Shown piece after piece: positions 1-64,000 of a stretch of 64,000 nucleotides of DNA (the first letter of the stretch is position 1; every line of letters starts with the position of its first letter). The position numbers and the translations under genes are program-made. The notes beneath the pieces are model-generated. The model was not told the origin of the DNA, searched no databases, and worked only from the letters and a program-made list of their open reading frames with translations. Source of the DNA: Chitinophagales bacterium. GTDB lineage: Bacteria > Bacteroidota > Bacteroidia > Chitinophagales > UBA10324. The stretch is taken from the NCBI GenBank assembly GCA_013816805.1, contig JACDDS010000009.1:1-64000 (forward strand), read 5' to 3'.

Positions 1-74
1 GCTGCAATCAGGTTACAGAATTATCAACAATTTTGTATTTAATTAACAAAAGAAAAAGTAGCAAAAAGAAAAAT

Positions 75-110
75 AATAATTGCAAAGTGATTGAAAATAT
101 CACTTTGCAA
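75..110 (-). terminator. Perfect 12-bp hairpin with T-rich tail, minus strand
   Basis: The arms 80-91 (TTGCAAAGTGAT) and 99-110 (ATCACTTTGCAA) are perfect complements around a 7-nt loop. Read on the minus strand the stem is followed by a T-rich stretch (TTATTATTTTTCTTTTTG), which looks like an intrinsic terminator for a minus-strand transcript. No T-run follows on the plus strand. No minus-strand gene is securely identified upstream. Confidence 0.45.
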
Positions 111-118
111 ATCTAAAG

Positions 119-226
119 GTTGGTCTTTGAAAAGCGATGTGTGTTTGGAAGACCAACAACTGAAGTGTAAGTGGTTACTTGCTGTTGGTCTGGCTCGTCT
201 TCAATCTTCGTGCAAAGACCAATAGC
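119..226. repeat. Four alternating copies of TTGGTCT forming nested hairpins
   Basis: GTTGGTCTT (119-127) pairs with AAGACCAAC (149-157). GCTGTTGGTCT (181-191) pairs with AGACCAATAGC (216-226) with one mismatch. The shared core TTGGTCT therefore occurs four times in alternating orientation within about 110 bp, so several alternative stems are possible. On the minus strand this block runs directly into the terminator-like hairpin at 80-110. Whether it is an RNA, a degraded mobile-repeat cluster or a protein-binding array cannot be told from the sequence. Confidence 0.45.
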
Positions 227-572
227 GGCGAAAAACTTCCGCTGTTTACTTGAGCTTTTCGATGCGCTGCCAAGGAAGCGATCTTTTTATTAGCAATCTT
301 CATGAGTTGTTGAGTTACAGCCTGCAAGCCCGCTTTTCCTTTTTCTCCTTTCAAAAGATTTCCCTTCTTTGCATGAGATACAGAGTATGAAAGGAAGACG
401 AGTAATAAAATTCACTTCTGATCGTGTTAATCCTCGAATTCTGAGAAGCGCGGTTCAGACATTTACTCAAAGTACCTTTGCATTCAACTCTGAAACAAGT
501 TCTCCAACTCCCTACGCAAAGCTGCGAATGGATTCGAAAGCCACCGCAGTAATTAAATACCTTTGAAATTGC

Positions 573-1406
573 ATGATCATTCATTTGATTGATGGAACCT
601 ACGAGCTATTCAGGCACTTTTATGGTCAGCGTCGTTTTAACAAGGGTAAAGACAAGCAATTCGGTGCGCTGTCGGGTGTATTGAATGGAGTGTTGCAGAT
701 GTTCGAGGATGGCGCAACACATGCAGGTGTGGCCACCGATCACGTAATCGAATCATTTCGTAATAAACTTTGGCCTGGCTATAAAACCGGTGAAGGAATT
801 GAGCCCGTTTTGTTGAATCAATTCCATCCATTGGAAGAAGCTCTATCGTCGATGGGTGTTGAAGTATGGCCAATGACAGAACTGGAGGCCGATGATGCGC
901 TGGCATCAGCCGCGAACCTAACGGCCTCCGATCCGCGCGTTCAGAAAGTTTGCATCTGGACTCCTGACAAGGACCTTGCACAATGCGTTGACGATGATCA
1001 AGTGGTGCTGATGGATCGAAGGGCAAATAAGATCCTGAATGCAGATGCAGTACGCAAAAAATTCGGGGTGAGCCCCAAGCTGATTCCAGACCTACTCGCC
1101 CTCATCGGCGATACTGCGGATGGTTATCCGGGTATCCCCGGAATTGGAAAGATTGGCGCAGCCAGATTGCTGAACCAATATGGTCCTATCGAAGCTTTTC
1201 CTGCGGACATATTGGGGATACAAAGTAAAAAAGCTTTGCTCTTCAAGCAACTCGCTACCTTGAGAACCGATGCCGCGCTGTTTAGCGACCTTGATCAGCT
1301 GCAATGGCATGGCCCTAAATCATCTTTTGCCGCACTCGCGACCAGGCTTGGGGAACACCGCTTACTCAATCGGGCTATTGCTGTCGCTGAAAAAGTGAAC
1401 TGGTAA
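573..1406 (+). CDS. Stand-alone 5'-3' exonuclease / flap endonuclease-like protein
   Basis: The 277-residue protein belongs to the family of the N-terminal 5'-nuclease domain of DNA polymerase I and ExoIX, which cleaves 5' flaps or degrades 5' ends in a metal-dependent way. The sequence shows LIDGTYELFRHF near the N-terminus, an acidic cluster ELEADDALA near residue 103, TPDKDLAQ near 128, and the helix-hairpin-helix segment GYPGIPGIGKIGAARLL near residues 185-200 that binds DNA. No polymerase domain follows, so it is free-standing. It converges tail to tail with hsdS, with 8 nt between the stop codons. By eye it is richer in G+C than the genes around it, which fits lateral acquisition. A role in defence or repair is inference from location. 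Confidence 0.8.
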   Translation: MIIHLIDGTYELFRHFYGQRRFNKGKDKQFGALSGVLNGVLQMFEDGATHAGVATDHVIESFRNKLWPGYKTGEGIEPVLLNQFHPLEEALSSMGVEVWPMTELEADDALASAANLTASDPRVQKVCIWTPDKDLAQCVDDDQVVLMDRRANKILNADAVRKKFGVSPKLIPDLLALIGDTADGYPGIPGIGKIGAARLLNQYGPIEAFPADILGIQSKKALLFKQLATLRTDAALFSDLDQLQWHGPKSSFAALATRLGEHRLLNRAIAVAEKVNW

Positions 1407-1414
1407 TTCACTTC

Positions 1415-2614
1415 TCACCCAAAATACCTCTGCATCAAACTCCCAAACAAATTCTCCAACTCCCGCTCACTCTCGCGCTGTTTTGTGCGCAACTTTTCTA
1501 CCTGCTCTACCAGCGTTGCAAATTTTTGTTGCTCGGTGAGTGGAGGAAGAATAATTTTGAAACTCTTGATCTGTTCAAATGTAAATGCCTGTCTTGTTGC
1601 TCCAGAATTTTGTGAGAGGATTGAACTTTGGAACGTCGGTATGCTGATTTGAAAAGATAAAAATACAGGGAGGATTTTATTTTTCTTGACTCTGATAATG
1701 CAAACATGTTGGTTCACATTAGCCGAATCATCTATCCCTTCAAAAAATGAAACGCGGCCAATTGATGCACCAGTAATATTCAGTAAAACATCTTCTTTCT
1801 TTAGCCAAGTTCTTTTCATGTTGCTGTGAATCTCATCAGAAATGAATGCGACATTTGAATAATCAAATCTGTTCATCAATACGTTTTGACTCCTTATGAA
1901 AGTAATTCCCGAGTCTTTATAAACTGCGGCACCACCTAAAGGAGTTGAGCCACTCGATACTTTTGTAGAAATATCTCCAACCTCTTCTACTTCCCATTCC
2001 TTCTCATTCTTCACCGGATCACCAAACATTTCAAGAAAAGCAGATTGAAGAAATTGCTCAGTGAGTTGGTTTGCTAGTTTGCGTTTTTGGCGTGCTGAAT
2101 CGGTTTGCTCTAAGATGAAGGCGATTTTTTGCTGTTCTGAAATTGGAAGAATAGGAATTGGTTGCTTTGCAAAATCCCTCATATTGAGATTTCTAAGGCC
2201 TGATGTTGTATTTGAAATCTTTTGTAAGAAATCTTTTGCCCTGGGAGAATTCAAATAGTAAAATAAGATCTCTGGAAGAATAATCTTCTTGTTTGCTCTC
2301 AATCTTTGAGTAAAATTTGAAAACAAAAAAGTCTTTCCATTAGGATTCATAAACAAGCAGCTCTTTCCAATAAGCTGAGGACTTCCGCTTGATTTCGTAA
2401 TCAATATATCTCCATTATCAAGTGTGTATTCATTAACTTTCTTCGGAGATATTTTTCGGAAAGCAATGTCATCAAGAGTCAACCTTCCATCTTGGATATT
2501 TGATGAACGCAAAATGGGATAATCATTTTCATCTCCATTGTCTCCCCAAGTTCCCGATTGATTCAGTAGTAAAACTTCTGAAAGCTCTTTCTCTTTAAAT
2601 CTGTTGAATTGCAT
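1415..2614 (-). CDS. hsdS: Type I restriction-modification specificity subunit S
   Basis: HsdS recognises the bipartite DNA target and holds the methyltransferase and nuclease subunits together. The 399-residue protein has the standard two-repeat layout: a first target-recognition domain (about 1-150) ending in PIPILPISEQQKIAFILEQ, a helical spacer with SAFLEMFGDP near residue 193, a second recognition domain (about 205-350), and a second conserved helix after PPLTEQQKFATLVEQ. Length is normal for a full two-domain subunit. It is the last gene of the minus-strand defence operon, 12 nt after the DUF4411 gene. The recognition domains are the fastest-evolving part, so the target cannot be predicted. 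Confidence 0.92.
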   Translation of the reverse strand: MQFNRFKEKELSEVLLLNQSGTWGDNGDENDYPILRSSNIQDGRLTLDDIAFRKISPKKVNEYTLDNGDILITKSSGSPQLIGKSCLFMNPNGKTFLFSNFTQRLRANKKIILPEILFYYLNSPRAKDFLQKISNTTSGLRNLNMRDFAKQPIPILPISEQQKIAFILEQTDSARQKRKLANQLTEQFLQSAFLEMFGDPVKNEKEWEVEEVGDISTKVSSGSTPLGGAAVYKDSGITFIRSQNVLMNRFDYSNVAFISDEIHSNMKRTWLKKEDVLLNITGASIGRVSFFEGIDDSANVNQHVCIIRVKKNKILPVFLSFQISIPTFQSSILSQNSGATRQAFTFEQIKSFKIILPPLTEQQKFATLVEQVEKLRTKQRESERELENLFGSLMQRYFG

Positions 2615-2626
2615 TCTGAAATCTCT

Positions 2627-3097
2627 TTATTTAAATTCCCATTTTTCTCTTACAAACAATTCCGGTAACCTTACACAAACAATTTTCATTTTTCGTGCAA
2701 TTGTTGGCAGCATGCGGTGCGGGAGTTCTTGTTGAATGATAATGAGCTTGCGATGGTGCGCACAAGCTATTACAAAGGGATCGGCAGCAGGGCGCATTCC
2801 TGTGGGATCAATCCATCCTTCGTTATTATCCATCAATTCGCGAATCATCTGCAACTCTTCAGGAGAGTGTTCAATAAACATTTTCTTGTGCTTTTCAACC
2901 CAATCAAGAAGCCAATCACTTCCACGCATAATTTCGTTGTATACTTCACGAACTGAAATAATTTCAAATTTTTCGCACGCTGTATTGAGCCGATTCCAAA
3001 CACCACCAAACACTTCAGGAGGATAATCCTTTTTTAAATCAATAAGAGCGCTACTGTCAAGCACATATCTCCAAGGCGATTCAAAAAGGTCGTCCAT
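2627..3097 (-). CDS. DUF4411 family PIN-like putative ribonuclease
   Basis: The 156-residue protein starts with a PIN-like core: YVLDSSALIDL places the first acidic residue at D14, EVYNEI gives E51/E55, and AADPFVIACA gives D106, the usual spacing of PIN metal-binding residues. DUF4411 proteins are predicted toxins or nucleases. Its start codon lies 1 nt after the stop of the upstream HTH/ImmA gene, so the two are translationally linked, as in a toxin-antitoxin or regulator-effector pair. It sits between hsdM and hsdS, a slot often used for cargo in type I loci. The catalytic activity is inferred from family and residues, not shown. Confidence 0.78.
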   Translation of the reverse strand: MDDLFESPWRYVLDSSALIDLKKDYPPEVFGGVWNRLNTACEKFEIISVREVYNEIMRGSDWLLDWVEKHKKMFIEHSPEELQMIRELMDNNEGWIDPTGMRPAADPFVIACAHHRKLIIIQQELPHRMLPTIARKMKIVCVRLPELFVREKWEFK

Positions 3098-3098
3098 G

Positions 3099-4283
3099 CT
3101 AAGCTTGAATCCGTTGGATTATTTTCGGTAGGTGATCAAGCTTCACATCCAGGTAATCAGCAATCTCACTATAAGTAAGAATTCCTTTTTCTACTCCACT
3201 CATTACATCGTTAATAAACTTCTTTCCCTTCTCTCGATAAACTGTATCTGCAGGTGAGATGATAACCTTTCTGCCTTCCTCTTTTACCTTTTTTAACAGG
3301 GCTTGTTTGCGACCAAATAGTTCTGCATTCCATTTTCCTTTCTTGCTGAAATAAAAACTCTTGGTAGCTAATCGCAGATCAACCAACTTGCGAAGAATAA
3401 CTTCCTTACTCACCTTATATTTTCTTGCAAATTTTTCAAGGTCTTCTTCGCTCCATTCCTTCTGAGATTGTATATTAAAATTGATATCATGTTTAAACAC
3501 TTCTTCAGGAATCAAGAAAGAAGCAGCAAACTGGTTACAGAAATCCTCAATGTCTTTATATCTCCCACTCAGATTTTTCGATTCTTTATCTCGAAATATT
3601 CCACCACTGTTAAAAAGAATGTGACACACTTCATGAAACAAGCTGAAAATGCGACCATTCTTTGCATCTTTTAAATTAAGAATGACTAGGGGAAAATCAT
3701 CAGTAAGCGAAAAAGCCCGGGCTTCTTCAAAAGGCATATCTAATTGAAAAACATAAATGCCCAAGCCCTCAACCATTTCTCTAAAATTGTTGAATGCATA
3801 ATCCACTTTCCATTTACTTTGTTCCTCGATTGTTAAACCGATAAAATTTCTAAACCGTGCGGCTGCACTTACGGGGTTATCGCGAAGTGTAACATTGAAA
3901 TTCAGATAAGGTGGTCGCTCCTTTTCATCTTTATGCAAATCACGAACAAGGTTTTGGAGATGCCTTGCTTTGCGAATCACCAACTTCAATTCAGAGGAAA
4001 GGTTTTTTATTTCTCTGCTACTTAGGTTTCTAAAATCCTGATCAATCGGTTTCTCTTTCGGGGGCCTAGATAAAAATAAAATGGCCAGTGGTCTCTTATA
4101 AGCTTTATAAGCAAGATTCTCTAACTGCACATATGAAGGTGTTTCAATTCCTTTTTCCCAACGTTTCACTTTCACTTCATCAACTCCAATACTGCGAGCA
4201 CAATCTTCAACTGAAAGACCTGCTGAATTACGTGCCCAAAACAAAACTTCAGGAGCAATTTTTAAAGGAAGTGCTTTTGACAT
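3099..4283 (-). CDS. XRE-type HTH protein with ImmA/IrrE-like metallopeptidase domain
   Basis: The 394-residue protein has an N-terminal helix-turn-helix (about residues 20-50, LSVEDCARSIGVDEVKVKRW) and a zinc-metallopeptidase domain with the HExxH signature HEVCH at 217-221. This is the layout of ImmA/IrrE regulators, which cleave a repressor or partner protein after a stress signal. The C-terminal 130 residues are lysine-rich and of unknown role. It lies 90 nt after hsdM and 1 nt before the DUF4411 gene. The likely reading is that it controls, or acts as antitoxin to, that PIN-like protein; the target is not visible in the sequence. Confidence 0.85.
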   Translation of the reverse strand: MSKALPLKIAPEVLFWARNSAGLSVEDCARSIGVDEVKVKRWEKGIETPSYVQLENLAYKAYKRPLAILFLSRPPKEKPIDQDFRNLSSREIKNLSSELKLVIRKARHLQNLVRDLHKDEKERPPYLNFNVTLRDNPVSAAARFRNFIGLTIEEQSKWKVDYAFNNFREMVEGLGIYVFQLDMPFEEARAFSLTDDFPLVILNLKDAKNGRIFSLFHEVCHILFNSGGIFRDKESKNLSGRYKDIEDFCNQFAASFLIPEEVFKHDINFNIQSQKEWSEEDLEKFARKYKVSKEVILRKLVDLRLATKSFYFSKKGKWNAELFGRKQALLKKVKEEGRKVIISPADTVYREKGKKFINDVMSGVEKGILTYSEIADYLDVKLDHLPKIIQRIQA

Positions 4284-4373
4284 CGCCGCAAAGTTCTTAA
4301 TTGAAGTTGAATGATTGTAATGTGGTCAAAGAAGAAAATCTAAGTAACAATAATTTTGAAAACTGCATGGGAA

Positions 4374-5927
4374 TTATTTCGTCTTCTCTTTTATCTGCTT
4401 CACTGCATACAGTATTTCTTCTTCCATCACCATAATACGATCCATCAACACATCCGGTTGCTCATATTTCATGGGTTTATGCTCAACAGGTTTGTAGCGA
4501 GAAATACTGAGGTCATATTTGTTCTTGCGTATCTCATCAGCATCAACAATCACCAAGCGCTTGTCATCCCGAACTTGTTTCGGGATCTCCTTCGATTTAG
4601 TAGATGCTGAAACAAGTTCAGCATACCGCGAGACGATTGAAGGAATATCATTGGCTTCCGTCTTCTGCCGTTTATCGTCGAGTGAGAAACCATCGGCTTG
4701 CATGTCGTAAAACCAAACGGTGTCTGTTACGCCTCCTTTGGTGAAGAGCAGCACTGCCGTGCTCACGCCTGCATACGGTTTGAACACACCGCTCGGCATG
4801 GAGATGATTCCATCGAGGCGACATTTGTCCATCAGAATTTTACGCGCATCTACGTGCGCATTGCTGGAGCCGAAGAGCACACCATCGGGAACAATCACGG
4901 CAGCTCTTCCGCCGGTGACGAGTAAATCATAAATCAATTCCACATACAGCAACTCTGTTTTCTTCGTCTTCACATTGAAGCGCGTGTTCACATCGCTGGC
5001 ATCAATGCTTCCTTTGAACGGAGGATTGGCAAGGACCACATCATACAATCCTTTTTCATTAAATTGCTTGCTCAGCGTATCGGTATAGCGGAAATTCGGA
5101 TTGTCCACGCCGTGCAACATCAGGTTCATCGCTCCCATGCGCACCATCGTGGTATCAAAATCATAGCCGCTGATGGCATGACTCTTCAGAAACTCATGCA
5201 GTTTTTTATTCGCAATCTTGTCGCCAATAAGGTTGTGCGCTTTGCCTTCTTCATCGTAGGTGAGCACATCAGCGCTCGTATTCATTTCGAGGATGCGTTC
5301 ATAGGCAGACACTAAGAAACCGGCTGTGCCCGCCGCAGGATCGCAAATGCGTTCTCCTATTTTCGGGTCAATCAGTTTCACCATCATGCGGATGATGTGA
5401 CGCGGTGTGCGGAACTGTCCGTTCTTGCCTGCGGTGGTGAGCTGCATGAGCAGGTATTCGTACAGGTCGCCCTGCACATCAATGTTCTGCTCGCTGATGT
5501 GCATGTCGTCAATGATCTTCACGGCTTCCTGCAACAGCGAAGCGCGCGGAATCACAAACACTGCATCCTGCATGTGCTGGGTGAATGAACTGGTTTCACT
5601 GCCGAGGTTGCGTAGAAAATCAAACACCACATCGCGCACATGCCTCAGCATTTCTTCGCCGGGCAATTGACTCCAGTAACTCCAACGGCATTTCGCCCCT
5701 AAATCCCCTGAAGGGGACTTTCCATTCTGTATCTTAAAAACACTATTGAACGGAGTGCTCCTCCGCTTCGCACTCGCTGCATTTGCATTGTCTCTGTCTT
5801 CGAGGCGCTTGAGGAAAATCAGGTAGCTCATCTGCTCAATCGCCGTAAGCGGATTGCTGATGCCTCCGCTCCAGAATTTATCCCAGAGTGAATCTACTTG
5901 TGAGCGGAGTTGTGGGGAGGTGAGCAT
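4374..5927 (-). CDS. hsdM: Type I restriction-modification methyltransferase subunit M
   Basis: HsdM is the N6-adenine methyltransferase of the type I complex. The 517-residue protein shows the N-terminal helical domain (SLWDKFWSGGISNPLTAIEQ), the SAM-binding motif DPAAGTAGFL near residue 195 and the catalytic NPPF near residue 301. Two segments do not look like the family: residues about 64-80 (FKIQNGKSPSGDLGA) and about 433-454 (AELVSASTKSKEIPKQVRDD). Both are encoded by palindromic repeats inserted without breaking the frame. Both lie outside the catalytic motifs, so the enzyme may still work. The gene follows the large NTPase gene by 80 nt and precedes the HTH/ImmA gene. Confidence 0.93.
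   Translation of the reverse strand: MLTSPQLRSQVDSLWDKFWSGGISNPLTAIEQMSYLIFLKRLEDRDNANAASAKRRSTPFNSVFKIQNGKSPSGDLGAKCRWSYWSQLPGEEMLRHVRDVVFDFLRNLGSETSSFTQHMQDAVFVIPRASLLQEAVKIIDDMHISEQNIDVQGDLYEYLLMQLTTAGKNGQFRTPRHIIRMMVKLIDPKIGERICDPAAGTAGFLVSAYERILEMNTSADVLTYDEEGKAHNLIGDKIANKKLHEFLKSHAISGYDFDTTMVRMGAMNLMLHGVDNPNFRYTDTLSKQFNEKGLYDVVLANPPFKGSIDASDVNTRFNVKTKKTELLYVELIYDLLVTGGRAAVIVPDGVLFGSSNAHVDARKILMDKCRLDGIISMPSGVFKPYAGVSTAVLLFTKGGVTDTVWFYDMQADGFSLDDKRQKTEANDIPSIVSRYAELVSASTKSKEIPKQVRDDKRLVIVDADEIRKNKYDLSISRYKPVEHKPMKYEQPDVLMDRIMVMEEEILYAVKQIKEKTK
4566..4624. repeat. Double palindromic repeat element inserted in frame in hsdM
   Basis: Two stem-loops lie side by side. ATCCCGAA/TTCGGGAT (4566-4573 / 4579-4586) has loop CTTGT, and ATGCTGAA/TTCAGCAT (4604-4611 / 4617-4624) has loop ACAAG. 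The two loops are complementary, and the cores GAACTTGTTTC and GAAACAAGTTC are exact inverted copies. I recall this kind of unit as a dispersed repeat in Bacteroidota genomes, normally intergenic. Here it adds about 20 codons to hsdM and keeps the frame. Confidence 0.75.
5687..5730. repeat. Second palindromic repeat in frame in hsdM
   Basis: The core TCCCCT/AGGGGA (5704-5709 / 5712-5717) sits inside the phrase CCCCTAAATCCCCTGAAGGG, a repeat type I associate with Bacteroidota intergenic DNA. It encodes about 15 residues near position 70 of HsdM that interrupt the normal family sequence before CRWSYW. This is a different element from the one at 4566-4624. Confidence 0.55.
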
Positions 5928-6007
5928 GAGTGATTTTATGTTCGGGAAAATAAAAACTGTAATGACTCACAGAATTTTACTGAGTGACTGTAGTTAATCA
6001 AGAAATG

Positions 6008-9000
6008 TCAAACTGTTGGCTTGTCTTTTTTCTGTGTTGATGTTGCATCAATTCTTCTTTGCTTACTCATAGGAATTTCAAGGAAGGATAGGATGCGTTG
6101 TTTGTTTTCTACGCTTGTCGGGAAAAGATAAAGGTAGTTTATAACCATGCGTTTCATTATCTGTAATGGCAATGGATATTTTGTAAAATCATCTTTCAAG
6201 TTTCTCATTTCGGAATTTGGAAAACTTTTGAAGTAGTCTAACTTGATCGAGAAGTCAATCAATTTTGCTGAATTGTAATTATTCTTATGCAAGACTTCTT
6301 CATAACTGTTTTCAAGGTTTTGTGTTCCCAAAGAATCGGAAACCTTTTTGATAAAGTTGTAAGAGATTTGATTGCAGATGCCGAATAAAATTTTCCGGGA
6401 AACACCTTCAATTTTGTCCTTGTCGTGAATATGTTTTTCGTCAATGAGGTTCACGATTTGATTAACAAAAAAGTCGGTATTATTCTCAATGACAGTGAAA
6501 AAAATATTGAGTGTTCGCAACCCAACTAAGTATGCTTCTTCAACTAAGTCAATGATGACGGGGTTCGTCATTTTTCCGTAATTATTTTTCAGAATTTGTC
6601 CCAAGACTTCGATTGTTTTGAAGGCTGAATTGAGTTGCGACACAATATCAAGTTCAGAAATGTCCTCATCTAAATCTGCAACTTGAGAGAGGTCTTTCTG
6701 AATTTCCTTTAGTTCCTCTTTGTCTTGTTCATCATTTTGTTTGTTTACTTCCTCTCTGTGTTCTTCAATGGATTGGGATTCAAATACCAGTTGCGGAAGT
6801 TTGTCTGCAAGTTTATTGATTGCCTGTGTATCGTCTTGCAGTTTACAAGGTGAAAGCTCATGGAATAATTCCTTGGCATTTTTCAAAATCTCGGTGAGCA
6901 AAAATTTGTCTTTAGAGTGGTGTGTCAAGAACAACAAAACATTTGCAAACTCTGTTCTGTAAATTCTTTTGCAAAGGGCTGAAATAGTTTTTCTAGTTTC
7001 TTCTACGTCAATACTGTCAGCTAGATGTTTTGAAACAAAGAAGTAATAAATGTAGAGGTATTTGAATTCATACACGTCTACATACACTTCCATAATGTTT
7101 GCCGTGCACAAGTTCCTGAGAATCTCGTCAAGGTTTGGAGTGATAGTAAATAATTTTCTGTATTCAACATCAAATTTTTTCAGTTCAGCATAATCAATTG
7201 AACGAATTTTATTTTTAAAAAACCAATAGGATAACTCACTCAGATAGTTGTTGTAGCTTGTGATTTCATCCTGACTCTTTAATGAATTGCCAAATGCCTT
7301 TGAAATTAAGAATTGATAGTAATGTCCGAATGTGCTTGCAGTAAGGTCAGCAGGATTTCCTAATTCTATCGCCTGTAGAATTGTCAATAGAAAAATCGGG
7401 TAATTAGGAACAAGATTTTTTCCGGTTACAGTCCTGATAATTATTTCTGCCTGATTCAGTTTGTTTATCCGTTCTTCATCCGTAATTGTTTCCAGTAATC
7501 CAAGTGTAATCCATTTGTTTATGAGCTTACTTTTTAGAACATGACTGAATTCACGGATTTCATAAACTCCGAAAGATGAAAACAAATCTTCATTAACTGC
7601 TTCATCAGTTATTATGTCCTCAATGGACATAAGTTCATTTCCGGAAATAATAAGGTTTGGAAAATTCTTTATTAAGTTTGAAAGCAATCTTCCTTTGTAT
7701 TTTGCATTGATGTTTACTTTATCAAAGTCGTCAATGATGATGACAAGTTTTGTTCTATCAAGTTGAACGAAATCTTCTTTCTCAGTAGTAGTATACTGAT
7801 TGAAAAAATGTTGAAGTGCGATTTTATTAAAGTCGTTAATGATTGTTGTTTTCAATCGGTGCCCGTCAATCAGAACAGGAACAAAACCCTTGGAGTGTAA
7901 ATGAGAAAAAGTAACTTTCAGTAAAGAAGATTTCCCGATGTTTTCAGCCCCGCTTAAAAGCAAGCGAATATCCTTGCTCAAAGATTTGATTAAGGTTTCA
8001 GAATCAATGGTAGTGACTGTAACTTCTTTTTCACTGTCGGCTGTATAGTCAATTACTTCAAGTCGTGGGAACGTGAAAATGTCAGAAAGCTTTATTTGAA
8101 CTCTTGGGTGTGCGAAGTTTGCACCCGCATCATTTAGGGTAACAAAAAATTCTTTTTTCAACTCGTAAGTGTTTTTGATTTTTAAAACACCTCTTTCGTA
8201 TGAAGTCCATGCATCAGAAGATTCGTTAGCGTATTTATCTCCGTGCCATTTGTAATTGCTAATTTGAAATTTGTTTGTCTTTAAGTCAAAGTTCACAAGA
8301 TTGAAACCGCTATGTTTGGGTTCTCCGGTTTCCTGTAACACATCGCCTTCCACATTATAGATGATGTTGTCTTCCAAATCTGAGATTGCTGATTTGGTAT
8401 GTTCGTGTTCATGTCCTGTGAAATAAAAGTCAGAAGTTTTTTCAATGTGGAACTTGAACTCTTTTCTGTTTTCAGGTTTGAGCCAATGCAGAGGATGATG
8501 AAAGCAAGTGATAAACAAGTCAGCTTTTTCTTTGAAAAGCTCTTCGTCAAAACCTCCGATGGGAAAGACCATTTTACCCGGTAGTTCGTGTCGCTGTGAG
8601 ATATAGGCGGTGTTGTAGCAATAAATGATAATTGTTTTTTCAACTGTAGTGAATTTGAAAATGTTCAACAACTTACTTGAGTGAATCTTGTTGTCGCTTG
8701 AAGTTACTTGGTCGGCAAACTCAAAATAATTTTCCTGTGCTCGTGTTAAAATATCAATCACACTTTCGTCAATGGACTCCTCACCCGTTTGATGAATAAG
8801 TTTGATTAATCCCTCTCTTGATTTGTTGTCTTGTTCAGGTAAGACACAATCATGATTGCCGGGCAGAGGAATGATGTTAATTGGTTTAGTGGAATATTTT
8901 TCTAATGAGGATCTGACTCTGCCTAAGAAGTCAGAAGCTATCTTAAATTCTTCTTTACTTGCTGTGTTTGTTAAGTCCCCTGAGATTGTCAGGAAAACCA

Positions 9001-9118
9001 ACTGTGAATCTTTGCAATTATTTGAAAGAGCAGAAACAAGTTGTTGCTCCTTTTCTAAAAGAGAATTATCGTCTTTTGTAAAGTGAATATCGGACAGTTG
9101 TATGAATAAAATATTCAT
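6008..9118 (-). CDS. Metallophosphoesterase fused to a STAND-like P-loop NTPase (putative antiphage effector)
   Basis: The 1,036-residue protein has three parts. Residues 1-250 are a calcineurin-like phosphoesterase with every metal motif present: DIH at 10-12, GDLTN at 47-51, GNHDC at 87-91, HHPLHW at 207-212, GHEHEH at 235-240. After a linker comes a P-loop NTPase with Walker A GAENIGKSSLLK (about 386-397) and Walker B LVIIIDDFDKV (about 457-467), followed by helical regions. A charged coiled-coil-like stretch (about 785-830) leads into a helical C-terminus. Nuclease, phosphatase or other effector domains fused to STAND NTPases with a sensor C-terminus are the plan of Avs-type defence proteins. 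The gene sits between hsdR/GxxExxY and hsdM and looks AT-richer than either. Antiphage function and substrate are inference. Confidence 0.8.
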   Translation of the reverse strand: MNILFIQLSDIHFTKDDNSLLEKEQQLVSALSNNCKDSQLVFLTISGDLTNTASKEEFKIASDFLGRVRSSLEKYSTKPINIIPLPGNHDCVLPEQDNKSREGLIKLIHQTGEESIDESVIDILTRAQENYFEFADQVTSSDNKIHSSKLLNIFKFTTVEKTIIIYCYNTAYISQRHELPGKMVFPIGGFDEELFKEKADLFITCFHHPLHWLKPENRKEFKFHIEKTSDFYFTGHEHEHTKSAISDLEDNIIYNVEGDVLQETGEPKHSGFNLVNFDLKTNKFQISNYKWHGDKYANESSDAWTSYERGVLKIKNTYELKKEFFVTLNDAGANFAHPRVQIKLSDIFTFPRLEVIDYTADSEKEVTVTTIDSETLIKSLSKDIRLLLSGAENIGKSSLLKVTFSHLHSKGFVPVLIDGHRLKTTIINDFNKIALQHFFNQYTTTEKEDFVQLDRTKLVIIIDDFDKVNINAKYKGRLLSNLIKNFPNLIISGNELMSIEDIITDEAVNEDLFSSFGVYEIREFSHVLKSKLINKWITLGLLETITDEERINKLNQAEIIIRTVTGKNLVPNYPIFLLTILQAIELGNPADLTASTFGHYYQFLISKAFGNSLKSQDEITSYNNYLSELSYWFFKNKIRSIDYAELKKFDVEYRKLFTITPNLDEILRNLCTANIMEVYVDVYEFKYLYIYYFFVSKHLADSIDVEETRKTISALCKRIYRTEFANVLLFLTHHSKDKFLLTEILKNAKELFHELSPCKLQDDTQAINKLADKLPQLVFESQSIEEHREEVNKQNDEQDKEELKEIQKDLSQVADLDEDISELDIVSQLNSAFKTIEVLGQILKNNYGKMTNPVIIDLVEEAYLVGLRTLNIFFTVIENNTDFFVNQIVNLIDEKHIHDKDKIEGVSRKILFGICNQISYNFIKKVSDSLGTQNLENSYEEVLHKNNYNSAKLIDFSIKLDYFKSFPNSEMRNLKDDFTKYPLPLQIMKRMVINYLYLFPTSVENKQRILSFLEIPMSKQRRIDATSTQKKDKPTV

Positions 9119-9185
9119 TGCACTAAGGGTTTAAATTGTCTTTTTAAAGGTAGTATATAAGGACGCACCCATATTTCGAAAGCTT

Positions 9186-9288
9186 TTATGCTACAAGTCT
9201 TTTCGTCAACTCAATAATTTCCTTCACATCATCATTGGTAAAAAGTTTCTCCACTGCATTCATCCCGAAGTTTGAGAAAGGGGTGTCA
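9186..9288 (-). pseudogene. Orphan duplicate of the hsdR 3' end
   Basis: The minus-strand frame reads PFSNFGMNAVEKLF...EIIELTKRLVA then stop. It repeats, with about ten substitutions over 32 codons, the last residues of the intact hsdR upstream (PFSNFGINAVDRLF...EIMELTKRLVA). Similarity is also visible in the DNA. Nothing of the rest of hsdR is present, and the frame in front of it is not hsdR-like. It lies downstream of the GxxExxY gene, which is thus bracketed by two hsdR ends. Confidence 0.75.
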
Positions 9289-9318
9289 GAACTGTGATGT
9301 ATATGATTGATGTGATGT

Positions 9319-9729
9319 TCATGATGCCGCTGTAGCCGGTTTGAACTTCTTATTCTCCAGTCGGTGAAACTCAAGCTTCACATTTCCAAAATTGATGAGC
9401 AACCCGATTTGAAGATTATATGCCTCCAGATAATTGATTGCCTGCGCGAGATTCACCGAATCCAACACCGTGATGGCTTTCAACTCAACACTCACCACTC
9501 CTTCCACAAGGAAATCAACTCGGCGCGTTCCTATCTGAATGTCTTTGTAAAAGATTGACATTTCATACTCTCTTGAAAATTCAATTCCCTGCAAATTCAT
9601 TTCGTAAGCGAGCGCCCGTTGATAGATGACTTCCTGAAATCCGTTACCAAGAGCATTGTGTACTTCCATCGCACATCCAATGATTTTGCCTGTCAGCTCC
9701 GAGTGTTTGTATTCGTTTTTTGTTATCAT
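9319..9729 (-). CDS. GxxExxY family protein (PD-(D/E)XK nuclease fold)
   Basis: The 136-residue protein carries the family signature: GNGFQEVIYQRAL near residues 28-40, followed by RRVDFLVEGVVSVELKAI, which matches the D...ExK core of the PD-(D/E)XK fold. Members are short (about 120-140 residues), common in Bacteroidota and environmental genomes, and of unknown biological role. The gene begins 40 nt after the hsdR stop codon. Its location, between the true hsdR end and an orphan hsdR end, suggests it arrived by an insertion or recombination event at that gene boundary. Confidence 0.88.
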   Translation of the reverse strand: MITKNEYKHSELTGKIIGCAMEVHNALGNGFQEVIYQRALAYEMNLQGIEFSREYEMSIFYKDIQIGTRRVDFLVEGVVSVELKAITVLDSVNLAQAINYLEAYNLQIGLLINFGNVKLEFHRLENKKFKPATAAS

Positions 9730-9769
9730 GTTTTAATCATTTTCATCCCACCCATCACAGTTCAGACAA

Positions 9770-12532
9770 TCAAGCAACCAATCTTTTCGTCAACTCCATT
9801 ATTTCATTCACATCTTCAACAGTAAATAATCTATCAACTGCGTTGATGCCAAAGTTAGAGAACGGCGCATTGTAGAGATCATCCAATTCCAGTTTTCGTG
9901 TTTGCAGAAACACACTCTGCACCGTGCGCAAAAATTTTGTCTGGTCGGCATTGTAATGATGTTCGAGAATGAAGGCATCAAATGCTTTGCGTACAATCTG
10001 CTCGTACGTGGGTAATGTTTCCAGCTTTAGCAAATGCTTTAAGAAATCCACCAAGCTTCCTACGCGCACGCCAAATGCTTTCAGCATGTTGTCATCGGTG
10101 AGATCGAGATCATCGGTGCTGAGTTCTGTTTCCAGTGTTTGCTCCAGTGCAATCAGGTCATCGAGTTTTACCTCTTCACCTTTTTTCAATCGCTGAATAG
10201 TCGGGTGCTGCTGTGCGAGCTGCTCAATCTTTTCTTCAATGCGCCGGCGGTATTCTTCCACCATCACTTTCTGTCCTTCCTTCTTGACAATAACCCATTT
10301 GCGCGAGTCAATGATGTCATCCAATCCGAGTTCAATGATCAAGCTTCTCTTTTCGCGCTTGTATTTCATCAATGGCGCAAGAGCGGTTTTTGCTTCATCA
10401 ATATTTTTCAACGTCGGGCGCTCCCAAAACTTAGTAGAGAGAATTGCTTCTTTGTAAGCAATTCTTTCTTTCACTTGCTGCAAATTGGAAGGAAGCAGAT
10501 CAACATCTTCACGGATGGAGTTAATGATAGCTGCTGCATCTTTCTGTTGTAACAATGCAAGACCAGCACGTTCCATTTTAGAAGTGAAGAATGCTTCGGC
10601 GAGATTTACTCCGGTAACAAATCGCAGCAGCGGCGCCACTTTCATTCGGAGGAATTCAATCTTCTGTGAGTTAATGTAATTCCAGAAATCATCATTCCAT
10701 GCTTCGCGCACATCTTTCAAATGTTTTTTCACCGTGAAGGAGTCGAGTGGAATCTTTGCAATGTCAACGCGGAGTTCCTGCACGATGTATTTAAAATCCT
10801 CACCGCCTTGATCACCGATTAAAATGTTCAGCTTGTTCAGGCGGCTGTTGAAGATAGTAACAAGAACAGGAATTTGCGCTGTGGTCTTGTCATCCTTCGG
10901 CATCATGTTGAAGTGCTCGAAGTTTTCCCAGAAGTCAACGATGAGAAAATTGTCTTTGCCGTTGTCGGGTAGCCACTCCAGGTGTCTGCACGCTTCAAAA
11001 CTTCGCGTGCCTCTGCCGATCATCTGCCAGAATTTGATTTGCGAATTCACCGGCTTCATGAATGCAAGGTTCATCACTTCGGGAATATCCACGCCGGTGT
11101 CGAGCATGTCAACAGAAATAGCGATGCGCGGGAAATCCTGTTTCTTGAATTGATCGAGTAAATCTTTTGCGCGTTCTGTTTTGGAATCAATCACGCGGGC
11201 AAGCAATCCTTTGTGCTCCGGGTACATGTCATTGAATGCTTCCTGCAAGCGCATCGCATGCTTGTGCGTGACGGCAAACACAATTGTCTTCGCAGGCAAT
11301 TGTCCGCTTGCATCTTTGTAACACACATCCATGAATTCTTCCCACTGCCGAATCAGTGTGTCGTGATTCGTTACTTTCTTTTCGAGATCGGTTCCTTCGA
11401 AGTTGATGTCTTCAGGATCAATGCCGCGCTCTCGCAATGACTCCTGATCTTCTTCACTCAAATCAATTCCGCGAATTCCTTTGCGCTGAAATTTTGTTTG
11501 CGCCGCATACACATTGTAATCTGCGAGGTATCCGTCTTTCACCGCCTTGTCATAGGTGTACAGGAATGTCGGCATGGGTCCGTCACACTCGAAGAAGCGA
11601 AACGTGTCGCGGTCAATGAAGTTGGCGGGTGTTGCAGTGAGTCCGATCTGCACGGCATCGAAATAGGCAAGCACATCGGTGAACTTGTTGTAGATGCTGC
11701 GATGACATTCATCGGAGATGATGAGATCAAAATCTGCGGGAGAAAATTTTTCATAGCACAACTCCAGTGTTTGCAGGGTGCTTACATACACGCGCGCATT
11801 GCGGTCAATGTTGTAGGTGTAAATGCGGGCACGCGCTTCATTCGGCAGATGCACTTTGAATCCTTCACTCAATGCCTGCTCTACCAAACTATCGCGATCA
11901 GCGAGGAACAAAACTTTCTGTGCTTGTCGAGCGCGAAGAAAAACATCAATCAATGCCATGATGGTCCTGGTCTTTCCTGTACCCGTCGCCATCACCAATA
12001 ATGCTTTTCTCTTTTTTCTTTTCTTAATCGTTTCACCGATTCTTCGAATTGCTTCTACCTGGTATGAACGATTTACAATAGAATCTTTGATGGTGATTTC
12101 ATTGAGCGGAAGTTTATTTTGCTCTAGGAAGAGAAGGCGCTCTAAATTTTCTCTCGTAAAAAATCCGGCGACGAATCTTTCGGGATGTGTTTCAGAATCC
12201 CAGAACCAAATGTCTTCACCGTTCGTCATGAACGCAAATGGTCGGAAGGTTTGTTTTGCTGCGATCTTCGTTACATACTGCAGCACTTGTTCTTTTCCTA
12301 CACGCGCATCACGGCGTGTGTTTTTCGCTTCAATCACTCCAAGCACTTCTCCATTCGCCCGGAACAAACAGTAATCGGTCACACCATTTATTGGAGAAGC
12401 ATCATAACCTTCAACAGGGACTTCGAAACTTATTTGAGTTCGGTCAGCAAGATTCCATTTCGCCTTTTTTAATTGCGGGTCAATGAGGTTGTAGCGAACC
12501 TCTGCTTCGTTGAGCTGTGAAAAGTCAATCAT
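9770..12532 (-). CDS. hsdR: Type I restriction enzyme subunit R (translocase/nuclease)
   Basis: HsdR translocates DNA and cuts far from the recognition site. The 920-residue protein shows the N-terminal PD-(D/E)XK nuclease (DYCLF then GVIEAKNT, near residues 50-72), then a superfamily 2 helicase: Walker A MATGTGKTRT near 180, DECH near 273, LTATPANF near 298, and the distal motif QMIGRGTR near 505. A helical C-terminal part of the EcoEI/EcoAI type follows and ends in ELTKRLVA. It is the first gene of the minus-strand operon. Length and motif set are complete, so it is probably active. Confidence 0.95.
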   Translation of the reverse strand: MIDFSQLNEAEVRYNLIDPQLKKAKWNLADRTQISFEVPVEGYDASPINGVTDYCLFRANGEVLGVIEAKNTRRDARVGKEQVLQYVTKIAAKQTFRPFAFMTNGEDIWFWDSETHPERFVAGFFTRENLERLLFLEQNKLPLNEITIKDSIVNRSYQVEAIRRIGETIKKRKKRKALLVMATGTGKTRTIMALIDVFLRARQAQKVLFLADRDSLVEQALSEGFKVHLPNEARARIYTYNIDRNARVYVSTLQTLELCYEKFSPADFDLIISDECHRSIYNKFTDVLAYFDAVQIGLTATPANFIDRDTFRFFECDGPMPTFLYTYDKAVKDGYLADYNVYAAQTKFQRKGIRGIDLSEEDQESLRERGIDPEDINFEGTDLEKKVTNHDTLIRQWEEFMDVCYKDASGQLPAKTIVFAVTHKHAMRLQEAFNDMYPEHKGLLARVIDSKTERAKDLLDQFKKQDFPRIAISVDMLDTGVDIPEVMNLAFMKPVNSQIKFWQMIGRGTRSFEACRHLEWLPDNGKDNFLIVDFWENFEHFNMMPKDDKTTAQIPVLVTIFNSRLNKLNILIGDQGGEDFKYIVQELRVDIAKIPLDSFTVKKHLKDVREAWNDDFWNYINSQKIEFLRMKVAPLLRFVTGVNLAEAFFTSKMERAGLALLQQKDAAAIINSIREDVDLLPSNLQQVKERIAYKEAILSTKFWERPTLKNIDEAKTALAPLMKYKREKRSLIIELGLDDIIDSRKWVIVKKEGQKVMVEEYRRRIEEKIEQLAQQHPTIQRLKKGEEVKLDDLIALEQTLETELSTDDLDLTDDNMLKAFGVRVGSLVDFLKHLLKLETLPTYEQIVRKAFDAFILEHHYNADQTKFLRTVQSVFLQTRKLELDDLYNAPFSNFGINAVDRLFTVEDVNEIMELTKRLVA

Positions 12533-12619
12533 TTAATGAAGAAATCAAGTGCTTTTACTAGCATCATCTTTACGTTTTATAAACATTGATTCTACTAAAA
12601 ACTTATCTCTAAATATGGT

Positions 12620-13849
12620 TTAAATTACCCCTTCGTCATACGCTATCTCACCGTGTATCGCTGCATCGAGGCCAGTATCTTCATCCTCCCCGGAAACACG
12701 CACACGGGTTACCAGGTTAATGGCTGCAAGCATGCAGTAGGTAAAGATGAAGGCATAGACCGCAGAGCCGATGGCTGCGGCCACCTGCTTGATGAAGAAG
12801 GTTGCATTCCCTGCCATAAGTCCCTGAGCGCCAGCAGGATTAACTGCTGTAGTTGCAAATATTCCCAGCATAATTATTCCAACGACTCCGCCCATGCCAT
12901 GCACACCCCAGACGTCGAGCGCATCGTCCCAGCCAACGCGGTTTTTAATATGGACTGCCAGGTAACAGATCATGCCTGATGCAATACCAATAATCACCGC
13001 CGAGCTTAGGGAAACATAACCTGCAGCAGGCGTTATGGTGGCAAGTCCTGCCACGGCGCCGGTCAGCAACCCTACAAATTTCGGTTTCTTTGAGGTAGAC
13101 CATTCGATGATCAGCCACGTGATTGCTGCAAAGGAAGCCGCAACATCTGTGTTTAAAAATGCCAGTCCCGTAATGGCATTTACATCAAGCGCGCTGCCTG
13201 CATTAAAGCCATACCATCCGAACCAGAGCAGCCCTGTACCGAGCGCAATAAGCGGAATGCTGTTGGGCTTGTTCTCCGTGTTCCTTCTCTTCCCAACATA
13301 AATAACAGAGGCTAATGCAGCGAATCCGGCAATGGCATGTACAACGATGCCTCCTGCAAAATCAAGCACACCCCATTTAGCGAGCAGCCCTCCACCCCAG
13401 ATCATATGCACAAAAGGATAATAAACGAGCAGCTGCCACATGACCAGGAAGATAAGATATGCCTTAAATGTAACGCGGTTTATGAAGGCGCCGGTGATGA
13501 GCGCAGGCGTGATGATTGCAAACATCATCTGGTACGCCATGAAGACAAACTCCGGAAGTTTTGGATTTCCTGAAAAGGCAGAATTCAAAGTAACTCCTGC
13601 CATCATTGCCTTATCGAGGTTACCAATAATTCCTCCTTCCCCGCCACTGAAGCACAGGGAGTAACCGACAAAATACCAGAGGATGGTAGTGATGCCCATG
13701 GAGACGAAGCTCTGGATCATAATGCCGAGGATGTTTCTCTTACCGGCGAGACCTCCGTAAAAGAATGCGAGTCCGGGTGTCATCAGCATTACGAGGCTGG
13801 TTGCTAAGAGCATGAAGCCGGTGATGCCACTGTCGAATGTTGTTTGCAT
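12620..13849 (-). CDS. amt: Ammonium transporter
   Basis: Amt channels conduct ammonium/ammonia across the inner membrane. The 409-residue protein has about eleven hydrophobic segments and family motifs: TPGLAFFYGGL near the N-terminus, then DFAGGIVVHAIAG, FNAGSALD, TITPAAGYVS and DVWGVHGMGGVVG, with both pore histidines in the expected contexts. An open frame continues 34 codons further upstream, but family members start at MQTTFDSGITGFMLLATSLV, so I place the start at 13849. No glnK-like PII gene is adjacent, which is unusual since amt and glnK are often paired. Confidence 0.95.
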   Translation of the reverse strand: MQTTFDSGITGFMLLATSLVMLMTPGLAFFYGGLAGKRNILGIMIQSFVSMGITTILWYFVGYSLCFSGGEGGIIGNLDKAMMAGVTLNSAFSGNPKLPEFVFMAYQMMFAIITPALITGAFINRVTFKAYLIFLVMWQLLVYYPFVHMIWGGGLLAKWGVLDFAGGIVVHAIAGFAALASVIYVGKRRNTENKPNSIPLIALGTGLLWFGWYGFNAGSALDVNAITGLAFLNTDVAASFAAITWLIIEWSTSKKPKFVGLLTGAVAGLATITPAAGYVSLSSAVIIGIASGMICYLAVHIKNRVGWDDALDVWGVHGMGGVVGIIMLGIFATTAVNPAGAQGLMAGNATFFIKQVAAAIGSAVYAFIFTYCMLAAINLVTRVRVSGEDEDTGLDAAIHGEIAYDEGVI

Positions 13850-14105
13850 GAGCGTAAAGTTTAGAGTTTGGAGTTTTAGGTTATGCAACAGATGCCTTAA
13901 ATGGAGATGAATATATATATAATCAGAAATTTTCCTGATTTCTTTTTGCACAGGTATTTTAAGCTATCCTTTCTTTAAAAAGAATTGCTTCCAAACAGTT
14001 TTCGAAGATTTTAACTGAATAGTCTAAATGTTTTTGATTACAGAGCATTAATTTGATTTTCAGTTGTTCACAATTGGAAGTTAACCGAATAGAAAATCGA
14101 CAGCA

Positions 14106-14386
14106 ATGAAAAGTATGGTGGTCCACCTGGTCTCAGTGGTAATATTATTCAATCCTAAAACACCTATCAGTCAAACTTCATATGATAAAGAAATTATTGC
14201 CGGTCACATACCTGATTTCAAACAGTGTACGCAGGCGAAACAATATCTTTCCATTAATAAAAACAATGAGGTTTCATAAGAAGCGGCTATAAAGCAGGAT
14301 CGATTTATTCTACTGCCGCTATTTCTAAAGATGTAATAATCATCAGCAGTGCAGATGGATGGCTCTATTGTTTAAAAAGACTATAG
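14106..14386 (+). pseudogene. Remnant of a PQQ-type beta-propeller protein
   Basis: In the 619-nt gap before the DUF6766 gene, a start with a signal-peptide-like segment (MKSMVVHLVSVVILF) at 14106 runs to a stop at 14272-14274. In another frame, up to a stop at 14384-14386, is GSIYSTAAISKDVIIISSAD followed by GWLYCLK. That second piece looks like one PQQ-like propeller blade. The two pieces look like the start and end of one exported propeller gene joined by a large deletion plus frameshift. The assignment rests on one blade, so it is tentative. Confidence 0.4.
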
Positions 14387-14468
14387 CGGTATTTTCTAAT
14401 CAGTATATCATCTTATCCGCATCTTTATTATATCGCAATATTTAAATACTTTACAGAAAAGATTGTGC

Positions 14469-15125
14469 ATGAAAAAGTTTCTTAGGAATAATGGGCTTTC
14501 ATTGGTGTTCCTGGTGCTTTTTGTTTTAGCAATGGCTGGACAATCTTATACCGGGTTAAAACAGTATAACAGCGAATTGCAGGAAACGGGCAGGCAGCAG
14601 GTTAAACTTCTTGAATACTTTAGTTCTGGTCACTTCTTTGAATCAACATTTGAGAATTGGGAGAGTGAATTTTTGCAGATGGGTTTATTTGTTGTCCTAA
14701 GCATTTTTCTGTATCAAAAAGGATCTTCGGAATCGAAGGATCCGGATAAAGACGAAGATGTAAATCGGGAGCCAAATCCCCTGCGAAAGAACGTTCCCTG
14801 GCCGGTAAAGAAAGGTGGATTAATACTTTACGTGTATACGTATTCACTTTCCATCACCTTTTTTCTCTTTTTTGTCTTGTCGTTTTTGTTACACTGGTAT
14901 GGAAGCATGACGGACTATAATGAGGAACAGGCATTTAAAGGTTCGCAAACGCAAAGTGCATGGCAATACCTCGGCAACTCGAAGTTATGGTTCGAATCTT
15001 TTCAAAACTGGCAAAGTGAATTCTTATCTATATTAGGCATTGTTATCTTTTCTATTTTTCTAAGGCAAAAGGGTTCTCCACAGTCCAAGCCTATAGATGC
15101 GCCCAATAGTGAAACGGGCGACTAA
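14469..15125 (+). CDS. DUF6766 family membrane protein
   Basis: The 218-residue protein has four hydrophobic segments in two similar halves. FENWESEFLQMGLFVVLSIF with YQKGSSESK in the first half is echoed by FQNWQSEFLSILGIVIFSIF with RQKGSPQSK in the second, so each half is a membrane pair ending in a basic, serine-rich tail. A charged loop (about residues 85-105) joins them. This is the pattern of DUF6766; no function is known to me. The start is the ATG at 14469; a TTG two codons earlier is also in frame. It stands alone, with no obvious operon partner. Confidence 0.75.
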   Translation: MKKFLRNNGLSLVFLVLFVLAMAGQSYTGLKQYNSELQETGRQQVKLLEYFSSGHFFESTFENWESEFLQMGLFVVLSIFLYQKGSSESKDPDKDEDVNREPNPLRKNVPWPVKKGGLILYVYTYSLSITFFLFFVLSFLLHWYGSMTDYNEEQAFKGSQTQSAWQYLGNSKLWFESFQNWQSEFLSILGIVIFSIFLRQKGSPQSKPIDAPNSETGD

Positions 15126-15277
15126 TATGGTAGTGATTCCGGCACTTCCATAATTGATAATTTGGGAATAAGCTGAACTTCCGGAGAAAAAAAATGAAGC
15201 GTTTAATCGAAAGGATTTTGAATGCAACGAATCTTTTCGGACTTTCATCCATGTAAGGAACTCTTACAAACCATCCC

Positions 15278-16537
15278 GTGGCAGTGTGCAGATTCTTCCA
15301 TGTATATCACTCGTTTGTTTGCAGATTTTTATTTTCTGTACTGCTGATCTTTTTTATCCATGGAGCAACTGCTCAAACCTATTTTCAATTTTCATCTAAC
15401 ACACACAGAGCCACCATACCCTTTAAATTCTACCGTAACCTTATCATTGTTCCGGTTATAGTAAACGGGCACGGTCCTTACAATTTTGTGCTTGATTCCG
15501 GCGTCGGCATATCTACCATTACAGATCCAGATCTGATTGGTGAGCTGAATCTGCAACTTGGTAAAAAAATTACTATACGCGGACTCGGTGATCAGCAGCC
15601 AGCAGTTGCTTATTTAAGCTCGGGAATTATAGTTGCCATGCAATCGGTACAAAGCTTTCCCTTTACTATGGCGGTGTTTGAAAAAGATCCTTTTTTCCTT
15701 TCTACCTATCTTGGTATAAAGGTGGAGGGTATTCTGGGTTTTGAATTCTTTAACAGCTTTTCTGTTAAAATCAATTACCTCAACAAAACAATATCGCTTT
15801 TCCCGCCAGGTAATTATAATCCGCCAGGAGGCTATACTGCCGTTCCGATAACCCTGCAGCTGAATAAGCCATTTATAAAGGCTGTTTGTGAGATTAACGA
15901 AAACCAAAATGTTCCTATCGATCTATTGGTAGATATTGGGGCAGGCTTTCCTCTTTCATTAGAAAAAAAATCAGATTCCCGCATTACGGTTCCTGCCCTG
16001 CATATTGAAACTCAGCTGGGCATGGGATTAAGCGGGATTATCCATGGCAGCCTGGCGAGAATACAGAAGCTGGAGATAGCAGGATTTAAATTTAAAAACA
16101 TAGTAACCTCCTTTCCCGATTTTGGAGACTGGCAAAATACCTCTGAAACGGGTGATAGAAATGGAAGCATCGGAAACTTTTTACTCAGGAGATTTACGGT
16201 GGTGTTTGATTATCAGAATTCCAAACTTTATCTCAAGCCGAATTCACAATACCGTGCAGCATTTGTTTATGATCGTACAGGAATTGAATTAGTTGGTGGA
16301 GGGGATGATTATTCCAGCTTTGTGGTGTCCAATGTAAAGCAGAATTCACCTGCTTCAGAAGCAGGCATACACGAGGATGATATTGTACTGGAAGTTAACT
16401 TTCAGCCGGTAAAAAATTTTGATTTGGGTGGGATTGACCATATTCTCAGTGATCCCGGATCCAAAGGCGTTTGGCTAAAGTTGAGACGAGGTGAAGAAGA
16501 TATCTATGTGCTCATTAAAATGAGAGACCTTATCTGA
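15278..16537 (+). CDS. Retropepsin-like aspartic protease domain protein with C-terminal PDZ
   Basis: A signal peptide (FLFSVLLIFFIHGATAQ) is followed by two pepsin/retropepsin-like half domains. The first has FVLDSGVGISTI near residue 70 and the second LLVDIGAGFPLSL near residue 215. In the first the usual D-T-G is D-S-G; in the second the triad reads D-I-G, so catalysis is doubtful. Residues about 340-415 form a PDZ domain (SPASEAGIHEDDIVLEVNFQ). Such proteins are common in Bacteroidota periplasm. No ATG is available before residue 120, so a GTG start at 15278 (or 15284) is required. It converges with folC. Confidence 0.8.
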   Translation: MAVCRFFHVYHSFVCRFLFSVLLIFFIHGATAQTYFQFSSNTHRATIPFKFYRNLIIVPVIVNGHGPYNFVLDSGVGISTITDPDLIGELNLQLGKKITIRGLGDQQPAVAYLSSGIIVAMQSVQSFPFTMAVFEKDPFFLSTYLGIKVEGILGFEFFNSFSVKINYLNKTISLFPPGNYNPPGGYTAVPITLQLNKPFIKAVCEINENQNVPIDLLVDIGAGFPLSLEKKSDSRITVPALHIETQLGMGLSGIIHGSLARIQKLEIAGFKFKNIVTSFPDFGDWQNTSETGDRNGSIGNFLLRRFTVVFDYQNSKLYLKPNSQYRAAFVYDRTGIELVGGGDDYSSFVVSNVKQNSPASEAGIHEDDIVLEVNFQPVKNFDLGGIDHILSDPGSKGVWLKLRRGEEDIYVLIKMRDLI

Positions 16538-16558
16538 TTCCTTATGAAAATGCAGGGC

Positions 16559-17956
16559 TTAAATCACTTCAGCAACCACATACGTACTGCCTCCTGCATA
16601 GATAAGATCTTCTTCTACCGCATTTTTTTTTGCAGCTTCAAACGCCACTGAAACGGAAGGATAACTATCACCTTGCAGGCCACTTTCATTTGCAGCCTGG
16701 CGTAATGATTCTGCATCAAGCCCCCGGGGAATATCGGGGCAACAAAAATAGTAATGCGCTTCTTTAGGAAAAAGAACAAGGATTTTCGAAAGGGCCTTTT
16801 CTTTCACAAAACCTAAGACCAGATGCAGGTTTTTCACCGGATAAGTTTTTAACTGCTGCATTGCATATTGCAGGCCTGCCTCATTGTGCGCCACATCGGC
16901 TATTATAAGAGGATGCTCCGAAAGGATATCCCACCTGCCCCGCAAGCCTGTGAGCTTTTTAACGTTGGCCAATCCCTGGTAAAGATCATCATCAGAAATA
17001 GTAAAGTCAATCTGCTGTAATAGCTCAACTGTCTGCAACACGGTAACCACATTTTTTTCCTGGTAATAGCCGGTTAAGTCGAGCTCAAATATTTTCGAAA
17101 ATGAGTCATCATATTTTTTTATAAGATTCAATTTCAATTTTTCATTATTTGAAGAAGTCCGGATAAATTCAGCATGCGTAATAGCATAATTTTGATCTGC
17201 AAAAAAGATTGCTGCGTTACGTTCAATTGCCGTGTCGAGGAATACGCCGGCTGCACTTTTAATTTTGTTTTTTTCTGAAGTGCTTTCCACTGATTGAATG
17301 ATATTTCCTGAAATTTCTTTTTCTAATTCTTTCTCCGGTCCAATTTTATCTGTTTGAGATTCGCCTATAACTACCGGGATATTTTTTTTTATAATTCCTG
17401 CTTTTTCAACAGCAATCTTTTCTATGGTGTCGCCAAGGAGATCCATGTGATCATAGCTGATGTTTGTAATCACTGAGACCAGAGGGAAAATCACATTGGT
17501 AGAATCGAGGCGACCGCCCAAGCCTGTTTCTATTACAGCAATATCCACCTTTTCTTCAGCGAAATATTTAAATGCCAGTCCAACGCTCCATTCGAAAAAT
17601 GAACAACCGATCTTAATAACGTCATTGCGATATTGCTCAACAAAGTCTATCACGGTTCCTTCGGGGATCATGATGCCATTAATACGGATCCGTTCGCGAA
17701 AATCTTTCAAATGCGGAGAAGTGTACAACCCTGTTTTATAGCCACTCTGCTGAAGAATAGCAGCTAACATATGCGAAACGGAACCTTTGCCATTGGTGCC
17801 GGCAATGTGAATGCTCTTGAATTTATTTTCCGGATTGCCCAGCAAATCACACAGCAAAAGAGTATTGGTTAAATCCTTTTTATACGCAGCAGCCCCTATG
17901 CGTGAAAACATGGGCAGTTGCTGATATAAGAACTGGACGGCCTCTTCGTAATTCAT
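16559..17956 (-). CDS. folC: Bifunctional folylpolyglutamate / dihydrofolate synthase
   Basis: FolC adds glutamate to dihydropteroate and to folates in an ATP-dependent ligase reaction. The 465-residue protein has the Mur-ligase-like P-loop IAGTNGKGSVSHML at about 51-64, the segment ETGLGGRLDSTN near 137, SYDHMDLLGDTIEKIAVEKA near 166, and in the C-terminal domain LRGRWDIL and DVAHNEAGL. I start it at the ATG at 17956, because a promoter-like TACTTTTG lies at 17975-17982 and the seven extra upstream codons are not conserved in the family. It is divergent from porQ. Confidence 0.93.
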   Translation of the reverse strand: MNYEEAVQFLYQQLPMFSRIGAAAYKKDLTNTLLLCDLLGNPENKFKSIHIAGTNGKGSVSHMLAAILQQSGYKTGLYTSPHLKDFRERIRINGIMIPEGTVIDFVEQYRNDVIKIGCSFFEWSVGLAFKYFAEEKVDIAVIETGLGGRLDSTNVIFPLVSVITNISYDHMDLLGDTIEKIAVEKAGIIKKNIPVVIGESQTDKIGPEKELEKEISGNIIQSVESTSEKNKIKSAAGVFLDTAIERNAAIFFADQNYAITHAEFIRTSSNNEKLKLNLIKKYDDSFSKIFELDLTGYYQEKNVVTVLQTVELLQQIDFTISDDDLYQGLANVKKLTGLRGRWDILSEHPLIIADVAHNEAGLQYAMQQLKTYPVKNLHLVLGFVKEKALSKILVLFPKEAHYYFCCPDIPRGLDAESLRQAANESGLQGDSYPSVSVAFEAAKKNAVEEDLIYAGGSTYVVAEVI

Positions 17957-17974
17957 CTTTTTTCCTGATTGCTG

Positions 17975-17982
17975 CAAAAGTA
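17975..17982 (-). promoter_or_regulatory. -7 element TACTTTTG for folC
   Basis: The sequence matches the Bacteroidota primary-sigma -7 consensus TAnnTTTG and lies 18 nt before the folC start. It abuts, back to back, a matching element on the other strand. A clear TTTG -33 box at the right spacing is not seen. Confidence 0.5.
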
Positions 17983-17990
17983 TATTTTTG
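17983..17990 (+). promoter_or_regulatory. -7 element TATTTTTG for porQ
   Basis: It matches TAnnTTTG and lies 60 nt upstream of the porQ GTG start. It directly adjoins the folC element on the opposite strand, so the two promoters would compete for polymerase. Confidence 0.45.
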
Positions 17991-18050
17991 GTGTGATCAA
18001 AATATTAGGTTCTCATTTGCGTTTTCTCACCACCTCTGTCAACTGTATTC

Positions 18051-19115
18051 GTGCACAAAACATTTACTCTTGTTTTCCTGGCTATTTGTTTTTCATTGTC
18101 TGGACCCTTTTCTTTTGGGCAAACTGGTGGCCAGCACGTTTTTCAATTCCTTAACCTTTCACCTTCGGCACGGATTACTGCAATGGGCGGAAACTTTATT
18201 TCGCTGATGGATGATGATCCTTCGCTGGCTTTTCAAAATCCTGCCTTGCTGAATCCTTCGATGAATAACCATCTTTCGCTTAATACCGTAGATTACATTT
18301 CGGATATCAACTATGGCTATGCCGGCTTTGTGCATTCATTTGATACGATAAAAACCACCTTTAACGCCGGGATTCAATATATACATTACGGAAGCTTTAA
18401 CAGTACGGATGCTGTTGGGAACACATCGGGCACATTTAACGGATCAGAATATGCAATATCTATAGGTGCCGGCCGCGAGTATACGGAAAGGTTTTATTAT
18501 GGAGCTAGCATTACATTTATTACTTCGCATCTTGAATCTTATACGTCAAATGGCGCAGCACTTACTCTCGCAGGAGCTTACCACGATGCTGAAAATGGAC
18601 TAACTGCGTCTGTTCTTTTTAAAAATGTGGGAACACAATTTAAAAGTTATATTCCGGGCAACCATGAACCATTGCCTTTTGACATAGAAGCGGGAATTTC
18701 AAAACGGCTTATTCATACTCCGTTTTTATTTTCCCTGGTATTTCATGATTTGCAAAAATTTGATATACGATATAATGACCCGAATGAGCTGCCCGGCACC
18801 ACTATAGTGCTTGATTCTTCCCGGCAGGTAAAAAGCAAAAACTATATTGCTGATAAAATTTTTCTCCATTGCATATTTGGTGCAGAAATTTATGTGGGTA
18901 AAAATGTCCGGCTTAATCTTTCTTACAACCACCAGAGAAGGCAGGAGCTCGCATATGAGCTTCATAAAGGACTTTCAGGATTTAGTTTTGGGGCAAACGT
19001 GCGCATCAACCGTTTTAACATTGGATATGGAAGATCTATTTATAATGATGCAAGCGGGATCAATCATTTAACCGTTGGAATCAACTTCGATGATTGGTTC
19101 GGAAAGAAAATGTAG
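18051..19115 (+). CDS. porQ: Type IX secretion system protein PorQ
   Basis: PorQ is an outer-membrane beta-barrel protein of the T9SS attachment machinery that works with PorZ and the sortase PorU on cargo with C-terminal signals. The 354-residue protein has a signal peptide ending near FSFGQTGG, then the family opening HVFQFLNLSPSARITAMGGN, a FadL/PorV-like barrel rich in alternating aromatic strands, and ends in FDDWFGKKM. The GTG start at 18051 gives a full signal peptide. The order porQ then cmk is a conserved Bacteroidota pairing. It links this genome to the T9SS-sorted proteins at 23802, 43903 and 49432. Confidence 0.9.
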   Translation: MHKTFTLVFLAICFSLSGPFSFGQTGGQHVFQFLNLSPSARITAMGGNFISLMDDDPSLAFQNPALLNPSMNNHLSLNTVDYISDINYGYAGFVHSFDTIKTTFNAGIQYIHYGSFNSTDAVGNTSGTFNGSEYAISIGAGREYTERFYYGASITFITSHLESYTSNGAALTLAGAYHDAENGLTASVLFKNVGTQFKSYIPGNHEPLPFDIEAGISKRLIHTPFLFSLVFHDLQKFDIRYNDPNELPGTTIVLDSSRQVKSKNYIADKIFLHCIFGAEIYVGKNVRLNLSYNHQRRQELAYELHKGLSGFSFGANVRINRFNIGYGRSIYNDASGINHLTVGINFDDWFGKKM

Positions 19116-19189
19116 CATTATAATGATCCGCAGTTTTTCTGCAGGTTGAAAGCGGTTTATTAATTTTCAGATTTCCTTCCGGCTATTTT

Positions 19190-19197
19190 TATTTTTG
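19190..19197 (+). promoter_or_regulatory. -7 element TATTTTTG just before cmk
   Basis: It matches TAnnTTTG and ends 4 nt before the cmk ATG. If it is used, transcription would begin at or within a few bases of the start codon, giving a leaderless or nearly leaderless message. Confidence 0.4.
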
Positions 19198-19201
19198 TCC
19201 T

Positions 19202-19891
19202 ATGCCGAAAAACATCATTATCACTATCGATGGCGTATCATCCAGCGGAAAAAGTACATTGGCAAAACAATTAGCGGCATTATTGCGCTACCGCTATATT
19301 GATTCGGGGGCCTTCTACCGCGCGGTCACTGTGTTTTTCCATGCTAACAAGATTGATCAGAAACATGCGGCTTCTGTGAAACAGGCATTGCATGAAATAC
19401 AGATTTCCTTTGAATATGATTCGGGAAAGAATCAATCAATAACATATTTAAATCACAGGGATGTAGAATCTGAAATCAGGAGTATGAAAATATCTAACCT
19501 GGTGAGTGAAGTGAGTACCCTGGCAGATGTACGCAGATTTATTGTTGCTGAATTGCAATCGCTGGGAGATGAAAAGGGAATAGTAATGGATGGAAGAGAT
19601 ATTGGAACCGTTGTTTTTCCTAAAGCAGAATTGAAGATTTTTATGACGGCTGAGGAAACCGTGCGCAGTAAGAGGCGTTTTAGCGAAATGAAAAGCAAAG
19701 GCCTAGAGGTTACCAAAAACGAGATTAAGCAAAACCTTTCCGGCAGGGATTTGTTAGACAGTAAAAGAGAAATTGCACCATTAAAAAGGGCTGATGACGC
19801 ATTGATTCTTGATAGCACGCATATGACCGAAAAAGAACAGCTGAACTTTGCGCTGACTCATGCTCTTTATATAATTAATGGAAAGCATTAA
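19202..19891 (+). CDS. cmk: Cytidylate kinase
   Basis: Cmk phosphorylates CMP and dCMP with ATP. The 229-residue protein has the P-loop GVSSSGKST at residues 11-19, the CMP-binding region YRYIDSGAFYRAVT near 31-44, MDGRDIGTVVFP near 126 and the lid residues KRRFSEMKSKG near 157. Length is standard. It lies 86 nt after porQ and 52 nt before ispH on the same strand. A promoter-like element stands immediately before its ATG, so it may be transcribed separately from porQ. Confidence 0.96.
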   Translation: MPKNIIITIDGVSSSGKSTLAKQLAALLRYRYIDSGAFYRAVTVFFHANKIDQKHAASVKQALHEIQISFEYDSGKNQSITYLNHRDVESEIRSMKISNLVSEVSTLADVRRFIVAELQSLGDEKGIVMDGRDIGTVVFPKAELKIFMTAEETVRSKRRFSEMKSKGLEVTKNEIKQNLSGRDLLDSKREIAPLKRADDALILDSTHMTEKEQLNFALTHALYIINGKH

Positions 19892-19931
19892 ACAGGATCT
19901 TTTATAAAACCATTAATAAAAAAATGCCATT

Positions 19932-19939
19932 TACCTTTG
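19932..19939 (+). promoter_or_regulatory. -7 element TACCTTTG just before ispH
   Basis: A perfect TAnnTTTG match ends 4 nt before the ispH ATG, the same geometry as at cmk. No good -33 TTTG is seen upstream. It implies a leaderless or very short-leader ispH transcript. Confidence 0.45.
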
Positions 19940-19943
19940 CACT

Positions 19944-20837
19944 ATGAACGTAACCATTGATCCGGATAGTGGTTTCTGCTTTGGAGTAATATATGCCATT
20001 CAAATGGCAGAAGATGAGCTGGACTCGGGCAGCGAGTTGTATTGCCTTGGTGATATTGTGCACAATGATCTAGAAGTTAACCGGCTAACAGCAAAGGGAC
20101 TCAAAATAATAGATCACGAACAGTTTAAGGATCTGAGGGATTGCAAGGTTCTGATCCGGGCGCATGGTGAGCCGCCGGAGACTTATATTACAGCTATGGA
20201 AAATAATATCGAGCTGGTAGATGCTTCTTGCCCTGTAGTCTTGAAATTACAAAACCGGGTGAAGCTGTCCTATGATAAAATGTTTGGCGAGGATACTCAG
20301 TTGGTGATTTATGGAATCCCCGGACATGCAGAAGTAGTGGGATTAATGGGTCAAACCGATCAGCAGGCCATTCTTATTACGGTTGAAGACGACCTCGCGA
20401 AGATCGATTTTTCAAAGCCGATCGTATTTTTCTCACAAACCACTAAGAGTACTGAGAAATTTTATTACTTCAAATCATTGATTGAGGAACGGGCACGGGA
20501 AAAAGGCAATTTAAATGTAAAGGCAAATGACACTATTTGCAGACAGGTCTCCAACCGTGAGCCGCAATTACAAAAATTTGCCGCTGAACATGATGTTATT
20601 ATATTTATAAGTGGAAAAAAAAGCTCAAATGGCAAAGTGCTGTACAATGTTTGCAAAGAAATAAATCCTCATTCGTATTTTATTTCGGAAGAAAATGAAA
20701 TTGAGGAACAGTGGTTTGAAAGTGCGCGATCAGTTGGTATATGCGGGGCTACATCTACTCCCCGGTGGCTTATGGAAAAGGTAGCAGAAACTATACAAAT
20801 CCGGTATTCCCATGAAAAAACATTATCGCCTTCATAA
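19944..20837 (+). CDS. ispH: 4-hydroxy-3-methylbut-2-enyl diphosphate reductase
   Basis: IspH (LytB) is the iron-sulfur enzyme of the last step of the MEP pathway, making IPP and DMAPP. The 297-residue protein has the three cluster cysteines in family contexts: SGFCFGV (C12), DASCPVV near 96 and DTICRQVSNREPQL near 197. HNDLEVNRL, RAHGEPP and GICGATSTPRWLM are also present. Its length matches the short Bacteroidota form without an added S1 domain. It follows cmk by 52 nt. The product feeds quinone and undecaprenyl lipid synthesis; a UbiA-type prenyltransferase gene lies 1.4 kb downstream. Confidence 0.96.
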   Translation: MNVTIDPDSGFCFGVIYAIQMAEDELDSGSELYCLGDIVHNDLEVNRLTAKGLKIIDHEQFKDLRDCKVLIRAHGEPPETYITAMENNIELVDASCPVVLKLQNRVKLSYDKMFGEDTQLVIYGIPGHAEVVGLMGQTDQQAILITVEDDLAKIDFSKPIVFFSQTTKSTEKFYYFKSLIEERAREKGNLNVKANDTICRQVSNREPQLQKFAAEHDVIIFISGKKSSNGKVLYNVCKEINPHSYFISEENEIEEQWFESARSVGICGATSTPRWLMEKVAETIQIRYSHEKTLSPS

Positions 20838-21139
20838 TTTTGGAAAAGTCGGTAAAGGCACCATAAATCCAGCAGGAAAATTTTATGGCATTGTTCAAAT
20901 CCAAACTGAATCAGTTGCCATTACCGACGTTTCTTGATCAAATGAAGAATTTACATTGCTTTATTATAAAATTTCATTCAATAAGAAATTCATAAAGAGT
21001 ATCATTAATCGTTTAAAAACACTATAAAGATAAAGTACCCGGCAGCCAATGTCAATACCTGAAAATACCCGATTTATATAGCGTAAATCTTAGTAGCCAT
21101 TTTTTGGGAATATTCCCATCAGGGATTTGTAGATACATT
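20838..21139. other. Intergenic region between convergent ispH and def with two dyads
   Basis: No gene is seen. GTCGGTAAAGGCA (20848-20860) and TGCCATTACCGAC (20916-20928) are inverted copies with one mismatch, 55 nt apart. TGGGAATATTCCCA (21105-21118) is a perfect 14-bp palindrome close to the def stop codon. Neither is followed by a T-run, so they are not clear intrinsic terminators. Confidence 0.5.
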
Positions 21140-21733
21140 TTATTTCCTGACGGGAAACTTCATTTTATAATCTACATCCACCATTCCCCGGGATATGTTT
21201 TCAAGCTTTTTTTTAAGCAACCGCCTTTTCAACGGTTTTAAATGATCCGTAAAAAGGATTCCATCGATGTGATCATATTCATGCTGAATTACCCTCCCGG
21301 TAAATCCATCAAATGTCTGGCGGTGGCTTACAAAATTTTCATCAAAAAACTCAAGCGTAATTTCGTCTGGTCTCTCAATGTCTTCACGAATTTGAGGAAT
21401 ACTTAAGCAGCCCTCGTTATAAAGCCACGGCTCACCGTCTTTGTGAACCGTTTTTGCATTAATAAAAACCTGCCTTGCGCCTGCCTCACCCTTAAAATCG
21501 TTCTCCGACTGATCCTTTTGCTCCGCAAGACGTTTTAGTATCTGAATGCTGTCAACAATAAATAAGCGAATAGATTTGCCAACCTGTGGCGCTGCAAGGC
21601 CTACACCGTTTGCGTGATACATGGTTTCGAACATATCTTCAATAAAAGGCTGAAGACCCGTGTAATGCTTATCTATCTCAGCGGCCTTCTTCCTAAGCAA
21701 CGGATCACCATACGCTATAATGGGTATTATCAT
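21140..21733 (-). CDS. def: Peptide deformylase
   Basis: Def removes the N-formyl group from new proteins. The 197-residue protein has all three metal-site motifs: GVGLAAPQ at 43-50, EGCLSIP near 114 and QHEYDHIDG near 151. A basic C-terminus follows (LKRRLLKKKLENISRG). It overlaps ruvX by 4 nt (ATGA), so the two genes are translationally coupled. Confidence 0.96.
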   Translation of the reverse strand: MIIPIIAYGDPLLRKKAAEIDKHYTGLQPFIEDMFETMYHANGVGLAAPQVGKSIRLFIVDSIQILKRLAEQKDQSENDFKGEAGARQVFINAKTVHKDGEPWLYNEGCLSIPQIREDIERPDEITLEFFDENFVSHRQTFDGFTGRVIQHEYDHIDGILFTDHLKPLKRRLLKKKLENISRGMVDVDYKMKFPVRK

Positions 21734-22146
21734 TTCTTAATGGTCTGTAAATAACTCTGTAACAGTATAACCGCGCTTACCTTATCCAACAGTGATTTAT
21801 CCCGTCGCGCTTTTTTATTTTTTCCGGCGGCTAATATAGTCTGTTGCGCCATTTTGGATGTAAACCGCTCGTCTATTCTTTTTACAGGAATAAAGGGAAA
21901 TCTTTTTTTTAAAGCTTCTATGAATTTATTTATAGTAGCTGACACTTGTGATGGCGTATTGTTTAAATTTTTAGGATCACCAACTACAAAGCATTCCACG
22001 TTCTGCTGCTCTAAATATTTTTCCAGATACGGCAGTAAGATATCCGTGGACACCGTATCCAGGGGGGTTGCAATAATTTGCAAAGGATCAGTAACCGCGA
22101 GACCAGTTCTTTTTACTCCGTAATCGATAGCCAGTATGCGCGACAA
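21730..22146 (-). CDS. ruvX: RuvX/YqgF family Holliday-junction resolvase-like protein
   Basis: The 138-residue protein has the RNase H-like fold signature of the family: LAIDYGVKRTGLAVTDP at the N-terminus, VVGDPKNLNNTPS near 55 and RIDERFTSKMA near 92, plus a C-terminal LLDKVSAVILLQSYL. The aspartate and glutamate residues expected for metal binding are present. The family is assigned to Holliday-junction resolution or pre-16S rRNA 5' processing. The overlap with def supports a shared housekeeping role tied to translation. Confidence 0.93.
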   Translation of the reverse strand: MSRILAIDYGVKRTGLAVTDPLQIIATPLDTVSTDILLPYLEKYLEQQNVECFVVGDPKNLNNTPSQVSATINKFIEALKKRFPFIPVKRIDERFTSKMAQQTILAAGKNKKARRDKSLLDKVSAVILLQSYLQTIKK

Positions 22147-22215
22147 ATTAAGTAAAGGATGCTGTTAATGATTGTTTGGAAATTAAATTCTATCCAGGCA
22201 CTCAGGTGTGGATTT

Positions 22216-23067
22216 TCAGAAAAAATCGATAAGAGTAAATACTGAAAAAATTACGCTTGCCAATCCATTGGTGGTAAAGAAAGCAACATTTACCTTACTT
22301 AGATCATTCGGCTTAACAAGTGAGTGCTGGTATATAAGTAATGCAATAAAAAAACCTACCCCAATCCAATACCAAATCCCCATTGCACCAAGGACTCCAA
22401 TCGCAACTAAACAGCTAATACACAATATATGCACTATTGATGATAGCAATAATGCATTTTTTTTCCCAATGCTAACAGGTACCGAATGTAAATGCTGCTC
22501 CCGGTCAAACGATTCATCCTGCAATGCATAAATGATGTCGAAGCCACTAACCCAGCATAACACTGCTGCTCCAAACAGCACCGGCAATAAACTGAATGTT
22601 CCTGTAACCGCCAGGTAAGATCCAACCGGAGCAAGAGACAATCCCAATCCCAATATAAAATGTGAAAATGATGTGAATCGCTTCGTATAACTATATCCCA
22701 GGATTACTGCAAGAGCAACTGGTGAGAGCATAAAGCACAAGCTGTTTATATTCCACGCGCTGATCATAAAGCCCCCGCAGCAAAACAAAACAAATAATAA
22801 GGCTGATCTTTTTGAAATTATTCCGGCAGGAAGTTCTCTGCCAGTTGTGCGGGGATTTTTTTTGTCAATGTCAGAATCAACAAGTCGGTTAAACCCCATA
22901 GCAGCACTTCTTGCAAAGACCATACATGCAATAACGAGGATAAATTCTCTTAAATAAAATGGATGGCCTTCGTGCCAGGTCGCGAAAAAAAATCCAATGA
23001 TGGCAAAAGGCATGGCAAAAATCGTATGACTGAACTTAACCAGTGACAAATAATTTTTAACAATCAT
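22216..23067 (-). CDS. UbiA-type polyprenyltransferase (MqnP-like)
   Basis: The 283-residue protein is an integral membrane aromatic prenyltransferase with about eight hydrophobic segments. The two aspartate-rich motifs are NRLVDSDIDKKNPRT near residues 60-74 and DIIYALQDESFDREQ near 177-191. The phrase RTTGRELPAGIIS is typical of the 4-hydroxybenzoate-prenyltransferase-like subgroup that in genomes with the futalosine route is assigned to menaquinone synthesis (MqnP). The other mqn genes are not in the window, so the exact substrate is unproven. It overlaps the DUF1573 gene by 4 nt. Confidence 0.85.
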   Translation of the reverse strand: MIVKNYLSLVKFSHTIFAMPFAIIGFFFATWHEGHPFYLREFILVIACMVFARSAAMGFNRLVDSDIDKKNPRTTGRELPAGIISKRSALLFVLFCCGGFMISAWNINSLCFMLSPVALAVILGYSYTKRFTSFSHFILGLGLSLAPVGSYLAVTGTFSLLPVLFGAAVLCWVSGFDIIYALQDESFDREQHLHSVPVSIGKKNALLLSSIVHILCISCLVAIGVLGAMGIWYWIGVGFFIALLIYQHSLVKPNDLSKVNVAFFTTNGLASVIFSVFTLIDFF

Positions 23068-23573
23068 TTAGGCAGAACATTAGCATTAATGTTGAGAACA
23101 GAAACCGGTGGATTAGCGTTCGACGAGACCGTTATATTTTTATTCTGAAGACCCTGTTTCCCGGCAGTTGTAAACTGCACTTGCACTACTCCTTTCGCAC
23201 CCGGTGCTATTGGTTCTTTGGGATAAGATGGTACTGTACAGCCACAAGAAGCTTTAGCACTTTGAATAATCAATGGTACTGTTCCGGTATTCATAAATTC
23301 AAAACCATGCCTTACTACATCCCCCTGCTGAATAGTGCCAAAATCGAACTGAGTCTCAGAAAATTGAATGGTAGTGGCAAGCGTGTCTACATCAGGTTCT
23401 GTGTTTGGTTCGGTGGAAGCGGAATGCTTCACCGAACCAGGAAGACCGGCCAGGGTATCCTGGGAATGCAACATATTTTTTTTTTCAATAAGATTTACTA
23501 CATCAATAATGGTTATAACAAATACGCAAAGAGTGATAATAACCAGGGAATACGTTTTGATGTGCTCCTTCAT
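23064..23573 (-). CDS. DUF1573 domain exported/membrane-anchored protein
   Basis: The 169-residue protein has one N-terminal hydrophobic segment (TYSLVIITLCVFVITIIDVV), a serine/proline/threonine-rich spacer, and a DUF1573 immunoglobulin-like domain (about 70-168). That domain shows the family's FDFGTIQQGDVV, FEFMNTGTVPLII and SCGCTVPSYP signatures. DUF1573 proteins are abundant in Bacteroidota and are thought to act in the cell envelope; the biochemical role is unknown. It is the first gene of a two-gene unit with the prenyltransferase. Confidence 0.88.
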   Translation of the reverse strand: MKEHIKTYSLVIITLCVFVITIIDVVNLIEKKNMLHSQDTLAGLPGSVKHSASTEPNTEPDVDTLATTIQFSETQFDFGTIQQGDVVRHGFEFMNTGTVPLIIQSAKASCGCTVPSYPKEPIAPGAKGVVQVQFTTAGKQGLQNKNITVSSNANPPVSVLNINANVLPK

Positions 23574-23609
23574 AATGCACTTGATATTTCACTGTAAAAA
23601 TAGATCGTT

Positions 23610-23768
23610 TTGAAAATACCATATGAGATTATTATTATCAGTAATACCGTTCCTGAAAATTATACAGACCAACTGAGTAATTACAGCAACAAACTTCCTT
23701 TAATAACACGCGATACTTATGAAAAGGATGATTTTTCCAATCTAATGTGCATCAAGACATTCAATTAA
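23610..23768 (+). CDS. Possible small protein or gene fragment, 52 codons
   Basis: A TTG-started frame gives MKIPYEIIIISNTVPENYTD, then about 30 polar residues ending TFN and a stop. The composition is protein-like and there is no competing gene in this 190-nt gap. It lacks an ATG, and I recognise no family. It may equally be a fragment of a larger lost gene. Confidence 0.25.
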   Translation: MKIPYEIIIISNTVPENYTDQLSNYSNKLPLITRDTYEKDDFSNLMCIKTFN

Positions 23769-23801
23769 ATTATCCTTACAGTAGATTTTTTCAATTAAAA
23801 T

Positions 23802-25250
23802 TTACTCGAGAATGATTTTTCCTCTATCTATTACCTCATCCTTTCTTATAAGGGAGTAGAGATAGGTTCCAGCCGGCAGTTGGTTACGGTAGAAAATTAT
23901 ATTTGCTGAAGTAATACCACTTATCCTTTTTACTTCCTCTCCATTAAGGGCACTTATAATAATTGTCATTAGAGCACCGGTGCCTGATACCTTAATGATT
24001 GCATTGTTTTTTATAGGGTTTGGAAAAATCGAAACTGTATGATTCCCATTTATTGCACCAATTCCTGAAACCACATTTCCCTCTGCATCTGTTTTTATAA
24101 AATAAACATCAGACCAGCCTTCACCAAAGCTCACTGTTCTCCCGGCAATCACCAATCCCTCATCGGAGCTTTCAATCACACTGTTTCCGTTATCATCATT
24201 TAGCCCTCCAAATATTTTTTCCCACAACTTATTTCCATTTGCATCAGTTTTAACCAGGTAAGCATCGCCCACTGAATCTCCGGCAGGGATAAGGGTTCCA
24301 GTCATGATATAACCGCCGTCGCTTGTTTCGTTTACACTATTACCCCTGTCATTACCTTCACCTCCGAACGTTCTGGTCCACTCCACATCTCCCACTGCAT
24401 CTGCTTTAGCCAAATAACAATCACCTTTTCCGTTTCCATAGCTGAAAGTTACACCAGTCATGATGAAGCCACCGTCTGTCGTTACATGCATTGACCACAT
24501 ATCATCATTTGCAATACCCCCTATTGTTTTAGTCCATAAAACATTTCCATCAAAATCTGCTTTTACCAGGAAAAAATCGTTGTCACCAGCCCCATAACTG
24601 TTAGTGGTTGCTCCAAGAACAATATTTCCGTCATGAGTAAGAGCAATAAATTTTCCGTAATCATCAGCACTTCCGCCAATAGTTTTAGTCCACGTTAGAT
24701 TCCCTCCGGCATCTGTTCTGATAAGGAAGATATCTCTTCCGGCGGCACCAAAATTTTCGGTGAACCCGGTCATAATAAAATCTCCATTGGGCAATTCTGC
24801 TTCACCATATACCACGTCATCGCCGATACCACCATAGGTGTGTTCCCACAGTTCCCTGCCATTCGCATCCGTCCTTATTACATAACCATCACAATCACCG
24901 GCACCAAAGCTTTTCGTGTGACCGGTAATAAGCATTCCTCCATCGCTGGTGTTATGAATTTTATATCCGTAATCATCCATAGAACCACCAAATGTTTTGC
25001 ACCAAACGGTATCACCAGCTGCATTTGTTTTTACCAGGAAAACGTCTTCTCCCCCAGCTCCTCTTGAATAGGTAATGCCTGTAAGGACAAAGCCGCCATC
25101 GGGGCTTTGAACTACTGATTGAGCCCAATCTTCATTGGTGCCACCAATAGTTTTTGCAAACTCACTGGATTGAGCCACGAGAGAAAAAGCGGAAAAAAGG
25201 ATCATCAGTAAAGGGATAATCTTCCGTAGAGTAGTGTATACATGATTCAT
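23802..25250 (-). CDS. T9SS-sorted secreted seven-repeat beta-propeller-like protein
   Basis: The 482-residue protein has a signal peptide ending near SAFSLVAQ, seven tandem repeats of about 53 residues, and a T9SS type A C-terminal sorting domain (SIFPNPIKNNAIIKVSGT to the end, including LPAGTYLYSLI). Each repeat runs DGGFVLTGITYSRGAGGEDV, then KTNAAGD, then W.KTFGG, with strongly conserved phrases; seven repeats suggest a seven-bladed propeller. It would be exported by Sec, passed through the T9SS and attached to the surface. No enzymatic residues are visible; adhesion or matrix roles are guesses. Confidence 0.88.
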   Translation of the reverse strand: MNHVYTTLRKIIPLLMILFSAFSLVAQSSEFAKTIGGTNEDWAQSVVQSPDGGFVLTGITYSRGAGGEDVFLVKTNAAGDTVWCKTFGGSMDDYGYKIHNTSDGGMLITGHTKSFGAGDCDGYVIRTDANGRELWEHTYGGIGDDVVYGEAELPNGDFIMTGFTENFGAAGRDIFLIRTDAGGNLTWTKTIGGSADDYGKFIALTHDGNIVLGATTNSYGAGDNDFFLVKADFDGNVLWTKTIGGIANDDMWSMHVTTDGGFIMTGVTFSYGNGKGDCYLAKADAVGDVEWTRTFGGEGNDRGNSVNETSDGGYIMTGTLIPAGDSVGDAYLVKTDANGNKLWEKIFGGLNDDNGNSVIESSDEGLVIAGRTVSFGEGWSDVYFIKTDAEGNVVSGIGAINGNHTVSIFPNPIKNNAIIKVSGTGALMTIIISALNGEEVKRISGITSANIIFYRNQLPAGTYLYSLIRKDEVIDRGKIILE

Positions 25251-25334
25251 GTGATGAGGTTTTTGAATAATAAAAACGCCAAATATCTTATACTTGTTGC
25301 TTTAAAGTGGAACATTAAAAAGTGAGCATTGACG

Positions 25335-25742
25335 CTATGATGTACCCAGATCTTCCACTTTTCTAAACTCTGCTTCAGTAACAGGCATCACTGAAAGCCT
25401 GGAAATTTTAATCAGCACCATATCTTTCAGCTCTTTTACGGTTTTTATTTCCTGCAGGGAAACAAGTCGTTTAAATTTTTTATTAACCACCATCTCAATA
25501 GCTACCCAGGCTTCTTCTTCTGAGGAAGGGTCAGGAAAAAATTCACGGGAAACCTTAGCAGTACCCACCACAGCACTTTCTTTGCCACTATGATAAAATA
25601 ATATGGGATCCCCCTTCTTCATTTCGCGCAGGTGATTGCGTGCAGCATAACTCCTTACCCCTGTCCACTCCGTTTTTTTATCTTTAGAAAACTCCTGCCA
25701 TCCGTACGTCTCCGGGTCTGATTTTACAAGCCAGTGATTCAT
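25335..25742 (-). CDS. EVE domain protein
   Basis: EVE domains are PUA-like folds that bind modified bases in nucleic acids. The 135-residue protein is almost all domain: MNHWLVKSDPETYGWQEF at the start, TEWTGVRSYAARNHLREMKK with KGDPILFYHSG in the middle, and GTAKVSREFFPDP after it. I use the ATG at 25742, which matches family starts; an ATG four codons upstream is also in frame. Stand-alone EVE genes are common in Bacteroidota. It has no obvious operon partner. Confidence 0.9.
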   Translation of the reverse strand: MNHWLVKSDPETYGWQEFSKDKKTEWTGVRSYAARNHLREMKKGDPILFYHSGKESAVVGTAKVSREFFPDPSSEEEAWVAIEMVVNKKFKRLVSLQEIKTVKELKDMVLIKISRLSVMPVTEAEFRKVEDLGTS

Positions 25743-25960
25743 ATCTTTTTTCATAAAAATAAAATTTTAAAAAGAAGTGATTTTACTTTACTGATACCGC
25801 AAGCACAAGTCGTAACAATGTCCGTAAAAAACTTAAGTTAAATTATTAAGTATGGGATCGAGGAAGGTAATTGACTCCAAATGAAAACACTTGAAGAAAC
25901 ACTAATGTCCTTCGCTTGAATTATTCAACACTAGCGTGCAAATCATTTTTTGTCAAGTAA

Positions 25961-27133
25961 TTACTGGCTCACGGGGATTCGCTTTGAATTCCTGTAAGAA
26001 ACAATAAAGGCACTTTTAAACCCTTTTTTTCGAAGCTGCAAAAGACGAGCCTGACAATCAGCCATGTTTAAATACTTACCTACAACATACCGGTTATATC
26101 CGGAATCTGACTTATCATTAGTAATATCTTTAATAGAAGCGTATGGCGCGCTCTTTAAATTGATGGGCTTTGCTGAAGCAACGATCTGAACTTTATAATA
26201 AGTTAACGCCGGATGATAGCTGGTACTGCCATTGGAAGCGGTTGTGTTAGTACTGGTTTTTAGTGAATCAGCAGATGAAAATAAATCAGTTTTAATATCT
26301 AAATCAGCTGTCAACACCGAATCAGGATAAGTTCTTGCAAGAAAATCGCCACTACCTTCCACCTCTGCTTTGTAATCGCCAATAGCCTTTAAAACAGAAC
26401 GCGCAATTTTATTTTGTCCATCCTGTGAAGTAAGATAATTTTCTTCCGTGCGATTGGTGAGAAAGCCCGTCTCCACCAGTATGGAAGGCATGGTAGTGCG
26501 CCACAACACCAGGAATCCTGCCTGCTTCACACCACGAATCACCCGGCCGTCTTTACGAAATTCGTCTTCTACTTTGGAAGCTATATCAATGCTCTGCTGC
26601 AAATGGGCATTTTGATTCATGGTAAGAATTATAAAGCCCTCAGGCGAATTCGGATCGAATCCATCATAGTTTTGCTGGTAATCGTTCTCAAGCAATATCA
26701 CATCATTCTCACGCTTGGATACTTCCAGGTTATCTACAGATTTGTGAAGTCCCATAAGCCACGTTTCAGTTCCAAACGCAGCTGTATTCCGGTTTGCATT
26801 GCAGTGGATGGAAACAAAGAGATCGGCATTATTCCGGTTTGCAATGTTTGCACGTTCGTACAGCTCAATAAATTCATCAGTGCTTCTGGTGTAAATCACT
26901 TTTACATTAGGATAAACCTTATGAACCAGAGCCCCAAGCTTTAAAACAATTGCCAGGGTAACATCCTTTTCATTAGAATGTGCTCCTCTGCATCCGGAAT
27001 CATGGCCACCATGGCCTGCGTCCAGCACAATGGTTTTAATTTTATAGACAGAATCCCGGTGTATGCTTTGGGCCTGAGTGCTGCAATACGCTGTTAATAA
27101 CAACAATAGGATAAGCAATAGCGTTTTTAACAT
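25961..27133 (-). CDS. N-acetylmuramoyl-L-alanine amidase
   Basis: The enzyme cuts the amide bond between muramic acid and the stem peptide. After a signal peptide (LLLILLLLLTAYCSTQAQ) the amidase_3 domain (about 30-245) shows all zinc ligands: VLDAGHGGHDSG, the glutamate in SNEKDVTLA, the histidine in FVSIHCNAN, and the catalytic glutamate in SILVETGFLTN. A serine/threonine-rich linker (about 265-300) leads to a SPOR-like C-terminal domain (TYYKVQIVASAKPI) that would bind denuded septal peptidoglycan. It is divergent from lptD, so two envelope genes share a promoter region. Confidence 0.92.
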   Translation of the reverse strand: MLKTLLLILLLLLTAYCSTQAQSIHRDSVYKIKTIVLDAGHGGHDSGCRGAHSNEKDVTLAIVLKLGALVHKVYPNVKVIYTRSTDEFIELYERANIANRNNADLFVSIHCNANRNTAAFGTETWLMGLHKSVDNLEVSKRENDVILLENDYQQNYDGFDPNSPEGFIILTMNQNAHLQQSIDIASKVEDEFRKDGRVIRGVKQAGFLVLWRTTMPSILVETGFLTNRTEENYLTSQDGQNKIARSVLKAIGDYKAEVEGSGDFLARTYPDSVLTADLDIKTDLFSSADSLKTSTNTTASNGSTSYHPALTYYKVQIVASAKPINLKSAPYASIKDITNDKSDSGYNRYVVGKYLNMADCQARLLQLRKKGFKSAFIVSYRNSKRIPVSQ

Positions 27134-27148
27134 GCAAGCTGATTAAAG

Positions 27149-27156
27149 TAGTTTTG
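27149..27156 (+). promoter_or_regulatory. -7 element TAGTTTTG upstream of lptD
   Basis: It matches TAnnTTTG. The longest lptD frame begins with TTG at 27154, inside this element, so if the promoter is real that codon cannot be the start. This argues for the TTG at 27199. Confidence 0.4.
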
Positions 27157-27198
27157 TACTACAATTTTGACGAACGCAAATTTACTCAGCATATTTTT

Positions 27199-29781
27199 TT
27201 GAAACGGAAATATTGCCTTTTTACTTTCCCCATCCTTCTGTTGATAGTTTTTTCTTTCTATACAGCAGGGGCACGTACATGCAAGGACGGTATATCAATA
27301 TTTCCACCGGATACCTTACCAAAAAAAATGTTACCCAACGATACTTCAAAAGCAAATCTGACTGACAGTTTACATCTTAAGATGTCTGATAATGGACTTG
27401 ATGCCCCGGTTAAATACCATGCGCAGGATACTATTTATATGGACTATAAAAATCAAAAGGTTATTCTGCTCAATAAAGCAACCGTGGATTACAGAGATAT
27501 AGGGCTGAAGGGCGATTCCATTGTTTTCGATTGGGGTAAAAACCAGGTTTATTCAGAGGGCAGGAAAGATTCTTCCGGAAAGGAATCTGGTTTGCCTTCC
27601 TTTAATGAAGCTGATCGAACCTTTAATGCAAAAGAGATAGCCTATAATTTCAGAACGAAAAAAGGTAAGATAAGCGAGGTGATGACTGAAGAAGGCGAAG
27701 GTTTTATTCACAGTGAAACTGTTAAGCGTCTTCCGGATAATGTCTTTTACGGTATTGGAAACAGGTACACAACCTGCGACCGTGTCGATCCGGATTTTTA
27801 TATTGCAGCGTCGAAAATAAAGGTGATTCCGGGTAAGTCTATTGTAACGGGGCCGGCACATTTGGTGATTGAAGATGTACCTACTCCCCTTTTTCTTCCC
27901 TTCGGGATTTTTCCCTTAAACGAAAAAAGAAAATCAGGCTTGATTATTCCGTCTTATGGATACAGTGATTTGAGGGGTTTCTATTTAAGCAGGGGCGGTT
28001 ATTATTTTGGCATCAGCGACCACGTTGACCTTGCAGTTACAGGTGATATATATTCCAGGGGAAGCTATGTAATAAATGCTGCCACCCGGTTTGCTGAACG
28101 TTATAAGTTTTCAAGTAATCTGAACATTACCTACGGCAATACCCGCACCCTGGAAGCGGAAACTGATAAGTACTTATCTCAAAAGGAATTTGAAGTACGC
28201 GGAAGCTTTAACCAGGATGCTAAAGCATTACCAAATAACACACGGTTCAGTGCTAATCTGGCATTTGCTACTTCGGGATTCAACAGGAACTATTCCAACA
28301 CTCCCGAAAATTTTTTTAATAACACTTATTCATCTTCCATTTCATTTCAGCAAAGTATTCCTTATACCCCTTTTAATTATTCTGTTTCTCTTACTCATTC
28401 ACAAAGTACCCAGACCCATATCGTAAACGTGACATTACCGACCTTCCTGTTTAATATGTCCAGTATTAATCCGTTTAAGAGGAAAGAAGCACTGGGCCGG
28501 TTGAAGTGGTATGAGAATATTGCGGTAAGCTACTCTTTTAATGCAAGCAACCAGGTAACGGGGATTGATTCTCTTTTCTTTACACCTCAAACATTCGATC
28601 GCATCAGAACAGGTGCCCTTCATAACATTACGGTTCAGGCACCTTTTTCCACACTTAAATACATAACTGTATCTCCGTCTTTTAATTATGCAGAAACATG
28701 GTCTATGCAGACTGTTCGTGCTTTCTGGAATCCGGAATTAATGCAGATTACCTACGATACCATTCAGGGATTTGCAGCTGCACGCAATTTTAATATAGGA
28801 GTTTCAGCCACAACTCACGTATATGGAATTTTGAATTTTAGCCATGGGAAAATCAGAGCAATCCGTCATGTAATAACGCCCCAGGTTGGATTCACCTATC
28901 GGCCTGATTTTGGAGATCCCCGATGGAATGCTTATAAAACAGTACAATTGAATGATGCAGGCCAAACAACCAGGTACTCCATTTTTCAAAGCAGCATTTA
29001 CGCCGGTCCTCCGCAGGGAAAACTAGGAAGCATTAGTTTTTCCATTGGAAATAATCTGGAGATGAAGGTTTTTTCGAAGAAGGACACGGTTACCCAGTTG
29101 AAAAAGATAAAACTGCTTGATGCATTAAGTATACGGTCGTCCTACAATCTGGCGGTCGATACGCTGCGCCTTGCACCAATAAATATTTCCGGCAGAACTT
29201 CTTTTACAGATAAAATCAATATGAATTTTGGACTGACTTTCGATCCTTATGCATCCGATTCCCTGAACCGCCGTATTAATACCTTTACCTTGAAAGATGA
29301 CCATAAATTAGCACGTCTCACCAATGCATTTATCGGAATTAATGCCTCTTTCAGTTCGCCTCAAAGTTCTTCAGTAGTTCAAAAAGCTACACCGGAACAA
29401 TTGGATTATATTAAAAATTCAGGAAATGACTATGTAGATTTCAATGTACCGTGGAGGTTGACTCCTAACTATACATTAGCCCTTAATAGAGTAAGGACGT
29501 TTGGAAGAGATACTACCATTCTAACACAGACATTGGGTGTAAGCGGAGAATTGAACCTGACTGAAAAATGGAAGATATCGTGGAATACCAGCTATGATTT
29601 TATTGCACATAAGTTCTCTACCATCTTCCTGGATGTCTACCGCGATCTTCACTGCTGGCAAATGCATTTGAGCGTGATACCTTCTGGTTATCGCTCAGGC
29701 TTTACCTTTGACCTACATGTGAAAGCAAGCGTATTACAGGATCTGAAGCTGCATAAGCAAAATAACTGGTACGATTATTAA
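27199..29781 (+). CDS. lptD: LPS-assembly protein LptD (Bacteroidota type)
   Basis: LptD is the outer-membrane barrel that places lipopolysaccharide in the outer leaflet. From the TTG at 27199 the protein begins MKRKYCLFTFPILLLIVFSF, a good signal peptide; an earlier TTG at 27154 would lengthen it by 15 residues. An OstA-like beta-jellyroll (VKYHAQDTIYMDYKNQKVIL and after) is followed by a large barrel of about 550 residues with the conserved opening PTPLFLPFGIFPL and KRKSGLIIPSYGYSD. Alternating aromatic strands continue to the end (KQNNWYDY). At about 860 residues it fits the Bacteroidota form. It is divergent from the amidase. Confidence 0.93.
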   Translation: MKRKYCLFTFPILLLIVFSFYTAGARTCKDGISIFPPDTLPKKMLPNDTSKANLTDSLHLKMSDNGLDAPVKYHAQDTIYMDYKNQKVILLNKATVDYRDIGLKGDSIVFDWGKNQVYSEGRKDSSGKESGLPSFNEADRTFNAKEIAYNFRTKKGKISEVMTEEGEGFIHSETVKRLPDNVFYGIGNRYTTCDRVDPDFYIAASKIKVIPGKSIVTGPAHLVIEDVPTPLFLPFGIFPLNEKRKSGLIIPSYGYSDLRGFYLSRGGYYFGISDHVDLAVTGDIYSRGSYVINAATRFAERYKFSSNLNITYGNTRTLEAETDKYLSQKEFEVRGSFNQDAKALPNNTRFSANLAFATSGFNRNYSNTPENFFNNTYSSSISFQQSIPYTPFNYSVSLTHSQSTQTHIVNVTLPTFLFNMSSINPFKRKEALGRLKWYENIAVSYSFNASNQVTGIDSLFFTPQTFDRIRTGALHNITVQAPFSTLKYITVSPSFNYAETWSMQTVRAFWNPELMQITYDTIQGFAAARNFNIGVSATTHVYGILNFSHGKIRAIRHVITPQVGFTYRPDFGDPRWNAYKTVQLNDAGQTTRYSIFQSSIYAGPPQGKLGSISFSIGNNLEMKVFSKKDTVTQLKKIKLLDALSIRSSYNLAVDTLRLAPINISGRTSFTDKINMNFGLTFDPYASDSLNRRINTFTLKDDHKLARLTNAFIGINASFSSPQSSSVVQKATPEQLDYIKNSGNDYVDFNVPWRLTPNYTLALNRVRTFGRDTTILTQTLGVSGELNLTEKWKISWNTSYDFIAHKFSTIFLDVYRDLHCWQMHLSVIPSGYRSGFTFDLHVKASVLQDLKLHKQNNWYDY

Positions 29782-29874
29782 ATATTATTTGAATAAATCG
29801 TTGAATACCAAATTTATGGCTCCCTTTTCAACATAACTGTAGCCAGGCAAACTCACCGCATCATTTTTTAACGC

Positions 29875-29899
29875 AAAAAATTTTTCACTAGGGGTGAAA
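29875..29899 (-). terminator. Weak intrinsic terminator of the TPR gene
   Basis: TTTCAC/GTGAAA (29883-29888 / 29894-29899) forms a 6-bp stem on the minus strand followed by AATTTTTT, starting about 35 nt after the TPR gene stop codon. The short AU-rich stem makes it weak. Confidence 0.4.
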
Positions 29900-29933
29900 T
29901 AAATAATAAAGTAAAAACTTTGTGTTACAGGTT

Positions 29934-31427
29934 TTACATCGCCCTTGCTTTATTCTTCACTTCATTCCTGATAAGAGCATAGTCAATGCCATTAAAGTTA
30001 TACTCTGACACTTCTTTATATTGAGCATTCGCCTGATCTTTATTACCAGCGGCCTCATTAGCCACAGCCAGCCAATACTTATTATATACTGAAAGATTCG
30101 GATTGCTTTCCTGAAAATGGTTCACAGCATCTCCATAATTCTTTTGCTTCATAGCTATGTATCCCAGGGAAAAGTGATAAAAATTAAGTTTATTGGGATC
30201 AGTGATTGGCTCTAAAGTTTTTTTACACTGTTCCGCTTTGGCTTTAGCATCCTCGTAATTTCCCTCCATGGCAGCCAATAGTGATTGTAAGTACTCGTCT
30301 GTTGCCTGATTCTGAATTTTTGCTTCCTGTGTTCCAATATCATTCGCAGCCTGCGTATTAAGAGGGGTTACTATCGTCATCAACTCATTCAATTGATTAA
30401 CGTCTCCATAATGTATTGCTATGCGTTCGCAATCCCCGAGATAAGCCAGTTTTTCACTGCTGATCTTAGCATTTAGTTCTCCTGATGAATCTATTTTGGT
30501 GGCCTGTTCCATTAACCATTTTAATGCTGTATTATGATCACCCCTGTATAAATAGGTATAAGCAGTGTATTGGTTTGCAGCCGTTTTTGATAAGTCATGA
30601 TTGCCCCCATCCATATAGTTTTGCCTCGCTTCATCATAATTACCCATGAAAGTATTGGCGTGGCCCATTTTATAATATGCCTCAGGGGAACCGGGATCAA
30701 GACTGACTGCCTTTGAATAGGCATCTCTTGCCTTTTGAAGATCATTCTGCGCACGGTAGCAATCACCCAATGCTATTTTAGCACCAGGACTAGAGGGAGC
30801 TATTAAGACTGCCTTTAAGGCATACATTTCGGCTTTCTTAAAATCTTTGGGATCAAGAAACAGATAGGAGTTAGAAAGTGCACTATATCCGCTAACCGAA
30901 TTGGAATCGAGGTTCACCGCTTTTTGAAAACACTCTCTAGCATTAGTAGCATCATTCCCTACAAAGTAGGTAAATCCTAAATCAACCTGTGCCCGTGGGG
31001 CATCCGGAAAACTGTCGGCAATTGTCTTTGTAATTTGAAGACGTTTATTCCAGTCGCTGGTTAAAAAAGTTTCGTATAAATCGCAGTACCATTTTTCCCA
31101 GTTGCTTGTGCCATTAATATTGGCTTTGGCTTTACTTATATCATCAGCAAATTCCTGGTTTGATACATCGGTGTTGGATTTCATAAGATACCCTACAGCG
31201 AGCTTAGGATCCTGTTCAATAGCCTTGATAAAAAAAGTCCGTGCCTTCTGTCCCTCACCCTGATCGAATAAGGTCATTCCCTGCCGGAAAGATGCCATTG
31301 CTTCTTTGGAGCTCGTAGTAACAGGAATATCAGTAATTTTTATCCTCTGTTGTTTTTGAGCACAACTTAAGATGGTTGCAGTTATAGCCAGGCTGACAAA
31401 CAGCAAGTAAACTTTTGGGGGTTTCAT
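29934..31427 (-). CDS. TPR-repeat lipoprotein
   Basis: The 497-residue protein has a lipoprotein signal peptide with the lipobox at LSCAQKQQ (about residue 22), so it should be anchored by a lipid to the envelope. At least ten tetratricopeptide-like helical pairs follow, for example FRQGMTLFDQGEGQKARTFF, then VDLGFTYFVGNDATNARECF, YYKMGHANTFMGNYDEARQN and FSLGYIAMKQKNYGDAVNHF. TPR arrays serve as protein-binding scaffolds. No enzymatic domain is visible and the partners are unknown. The gene stands alone, convergent with lptD. Confidence 0.85.
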   Translation of the reverse strand: MKPPKVYLLFVSLAITATILSCAQKQQRIKITDIPVTTSSKEAMASFRQGMTLFDQGEGQKARTFFIKAIEQDPKLAVGYLMKSNTDVSNQEFADDISKAKANINGTSNWEKWYCDLYETFLTSDWNKRLQITKTIADSFPDAPRAQVDLGFTYFVGNDATNARECFQKAVNLDSNSVSGYSALSNSYLFLDPKDFKKAEMYALKAVLIAPSSPGAKIALGDCYRAQNDLQKARDAYSKAVSLDPGSPEAYYKMGHANTFMGNYDEARQNYMDGGNHDLSKTAANQYTAYTYLYRGDHNTALKWLMEQATKIDSSGELNAKISSEKLAYLGDCERIAIHYGDVNQLNELMTIVTPLNTQAANDIGTQEAKIQNQATDEYLQSLLAAMEGNYEDAKAKAEQCKKTLEPITDPNKLNFYHFSLGYIAMKQKNYGDAVNHFQESNPNLSVYNKYWLAVANEAAGNKDQANAQYKEVSEYNFNGIDYALIRNEVKNKARAM

Positions 31428-31823
31428 GATGAAGTGTTTTAAAAGGTTTCCTGATTGTGCATTGGAAAAGCAATAACGAAAATTAGCAAATCATTTTAAT
31501 ATTAAAAATTTTTGCCTATTGTTCTCAAGGTGGTGAACCCATGCTTTATTGCGTAACCTATACTATTTTTCGTGAAAAATACTCCTCGGAGATAGAGTAT
31601 CTACTAGATCCAACCTGCATCGACTAACCGGCTTCCCTTTATGATTATCAATGATTATTTGCTCTTTGCAAGTACTTCAATCGTTAAATATTTTACACCC
31701 TTGCCAGCTACTTTTAGCTTAGGGCTTAATGTTACCAACGCTTAGAGGAATTTCCTTAATTTGTCAGTTCCCTTTTGTGGTAGTTGCGAAATACTATTAT
31801 TTTATAAATAAATAGGAGAATCG
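31428..31823. other. 396-nt gap without a recognised gene
   Basis: No open frame of convincing composition is present. On the minus strand a short stretch (about 31660-31735) reads SPKLKVAGKGVKYLTIEVLA then a stop soon after; it has a protein-like look but is too short to assign and could be the tail of a deleted gene. No promoter or terminator stands out. Confidence 0.4.
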
Positions 31824-32552
31824 CTACTGATGGCCAAAAACCGTTTTAATAATATCGTTAGCAGTACCAGCCGGATCTTTCCTGATCTTCGCTTCTTCCT
31901 GGGCCATGGTATTAAATAATCCATCCAGTGCCTTTTGTGTTACATAAGCGGTAAGGTCCGCATTAACAGGCTTCACAAAAGGCAGCTTATTATAGGTAGT
32001 AAATACATCGCCCCAGTATTTTGTAGCATCAGTACTGTCCAATGCATTTTTAATTACGGGAGAATATTGCGCAGAAAGCTGGGAAGTAGTTGTCTTTTTT
32101 AAATATTCTGTTGCCGCATTATTGCTGCCTTTTAAAATACCAACGGCATCAGAGAAAGACATGCTTTTAACGGCATTCATAAATATAGGAGCTGCATCTT
32201 TCGAAGCCTTTTCTGCTGCACGGTTCATACTTAAAATTGCTTTATCCACCTGATCTCCAAATCCGATTGCGCGAAGCTTGGATTCCACGTTTTGGGCTTC
32301 GGGAGGCATTAAAATTTTGATTAGCTGATTACCAAAAAATCCATCCTTAAGATTCAATAAATTTGCGCTTTTAGCAGCGCTCAGCAATAGAGCTTCTTTT
32401 AATCCGGAAACAATTTGTTCATTGCTTAATCCGAATGCACCGCCGTTTTTTTGTGAAGTATTAGGAAGAGAAATACTTGGAAGCTGTATCTGCGCGCAGG
32501 AGGAACAGGCTATGGCAATGATGATAAAAAATATTGAAAACTGCTTGATCAT
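31824..32552 (-). CDS. DUF4197 domain lipoprotein
   Basis: The 242-residue protein begins MIKQFSIFFIIIAIACSSCA, a lipoprotein signal with the lipobox cysteine at about residue 20; the longer frame with 21 more codons would bury that signal, so I start at 32552. The rest matches DUF4197, an all-helical family: GLKEALLLSAAKSANLLN, then IKILMPPEAQNVE, MNRAAEKASKDAAPIF and LKGSNNAATEYLKK. It ends in an ELxxR-like helical tail with KTVFGHQ. Function is unknown; the lipid anchor suggests the envelope. It is divergent from cinA. Confidence 0.87.
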   Translation of the reverse strand: MIKQFSIFFIIIAIACSSCAQIQLPSISLPNTSQKNGGAFGLSNEQIVSGLKEALLLSAAKSANLLNLKDGFFGNQLIKILMPPEAQNVESKLRAIGFGDQVDKAILSMNRAAEKASKDAAPIFMNAVKSMSFSDAVGILKGSNNAATEYLKKTTTSQLSAQYSPVIKNALDSTDATKYWGDVFTTYNKLPFVKPVNADLTAYVTQKALDGLFNTMAQEEAKIRKDPAGTANDIIKTVFGHQ

Positions 32553-32662
32553 AAAATAATTTTCAGTGGAAATAACAAAACCGTGCCAAACGAAAAATAC
32601 TTTCATACAATGCAATTTGTTTATTCACAGAGAGAACCAAATAATCATTAACATTATAATTT

Positions 32663-33904
32663 ATGGATGCGACAATTATTACGATTGGCGATGAGCTTTT
32701 AATCGGCCAGGTAATAGATACCAATTCATCATGGATAAGTGAAGCGCTTAATAATATAGGGATTTGGGTTAAAAGACGTATTGCAGTTGGAGATGATCAT
32801 AATGAAATTATTTCAGTACTGGATGGAGCAAAAAACATTAGCGATGTAATATTGATAACAGGTGGTTTGGGACCTACAAAAGATGATATTACAAAAGAAG
32901 TATTGTGCGACTATTTTGGAGGCAAAATGATATTTAATGAAGCCATTTTTGTAATGGTAAAAGCCATTTTTGACCGGCTTCAGAGGCCAATGCTGGAGAG
33001 CAATCGCCGACAGGCAGAAATACCGGACAACTGCATCCCAATTAAAAATTATAATGGTACTGCGCCGGGGATGTGGTTTGAAAGTGAAAGCAAAATTTTT
33101 ATTTCTATGCCTGGCGTTCCATTCGAAATGAAAGCCATGATGAGGGAGTCGGTGATCCCCGGGTTAAAAGACCGTTTTCAGCTGCCGGTTATTGTTCATA
33201 AAACCATTCACATTATCGGCATCGGAGAATCTTTTCTTGCCGAAAAAATAAGGGATATTGAAAATAATTTTTCCGAAAGCGTCAGGCTTGCTTACCTGCC
33301 CAATCTTACGCAGGTACGGCTAAGGATTACAGCTAGAGGTAAAGTCAAAAGTGAATTGGTGGAGCAAGTGGACGAGATTACCAAAAGAATAGAAGAAAGA
33401 ATTGGTATTTATATATGGGGATATGATGATGATGCACTCGAAAAGAAAATCGGATCCCTATTATTACAGAGGGGACACACGGTATGCACTGCCGAAAGTT
33501 GCACAGGAGGATTAATTGCATCTATGATCGCTTCTGTACCGGGCGCCTCAGCATATTACACTGGAAGTATAGTGAGTTATTCAAATGAAATTAAAAGGGA
33601 TGTTTTAAATGTGGCCGACGAAACGCTCCTGAAATATGGAGCGGTAAGTGAGCAGGCCGTTCAGGAAATGGTACAGGGTGCGCTGCAAAAATTAAAGTCT
33701 GACTATGCCATTGCAGTATCGGGTATTGCAGGGCCATCTGGGGGTACAGAAGATAGGCCCGTAGGCACCGTCTGGATAGCAGTAGGAAATAAAGAAAATA
33801 CAATTGCCGCAAGCTTTCTGTTTCCCGGCGATCGCATGCGGAATATTCAGCGTTCGGCAATAAGTGCCTTAGACATGCTGAGAAAATTCATTTTATCATC
33901 CTGA
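32663..33904 (+). CDS. cinA: CinA-like protein (nicotinamide-nucleotide amidase family)
   Basis: The 413-residue protein joins an N-terminal molybdopterin-binding-like domain (about 1-170: TIGDELLIGQVIDTNSSWIS, LITGGLGPTKDDITKEVL), a small central domain, and the C-terminal CinA domain (about 255-410: TVCTAESCTGGLIASMIASV, then TGSIVSYSNEIKRDVL and AVSGIAGPSGGTEDRPVGTV). The C-terminal domain deamidates nicotinamide mononucleotide in NAD salvage; the N-terminal domain has ADP-ribose pyrophosphatase activity in studied homologues. All parts are full length. It stands alone. Confidence 0.93.
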   Translation: MDATIITIGDELLIGQVIDTNSSWISEALNNIGIWVKRRIAVGDDHNEIISVLDGAKNISDVILITGGLGPTKDDITKEVLCDYFGGKMIFNEAIFVMVKAIFDRLQRPMLESNRRQAEIPDNCIPIKNYNGTAPGMWFESESKIFISMPGVPFEMKAMMRESVIPGLKDRFQLPVIVHKTIHIIGIGESFLAEKIRDIENNFSESVRLAYLPNLTQVRLRITARGKVKSELVEQVDEITKRIEERIGIYIWGYDDDALEKKIGSLLLQRGHTVCTAESCTGGLIASMIASVPGASAYYTGSIVSYSNEIKRDVLNVADETLLKYGAVSEQAVQEMVQGALQKLKSDYAIAVSGIAGPSGGTEDRPVGTVWIAVGNKENTIAASFLFPGDRMRNIQRSAISALDMLRKFILSS

Positions 33905-34379
33905 AAAAGCCAATATCTTCCAACAATAATTTTCCTGTGGAAGTTACTCCTAATTCTAACATTAATCTTTATGCTTCTTAAAAAGTAATTAGAGACCATT
34001 GCCCCCCATTGGTGGAAAAACAAAACAATAAAATACATACGAAGTTATCGGAATATGGCACTTCCTTAAGAAGCAAAAACATACAATAGGCGGGATATTT
34101 TTGCCACTGCTGTATGAGGAAAAGATGTAGTAACCTTTACTTTTTCTGTAATTACTGCGGATTACGGAATATAGAAAATAGCACCTACCATCTAATCCTT
34201 CTAGCCGGAAAATCCTGCTTTCATTTCAAAAGGAAGAGGAGGCACCGGAAAAGGAGCTAAGAATGATAATAAAAAAGAGAATAGAAATATTTCATACCGG
34301 GCTATGGATGAAATTATTTCACAAATTTCCTTTAGCTATATTAGACACTATAACTGCAGTTATTACTCTTTGCTTAAAC
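33905..34379. other. 475-nt gap without a recognised gene
   Basis: No convincing coding frame is seen. GCTTCTTAA (33973-33981) and TTAAGAAGC (34066-34074) are perfect inverted copies 84 nt apart. The second half is purine-rich on the plus strand. No clear terminator follows cinA. Confidence 0.45.
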
Positions 34380-34619
34380 TCAATCGTGCCCTTGAGTTTT
34401 AACAATCTTATTATAAACTCCGAATAGAAGAAAGGGTGCTGCCCATTGACCAATGAATAAGGCGGTGTGTCTGTTGCCCATTATCTGCAAACTGAGCGAA
34501 ACACCCATAGACGCCAGGGCAGCCCATAAAAATACATCAGAAGGTATTTGTGCGGTTTTATCTTCTATAGTTTTTGCTACTTCACCTTCCTGGTATTTAG
34601 AATTGTTATTTGTATCCAT
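34380..34619 (-). CDS. Small two-helix membrane protein
   Basis: The 79-residue protein has a hydrophilic N-terminus (MDTNNNSKYQEGEVAKTIED) and two hydrophobic helices (DVFLWAALASMGVSLSLQIM and ALFIGQWAAPFLLFGVYNKI) joined by a short GNRH turn. I recognise the type as a hypothetical protein often seen in Bacteroidota, without a known function. No operon partner is present; trmD lies on the other strand. Confidence 0.7.
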   Translation of the reverse strand: MDTNNNSKYQEGEVAKTIEDKTAQIPSDVFLWAALASMGVSLSLQIMGNRHTALFIGQWAAPFLLFGVYNKIVKTQGHD

Positions 34620-34833
34620 TTTATAGTTTTTAGTTATTTGAGATCACAATTTATTTGCCAGCAGAGATTACCTGCGGAGTTTATTTACATCTTATTTTTA
34701 TGGGAATGTATTCTCCCATGTTTCCCCTTATTGTTTCCGGCATTCCACATTTTTTAGCCATCTATATCTTGTATATGAAGGTTAATTGTATTTGGATTTG
34801 TTTCACTGTTATACTTTTAGCTGTTATTATACT

Positions 34834-35508
34834 ATGAGATTTGACGTTATCACAATACACCCTGAACTTCTGATAGGTCCATTCGACCATTCTATACTAA
34901 AGCGTGCTCAGGAAAAACAATTATTGGAGGTAGTTGTTCATAATCTGCGTGATTTTACTGTAGATAAGCATAAGCAGGTGGACGATTACCAGTATGGAGG
35001 AGGGGCAGGTATGGTGATGACAGTCGAACCCGTAGCCCGGTGTATTGAATCATTAAAATCAGAGCGCAATTATGATGATGTTATTTATATGTCTCCCGAT
35101 GGCCATCTGGTAAATCAAGGTATTATCAATAAGCTTTCGCTTTGTGAAAATATTATTATTCTGTGTGGTCACTATAAAGGTGTAGACCAGCGAATCAGGG
35201 ATCATTTTATTACCAGGGAAATATCCATCGGTAATTATGTTCTAAGCGGTGGAGAGCTTCCTGCAGCAGTCTTAATAGATGCGGTTGGAAGATTGCTTCC
35301 CGGAGTTCTAAATGATGAATCATCGGCTCTGTTTGATTCATTCCAGGATAATTTATTAGCGCCACCTGTTTATACCCGCCCCGAAGAATTTAATGGATGG
35401 AAAGTTCCGGACGTTTTGCTTTCAGGTAACCTCAAAAAAATCGAGGAGTGGCGATACCAGGAATCTTTAAAACGTACTAAAGAGCAGCGTCCGGATATGC
35501 TTGAATAA
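34834..35508 (+). CDS. trmD: tRNA (guanine-N1-)-methyltransferase
   Basis: TrmD methylates G37 next to the anticodon and prevents frameshifting. The 224-residue protein starts [20 protein letters not shown], the normal family start, so the 16 codons upstream in the same frame are excluded. The SPOUT knot motifs are visible: [13 protein letters not shown] near 57, [15 protein letters not shown] near 112, [13 protein letters not shown] near 130. The C-terminal helical domain ends in [11 protein letters not shown]. It is convergent with the ABC exporter gene; no other ribosomal-operon partner (rimM, rplS) is adjacent. Confidence 0.95.
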
Positions 35509-35546
35509 ATGAATGATCAAAGTAAAAGAAACAAATTCCGAAATAG

Positions 35547-37406
35547 TTATACGCTGAATTCAAATTGCATTTCATTCAGCCTTCGGTAAATACCCTTTCT
35601 GTTCATCATTAAATCTTCGTGTTTGCCTGTCTCCACTACTATACCTTTTTCCAGCACTATAATTTTATCCGCATTGCGGATAGTGGAAAGGCGGTGTGCA
35701 ATAATAAAAGAAGTACGGTTTTTCATCAGCTGCTCCAGTGCTTCCTGAACCAATTGCTCACTTTCACTATCCAAGCTGCTGGTGGCTTCATCAAGGATCA
35801 GTATAGCAGGATCTTTTAAGATGGCGCGTGCAATGGCAATGCGTTGCCGCTGGCCCCCCGAAAGCTTCACTCCGCGTTCTCCAACTATGGTTTCGTATCC
35901 CTCCGGAAAACGGTTAACAAATTCATCAGCATTTGCCTTTTGTGCTGCAGTTAGTATTTCCTTATCAGGCGCGCCGGGTTTACCGTAGGCTATATTTTCA
36001 CGTATGCTTCCTCCAAATAAAATTATGTCCTGGGGAACAAATGCAATTTGCCTTCGCAACTGGCTTAAAGGAAATGCAGATGCAGGCCTTTCATCGAAAA
36101 CTATTCTTCCTTCGCCGGGCTCATAGAAACGCATTAACAGGGATGCAATCGTACTTTTTCCTGCACCACTGGAGCCTACAATAGCCACCACTTCACCCGG
36201 TTCTGCCGTAAGAGAAATATTTTTCAATACAGTAATATCAGGCCTTGAAGGGTAAGAAAATTTAACACGGTCAAAACGGACTTGCCCCTGCAAAAGGTAA
36301 AAGGGATCAATCTCCTCATTTTCTAAATCCACTTCTTCCCCATTATCGCGTAGGATTTCCCTGACACTATGGGTAGCACCCAACGTTTTCTGCAACTGGC
36401 TGAACATATCTGCAAAACCTGCAAAGGTTCCTCCCACAAAAACAGAGAAGATGACAAACATGGTCAGCAAACCTGTTGTTAACTCTCCGTCTTTTATCAT
36501 ATTGGCTCCATACCACATTACAAACGCTATAGTCCCAAAGACACTAAAGATCATAAATGATATAAAGGCACCCCGGAACCGTGCATTCCTGATAGCCGTT
36601 TCCACCACTGAAAGAATGCTTTTTGTATAACGGTTTATTTCGAAGTATTCACTTGTAAAAGCTTTGACTATTGAAATACCCTGGAAAGTTTCCTGCACAA
36701 TAGTTCCGCTTTCCGCCAGCTGATCCTGGGCTCTTTTAGACATCTTCCTGATTCGCTTGCCAAAAAAAACAGCGAGAATCGCAATTACCGGTACCACCGA
36801 TAGCATTACAAGTGCCAGTTTTGTACTAATAAGAAAAATAAACAGCAGGCCAATAAGAAGTGTAAAAATTCCCCTTAGAAACTCTGCAAGTGTAAACGAT
36901 AGCGCATCCTGAATCTGAGAAAGGTCTGAAGAAATACGGCTGCTCAGTTCACCTACCCGTTTTTCAGTAAAAAAACTCATAGGCATGCTTAATAATTTTT
37001 TATATACATCCCTTCGCATATCTGCCAATGATTTTTCTCCAACTTCCGTAAGCAGGTATACCCGCATAAAAGAAAATATCATCTGTACCGAAAGCTGTAT
37101 AAAGATGAGAAAAATGATGGTGTTCAAACTCCAGCTGATCTGCTGTATGTTAAAACCAAAACTTTGAATAACAGATGTATTAGCGGAAAGGGATGAAGAG
37201 CCTGGTGAAGCGGCATCTATCATTTTTCCAATAAGGAATGGGAATATACTTGTTGAAAAAGCTGAAAAAGCAATAAATACCAACCCCAGAATAAACTTCC
37301 ATTTGTAGGGCTTTAAATATTTGAAAAGAATTAATGCTTCCTTCAAATTTTCACGCGTGATCTTTACTTTAGACGACTCGGGAATATTGTTTAATTTTTC
37401 TGCCAT
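35547..37406 (-). CDS. ABC exporter, fused permease/ATPase (MsbA/BmrA type)
   Basis: The 619-residue half-transporter has six transmembrane helices (about residues 35-330) and a C-terminal ATPase with Walker A VGSSGAGKSTIAS near 411, Q-loop IAFVPQDIILFGG, signature VKLSGGQRQRIA near 515, Walker B ILILDEATSSLD near 538 and the H-loop IIAHRLST. It would work as a homodimer exporting lipids, peptides or drugs across the inner membrane. The sequence is closest in type to the MsbA/lipid-A-exporter family common in Bacteroidota, but substrate cannot be read from sequence. Confidence 0.92.
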   Translation of the reverse strand: MAEKLNNIPESSKVKITRENLKEALILFKYLKPYKWKFILGLVFIAFSAFSTSIFPFLIGKMIDAASPGSSSLSANTSVIQSFGFNIQQISWSLNTIIFLIFIQLSVQMIFSFMRVYLLTEVGEKSLADMRRDVYKKLLSMPMSFFTEKRVGELSSRISSDLSQIQDALSFTLAEFLRGIFTLLIGLLFIFLISTKLALVMLSVVPVIAILAVFFGKRIRKMSKRAQDQLAESGTIVQETFQGISIVKAFTSEYFEINRYTKSILSVVETAIRNARFRGAFISFMIFSVFGTIAFVMWYGANMIKDGELTTGLLTMFVIFSVFVGGTFAGFADMFSQLQKTLGATHSVREILRDNGEEVDLENEEIDPFYLLQGQVRFDRVKFSYPSRPDITVLKNISLTAEPGEVVAIVGSSGAGKSTIASLLMRFYEPGEGRIVFDERPASAFPLSQLRRQIAFVPQDIILFGGSIRENIAYGKPGAPDKEILTAAQKANADEFVNRFPEGYETIVGERGVKLSGGQRQRIAIARAILKDPAILILDEATSSLDSESEQLVQEALEQLMKNRTSFIIAHRLSTIRNADKIIVLEKGIVVETGKHEDLMMNRKGIYRRLNEMQFEFSV

Positions 37407-37559
37407 ATATTTTCAGAAACAGGTCGAAAAGCCGATCAGGAATAATCAATTTCAATATTAAGACGTGACCGTAAAACATAAATTGTAAAATTACGGATAA
37501 GTATGCAGCGAAATAACCCGTACAAGAAATCGCTTATATCTTAACCATATCAACGAAGG

Positions 37560-39146
37560 ATGCAGAATAATGAGTTGTGTAATAATGAAAAAAACGTGAC
37601 AAAATTTATTTCTGCAGGTATTTTAATGTTGGTGCTTTTTACAGTGACTTCTGTTTATGGACAATCACAAACGTGTACCGATACTTTCAGTAAACGTTTA
37701 GAATTATTCAGAAAAGCTACAAATACAGCAAACGGCAACGCGGCATTTTCATGGAAGAGCTCCGGTTTTACCACATCACATAAAGCATCACCCGTTTCTT
37801 TTCCGAACGATACCTTACCGCTTCCCCAATATAACCCTTTACGCGATGATGATCCGCTGTATAACAGACGCTACCCGCTGTGGATTCCTATAGCAGAAGT
37901 ACCGTTAACCAATGGCTTAATATGGTCCTTTGACAGGTATATTTTTAACGATAAGTTCGCATATATAAACGGTGAAACAATCAAAAACAATTTTAAAAAT
38001 GGATGGGAATGGGATACAGACGACTTCCCTACTAATTTTTCGCTGCATCCTTACACGGGAAGTATTTATTATAATGCAGCGCGATCTAATGGATACAATT
38101 TTTATCAGTCCGTTCCCTTTGTTTTGGGGGGCAGCCTTATGTGGGAGTTGTTTATGGAAAATACAAAGCCATCTTACAACGATTTAATAAATACCACAGT
38201 AAGCGGGATATTCCTTGGTGAAGTGATTTACCGTCTGAGCTCAAGCATCCTGGATGACCGTAAAACAGGGAAGGCAAGATTGATAAGAGAAATTGCCTGC
38301 GCCGTAATTGACCCGGCAAGGGGCTTTAACCGGGTTATACAGGGAAAAGCTTCGCGGGTTACAATGCAGGATGTATACCAGAAAGAACCTCTTTTTCTAA
38401 CAATTGCAGGTGGCTTACGTCAGGTAAATAATGGAACCAACATAACAACCGGAGCAATAAGCGCTTTGCTAGATTTCGATTTTATTTATGGGAATCCATT
38501 TGAATTAAGATTGAGAAAACCTTTTGACTTTTTTCACCTGCGAACCGATTTAAACTTTGGAAATACAAAAGCAATAGTTAATAATGTGATTGGAGAAGGA
38601 TTTTTATTTGGTACAAATACCAATGATAAAAATAAGATGAAAATGCTGGTTGGGGCCTTTCAGCATTATGATTATTGGAATACCGACAGCTTTGAAATCG
38701 GAACAATAGGATTTGGAGGAGGTGTCGTTTCGAGGATGGCCATTTTTAAAAATTGCCGTTTTCAAAATCAACTTTATCTGGCACTGGTACCTTTGGGAGC
38801 AAGCAATTCACGGAAAGTACAGAAAGGGGATATTAATTTTGACTATAAAAACTATACTTTTTCCGGAGGGGCGCAAATAAAATTTCAAAGCAATTTGAAT
38901 TTTGGCCATGGCCAGCTAGCAGCTGCATATTACCTCTACTGGCTTCATACATTCGTCGGTAGACAGGGAAATAATTTGTTGGGGATCTTCCAGCCAAGTA
39001 TTAGAATCAAGCTTTATCACACTCTGAATGTCGGCTATGAATATCTATGGTATCTCAGGGATGATTATCGCAAGAATGCCCGTACCCTGCACGTGCGCAC
39101 AGGAGAACAGCGCCTTTTCTTACTTTTCGACTTTGAGAATTTTTAA
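37560..39146 (+). CDS. DUF3943 domain outer-membrane-associated protein
   Basis: The 528-residue protein has a late signal peptide (ISAGILMLVLFTVTSVYGQ, residues about 17-35), a low-complexity spacer, then the DUF3943 region: RYPLWIPIAEVPLTNGLIWS, FSLHPYTGSIYYNAARSNGY, FVLGGSLMWELFMEN and RLIREIACAVIDPARGFNRV. The second half is rich in alternating aromatic strands and ends in LFLLFDFENF, with a terminal F as in outer-membrane barrels. Function is unknown. The long N-terminus before the hydrophobic stretch may mean that the true start is internal, though the next ATG removes part of the signal. Confidence 0.85.
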   Translation: MQNNELCNNEKNVTKFISAGILMLVLFTVTSVYGQSQTCTDTFSKRLELFRKATNTANGNAAFSWKSSGFTTSHKASPVSFPNDTLPLPQYNPLRDDDPLYNRRYPLWIPIAEVPLTNGLIWSFDRYIFNDKFAYINGETIKNNFKNGWEWDTDDFPTNFSLHPYTGSIYYNAARSNGYNFYQSVPFVLGGSLMWELFMENTKPSYNDLINTTVSGIFLGEVIYRLSSSILDDRKTGKARLIREIACAVIDPARGFNRVIQGKASRVTMQDVYQKEPLFLTIAGGLRQVNNGTNITTGAISALLDFDFIYGNPFELRLRKPFDFFHLRTDLNFGNTKAIVNNVIGEGFLFGTNTNDKNKMKMLVGAFQHYDYWNTDSFEIGTIGFGGGVVSRMAIFKNCRFQNQLYLALVPLGASNSRKVQKGDINFDYKNYTFSGGAQIKFQSNLNFGHGQLAAAYYLYWLHTFVGRQGNNLLGIFQPSIRIKLYHTLNVGYEYLWYLRDDYRKNARTLHVRTGEQRLFLLFDFENF

Positions 39147-39272
39147 TCCAATTGAGATTCCGACAGCTGGTTTCTGAATCCTTGTAATAAAAACTGATAA
39201 CTATTGTGATTAGTAGCCGGGAACAAAGGCATTGTTTTTGAAAGTCAGGCTGTGAAACTAAACAAATCGATA

Positions 39273-39707
39273 ATGAAAAAATTTCTTTTAGTAGTTATGC
39301 TTGCTGCAGGTATGCATTCCTTATTTGCACAGGTAAATCCAACTGTTCCGGGTGATAGTGTACCCATGTCCGTCAATAAAGCCTTTTTGGAAAAATACCC
39401 GGATGTGAAGGGAATGGCCTGGCATAGAACGGCTCAGGGATACCGGGCAGGTTTTAAAAGCCCGGACAATATGGATCAGTTCGCAGACTATGATTCAACA
39501 GGTAAAATGATCAGTGAAAATTTAGAAATGAAAAAAGAGAGTCTTCCGGCTAGTGCGATAGATTATATTTCTAAAAACCTTCCGGATCAGCAATACGGAA
39601 AAATATACCAGGTTACTAAGCCTGACGGTCTGAAAAATTATGTAGTTAATGTGGGCGGAAAATGGTTACTTTTTGATGCACAGGGAAGCTTTGTTCCTTC
39701 GAAATAA
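39273..39707 (+). CDS. Small periplasmic PepSY-like domain protein
   Basis: The 144-residue protein has a signal peptide (MKKFLLVVMLAAGMHSLFAQ) and one PepSY-like/BLIP-like fold: VNKAFLEKYPDVKGMAWHRT, then FADYDSTGKMISENLEM, LPASAIDYISKNLPDQQYGK, and YVVNVGGKWLLFDAQGSFV. The alternation of helix and sheet with a closing FD..G pattern is typical of this Bacteroidota family, and a role in inhibiting or binding proteases is only proposed. A GTG seven codons upstream is in frame; the ATG gives the cleaner signal peptide. Confidence 0.8.
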   Translation: MKKFLLVVMLAAGMHSLFAQVNPTVPGDSVPMSVNKAFLEKYPDVKGMAWHRTAQGYRAGFKSPDNMDQFADYDSTGKMISENLEMKKESLPASAIDYISKNLPDQQYGKIYQVTKPDGLKNYVVNVGGKWLLFDAQGSFVPSK

Positions 39708-39749
39708 TTTTTATCACATAAGTACAGGCATAAAACTATTTATGCCTGT

Positions 39750-40736
39750 TTAGTTTAAATAAAGTGCTTCTTTAACCACTTTAATTACTTTTTCCTGATT
39801 TGGTAAAAATGCCTGAACAAAAGGAGGAGCATAAGCTAGAGATGTATCTAATGTTGTGATGCGTTTTATTGGTGCATCGAGATAATCAAAAGCGTGCTTC
39901 TGAATTTGAAATGCAAGTTCAGAAGTTACAGATCCAAAAGGCCATGCTTCTTCAAGGATTACCAATCTGTTAGTTTTCCTGACTGAATTAACAACTGTAC
40001 TGTAGTCCAGGGGCCGTATGGTTCTTAAATCAATTACTTCCGCTTCTATATTTTCCTTGCCCAATTCCTCCGCGGCAGCCAGAGCTACCTTTATCATCTT
40101 ATTATACGATACGATAGTTACGTCTTTTCCTTCACGTACCACATTTGCCTTACCGATCGGAATTAAATATTCTTCTTCCGGAACTTCTCCCACGTCACCG
40201 TACATCACTTCCGATTCAAAGAAACAGACCGGATCATCGTCTCGAATCGCACTCTTTAATAGTCCCTTTGCATCGTAAGGATTCGATACCGAAATCACTT
40301 TTAATCCAGGTACGTTTGCCATCCAGTTTTCGAAGCTTTGAGAATGCTGAGCACCCAACTGTCCTGCGGATGCAGAAGGACCCCGGAAAACCATTGGGAT
40401 GTTAAACTGACCACCTGACATAGAAAGAATTTTTGCTGCGGAATTTACCAGCTGATCAAAGGCAAGCACAGCGAAATTCCAGGTCATAAATTCAATAACA
40501 GGCCTTGTTCCATTCATAGCTGCTCCTACACCTATACCTGCGAATCCCAATTCAGAAATTGGTGTATCAATAACACGGCCCGGTCCGAATTCATCAAGCA
40601 TACCCTGGCTTACCTTATAGGCACCATTATATTCAGCAACTTCCTCCCCCATTAAAAAAACCTTCGGATCGCGGCGCATCTCTTCAATTAAAGCCTCCCG
40701 CAATGCCTGGCGAAAAGGGATTTTCCTCGTTTCCAT
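39750..40736 (-). CDS. pdhB: Pyruvate dehydrogenase E1 component, beta subunit
   Basis: The beta subunit of the thiamine-dependent E1 enzyme decarboxylates pyruvate with its alpha partner. The 328-residue protein has the TPP-facing motif MGEEVAEYNGAYKVSQGM near 28-46, DTPISELGFAGIGVGAAM near 57, AGQLGAQHSQSFENW near 123 and the C-terminal transketolase domain ending in QEKVIKVVKEAL. The alpha subunit gene is not adjacent, which is frequent in Bacteroidota. A branched-chain 2-oxoacid subunit is possible but the motif set fits pyruvate. Confidence 0.92.
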   Translation of the reverse strand: METRKIPFRQALREALIEEMRRDPKVFLMGEEVAEYNGAYKVSQGMLDEFGPGRVIDTPISELGFAGIGVGAAMNGTRPVIEFMTWNFAVLAFDQLVNSAAKILSMSGGQFNIPMVFRGPSASAGQLGAQHSQSFENWMANVPGLKVISVSNPYDAKGLLKSAIRDDDPVCFFESEVMYGDVGEVPEEEYLIPIGKANVVREGKDVTIVSYNKMIKVALAAAEELGKENIEAEVIDLRTIRPLDYSTVVNSVRKTNRLVILEEAWPFGSVTSELAFQIQKHAFDYLDAPIKRITTLDTSLAYAPPFVQAFLPNQEKVIKVVKEALYLN

Positions 40737-40810
40737 GTTCCATCTAAATTTCGGTAAATATAATTCGAATCTGAGAAGTTACCCCTGAAGCCAGGCTTAC
40801 AGGAATAAAT

Positions 40811-41656
40811 TCAGATCTGGTTATTATGGTATAAAACCAACTCATCAATCGGAGACTTGATGATAGAGCCAATTTGCAGTTTATAGATCTCTGCTTTTTC
40901 CTGTATAATTGAACGGCAGGCACCTGCAACAGAACCGGAAAAGTTGATAGAATACTGATGGACATTGTGATACCGTATGATTACCTGGTCAAATAGTTCT
41001 GCAATGGCAGAATAAACAATTTGCTTTATCATGCTATTCTCTGTATTCTCCAGTGCGAAGTGGGCAAATTGCGCCAGAAAGCGATTTGGATGCGTATCAT
41101 GGTACAAGTGGTTCAATGTTTCATCCCGGGTGTATTGATATTTACTTACAAACTTGATTTCCATATTAGCCGAAAACAAGCCGCGCAACCAGCTGCGCAA
41201 TAATAAGCGACCTATATGGGCCCCACTGCCTTCATCTCCCAGAACATAACCAAGTGAATCGATGCTATCGATAATATTTTCTCCATCGTAAAAACCGCTT
41301 CCCGAACCGGTGCCTAGAATAATTACAAATCCCTGTTTTCGGTGAAGCAATGCCCTGCAGGCACCAAGCAAATCGGTTTCCACAAAAATTTCAGCGTGCG
41401 GAAAAGACCTTTTTAATGCTGCTTTAATTTTTAATTTATTCTCCATTGCACCGCATCCGGCTCCATAAAAGTAAATATGGCGGATAGTTAAACCGGGCAG
41501 CAAAGGAATTACCTGATTAAAGATGGTTTGACAGATTTCTTCTTCGGTAAGAAAATAAGGATTTAATCCCGTAGTTTGAACGGAGTACAAATGCTCCCCA
41601 TCAATTAACCGCCAATCACATTTGGTAGATCCAGCATCTACTATTATCTGGCTCAT
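40811..41656 (-). CDS. GlcNAc-kinase-like BadF/BadG/BcrA/BcrD family ATPase
   Basis: The 281-residue protein is an ASKHA-fold sugar kinase with the phosphate-1 motif IIVDAGSTKCDWRLID, the phosphate-2 region VIILGTGSGSGFYDG near 112, GYVLGDEGSGAHIGRLLL near 133, and SINFSGSVAG near 240 as the adenosine site. It resembles eukaryotic-type N-acetylglucosamine kinases that Bacteroidota use for amino-sugar salvage. The sugar is inferred from family similarity. It lies on the same strand 75 nt ahead of pdhB. Confidence 0.82.
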   Translation of the reverse strand: MSQIIVDAGSTKCDWRLIDGEHLYSVQTTGLNPYFLTEEEICQTIFNQVIPLLPGLTIRHIYFYGAGCGAMENKLKIKAALKRSFPHAEIFVETDLLGACRALLHRKQGFVIILGTGSGSGFYDGENIIDSIDSLGYVLGDEGSGAHIGRLLLRSWLRGLFSANMEIKFVSKYQYTRDETLNHLYHDTHPNRFLAQFAHFALENTENSMIKQIVYSAIAELFDQVIIRYHNVHQYSINFSGSVAGACRSIIQEKAEIYKLQIGSIIKSPIDELVLYHNNQI

Positions 41657-41811
41657 TCTTGATCTTAATATTCGTCTATTAAAAATAAAGTAGGTCCAGG
41701 ATAATCAAACAAGTATTTTAATATATCCTGAATCAAAACCCGTGACTGCATAATCTGAAAATTTTTACAACTTGCGCAAAATTAATCACTACCTGTAGTT
41801 TATAATACTGT

Positions 41812-42792
41812 ATGACGTTATTACAATCTCTTCAAAAAACTTTTTTACCATCAGCGCCAAAGCCATCATCCTTAATAGTAGTCGGAACAGTCGCTTTTGA
41901 CTCTATTGAAACTCCATTTGGAAAATCAGAGCGCATTATTGGAGGTGCAGCAACCTATATTTCGCTCGCTGCTTCGTATTTTATAAAAAACATTCAGCTT
42001 GTTTCTGTAGTCGGGGGTGATTTTCCCAGGCAGGAAATTGCAGCAATGAATGCACGCGGGATTCAGACAGAAGGACTACAGATTAAAGAAAATGAAAAAT
42101 CCTTTTTCTGGAAAGGATCGTATCATCTTGACATGAATACTCGTGATACACTGGTAACAGATTTAAATGTTCTGGCAACCTTTGATCCTGTAGTTCCGGA
42201 TAGTTACCAAAATAGTGATTTTTTAATGCTAGGGAATTTGACTCCATCTATACAGATATCTGTAATAAACAGGCTAAAAAAGCGTCCTAAATTAATTGTG
42301 CTTGATACCATGAATTTTTGGATCGAACATAACCGGCAAGAACTTTTTGAAGTATTTACTATGATTGATGTACTTACTATTAACGATGCGGAGGCGCGCG
42401 AGTTGAGCGGCGAATATTCGTTAGTTAAAGCAGCAAGAAAGATACTGGACATGGGCCCTAAATATCTTATAATTAAAAAAGGGGAACACGGTGCGTTACT
42501 CTTCCATGAGAACAATGTATTCTTTGCTCCCGCACTACCATTGGAAGAAGTATTTGACCCAACCGGGGCCGGAGATGCGTTCGCAGGTGGGTTTATCGGC
42601 TACCTGTCCCGTACAAATGATATTTCTTACGACAATATGAAACGCTCAATTATTTATGGTTCTGCAATGGCGTCTTTTTGTGTCGAGAAATTTGGAACCG
42701 AGCGGCTGACGGACTTAACGGAAGAAGATATTGAAGAACGTGTGCAGGATTTCGTAGACCTGGTACAGTTCGATATTTCCCTTGTAGAATAA
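41812..42792 (+). CDS. PfkB-family sugar/nucleoside kinase
   Basis: The 326-residue protein has the N-terminal ribokinase signature GGAATYISLAASYF near 45-58 and the C-terminal DPTGAGDAFAGGFIGY near 253-268, with the catalytic aspartate in GAGD. NDAEARELSG near 187 is also a family feature. The short N-terminal helix (about 15 residues) before the first strand fits its Bacteroidota homologues. Substrate is not determined: ribose, adenosine and other sugars are all possible. It is convergent with asd. Confidence 0.83.
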   Translation: MTLLQSLQKTFLPSAPKPSSLIVVGTVAFDSIETPFGKSERIIGGAATYISLAASYFIKNIQLVSVVGGDFPRQEIAAMNARGIQTEGLQIKENEKSFFWKGSYHLDMNTRDTLVTDLNVLATFDPVVPDSYQNSDFLMLGNLTPSIQISVINRLKKRPKLIVLDTMNFWIEHNRQELFEVFTMIDVLTINDAEARELSGEYSLVKAARKILDMGPKYLIIKKGEHGALLFHENNVFFAPALPLEEVFDPTGAGDAFAGGFIGYLSRTNDISYDNMKRSIIYGSAMASFCVEKFGTERLTDLTEEDIEERVQDFVDLVQFDISLVE

Positions 42793-42817
42793 CGTGTTTT
42801 ATATTACAAGCACGCAG

Positions 42818-43837
42818 TCAGGCAATATTTTCGACTGCTTTATTTACTCTTATTAAATTTTTTGAAAGAAGATATTCAGCAATTTGTACTGCATTTGTTG
42901 CAGCGCCTTTCCGAAGATTATCAGCCACTATCCAGCAATTCAATGTATTTGGTTGGGAAATATCACGGCGTATTCTTCCTACAAATACATCATCCTTGCC
43001 TTCGGCAGAAACCGGCATTGGATAAAAGTTATTTGGAGGATTGTCCTGGACTATTACTCCGGGTGAATTCGACAAAATAGAATATACTTCATTCAACTCA
43101 AAATCATTTTCGAATTCAACATTTACGCTTTCAGAGTGGCCACCAATTACTGGAATCCGAACTGCTGTAGCGGATATTTGGATCTGAGGTGCCCTCATAA
43201 TTTTCCGCGTTTCATTCACCATCTTTATCTCTTCCCTGGTATAATCATTTTCGACGAATACATCGATGTGGGGAAAGCAATTCATATCGATCTGATGAGG
43301 GTATACTGACTTGTCTTTATTTCCACTGCGCTCCTGCAGAAGTTGTTTTACAGCTTTAAAACCAGTGCCGGTTACCGATTGATAGGTGGAAACAACAATT
43401 CTTTTTATAGAATACTTTTTATGAAGAGGATTGAGCACCAACACCATTTGAATCGTAGAGCAGTTGGGGTTTGCAATAATCTTATTATTTTCAGTTAAAA
43501 TATCGCCATTGATTTCCGGAACAATCAAAGGAATATCAAGATCCATTCTCCACCAGGATGAATTATCTATCACAGTGGTTCCTGAAGAAGCAAAAACTGG
43601 TGCCCATTCTTTCGATACTGCTGAACCTGCTGAAAATAAAGCAATGTCAGGGTGTTTTTGAACAGCTTCTTTAATTTCAACAAGGATGTGTTTCGATCCG
43701 CCAAATGTAATTTCCTTTCCTGCAGATCGCTCTGATGCAACGGGAATTAATTCAACCATAGAAAAATCTCTTTCCTCCAGTACTTTTAGCATGGTGGTTC
43801 CAACTAAACCTGTTGCGCCGATTACTGCAATCTTCAT
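42818..43837 (-). CDS. asd: Aspartate-semialdehyde dehydrogenase
   Basis: Asd makes aspartate semialdehyde for lysine/diaminopimelate, threonine and methionine. The 339-residue protein has the NADP-binding GATGLVGTTML at 7-17, the catalytic cysteine C126 in IIANPNCSTIQMVLVLNPLH, SVTGTGFKAVKQL near 154, and the histidine in RIPVIGGHSESVNVEFEND. All catalytic elements are present. Its upstream region contains one copy of a 26-bp direct repeat, whose second copy lies 1.8 kb away on the far side of the neighbouring T9SS gene. Confidence 0.95.
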   Translation of the reverse strand: MKIAVIGATGLVGTTMLKVLEERDFSMVELIPVASERSAGKEITFGGSKHILVEIKEAVQKHPDIALFSAGSAVSKEWAPVFASSGTTVIDNSSWWRMDLDIPLIVPEINGDILTENNKIIANPNCSTIQMVLVLNPLHKKYSIKRIVVSTYQSVTGTGFKAVKQLLQERSGNKDKSVYPHQIDMNCFPHIDVFVENDYTREEIKMVNETRKIMRAPQIQISATAVRIPVIGGHSESVNVEFENDFELNEVYSILSNSPGVIVQDNPPNNFYPMPVSAEGKDDVFVGRIRRDISQPNTLNCWIVADNLRKGAATNAVQIAEYLLSKNLIRVNKAVENIA

Positions 43838-43855
43838 CTTAAGTTTTAGGAGTAA

Positions 43856-43881
43856 AATTCTTTAAAAGATTTGATACTGCT
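43856..43881. repeat. 26-bp direct repeat, copy 1 (asd upstream region)
   Basis: The 26 bases, beginning AATTCTTTAAAAGATTTGAT and ending ACTGCT, recur exactly at 45659-45684. Flanking bases differ on both sides. This copy lies 18 nt upstream of the asd start and probably overlaps the asd promoter region. Confidence 0.9.
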
Positions 43882-43902
43882 GCTCCTACCTTTCAAGTAT
43901 AT

Positions 43903-45498
43903 CTATTTTATCAAAAACATCTTCCGGATTGCTTCCTGGTTATTGCAGATCAGTTGCATAGAATAAATTCCTGGCGGGAGTGTTGAAAGATCAAGTGATT
44001 TATCATTAGAGCCTTCCTTTATCCACTCATCAGCGTAAACAACTCTTCCTGTCATATCATATATTTTCAGTATGATGGGACTGCTGCTGCCTGAAGTTAC
44101 TGCTATCTTGATTTGCCCGTTATTAGGGTTGGGAAATATAGAGAAATTAAACTGAGAAGGATCTTCTAATAAAGATTCTTTTTCGGACAGTGTTGTAAAC
44201 TCAAACCGTGCAGAAAAGGAAGAATGGGCTGTATCACATTTAGAACCCACCATCCAGGAATATGTGGTGCCGGCAGATAACCCTTTTAATGTTTTGCTGT
44301 TGATTGCAGAATGCGCCTTCTGCCAACCATTGGTGTTTTTTACTTTGTAGTAAATACGGTATCCTGTAGGCATGGTGGAGGAATCCTTCCAGGAAACCGT
44401 AGCGGAAGAAGCAGTAATCTCACTGACCTGACCTTTATACGGTGTAGTACATAGATTCTCGGTGATAGTATAGTCCAGGTAAGCAGCGCCATTTAAACTA
44501 TCGTTAATTCCAGTAAACCACCCTCCCACATATAAGTCACCTAAATAGCTGACATTACTAAAAATTGCTCCAGCACCTCCCCAATTCAAATCACTCCACT
44601 CAATTCCATCCCAAACCATTATAGGTTGTTTCAAATCTCCGGAAACATATAAAACTCCATTGGCGCTATAAACCACATTGACTTCTACAGTACGAATTCT
44701 GGCAAGAGTATCCCAAGTATAACCTGACCATGTGGCAAGGCTGTGCGCTTCTATCTCACCCGCCTGTTTAAAATCACCGCCAACAATCAACTCATTTTGA
44801 AATGTATCCAATGCATCGACATAAGCACCATAGTCATCATTAGGAATAATAACCCCACTGCTTAGCGAATGCCATTTTATTCCATCCCATCTCGCTATAT
44901 TATTTACAACGCTATCTCCTGCTTTTTCAAATCTTCCACCGGCAATTAAATTTCCATTATAGTTATAGATTCTCTTCACATTAGGATCAGCTCCTTGGCT
45001 AATACCATCTCCCAATGCATGCCATTCAAAAACACTGTCAAACCGGGCAATGTGATTGACTGTTACATCTTTGTTTTCGTTGTAAGAAGTATTAAAATAA
45101 CCTCCCGCATATAAGATATCTTTCCAAACGCCAAGTGTATTCACAGTACCGCTAAAAGACCCTACAATTACAAACCGGTCATCTTGAATATAACCTACTA
45201 AACCATCATCCAACGCTGCATAAATTTTTCCATGGTAGTACTTAAGATCATTCACCGCATGTGGTAATTCCGCAGTGGTATGCCATGCAGTGCCATCCCA
45301 AACAGCAAGGTTTTCCACATTCAAATCATCACCGACACGCACAAAATCACCACCTACATATAAAAGGTTCGATTGAGAGTCTACACACAATGCATTCACA
45401 AAACCATTTACTCCATCTCCCAAAGGTCGCCAGACCTGTGCGGACAATTTCTGCATCATCACGATAATCATCAGGTAAAAAGACAATTGATGTTTCAT
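43903..45498 (-). CDS. T9SS-sorted secreted protein with propeller-like repeats and a fibronectin type III domain
   Basis: The 531-residue protein has a signal peptide (MKHQLSFYLMIIVMMQKLSA), a repeat region to about residue 345 with recurring YVGGDF, LIAGGRFEKAGD, NIARWDGIKWHSL and LIVGGDFKQAG units (a cell-surface propeller type), a fibronectin III domain at about 360-440 (SSATVSWKDSSTMPTGYRIY), and a T9SS type A sorting domain from FNFSIFPNPNNGQIKI to the end (LPPGIYSMQLI). It would be secreted and surface-attached. The gene is bracketed by a perfect 26-bp direct repeat, suggesting it was inserted next to asd. Confidence 0.88.
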   Translation of the reverse strand: MKHQLSFYLMIIVMMQKLSAQVWRPLGDGVNGFVNALCVDSQSNLLYVGGDFVRVGDDLNVENLAVWDGTAWHTTAELPHAVNDLKYYHGKIYAALDDGLVGYIQDDRFVIVGSFSGTVNTLGVWKDILYAGGYFNTSYNENKDVTVNHIARFDSVFEWHALGDGISQGADPNVKRIYNYNGNLIAGGRFEKAGDSVVNNIARWDGIKWHSLSSGVIIPNDDYGAYVDALDTFQNELIVGGDFKQAGEIEAHSLATWSGYTWDTLARIRTVEVNVVYSANGVLYVSGDLKQPIMVWDGIEWSDLNWGGAGAIFSNVSYLGDLYVGGWFTGINDSLNGAAYLDYTITENLCTTPYKGQVSEITASSATVSWKDSSTMPTGYRIYYKVKNTNGWQKAHSAINSKTLKGLSAGTTYSWMVGSKCDTAHSSFSARFEFTTLSEKESLLEDPSQFNFSIFPNPNNGQIKIAVTSGSSSPIILKIYDMTGRVVYADEWIKEGSNDKSLDLSTLPPGIYSMQLICNNQEAIRKMFLIK

Positions 45499-45658
45499 TA
45501 TTTTAGAATTAAAAGCGGTTTGGAAAATACGCTATCATTTTTCACGATAAGAATACATATAAAAGATACAGACAAAATATAATGAATTCATCAAATAATG
45601 GCATTAGCATGCCGGACTGACAATACAGCAACGGCCGAACTGCATATCAACATCACAT

Positions 45659-45684
45659 AATTCTTTAAAAGATTTGATACTGCT
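45659..45684. repeat. 26-bp direct repeat, copy 2
   Basis: Identical over 26 bases to 43856-43881, same orientation, 1,803 bp away. It lies 7 nt below the terminator of the small membrane-peptide gene and 160 nt upstream of the T9SS propeller gene. Confidence 0.9.
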
Positions 45685-45690
45685 TGAAAT

Positions 45691-45714
45691 AAAAAACCCT
45701 GCGTAGAAGCAGGG
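45691..45714 (-). terminator. Intrinsic terminator of the 32-residue peptide gene
   Basis: CCCTGC/GCAGGG (45697-45702 / 45709-45714) with a 6-nt loop is followed on the minus strand by TTTTTT. It begins 21 nt after the stop codon of the small gene at 45736. It is one of the clearest intrinsic terminators in the window. Confidence 0.85.
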
Positions 45715-45735
45715 CCAAAAGTGAGACTAAGGTTT

Positions 45736-45834
45736 TTACAGTACCTCAACGAGGATTTTAAATACAAAAAACAAAAAGATGCCGGCTACAAGCCAGGCTC
45801 CGATCTCTTCAATTAATTTAGTGTTTGTTTTCAT
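45736..45834 (-). CDS. 32-residue single-helix membrane peptide
   Basis: The 33-codon frame ATG to TAA encodes MKTNTKLIEEIGAWLVAGIF followed by LFFVFKILVEVL: a short polar N-terminus, one hydrophobic helix (about residues 13-25) and a final amphipathic end. A strong intrinsic terminator follows directly, and no other gene competes for the space, both of which support a real gene. No family is recognised. A role as a small membrane regulator or subunit is only a guess. It lies between the str operon (fusA end) and the T9SS propeller gene, all on the minus strand. Confidence 0.6.
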   Translation of the reverse strand: MKTNTKLIEEIGAWLVAGIFLFFVFKILVEVL

Positions 45835-46024
45835 GATAACGGCGTTTAATAATATTAAGAGCAACTTAAAGTTGATAAACCTTCATTAAGAAAGTATAAA
45901 AAGTTTTGCACATATAAATTAACGTAACCATTCTTTGAAATATATGCACTATCAGCGTTAATCAAATCTTTTACAGTATAAAGACAAAAAAGTTAAATTA
46001 AGGTTTAATCCAGGCTATAAAATG

Positions 46025-46057
46025 AAACGCCGCCATCTATTTAAGATAGCAGCGTTT
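46025..46057 (-). terminator. Terminator of the str operon
   Basis: AAACGCCGCCATCT and AGATAGCAGCGTTT form a 14-position stem with two mismatches on the minus strand, about 20 nt after the fusA stop, followed by a T-rich stretch (TTTCATTTTA). Confidence 0.65.
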
Positions 46058-46077
46058 TACTTACGTTTTGTCTCTTA

Positions 46078-48186
46078 CTATGCTTCTGCTTTCACTTTTC
46101 CTTTTGCCTTTGATACCACTTCTTCAGTGATTGCAGCAGGAGATGGGGCATAGTGGGAAAATTCCATAATAGAAGTAGCACGTCCCGAAGTAATGGTTCT
46201 TAATTGAGTTACATAGCCAAACATTTCGGAAAGCGGAACCTTTGCCTTAATAACCTGGGCATTGGCTTTCATCTCCATTGACTCCAGATGACCACGGCGG
46301 CGGTTTAAATCACCTACCACATCACCGGTGTATTCTTCAGGGCTCACAATCTCCACTTTCATAATAGGTTCAAGCAAAATAGGATTTGCCTTTGAGCACG
46401 ATTCACGGTACGCATATTTCGCACAAAGCTCAAATGCCATCTGGTCAGAATCCACGTTGTGGTAGCTGCCATCATACAGTCTCACTTTTAAATCATCAAC
46501 AGGAAACCCTGCCAATACACCAGCTGCCATAGCAGACTTAAATCCTTTTTCCACTGCCGGAACAAACTCGCGGGGAATGGCGCCGCCGAAAATATCATTG
46601 ATAAATACCAATCCTTTTTCACCCTCACCCACCGGACCTACCTCTACATGGATGTCTGCAAATTTACCACGTCCCCCTGTCTGCTTTTTAAAGAGTTCAC
46701 GGTGCTTAACTGTTTTAGTAATGGTTTCTTTATAAGCAACCTGGGGAGCACCCTGGTTGCACTCCACTTTAAATTCACGCTTCAACCGGTCTACAATAAT
46801 CTCAAGGTGAAGCTCTCCCATTCCACTAATAATGGTTTGGCTTGTTTCATCATCAACTCTTACTTTAAATGTCGGGTCTTCTTCCGCAAGCTTTGCCAGA
46901 GCATTTCCTAATTTATCCACGTCTGCCTGTGTTTTCGCCTCAACAGCAATAGAAATAACAGGATCAGGGAATTTAATGCTCTCAAGTGTGATAGGATGTT
47001 TTTCATCACACAGCGTATCTCCGGTTCTTATTTCTTTAAAGCCCACAGCAGCTCCTATGTCTCCGGCTTCAATACTATCAACCGGATTCTGCTTGTTTGC
47101 ATGCATTTGAAAAATACGCGAGATGCGCTCTTTTTTTCCGGTGCGGGTATTTAAAACATACGATCCTGCATTTAGTGTTCCGGCATATACTCTGAAAAAT
47201 GCGAGCCGGCCCACAAAAGGATCTGTCATAATCTTAAAGGCAAGAGCAGTGAAGGGCTCCTTTGAATCCGGCTTGCGGCTTTCTTCTTCTTCTGTATCCG
47301 GGTTTATCCCTTTAACCGGTTCAATATCAACAGGTGATGGCAAATAAGCAATTACAGAATCAAGCATTGCCTGCACTCCTTTATTCTTAAAAGAGGAGCC
47401 ACATAGCATTGGGATGATGGCAATATCTATCGTTGCCTTTCGGATGGCAGCCATCATTTCATCCACAGTAATCGAATTCGAATCTTCGAAATATTTCTCA
47501 AGAATACTATCGTCGTATTCAGCTACTGCTTCCACCATTTTAGTGCGATATTCTGCAACTAATTCTTTCATATCCTCAGGAATAGGAATCTCTTTGTACG
47601 TCATGCCCATCCCTGCTTCATCCCAGATGATGGCTTTATTAAGCACCAGATCCACCACTCCTTTAAAAGAATCTTCTTCCCCAATAGGCAATTGAAGCGG
47701 AACAGGGTTGGCACCGAGCTTTTCTTTTACCTGTTTTACCACATCTAAAAAATCTGCACCACTTCGGTCCATTTTGTTTACGAAACCAATTCGTGGAACT
47801 TTATACCGGTTAGCCTGGCGCCATACTGTTTCAGACTGTGGTTCTACTCCGCTTACGGCACAAAATAGGGCAACAACGCCATCGAGCACACGCAGTGACC
47901 GTTCCACCTCTACCGTGAAATCTACGTGACCGGGAGTATCAATAATATTGATCTTGTATTCCTTGTCTTTGTATTTCCAAAAACATCGCGTAGCGGCAGA
48001 AGTAATTGTAATTCCACGCTCCTTTTCCTGCACCATCCAGTCCATAGTCGCAGCACCGTCGTGCACCTCTCCGATTTTATGCGATACACCGGTATAGTAT
48101 AGTATACGTTCTGTAGTTGTTGTTTTGCCCGCATCTATGTGCGCAGCTATCCCGATATTTCGGGTAACTCTTAAATCCTGAGCCAT
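46078..48186 (-). CDS. fusA: Translation elongation factor G
   Basis: EF-G moves tRNAs and mRNA through the ribosome with GTP. The 702-residue protein has the G1 motif [16 protein letters not shown], the switch/G2 region [27 protein letters not shown], and all five domains through to the C-terminal [16 protein letters not shown]. Length is standard and no rescue/resistance-type deviation is evident. It is the last gene of rpsL-rpsG-fusA; the gap to rpsG is 18 nt. Confidence 0.97.
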
Positions 48187-48204
48187 AATATTTTTTTGGA
48201 ATGA

Positions 48205-48672
48205 TTAAACTCTGAAATGAGCAAATGCCTTATTAGCCTCTGCCATTTTGTGAGTGTCTTCTTTTTTCTTGAACGCAGATCCTTCACCTTTTGAAGCAGC
48301 AATGGACTCGGCAGCCAGCTTATCAGCCATCGATTTTCCATTACGGTCAGATGCATATTGTATCAGCCACTTCATTGCTAAAGCCGTTTTCCTGCCAGCC
48401 CGAACTTCTGCCGGAATTTGAAAAGTAGCTCCGCCTATACGACGGCTGCGGACTTCTACCGAAGGCATCAGGTTTTCCACCGCTTTTTTCCAGATAGCGT
48501 AACCATCCTCTTTGGTAGATTCAGCAATTCTATCTACAGTATCATAAAATATCTTATAGGATAGTGTCTTTTTTCCGCGCTCCATTAATGTATTCACAAA
48601 ACGGGTAACCAGTTCATCATTAAACTTAGGATCTGGTATCAGGGGACGTTTTTTTGCTTTTGTTTTTCTCAT
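48205..48672 (-). CDS. rpsG: Small ribosomal subunit protein S7
   Basis: S7 starts assembly of the 30S head and binds 16S rRNA near the E site. The 155-residue protein matches the family along its length: MRKTKAKKRPLIPDPKFNDE, NTLMERGKKTLSYKIFYDTV, PSVEVRSRRIGGATFQIPAE and GKSMADKLAAESIAASKGEG with KKKEDTHKMAEANKAFAH. Middle gene of the str operon, 106 nt after rpsL. Confidence 0.97.
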   Translation of the reverse strand: MRKTKAKKRPLIPDPKFNDELVTRFVNTLMERGKKTLSYKIFYDTVDRIAESTKEDGYAIWKKAVENLMPSVEVRSRRIGGATFQIPAEVRAGRKTALAMKWLIQYASDRNGKSMADKLAAESIAASKGEGSAFKKKEDTHKMAEANKAFAHFRV

Positions 48673-48778
48673 GGTAAAAAATCAGAAAAAGAAATGTTAT
48701 ATTTTACTTCAAATTGAAATTGAGGAAATAAAGTTCAGTTGAAATTCAACCAGTCTATATAGGTATACAAACCAGTAA

Positions 48779-49171
48779 TTATTTTTTAGCCGCAGCACCC
48801 GCCTTCGGCCTTTTGGTTCCATATTTTGACCGGCTTTTTTTACGGTCATTTACACCAGCCGTATCCAATGCTCCCCTTACAATATGGTATCGGACACCTG
48901 GAAGATCTTTTACCCTGCCTCCGCGAATAAGTACAATAGAGTGTTCCTGTAAATTATGTCCTTCACCTGGGATGTAAGAAATTACTTCTATTCCATTCGT
49001 AAGACGAACCTTTGCTACCTTCCGTAAAGCAGAATTGGGTTTCTTTGGTGTGGTAGTATACACACGGGTGCAGACACCTCTTTTTTGGGGTGAACTGTTC
49101 AAAGCTCTTGACTTGCTCTTGGCCTTTATAATCGTTCTTCCTTTCCGTACTAATTGCTGAATGGTTGGCAT
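48779..49171 (-). CDS. rpsL: Small ribosomal subunit protein S12
   Basis: S12 sits at the decoding site and sets accuracy. The 130-residue protein has [20 protein letters not shown], the conserved loop [20 protein letters not shown] with the lysine linked to streptomycin binding, and [20 protein letters not shown] with [10 protein letters not shown]. The residues at both classical resistance positions look wild type. First gene of the str operon; a -7 element lies about 27 nt upstream. Confidence 0.97.
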
Positions 49172-49197
49172 TTGATACTGCTATTATTTAAGAGGCG

Positions 49198-49205
49198 CAA
49201 AAGTA
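49198..49205 (-). promoter_or_regulatory. str operon promoter, -7 element TACTTTTG
   Basis: The -7 match to TAnnTTTG lies 27 nt upstream of rpsL. A CTTG (49226-49229 on the minus strand) 20 nt upstream resembles the -33 TTTG element, so both boxes are present at acceptable spacing. Confidence 0.6.
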
Positions 49206-49407
49206 GAACAAATTTGCAGTAATTGCAAGCTATCTCCTTAGCAATTAGCTCATTTTAAAAGCCATACATACTATATTGTTTTCATTAACCATTAAAATAC
49301 CCTGTACAATCATTTTTATTTTCAAGCTACTTTTAAAGTAATATTAGGTAGACCAATGTGAAAAGCCTGTTGCGCTTGTATTCCAGCGCTTCGAATACTA
49401 ACATTTG

Positions 49408-49415
49408 TATATTTG
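49408..49415 (+). promoter_or_regulatory. -7 element TATATTTG for the sulfatase gene
   Basis: It matches TAnnTTTG and lies 16 nt before the ATG at 49432. It overlaps the upstream extension of the open frame (starting 49405), so it supports the ATG at 49432 as the true start. Confidence 0.5.
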
Positions 49416-49431
49416 CTTAAAGACTCTTGGT

Positions 49432-51654
49432 ATGAAAATAATTTTCCTTCTTATTGCAATTTCCTTTTTTTTCATCTTTCCTTTTTATTCTAATGCAGCC
49501 TGTAACCTGACTGCTCCAAAGGTTACCGTTATAAATGTAACGGCATGTGAAATAGCCATATCATGGAAACCCGTTATGAATGCTGCTTACTATAAAGTGC
49601 GGATTAAAAAAACAGGAGACAATAAGTGGGGAGCGAATGTTAAAGTGGGCGATGCTACCAATTATACTTTTAGCGGGCTTGAAGCCAATGCGGAGTATAC
49701 GACACAGGTAACTCCGTTTTGCAGTAATGACAGCAAAGGACCACTAACACATACCAAGGTGACAACACAGTTCTGTTCCCTTCCTGAAAATGTGGAAGTA
49801 ACCGATATCAGTAATAAATCGGCTACTGTAATATGGAATGTTTGCGGAGGTGGCGCTAATTCGCAGGTCCGATATCGTGTTAAAGGCAATACAGACTGGA
49901 AAGTTGTAAAGGCGCAAAGCAGCACTTCCGTGAAGTTAACCGGATTAAACAAATCAATGGTTTACCAGTATGGGGTGAACACGTGTAACGATGAATCATT
50001 ATGGACACCTACTTCCACTTTTAAAACTTTAGATACTGCCTTCTGGAAACCAAATATTTTAGTAATATATCTTGATGACAGCCGGTATGATCCGTTTGCA
50101 CCAAATGGAGGTCCGTCCTTTTATAAATCACCCGGAATCAATCGTATCGCTAATGAAGGCGTACGGTTTGTATATGCTTTTCCTGCCACTTCACTTTGCT
50201 CACCAAGTCGTGCCTCAATAATGACCGGGTTGTATCCGCATCACCATGGAGTTATCAGCAATGCAACGGTTAAAAATTTAGGACACGTAACTGCAGCTGA
50301 GATTCTTCACGGACAAGGATATTATACAGGATTTGTAGGTAAATATGGCTTTGAGCAGTTCCCCGATGTGGATGGTTATGATTACTACTGCGAATCCTCA
50401 ACTGACCAATACTGGGATGCAAAGTACGATTACAATGGAGATTTCAATGTTGTTATTCCGGGCCATAAGACTGACGTTATTACCAGCAAATCACTCGAAT
50501 TTTTAAATGCTGTTCCTGCCGGGAAAAAATTTTTATTGTATGTAGCTCATAAAGCTCCCCATGTTCCTTTGGACCCGAGAACACAGGATCTTGGTATTTA
50601 TGCCGATAAAAAAATGCCTTTCCCAAACAATTTTGAAAAGTGGGAGAAGAATATTCCTTCCGAATACTACGAGTGCAGTAATGTAAATAAGGATAGTGAA
50701 GGATTAAATAATCAGCTGGAATCCTATTACGAGATGCTCGCAGGTGCAGAAGCCAGTATCGATACCATTCTTACTACGCTGGATAGAAAGGGAATATTGG
50801 ACAGTACCCTGGTAATTTTTTCCAGTGATAATGGATTAATGATCGGTGAGCATGGATTAGGAGGAAAAGAAATTGCTACGGAAGAATCCATCAGATTACC
50901 AATGTTTCTCCGCTATCCGAAATGGTTTGTTCCGGGAACTGTTGTGAACGATGAAATGGCTATGAACATTGACATTGCACCTACTATTCTTGATGCAGCA
51001 GGAATTCCGGATACTTTTAAAATGGATGGTATCTCAATGCGTGGATTGGTAGATCATACCAGTCATAGGAAAGAGTTGCTGTACGAATATTTTTACAGGG
51101 GAAGTTGCAATCCCACAATTACTGCAGTGAGGGATTTCAACTATAAATATATTGATAGCAGATGTACTTCCACCGTAGAAGAATTTTATGACCTGGTTAA
51201 TGATCCTAAAGAAAATCTTAACTTAATTAATTCTTCCAACTACGGCTCTGAGATTCAAAAATACCGGGATAAAATGGATTCATTAAAGCAAGTGTATGGT
51301 TATATATTATTGGCGGATACTATTGAGCCCTGCAAAATGTATCATAAAGATGAGAGCATTATAAAATTCCGGGATAATCAAGAATATGTTTTTCCCGATT
51401 TTACAGCGAAAATCTATCCCAATCCTGGAAGCCAGCAATTAACTATCGAGCTTCACTTAAATGAAGCTCCCAAAGCGGCTATCACTATTTATGATTTGTA
51501 CTCAATACCTGTTATGAAGAAAGATATCAATGGCGGAGAAGATATAGATTACAAAGTAACTTTTGAGTTATCATCTTTGCCTGCCGGTGTTTATTTCATT
51601 GGTATCGATTGTGGCAGCGAAAGGAAGCTTTTTCGATATCTTAAGATAGATTAA
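49432..51654 (+). CDS. Secreted sulfatase with two fibronectin III domains and a T9SS sorting domain
   Basis: The 740-residue protein begins with a signal peptide (MKIIFLLIAISFFFIFPFYS). Two fibronectin type III domains (about 22-110 and 115-200: AYYKVRIKKTGDNKWG, SATVIWNVCGGGANSQVRYR) come next. A type I sulfatase domain follows (about 205-620), with metal-site YLDDSRYDPF near 218 and the formylglycine motif LCSPSRASIMTG, cysteine at 256, and later FSSDNGLMIGEHG. The protein ends in a T9SS type A sorting domain (IYPNPGSQQLTIELHL to LPAGVYFIGID). It would cut sulfate esters at the cell surface after an anaerobic or FGE-type cysteine maturation. No sulfated-glycan locus is around it. Confidence 0.9.
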   Translation: MKIIFLLIAISFFFIFPFYSNAACNLTAPKVTVINVTACEIAISWKPVMNAAYYKVRIKKTGDNKWGANVKVGDATNYTFSGLEANAEYTTQVTPFCSNDSKGPLTHTKVTTQFCSLPENVEVTDISNKSATVIWNVCGGGANSQVRYRVKGNTDWKVVKAQSSTSVKLTGLNKSMVYQYGVNTCNDESLWTPTSTFKTLDTAFWKPNILVIYLDDSRYDPFAPNGGPSFYKSPGINRIANEGVRFVYAFPATSLCSPSRASIMTGLYPHHHGVISNATVKNLGHVTAAEILHGQGYYTGFVGKYGFEQFPDVDGYDYYCESSTDQYWDAKYDYNGDFNVVIPGHKTDVITSKSLEFLNAVPAGKKFLLYVAHKAPHVPLDPRTQDLGIYADKKMPFPNNFEKWEKNIPSEYYECSNVNKDSEGLNNQLESYYEMLAGAEASIDTILTTLDRKGILDSTLVIFSSDNGLMIGEHGLGGKEIATEESIRLPMFLRYPKWFVPGTVVNDEMAMNIDIAPTILDAAGIPDTFKMDGISMRGLVDHTSHRKELLYEYFYRGSCNPTITAVRDFNYKYIDSRCTSTVEEFYDLVNDPKENLNLINSSNYGSEIQKYRDKMDSLKQVYGYILLADTIEPCKMYHKDESIIKFRDNQEYVFPDFTAKIYPNPGSQQLTIELHLNEAPKAAITIYDLYSIPVMKKDINGGEDIDYKVTFELSSLPAGVYFIGIDCGSERKLFRYLKID

Positions 51655-51727
51655 ACGTCATTGGCTTTTACTTATTAATATTTTTGACTGATTCCCGAAA
51701 AAGAAAGAGGAAAATGATCTCTCTTTC

Positions 51728-51735
51728 TATCTTTG
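51728..51735 (+). promoter_or_regulatory. -7 element TATCTTTG for pepP
   Basis: It matches TAnnTTTG, 18 nt before the ATG at 51754. An in-frame TTG at 51733 lies inside the element and so cannot be the start if the promoter is used. A stem AGAAAGAG/CTCTTTCT lies just upstream. Confidence 0.5.
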
Positions 51736-51753
51736 GCTACGATCTTTATAAGT

Positions 51754-53046
51754 ATGAAATATCCACCATTGCCAAAAAAAGTTTTTATTGAAAACAGGAA
51801 AAAGTTTTCACAACAGCTTTTACCAAATTCCATAGCTATTTTTTTATCGAATGATGAAATGCCGAAGAGCGGTGATTCCACTTTTCCATTTCGTCAAAAT
51901 GCCGATCTCTTTTATCTATCTGGTATAGATCAGGAAGATACTATGCTGCTGTTATATCCTGATTGCGCTCTGGAAGAATACCGGGAAACGCTTTTACTAC
52001 GTCGGACAAACGAAGTAATTGCGGTTTGGGAAGGGCACAAATATACTATTGAGGAAGCCCGGGAGCAGTCCGGCATTCAGCAGGTAATGTGGATCGATGA
52101 ATTAGAAACTATACTGCATATGCTGATGGTATATGCAGACCATGTGTACCTGGATTCTAACGAAAATTACAGAGCCCATCCCCAGGTGAATGACAAGAAT
52201 TTACGATTTACACACCAGTTGATGGATCGTTTCCCTTTGCATCAATACCATCGGAGTGCACAAATTTTATTACCTCTTCGCCAGATTAAATCTGAAACAG
52301 AGATCAATCTCATTAAGGAAGCAATAAGAATAACTGCGGCTGCATTCGACCGTGTTCTTAAGTTCGTCAGACCCGGTGTTACTGAATACGAAATTGAGGC
52401 TGAAATAACACATGAATTTTTAAGGAACCGTTCAACCGGCCATGCTTTTAGCCCCATTATTGCAAGCGGGAAAAACACCTGCGTGCTTCACTATGTTGAT
52501 AATAATCAAACCTGCAACGATGGTGATTTGCTATTGCTTGATTATGGTGCTGATTATGCTAATTATGCTGCCGATCTAACCCGCACTATTCCGGTAAATG
52601 GAAAATTCAATGTACGCCAAAAGGACGTTTACAATGCAGTCTTAAGAGTCCAGCAAGAGGCTACAAAAATGCTCAGACCCGGCACTATTATTCATCAGTA
52701 CCATGATGAGGTTGGAAAGATCATGGAAAAAGAATTGATTGGCCTCGGATTACTGAAGAAAGAGGAGGTTGAACAGCAGGATAAAATGAAACCTCTTTAT
52801 AAGAAATATTTTATGCATGGCACCTCTCATCATTTAGGATTAGATGTACACGATTTTGGCTCCCGTTTTCACGCCCTGCAACCAGGAATGGTATTCACGT
52901 GTGAACCGGGAATCTATATTCCGGAAGAAAAGATTGGAATAAGGCTTGAGAACGACGTATTGGTTACCGAAGGTGATCCAATAGATTTAATGTCTATGAT
53001 TCCGGTGGGAGCTGAAGAGATCGAAGCACTAATGCAGAAGAGATAG
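51754..53046 (+). CDS. pepP: Xaa-Pro aminopeptidase
   Basis: PepP removes N-terminal residues before proline. The 430-residue protein has the N-terminal domain (MKYPPLPKKVFIENRKKFSQ to about 165) and the pita-bread metallopeptidase domain with the two metal aspartates in LLDYGADYANYAADLTRT near 270, GTSHHLGLDVHDFG near 362, and the glutamates in EPGIYIPEEKIGIRLENDVL. All five metal ligands are present, so it should be active. It stands alone, 100 nt after the sulfatase gene. Confidence 0.95.
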   Translation: MKYPPLPKKVFIENRKKFSQQLLPNSIAIFLSNDEMPKSGDSTFPFRQNADLFYLSGIDQEDTMLLLYPDCALEEYRETLLLRRTNEVIAVWEGHKYTIEEAREQSGIQQVMWIDELETILHMLMVYADHVYLDSNENYRAHPQVNDKNLRFTHQLMDRFPLHQYHRSAQILLPLRQIKSETEINLIKEAIRITAAAFDRVLKFVRPGVTEYEIEAEITHEFLRNRSTGHAFSPIIASGKNTCVLHYVDNNQTCNDGDLLLLDYGADYANYAADLTRTIPVNGKFNVRQKDVYNAVLRVQQEATKMLRPGTIIHQYHDEVGKIMEKELIGLGLLKKEEVEQQDKMKPLYKKYFMHGTSHHLGLDVHDFGSRFHALQPGMVFTCEPGIYIPEEKIGIRLENDVLVTEGDPIDLMSMIPVGAEEIEALMQKR

Positions 53047-53080
53047 CATAATCTCAGTAATAATATTTCTTTTCGTTTCA

Positions 53081-53872
53081 TTAAACAAGCGACCTCAATT
53101 CCAGGCGGTTACTTAATGGTAACATGCTTAAACGTTCATCTGTCATTCGCGTATCAATATGATTTTCCTCTACAGGAATAACTTTCCAATGGTTCCCATG
53201 TGACCTGTTCAATGCAATTACAATTTCGTAGAAATTCCATCCTCTGTTAGAATCTATCATATACATGCCGGGATCAAATTTTAATCCTATTTCAATTAAT
53301 TTCCCGCAGGTATCCTGCAGAAAGGAACATGCGGGCAGCCAATTAATGTTAGCACGTACTTCATCAAACTTTTCTATTTGTTGATTAATGTAATCGATCA
53401 TATTATTTGATCCCGAATCATTGCCTATTTGCCATCCCAAACGAACTATTATTGCATCCGGATTTTGATATACAATTCTTTCTTCTGCCTTTCTCTTTTC
53501 AAAACCATACCCTGCTTCTGCATCCGGTATTGAAGTTGCAGTGAACGGGCCAGCAGTATAATTTGAAAAAACCAGATTGGTACTTGTAAAAATAAATTGA
53601 ATATTTAAAATGCGATAAATCCATGCAAGTTCACCGGGCCATTCATAATTTACTTTCCAAGTCTCATTTTGCGTTCCCGTTGGCTTAGATGCTATGGCTA
53701 GATGATAGATCATATCCGGGTTAACAGCTTTCACAAAATCCTCCATGATTTGGTAATCATTTATTGAAACCTCTTGACGGTCCCACGTTATTACTTCAAT
53801 ATGATTTGCTCTAAGCTGTTCACATAAAATGGAACCTACCGTGCCGCGTGAACCCGTTACCAAAGCTTTCAC
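53081..53872 (-). CDS. RmlD-like NAD(P)-dependent sugar-nucleotide reductase/epimerase
   Basis: The 263-residue protein is a short-chain extended dehydrogenase with the nucleotide-binding TGSRGTVGSIL at the N-terminus, YHLAIASKPTG near 58 and the catalytic YGFEK (Y-x-x-x-K) near 125. The shape recalls dTDP-4-dehydrorhamnose reductase, but no rhamnose operon is present, so the substrate is unknown. The start is a GTG at 53872, there being no ATG near it. A structured region with an intrinsic terminator lies 74 nt upstream on the same strand, so the gene may be under transcription attenuation or simply follow an unrelated transcript end. Confidence 0.78.
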   Translation of the reverse strand: MKALVTGSRGTVGSILCEQLRANHIEVITWDRQEVSINDYQIMEDFVKAVNPDMIYHLAIASKPTGTQNETWKVNYEWPGELAWIYRILNIQFIFTSTNLVFSNYTAGPFTATSIPDAEAGYGFEKRKAEERIVYQNPDAIIVRLGWQIGNDSGSNNMIDYINQQIEKFDEVRANINWLPACSFLQDTCGKLIEIGLKFDPGMYMIDSNRGWNFYEIVIALNRSHGNHWKVIPVEENHIDTRMTDERLSMLPLSNRLELRSLV

Positions 53873-53945
53873 AAAGAGATTTTTATACGAAAATATTTAT
53901 TTGAACACTATGGGAACGATAATAATAATTTGGCGACGATCAGTT

Positions 53946-53999
53946 AAAAAAAATTGGTAACCTACACTCCGATGCAGCTTGGATTTCAGTTACCAACTT
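53946..53999 (-). terminator. Intrinsic terminator upstream of the reductase gene
   Basis: On the minus strand AAGTTGGTAAC pairs with GTTACCAATTT, with one G-U pair, and is followed by eight Ts (53953-53946). Within the loop TCCAAG...CATCGG can form a small extra stem. The polarity is clear: the plus strand has no T-run. Confidence 0.7.
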
Positions 54000-54055
54000 C
54001 TTGTTCACCCTAAAACTAAAACAAGAAGAATTTTTGAATCAGTATATACGATTCA
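53946..54055 (-). ncRNA. Candidate structured RNA or attenuator leader
   Basis: Three consecutive hairpins stand in line: TGAATC/GATTCA (54035-54055), CTTCTTGTT/AACAAGAAG (53997-54028) and the terminator stem (53951-53999), with no gap between the last two. A near-match to the -7 element (CACCTTTG on the minus strand, 54136-54143) would start an RNA of about 180 nt. The 370-nt gap contains no gene. It could be a small RNA gene or a leader controlling the reductase gene; nothing in it matches an RNA family I know. Confidence 0.3.
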
Positions 54056-54245
54056 ATAATCATAATGATGTGATACTTGGTTTTGGTGTCTTGCTTTAAA
54101 CAATTGCTCTTAAAAACTATTGAAAATTTATTTTACAAAGGTGAGTTTAAAAGTGTATCATCGATCATTTTCGATGTTAAAGTTTTCTTAAAGTAGATTG
54201 ACTCTAAAAAATAATAAAGCTACCCAATACATGAAAATTTCACTG

Positions 54246-54325
54246 TGGCGGTGAACCAAGTCGAACCGATGACTTTCTGTTGCAATCTCGCCGTTTGTGG
54301 GCTAGCTAACTGAGCTACTATCAAC
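54246..54325 (-). pseudogene. Decayed tRNA-Ala copy
   Basis: The minus strand keeps the D-arm (GTAGCTCAGTTAGCTAG), the anticodon-loop bases TTGCAA and the T-arm (GTCATCGGTTCGACTTGGTT) of the intact tRNA-Ala 70 nt away. The acceptor stem no longer pairs, and about 8 extra bases break the anticodon stem. It lies beyond the terminator of the intact tRNA pair and so is probably not transcribed. Confidence 0.8.
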
Positions 54326-54346
54326 TCAGAAGTTACATCCGTTACA

Positions 54347-54382
54347 TAAAAAAATTAAAGCGCTACAACATTGTAACGCTTT
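54347..54382 (-). terminator. Terminator of the tRNA-Ile/tRNA-Ala transcript
   Basis: AAAGCGCTACAA (54357-54368) pairs with TTGTAACGCTTT (54371-54382) with one mismatch; on the minus strand the stem is followed by TTTAATTTTTTT. It begins 9 nt after the tRNA-Ala 3' end. Confidence 0.75.
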
Positions 54383-54391
54383 AACTTGAAG

Positions 54392-54465
54392 TGGAGGTGA
54401 ACGGAGTCGAACCGATGACCCTCTGCTTGCAAAGCAGATGCTCTAGCCAACTGAGCTACACCCCC
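54392..54465 (-). tRNA. tRNA-Ala (anticodon TGC)
   Basis: 74 nt with a full cloverleaf. The acceptor GGGGGTG pairs with CACCTCC (one G-U pair); the anticodon loop TTTGCAA gives TGC; the T-arm contains GGTTCGACTCC. The CCA end is not encoded. It forms a pair with tRNA-Ile, an arrangement usually found inside rRNA operons, but no rRNA gene is next to it here. Confidence 0.95.
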
Positions 54466-54524
54466 ATTTATTTTTATCAATTTTAATATGCTTTGCCGGC
54501 AATCCCTGTATTTTTTTTATTGTG

Positions 54525-54598
54525 TAGGCCCGGGCAGAGTTGAACTGCCGACCTCTACATTATCAGTGTAGCGCTCTAACCAACTGAGCTACGAGCCT
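54525..54598 (-). tRNA. tRNA-Ile (anticodon GAT)
   Basis: 74 nt with a full cloverleaf. The acceptor AGGCTCG pairs with CGGGCCT; the anticodon loop CTGATAA gives GAT; the T-arm is GGCAGTTCAACTCTGCC. It precedes tRNA-Ala by 59 nt on the same strand and is probably cotranscribed with it. Confidence 0.95.
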
Positions 54599-54675
54599 AT
54601 AATTCCGCCTGGGCTTTACATAAACTAAAAGAACAAAAAATATTAATGCGTTTAAGCTGATTAAACGCAAGTGCG

Positions 54676-54683
54676 CAAAAGTA
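54676..54683 (-). promoter_or_regulatory. Promoter of the tRNA pair, -7 element TACTTTTG
   Basis: It matches TAnnTTTG, 77 nt upstream of tRNA-Ile. A perfect hairpin GCGTTTAA/TTAAACGC (54648-54668) lies just downstream and would sit at the 5' end of the primary transcript. Confidence 0.5.
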
Positions 54684-54787
54684 AAATTTTTCCTGAAATG
54701 AAATTACCTTTTAATTATTACATTGATCGTTAGGTAAAGGATTTAAATTGAATTTTCATTTACAATCTTCAGATACTTAGCCAATAG

Positions 54788-55855
54788 ATGAAAAATTTTT
54801 TTTTATATACGGGTATGGCATACCTGGTATTGTCCTGTCTATTACTCTATGAAACCCATTTTATTTTTCCGGATAGCGACATAAATAATGGCAAGACATC
54901 ACCTCATCTTTTCATAAGTTTCTATAATGTGGAAAATCTTTTTGATACTGTTGATGCCCCCGGGATTGATGATGCAGAATTTCTTCCCGAAGGAAAACAT
55001 GAATGGAACACTAGAAAATACAGCACCAAGCTAACTCATATTGCGAGTGTAATTAAAAGTATGAATGAAGGTCAGGGAGCGGATATCGTGGGTTTAGCAG
55101 AAGTTGAAAATATGGGAGTGGTAAAGGATTTAATCGCTGATCCTCAATTAAAAGCTCTGAAATATGGAATTGTCCATCATGAATCACCTGATACACGCGG
55201 AATTGATGTGGCAATGATCTACAAAAAGAATTGCCTTCGGGTAACAGGCACGAGATTTTTTCATGTCAATATCAGTAAATACGATGACAAGCCCACAAGA
55301 GATATTGTAATGGTAGAAGGCATCGACATTAAAGATGATACACTCCTCTTTTTTCTTAACCACTGGTCGTCAAGGAGAGGAGGAATAAAAGAAACCGAGC
55401 CAAAGAGACGGGCGGCAGCAATGGTTTTGAAAAAAGCAATAGATTCCATTGAGTTTTATCATCCTTATTCAAAAATAATTGTGATGGGAGATTTTAATGA
55501 AAATCCTACTGACCCTGCTATTACCGGGATACTTCATGCCACTAAATTTCCTGATTTCACTTCGTCAAATTCTCTATACAACGCCGCTAACAATTTCAAT
55601 TGGAGAACAGGTGAAGGCACGGAATGGTATCACGGAGATTGGAGCCGTTTTATTCAGATAATTTTTTCAACCTCAGTTATAAAAAACCAATTGGATCTGA
55701 ACGGAAAATTTAATGACATCCATATTTTTAAACCGCCATGGCTTATGATTGAAGATACCTTTTATCATCAATTAGTTCCATACCGGACCTTTGAAGATGG
55801 AAAACCAATTGGATACAGTGATCATCTTCCGGTTTATTCACAGCTTGATTTATAG
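54788..55855 (+). CDS. Endonuclease/exonuclease/phosphatase (EEP) family protein
   Basis: The 355-residue protein has an N-terminal hydrophobic segment (TGMAYLVLSCLLLYETHFIF), which suggests export or membrane anchoring, then the EEP fold: SFYNVENLFDTVDAPGIDDA, DIVGLAEVENMGVVKDL with the metal-binding glutamate, FFLNHWSSRRGG near 185, VMGDFNENPTD near 230 and GYSDHLPVYSQL at the end with the catalytic histidine. The family includes DNases, phosphatases and phosphodiesterases; the substrate cannot be told. It stands alone. Confidence 0.88.
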   Translation: MKNFFLYTGMAYLVLSCLLLYETHFIFPDSDINNGKTSPHLFISFYNVENLFDTVDAPGIDDAEFLPEGKHEWNTRKYSTKLTHIASVIKSMNEGQGADIVGLAEVENMGVVKDLIADPQLKALKYGIVHHESPDTRGIDVAMIYKKNCLRVTGTRFFHVNISKYDDKPTRDIVMVEGIDIKDDTLLFFLNHWSSRRGGIKETEPKRRAAAMVLKKAIDSIEFYHPYSKIIVMGDFNENPTDPAITGILHATKFPDFTSSNSLYNAANNFNWRTGEGTEWYHGDWSRFIQIIFSTSVIKNQLDLNGKFNDIHIFKPPWLMIEDTFYHQLVPYRTFEDGKPIGYSDHLPVYSQLDL

Positions 55856-55856
55856 C

Positions 55857-55886
55857 TTTGCCTGTTGGAATGATATTGTAATTTTG
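55857..55886 (+). promoter_or_regulatory. korAB promoter with both -33 and -7 boxes
   Basis: TTTG (55857-55860), an 18-nt spacer and TAATTTTG (55879-55886) match the Bacteroidota primary promoter. It is 85 nt upstream of korA and the best two-box promoter in the window. Confidence 0.6.
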
Positions 55887-55971
55887 GTTGTTTAGATGTA
55901 AAATTTAGAAACAATTAATTCCATATTCGGAATGGCAATGATTTTAGTCTGCTTGAAGAAATTTAAATTAT

Positions 55972-57810
55972 ATGGGTGTTGAAACAAAAATCTTAGAGGA
56001 AGTAGTAATAAAATTTGCGGGGGATTCAGGTGATGGCATGCAATTAACCGGTGGTCAATTCACTAATACATCGGCATTGTTTGGAAATGATTTAGGAACC
56101 TTCCCCGATTTCCCGGCAGAAATACGGGCTCCGCAGGGAACACTTGCCGGTGTATCCGGCTATCAGCTAAATTTTGGCAGTAAGGAAATCTTCACACCTG
56201 GCGACTTGTGTGATGTATTAATTGCAATGAATTCAGCTGCTCTTAAAGTGAACCTGAGCAATCTGAAAAGTGATGGAATCATCATCGCCAATATATCAGG
56301 TTTTGATGTAAAAAACCTAAAGCTTGCCGGGTATGATAAAAGCCCGATTGACGATGGGTCGCTGGAAGGGTTCAACCTTATAAAGATGGATGTTACAAAG
56401 CTTACACGCGATGCTATAGAAGATATTCCATTGGGCGTAAAGGAAAAAGACCGCTGTAAAAATATGTTTGTGCTGGGTTTTTTGTATTGGATGTTCGATA
56501 GGCCCATGGAAAATACAATCAATTTTATTCAATCTAAGTTTTCAAATAATGAAGATGTGCGTGAAGCCAATTTACGTGTATTAAAAGCTGGATATCATTA
56601 CGGTGATACCACCGAAACTTTTACTACCCGTTTTCATGTGGAAAAGGCAAAGATGGAACCTGGCACCTACCGCAATATCATGGGAAACCAGGCTGTGGCT
56701 ATAGGACTGGTAGCTGCATCGCAAAGATCAGGATTACCTCTATTCCTGGGCTCTTATCCAATTACTCCAGCCTCAGATATCCTGCATGAATTAGCAAAGT
56801 ATAAAAACTTTGGAGTCAGAACATTCCAGGCGGAAGATGAAATTGCTGCCATATGTTCCTGTATTGGAGCTTCATTCGGGGGATCATTAGCAATTACTAC
56901 TACGTCCGGGCCAGGCATGGCTTTAAAAGCTGAGGCCATGGGATTAGCGGTTATGCTTGAAATTCCACTAATTATCTGTAACATACAAAGAGGCGGACCA
57001 TCCACAGGGTTGCCAACAAAAACAGAACAATCAGATCTAATGCAAGCCATTTATGGCAGAAATGGTGAATGTCCAATGCCTGTAATTGCAGCAAAATCAC
57101 CTGCGGATTGTTTCGATGCAGTCTTTGAAGCCTGTAAAATTTCCGTTCAGCACATGACTCCAGTAATTTTTTTAAGCGATGGTTATATTGCAAATGGAGC
57201 CGAACCCTGGAAGTTTCCGCTGACAAGTCAACTGGATGAAATTAAAGCGGAGTTTGCGAAACCGTTAGAAAATAATGAAAAATTTCTACCCTATCAGCGG
57301 GATGAAAAACTTTCACGGCCCTGGGCTGTTCCCGGAACCAAAGGACTGGAACACCGGATTGGAGGTTTGGAAAAGGAAAATATTACCGGTAATATTTCTT
57401 ATGAAGCACAAAATCATGAATTCATGGTGAAGCTGCGCGAAGAAAAAGTTAACCGGATTTCGGATTATATTCCCTTACAGGAGTTAGACAATGGTCCTGA
57501 AAAAGGCGAACTTCTTGTTGTAGGATGGGGAGGTACATACGGTGCCATTAAAGCCGCTGTTAAGGAATTATTAACCGAAGGCTATAAAGTTTCTCATATT
57601 CACCTCCGGCATTTAAAGCCGTTTCCTAAGAATCTCGGTGAGATCCTTAATAATTTTGAAAAGGTGATGATACCGGAAATAAATAATGGTCAACTGGTTA
57701 AAATTATCAGGGATAAATTTATGATACCGGCAATACCCTATAACAAAATACAGGGCATTCCCATACAGAAGACAGAGTTAATAGTAAAGATTAAAGAGCT
57801 ATTGCAATAA
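55972..57810 (+). CDS. korA: 2-oxoglutarate:ferredoxin oxidoreductase, alpha subunit (gamma-alpha fusion)
   Basis: KorAB oxidises 2-oxoglutarate to succinyl-CoA with ferredoxin. The 612-residue protein joins the gamma domain (about 1-190: VIKFAGDSGDGMQLTGGQF) and the alpha (pyrimidine-binding) domain (about 210-440: GNQAVAIGLVAASQRSGLPL, FQAEDEIAAICSCIGASFGG, TTTSGPGMALKAEAMGLAVM) and a C-terminal transketolase-like domain (GELLVVGWGGTYGAIKAAV). This is the normal fused form in Bacteroidota. korB follows after 50 nt. Confidence 0.93.
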   Translation: MGVETKILEEVVIKFAGDSGDGMQLTGGQFTNTSALFGNDLGTFPDFPAEIRAPQGTLAGVSGYQLNFGSKEIFTPGDLCDVLIAMNSAALKVNLSNLKSDGIIIANISGFDVKNLKLAGYDKSPIDDGSLEGFNLIKMDVTKLTRDAIEDIPLGVKEKDRCKNMFVLGFLYWMFDRPMENTINFIQSKFSNNEDVREANLRVLKAGYHYGDTTETFTTRFHVEKAKMEPGTYRNIMGNQAVAIGLVAASQRSGLPLFLGSYPITPASDILHELAKYKNFGVRTFQAEDEIAAICSCIGASFGGSLAITTTSGPGMALKAEAMGLAVMLEIPLIICNIQRGGPSTGLPTKTEQSDLMQAIYGRNGECPMPVIAAKSPADCFDAVFEACKISVQHMTPVIFLSDGYIANGAEPWKFPLTSQLDEIKAEFAKPLENNEKFLPYQRDEKLSRPWAVPGTKGLEHRIGGLEKENITGNISYEAQNHEFMVKLREEKVNRISDYIPLQELDNGPEKGELLVVGWGGTYGAIKAAVKELLTEGYKVSHIHLRHLKPFPKNLGEILNNFEKVMIPEINNGQLVKIIRDKFMIPAIPYNKIQGIPIQKTELIVKIKELLQ

Positions 57811-57860
57811 ATATTTTCAACAAAAGCAGTTTAGCATTGTACAATATTTAAATCTGAAAA

Positions 57861-58904
57861 ATGGCAGATATACTGATCCCGGATGCATTAGAATTAAAGC
57901 TTAGCCCTAAAGATTTTCAAACGGACCAGGATGTACGATGGTGTCCCGGCTGTGGAGATTATTCTATTTTAAAACAAGTGCATACCATTCTTCCTCAATT
58001 GGGTTTGAAAAAGGAAAATATTGTTTTTATCAGTGGCATCGGATGCTCTTCCCGATTCCCTTATTATACAAATACCTTCGGAATGCATTCCATTCACGGC
58101 AGGGCAACTGCTGTGGCTTCGGGATTAAAGGCTACACGTCCTGAGCTCAGTGTTTGGATAGTTACTGGAGATGGGGATGCAATGTCAATTGGAGGCAACC
58201 ATTTTATCCATTTATTGCGAAGAAATTTTGATGTTAATATTTTGCTTTTCAATAATCAAATTTATGGTTTAACGAAAGGTCAATACTCCCCCACTTCAGA
58301 AGAAAATAAGATAACAAAATCCACTCCTTATGGCTCCGTGGATCATCCTTTTAATCCCATTGCATTGGCATTAGGCGCAGATGCCACATTTGTTGCCCGG
58401 TCTATAGATCGAGATCCGGCCCATCTGCAACAAATGCTGTTGCGAACCTGGAAACATAAGGGTGCCTCATTCCTGGAAATATATCAAAACTGCAATATCT
58501 ATAACGATGGAGCATTTGAAATTTTCACCGAAAAGGCAACCAAAAAAGAGAACGATCTTTTTCTTGTTCACGGTCAGCCGTTAGTGTTCGGTAATCTTGA
58601 GGATAAAGGCATCCGGCTTGACGGATTTACACCCCAGGTGGTCAGCCTAACAAACGGATACTCTAAGGATGATCTGATGATTCACGATGAAAACGACATC
58701 AATAAATCAATGATACTCTCGCGGCTTTATGAAATGAAGTCTGAAGAGTATATATTTCCAAAACCCTTTGGCGTATTTTTTATCCGTGACCGCTCTACCT
58801 ATGAGGAAGTGATGAACGAACAAATAAATACATCTGTCGGGAAATTAGGAAAAGGGGACCTTGATAAATTATTGATTGGAAAAGAAAATTGGATAGTTGA
58901 ATGA
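57861..58904 (+). CDS. korB: 2-oxoglutarate:ferredoxin oxidoreductase, beta subunit
   Basis: The beta subunit binds thiamine diphosphate and iron-sulfur clusters. The 347-residue protein has the cluster/thiamine motif WCPGCGDYSILKQV near 28, SGIGCSSRFPYYTNTFGMHS near 55 and the TPP signature VTGDGDAMSIGGNHFIHLLR near 95, plus NCNIYNDGAFEIFTEKATKK. The small iron-sulfur delta subunit is not adjacent. It is cotranscribed with korA. Confidence 0.93.
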   Translation: MADILIPDALELKLSPKDFQTDQDVRWCPGCGDYSILKQVHTILPQLGLKKENIVFISGIGCSSRFPYYTNTFGMHSIHGRATAVASGLKATRPELSVWIVTGDGDAMSIGGNHFIHLLRRNFDVNILLFNNQIYGLTKGQYSPTSEENKITKSTPYGSVDHPFNPIALALGADATFVARSIDRDPAHLQQMLLRTWKHKGASFLEIYQNCNIYNDGAFEIFTEKATKKENDLFLVHGQPLVFGNLEDKGIRLDGFTPQVVSLTNGYSKDDLMIHDENDINKSMILSRLYEMKSEEYIFPKPFGVFFIRDRSTYEEVMNEQINTSVGKLGKGDLDKLLIGKENWIVE

Positions 58905-58958
58905 ATTAATATTTATCGGGGAGAGATTATGGTGAAACTAAATCGACATAAGAACAAA

Positions 58959-60506
58959 TCAGGTTACTCGCTTAGCTTCTAAGAATTTCATCCAGTCGTC
59001 TAATTGTTCCTTTTTAAACACCCTGGGAAATTTATGCTGGCCACCCATTTTACCCTGAATCCGCATATAGTCCAGAAAATAGTGTGTAGGGAGAATTTGT
59101 ACCATAACCTCTTTTAAAGCCGAAGTACGTTCTGTAGCATAGTCGTCATTTAGCTGGCATAAATAATTGTCCAGCTTTTGCCTGAAAGTTTTCGTATCTA
59201 CAGTATCATCGCATCCGATATACCATTGGTGAGCAAATAATCCTTCGTAAGGAACTCCGCCCACTGTAAACTCACGAATCTCAATATGGAGATCATTGGC
59301 AACCATTTCGATCGCGCGGTTCATATTGTCAACGGAAAGATGTTCTCCCGTCAGGCTGAGGTAATGTTTTGTTCTGCCTACAATAATAATCTCTGCCCTG
59401 GTTTTTGAAGTAAACTTTATAACATCACCAATCAAATACCGCCATGTGCCTGCACAGGTGGTAAGCAACAATGCATAAGGGATATCTTCTTCCACCTCAC
59501 CAATATGAAATGCTCTTGCCTCGGGAAGCTGGTTTCCATTGCTGTCAAAATTCGTTTCATTAAAGGGAATAAATTCATAGTAAATTCCATTGTTAAGCAA
59601 CATACGCATGCCACTGGATTCTGAATTATCCTGGAAAGCAATAAAACCCTCAGAAGCCAGATAGGTATCAATATCCACCATAGCTTTTCCAAAAAGTTTT
59701 TTAAATCCATTTTTGTATGGTTCAAATGACACACCGCTGTGTACATACACGGAGAGATTAGGCCAGATGTCGTGAATCGTTTTTGCGTGATTTAATTCAA
59801 TGATCCGCTCCAGCATAATTTGTATCCATGCCGGGACACCTACTATTATTGATACATCCCATCTGCGCGCCCTCCTCGCAATAATATTTAATTTCCGATC
59901 CCAATCTTTTTCTTTGGCTATTTTTTTCCCTGGTCGATAAAAGACCTGGAACCAGAATGGAATCTTCTTTGCACTTATACCGCTCAAGTCTCCTTCAAAA
60001 TAACTGCCGCGCTTGTTTAGGGTTGTGCTTCCACCAAGCATTACAATGGTTTTTTCAAATGTTGCCGGAGATAAATTAAAATTTTTTCCTGAAAGAATTT
60101 GCTTTACAGAAGCTCTCTTAATGGCTGTGATCATATCACCTGTAAGCGGAATTCTTTTACTCGATGACTCACTGGTTCCTGAACTAAGTGCAAAATATTT
60201 GGTTTTCCCTGGCCAGCACACATTATCTTCCCCATTTAAAGTGCGATTCCACCATTGATCTAAGATTGAATTATAATCGTAGAGTGGAATTCTTTCCTGG
60301 AATGTCTTTAGTATATTTTCTGAATACAGAATATCATGAAAGCGATAATGTATTCCAAACCTGGTATATGCAGCCTTTCTCAACAGCCGTTTAAGCTGCT
60401 TTTCCTGCTGCCGCAGTGGAGTTACAGGTAAAAGCCGATTACGCTGGACCTTCAGCCTTTCATTTAAAACAATGGTACGCTTAATCAGCTGACCCAGCAA
60501 TGGCAT
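58959..60506 (-). CDS. GH3-like acyl-adenylate-forming enzyme
   Basis: The 515-residue protein belongs to the GH3 (auxin-responsive-promoter-like) family of adenylate-forming amidosynthetases, named for plant homologues. It shows the phosphate-binding segment KYFALSSGTSESSSKRIPLT near residue 105, GVPAWIQIMLERI near 222, TYLASEGFIAFQDNS near 285 and the hinge/adenine segment RYLIGDVIKFTSKTRAEIII near 360. Bacterial members occur in many Bacteroidota, with no known substrate; plants conjugate amino acids to hormones. No neighbour suggests a pathway. Confidence 0.83.
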   Translation of the reverse strand: MPLLGQLIKRTIVLNERLKVQRNRLLPVTPLRQQEKQLKRLLRKAAYTRFGIHYRFHDILYSENILKTFQERIPLYDYNSILDQWWNRTLNGEDNVCWPGKTKYFALSSGTSESSSKRIPLTGDMITAIKRASVKQILSGKNFNLSPATFEKTIVMLGGSTTLNKRGSYFEGDLSGISAKKIPFWFQVFYRPGKKIAKEKDWDRKLNIIARRARRWDVSIIVGVPAWIQIMLERIIELNHAKTIHDIWPNLSVYVHSGVSFEPYKNGFKKLFGKAMVDIDTYLASEGFIAFQDNSESSGMRMLLNNGIYYEFIPFNETNFDSNGNQLPEARAFHIGEVEEDIPYALLLTTCAGTWRYLIGDVIKFTSKTRAEIIIVGRTKHYLSLTGEHLSVDNMNRAIEMVANDLHIEIREFTVGGVPYEGLFAHQWYIGCDDTVDTKTFRQKLDNYLCQLNDDYATERTSALKEVMVQILPTHYFLDYMRIQGKMGGQHKFPRVFKKEQLDDWMKFLEAKRVT

Positions 60507-60646
60507 AGCTACTGGTTTTATGTAAAGGTAAAATGATTCATCATTAGGGTGGGAAGAACTTACTTTAACTATTGATTATGAAAACCGGGCTGCACCCTTT
60601 AATGCATAAATAAATTATAAGCATCTTTGTAATTACAGGTTATCAT

Positions 60647-61195
60647 TTGGAGTCATCTCAATCTATATTAATTCCGGAAAACGAGCTGGTATCCCGGCTC
60701 TTTAAGAAAGACGAGCAAGCGTTTTCTTATCTCTACGACAATTATGCTCCGGCTTTGTATGGCGTTATCTATCGAATAGTGCTGGAAGAAGAAACAGCTG
60801 AAGATATTCTGCAGGAAGCTTTTATAAAGATCTGGATCAATTTTCTCCAATATGATAAAACAAAGGGAAAGCTCTTTACCTGGATGATAAATATTGTGCG
60901 AAATCTTGCTATCGATTCTACCCGTTCAAAGAGCTTTAAAAATTCACAAAAAAACCTTGACCTTGATAAAACCGTAGATTATATCGATAGCAGAAAAAAC
61001 ACCAGTTTTCAGCCGGACCAGATAGGATTAAAATTGTTTCTTAACAAGCTAAGGCCGGAACAACGAATTGTTCTTGATCTCGTTTACTTTAAAGGCTTTA
61101 CCCAGGCGGAAATAGCGAAAGAATTAAACATTCCTTTAGGAACCGTAAAAACAAGAGTACGAATGGCATTGATTCAATTACGATCTATTATGTAG
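60647..61195 (+). CDS. ECF-family RNA polymerase sigma factor
   Basis: The 182-residue protein has the sigma region 2 (FSYLYDNYAPALYGVIYRIV, AEDILQEAFIKIW) and region 4 helix-turn-helix (LVYFKGFTQAEIAKELNIPL with GTVKTRVRMAL). Extracytoplasmic-function sigma factors redirect transcription when a membrane anti-sigma releases them. The likely start is a TTG at 60647, there being no suitable ATG. The anti-sigma gene starts 4 nt after its stop, so the two are made together. Confidence 0.9.
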   Translation: MESSQSILIPENELVSRLFKKDEQAFSYLYDNYAPALYGVIYRIVLEEETAEDILQEAFIKIWINFLQYDKTKGKLFTWMINIVRNLAIDSTRSKSFKNSQKNLDLDKTVDYIDSRKNTSFQPDQIGLKLFLNKLRPEQRIVLDLVYFKGFTQAEIAKELNIPLGTVKTRVRMALIQLRSIM

Positions 61196-61199
61196 CTCT

Positions 61200-62027
61200 G
61201 TGAACACGACCGATTACATAGAATCCGGAATACTTGACCTATACGTCTCTGGCTTTCTTTCTACAGAAGAAATGCGGGATGTAGAAGCCAAAGCTTGTCA
61301 ATACCACGAAATTAAAATCGAGCTCGAATCTTTACAAAACACTCTGGAAAAATTTGTTTTCAAGCATTCCATGGAGATTCGGCCTGAAGTAAAGCAGAAA
61401 GTTATAAAAGCTGTTAAAGCGCAAGGCACCAGTGATAAAATGCCTGTAGGCAGACAAGTGAGGGCTATAAATTCAAGAAACACCACATTCAGTAATGTAC
61501 TTGCAGCAGCGAGTATAGTGTTGCTGATAACCATAGGCGCCGTGGCTATTTATTTTTCCAATCAGAACAAGGACCTGAAAAAAAATATTGCTGACCTACA
61601 ATCTCAATTTCACAATGCGCAATTATTAGATCAGAAACAATTAAATGAGGCAATAGCAAAAGCTAAAGAGAGTTCGGCCCGACTTAAATTTTTTACAGAT
61701 ACCGGTACTACGAGAATTGCTATGAAAGGCCTGCTAAAACATAGAAACAGCGGTGTTATCGTTTATTGGAATAAGCGAAGCCATGAAGTTTTTCTGAATG
61801 TAACATCATTACCTATTCCGGAAGGTGATCAGCAATACCAACTTTGGTATATTGATCCTAAGAAGGGGCCTGTAAGTGCCGGTGTGTTTAGTGTAAAACC
61901 TGGTGAAATGCAGAAAATGAAATCCGCTTCTGACGCTGCTGCTTTTGCAGTTACTCTTGAGCCTAAGGGAGGAAGTGACAAACCTACTCTCAGCAATATG
62001 TACATGATCGGCACTGTGAGCTCATAG
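61200..62027 (+). CDS. RskA-like membrane anti-sigma factor
   Basis: The 275-residue protein has an N-terminal cytoplasmic helical part (about 1-100), one transmembrane helix (VLAAASIVLLITIGAVAIYF near 100-120), a coiled-coil stretch (KDLKKNIADLQSQFHNAQ), and an RskA C-terminal domain (EVFLNVTSLPIPEGDQQYQL and WYIDPKKGPVSAGVF). It should hold the sigma factor at the membrane until released by a signal outside or by proteolysis. The start is GTG at 61200. Confidence 0.88.
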   Translation: MNTTDYIESGILDLYVSGFLSTEEMRDVEAKACQYHEIKIELESLQNTLEKFVFKHSMEIRPEVKQKVIKAVKAQGTSDKMPVGRQVRAINSRNTTFSNVLAAASIVLLITIGAVAIYFSNQNKDLKKNIADLQSQFHNAQLLDQKQLNEAIAKAKESSARLKFFTDTGTTRIAMKGLLKHRNSGVIVYWNKRSHEVFLNVTSLPIPEGDQQYQLWYIDPKKGPVSAGVFSVKPGEMQKMKSASDAAAFAVTLEPKGGSDKPTLSNMYMIGTVSS

Positions 62028-62108
62028 CATACTTGCTGTAATCAGATCCTATTTTTTTCTAATTATGATTGGCTTCAATGTACTTGAGGTTATTTAATTA
62101 CTGCTTTC

Positions 62109-62116
62109 TATATTTG
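62109..62116 (+). promoter_or_regulatory. -7 element TATATTTG for ligA
   Basis: It matches TAnnTTTG, 67 nt upstream of the ligA ATG. A good -33 TTTG is not clear. Confidence 0.4.
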
Positions 62117-62165
62117 AATTGAACTTCCGATGAATTTCCGGTAACTATCACCTGTCGGGATTTGA

Positions 62166-64000
<1,835 letters not shown>

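Follow-up and report, generated by a model that had tools for sequence, protein, structure and literature searches.

A probable CGTC-type REP heterodimer in frame in the linker of a type I methyltransferase gene

The hsdM gene and its palindrome pair

The window (i.e., the whole stretch of 64,000 nucleotides that was analyzed) comes from a Chitinophagales bacterium and carries an hsdM gene on the minus strand (4374-5927). The gene is intact and encodes a type I DNA methyltransferase subunit of 517 amino acids, which contains HsdM_N (residues 6-138) and N6_Mtase (residues 147-480) domains and has HsdM subunits as its best structural matches. In the operon, hsdM is followed by an ImmA/IrrE-HTH gene, a DUF4411 gene and hsdS.

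Several other features of the surrounding island were observed. Diverged duplicates of the 3' ends of hsdS and hsdR are located at 465-512 and 9190-9281 (83% and 77%, respectively; source ends at 1417-1464 and 9774-9865). They probably represent scars left by another type I system, which suggests that the island has turned over. Between hsdM and hsdR (6008-9729) are two possible additional defence genes, one for a metallophosphatase and nSTAND NTPase protein of 1036 aa and the other for a PDDEXK_3 protein. The region from hsdS to its scar also holds a 5'-3' exonuclease-type gene of opposite orientation (573-1406; PF02739, PF01367).

The first-pass annotation of this DNA reported two hairpins with 8-bp stems and the loops CTTGT and ACAAG inside hsdM at 4566-4624, and both are present exactly as described. 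Arm 1 (4566-4586, plus strand) reads ATCCCGAA-CTTGT-TTCGGGAT and has an 8-bp stem and a 5-nt loop. Arm 2 (4604-4624) is placed head-to-head with arm 1 and reads ATGCTGAA-CTTGT-TTCAGCAT on the minus strand; on the plus strand it is ATGCTGAA-ACAAG-TTCAGCAT, again with an 8-bp stem and a 5-nt loop. The complete plus-strand readings are ATCCCGAACTTGTTTCGGGAT (4566-4586) and ATGCTGAAACAAGTTCAGCAT (4604-4624). Arm 1 carries a TGTC tag, a variant of the CGTC tag, at its outer end (4562-4565, plus strand), and the outer tag of arm 2 is degenerate (CGGT where NGTC is expected). The arms are separated by a 17-nt spacer without strand (4587-4603), which in the hsdM copy has GTAG and GGAG at the ends adjoining the arms. 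Since the two loops are reverse-complementary, the pair can fold either as two hairpins or as a single long hairpin. No target duplication was seen by eye at the dimer. When the window was resampled 40 times with a Markov model, palindrome pairs at most 60 nt apart arose by chance at 0.05 per 64 kb, and none with complementary loops arose.

The dimer encodes hsdM codons 436-455 (AELVSASTKSKEIPKQVRDD; 4563-4622, minus strand), which are located in the linker that joins the methyltransferase core to the C-terminal region. The element had been thought to add about 20 codons without a stop. The frame is indeed open across it, but the net lengthening is only ~6-14 residues: the linker between the DDKR and YDLS motifs has 58 residues in the window HsdM versus 45-53 in most short-linker homologues. 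As this gain is smaller than the element, the linker was either partly replaced or eroded by the element, or was short in the ancestor. The comparison drew on 80 hsdM loci, each species being represented by one genome, plus another 29 from the window's order; some alignments fell short of the linker, and some linkers were not delimitable automatically. None of the aligned HsdM homologues from these loci, up to ~72% identical, contains the dimer peptide, in agreement with the idea that the segment is an insert. Because the closest homologue found is only ~72% identical, a clean empty site at the DNA level is lacking. In plasmid and phage collections, the 21-residue peptide had no match at E<=1, which is weak evidence given such a very short query.

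The first-pass annotation also proposed that a site between the catalytic motifs and the C-terminus may tolerate an insertion, and structure prediction favors this view. In an AlphaFold model based on 47 aligned homologues (mean pLDDT 84.6), residues 441-450 form a low-confidence linker with a pLDDT of 55. Weak regions include 66-73, 441-450, ~141-170 and 481-490, among others, and the first two coincide with two palindrome sites of HsdM. The second site is a candidate palindromic insert, AAAGTCCCCTTCAGGGGATTTAGGGG (5696-5721, minus strand), around KSPSGDLGA in an N-terminal loop that is ~10 residues shorter in many HsdM homologues. A search of 12 other genomes found no further copy of this palindrome, which occurs once in its own genome. 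The low predicted order at both sites is consistent with tolerance of insertions in flexible loops.

Repeat class and copies in other genes and genomes

We searched for similar repeats with a monomer pattern and used the reversed pattern as a control. There were 71 matches (control, 1) in G003, an Ignavibacteria metagenome-assembled genome that also carries the hsdM locus L015, and 153 (control, 2) in G018, a genome that belongs to the window's family. For the genome that contains the window, the counts were 16 matches at <=1 mismatch and none on the control. Heterodimers with the same stem types, the same loop and the 17-nt spacer recur in G003 and G018, where many dimers share this spacer. 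The dimers are head-to-head, and their two stems usually differ: ATGCTG or ATGCCG is combined with ATTCCG, ATCCCG or ATCCTG. We also analyzed 87 distinct monomers, for which the GAA/TTC core and the left tag were the sole selection criteria. Among them, stem pair 3 is G-C in 47, C-G in 19 and T-A in 14, and stem pair 5 is T-A in 51 and C-G in 29; these compositions indicate strong co-variation of the stems.

The features of these repeats match those of the CGTC super-family. Of the terminal tetranucleotides of this super-family (CGTC, TGTC or CCTC), TGTC is found on one of the two arms of the hsdM copy, and CGTC at both ends of the copy at C20 of the same genome. Both ATCCCGAA and ATGCTGAA begin with AT and belong to 8-bp stems with 5-nt loops, within the 8-9 bp and 4-5 nt of the super-family. 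Head-to-head dimers prevail in the super-family, with heterodimers in family 2, and head-to-head heterodimers are formed by the copies in the window, at C20, and in G003 and G018. Copy numbers per genome are high, although the window's own genome has no more than two full dimers of the subtype. The 3-nt tails are mostly CTN and do not match CCA. In the passages of Di Nocera, De Gregorio and Rocco (2013; PMC3733652) drawn on here, a 3-nt CCA tail is a feature of most CGTC families, but not all, and we did not count the CTN tail against membership for this reason. The same passages describe CGTC REP family 2 as having a stem of 8, a loop of 5 and heterodimers. Judged from its sequence, the hsdM element is classified as a CGTC-tagged REP head-to-head heterodimer, of family 2 by stem and loop. 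We also considered, and rejected, an assignment to RAYT-associated GTAG repeats: where the hsdM copy has GTAG and GGAG, other copies have variable CTNN.

Separately, some CGTC-type palindromes or dimers form arrays with a repeat every ~175-420 bp, an unexplained amplification. These arrays are located at G018:C7:108375-110092 and 118040-118852 (L181), at G018:C12:87834-89286 (L179) and, in the window's own genome, at C17:18354-19594 (L199).

By the first-pass annotation, a genome with no other copies, or close HsdM homologues that all carry the residues, would have spoken against its reading. Neither was the case, and one of the additional copies in this genome is likewise in frame within a gene. 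This other full dimer (C20:19854-19915) has a CGTC tag at both ends and the 17-nt spacer, and lies within a gene for an Eco57I/TaqI_C type IIG-like enzyme (a methyltransferase). Three plasmid homologues of this enzyme have a 14-residue gap exactly at the dimer, and a search of viral contigs found no relative of the gene. The single copies that were inspected (the C17 array, C2 and C22) are outside ORFs of at least 150 aa and carry TTCAT, TTTAT or TTTAA loops. Within this genome, a full dimer with CTTGT, CTCGT or CCCGT loops was found only in the two restriction-modification (R-M) genes.

Six copies of the element lie well inside genes of a named family. They occur in the window hsdM, the type IIG-like gene of the same genome and four G003 genes: hsdM (L015), a gene with a Type ISP specificity domain (L214), polyphosphate kinase 1 (L192), where the copy separates the middle domain from the C-terminal one, and HpnE (L211). 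Copies near ORF starts (L187, L190 and L210) were left out of this count as their true start codons are uncertain. R-M genes hold four of the six, but the finding itself led to two of these, which leaves an unbiased count of two in four; the numbers are small. All six copies are read in the hydrophilic frame (HAELVSAS...IPKQVRND), not in the alternative open frame (MLNLFQHL). The Type ISP dimer of G003 (L214, 2609-4093, the same region as L163) is an in-frame CGTC dimer in a gene that neighbors a Y1 transposase gene.

These data bear on the simplest alternative, that the segment is ordinary, fast-evolving linker sequence whose palindromes reflect chance or composition. The HsdM linker does vary in length, from 45 to >80 residues, and the net gain in the window gene is modest. 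However, double palindromes with complementary loops are beyond chance expectation, the same kind of dimer, with co-varying stems, occurs in other genes and genomes, and dispersed copies are found in unrelated genes and intergenic regions. We regard this explanation as extremely unlikely.

Palindromes at HsdM loops in other species

Unrelated palindromes, with different sequences and stem sizes, are present in the HsdM linkers of other species. The L015 linker has a CGTC dimer with other stems. A different palindrome pair is found in L014 and L076 and, in an eroded form, in L251; it has GTAG/CTAC-like ends in L014 and is probably one shared event. The L020 linker contains GTAGGGGCAATTCATGAATTGCCCCTAC, the L066 linker contains ATCCCGGGCGAAGACCCGGGAT and a second palindrome, and C-rich palindromes are present in L019 and L070. 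Inserts of nine loci (L014, L015, L016, L019, L020, L068, L070, L072 and L076) match sequences elsewhere in their own genomes, with the L076 matches confined to the vicinity on its contig; for L013, L017, L066, L082, L085 and L092, own-genome matches were not clearly found. The second HsdM loop (residues ~60-75) has palindromes in the window, L016, L070 and L072.

Another explanation is that the element functions in the operon as an RNA or DNA signal, e.g., a hairpin at which the transcript is paused or cut, so that expression of the genes after hsdM is tuned. The 77-nt stretch folds better than expected (z = -4.2 as DNA and -4.3 as RNA), with none of 200 shuffles equally good, and the RNA strand of the dimer forms one long hairpin of -27.8 kcal/mol. 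REPs as a class are presumed to act on transcripts, according to the passages of PMC3733652 drawn on here. Against such a role, the element is part of a coding region, so the passage of ribosomes would be expected to open the hairpin, it is absent from homologous genes, and the unrelated repeats at the same site have no sequence or stem size in common. A dedicated signal is, in our view, quite improbable.

Palindromes with stems of at least 8 occur at 0.76 per kb in the linker versus 0.18 per kb (p = 4.5e-4, window included; p ~0.001 with the window excluded, palindromes counted). When genes rather than palindromes were counted, the enrichment had p = 0.063, and further homologues from the window's order had no such palindromes in 2.5 kb of delimitable linker. 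These two results leave the comparison only suggestive of the HsdM linker being a landing site, or hot spot, for repeats. Regarding HsdM and palindromic repeats together, no title or abstract in the literature searched described such insertions, which is not proof of novelty. A broader proposal is that the two HsdM loops, and R-M methyltransferases generally, serve as both landing site and vehicle, with independent entries across phyla and R-M transfer seeding new hosts. We put this forward tentatively, as having somewhat less than an even chance of being correct.

Origin of the element and comparison with known repeats

The best match of hsdM within the window's order is 69% identical, and the best matches elsewhere, in Ignavibacteria and related genomes, are ~72% identical. 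Among the sampled genomes of the window's family, no other has this hsdM at E<=1e-100. This distribution would fit horizontal acquisition of the gene; no donor was found among the genomes sampled. Alternatively, the element might have been copied into hsdM within its own genome or recent ancestors, rather than brought in with the gene. REP-type monomers are present in this genome, and G018, from the same family, is rich in dimers. Yet the inspected single copies carry other loops, and dimers of the subtype were found in this genome in R-M genes only, so we consider copying within the genome unlikely. As the single copies are of a different loop type, the hsdM dimer probably arrived with its gene, and we infer that both R-M dimers of this genome were imported with their host genes.

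REPs are usually thought to be mobilized in trans by a single-strand nuclease that recognizes hairpins. At 33 Y1_Tnp loci in nine genomes no flanking dimer was found; the nearest clear dimer is ~950 bp away, within a neighboring gene. A cognate transposase, as a MITE would have, was likewise not found for the dimers at these 33 loci.

Overall, these data make it very probable that a CGTC-type REP heterodimer lies in frame in the hsdM linker, where it is probably tolerated and to which it was probably brought by a horizontally acquired gene. In the proposed sequence of events, the heterodimer, spread by a mobilization process such as cleavage by a hairpin-recognizing single-strand nuclease in trans, would have landed in frame in the flexible linker. 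The insertion may have survived owing to the tolerant loop and the hydrophilic frame, and hsdM would then have carried the dimer in by horizontal transfer from a donor genome rich in the subtype. The dimer is most likely a selfish sequence that persists by being tolerated, and we assign no function to its peptide.

An element of this kind is already known, and the new context is an R-M gene as the in-frame host. In-frame CGTC REPs can now be placed in R-M enzymes of Bacteroidetes- and Ignavibacteria-type genomes, and highly mobile R-M genes could offer REPs with no known transposase a way to reach new genomes. If the linker is a true hot spot, hsdM genes would be natural experiments in insertion tolerance, and empty and filled sites in close strains could reveal how CGTC REPs move.

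Among known systems, the closest is CGTC REP family 2. As far as the passages of PMC3733652 drawn on here describe it, the likeness includes the CGTC/TGTC tag, an 8-bp stem starting with AT, a 5-nt loop, head-to-head heterodimers, the reported in-frame copies in genes (20-30 residues encoded) and the lack of transposase association. The window element differs in its CTN tail, as opposed to the usual CCA, in one degenerate outer tag, and in its host, an R-M methyltransferase, a class absent from these passages.

The first-pass annotation likened the insert to Rickettsia palindromic elements. Like the hsdM element, RPE-1, RPE-4 and RPE-6 are palindromic and in frame in protein genes, and the comparison holds at the super-family level, as the same passages place RPE-4 and RPE-6 among CGTC REPs; this link follows the class given in PMC3733652. 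RPE-6 and RPE-4 belong to CGTC families 1 and 4 whereas the hsdM element is of family 2, and the closest relatives of the hsdM gene are in Ignavibacteria and Bacteroidetes, not Rickettsia.

A third comparison is with REPIN/RAYT systems (GTAG REPs and TnpA-REP). The hsdM-type copies differ from these in being without a flanking RAYT and without a conserved GTAG tag, but resemble them in consisting of paired inverted palindromes that probably spread in trans.
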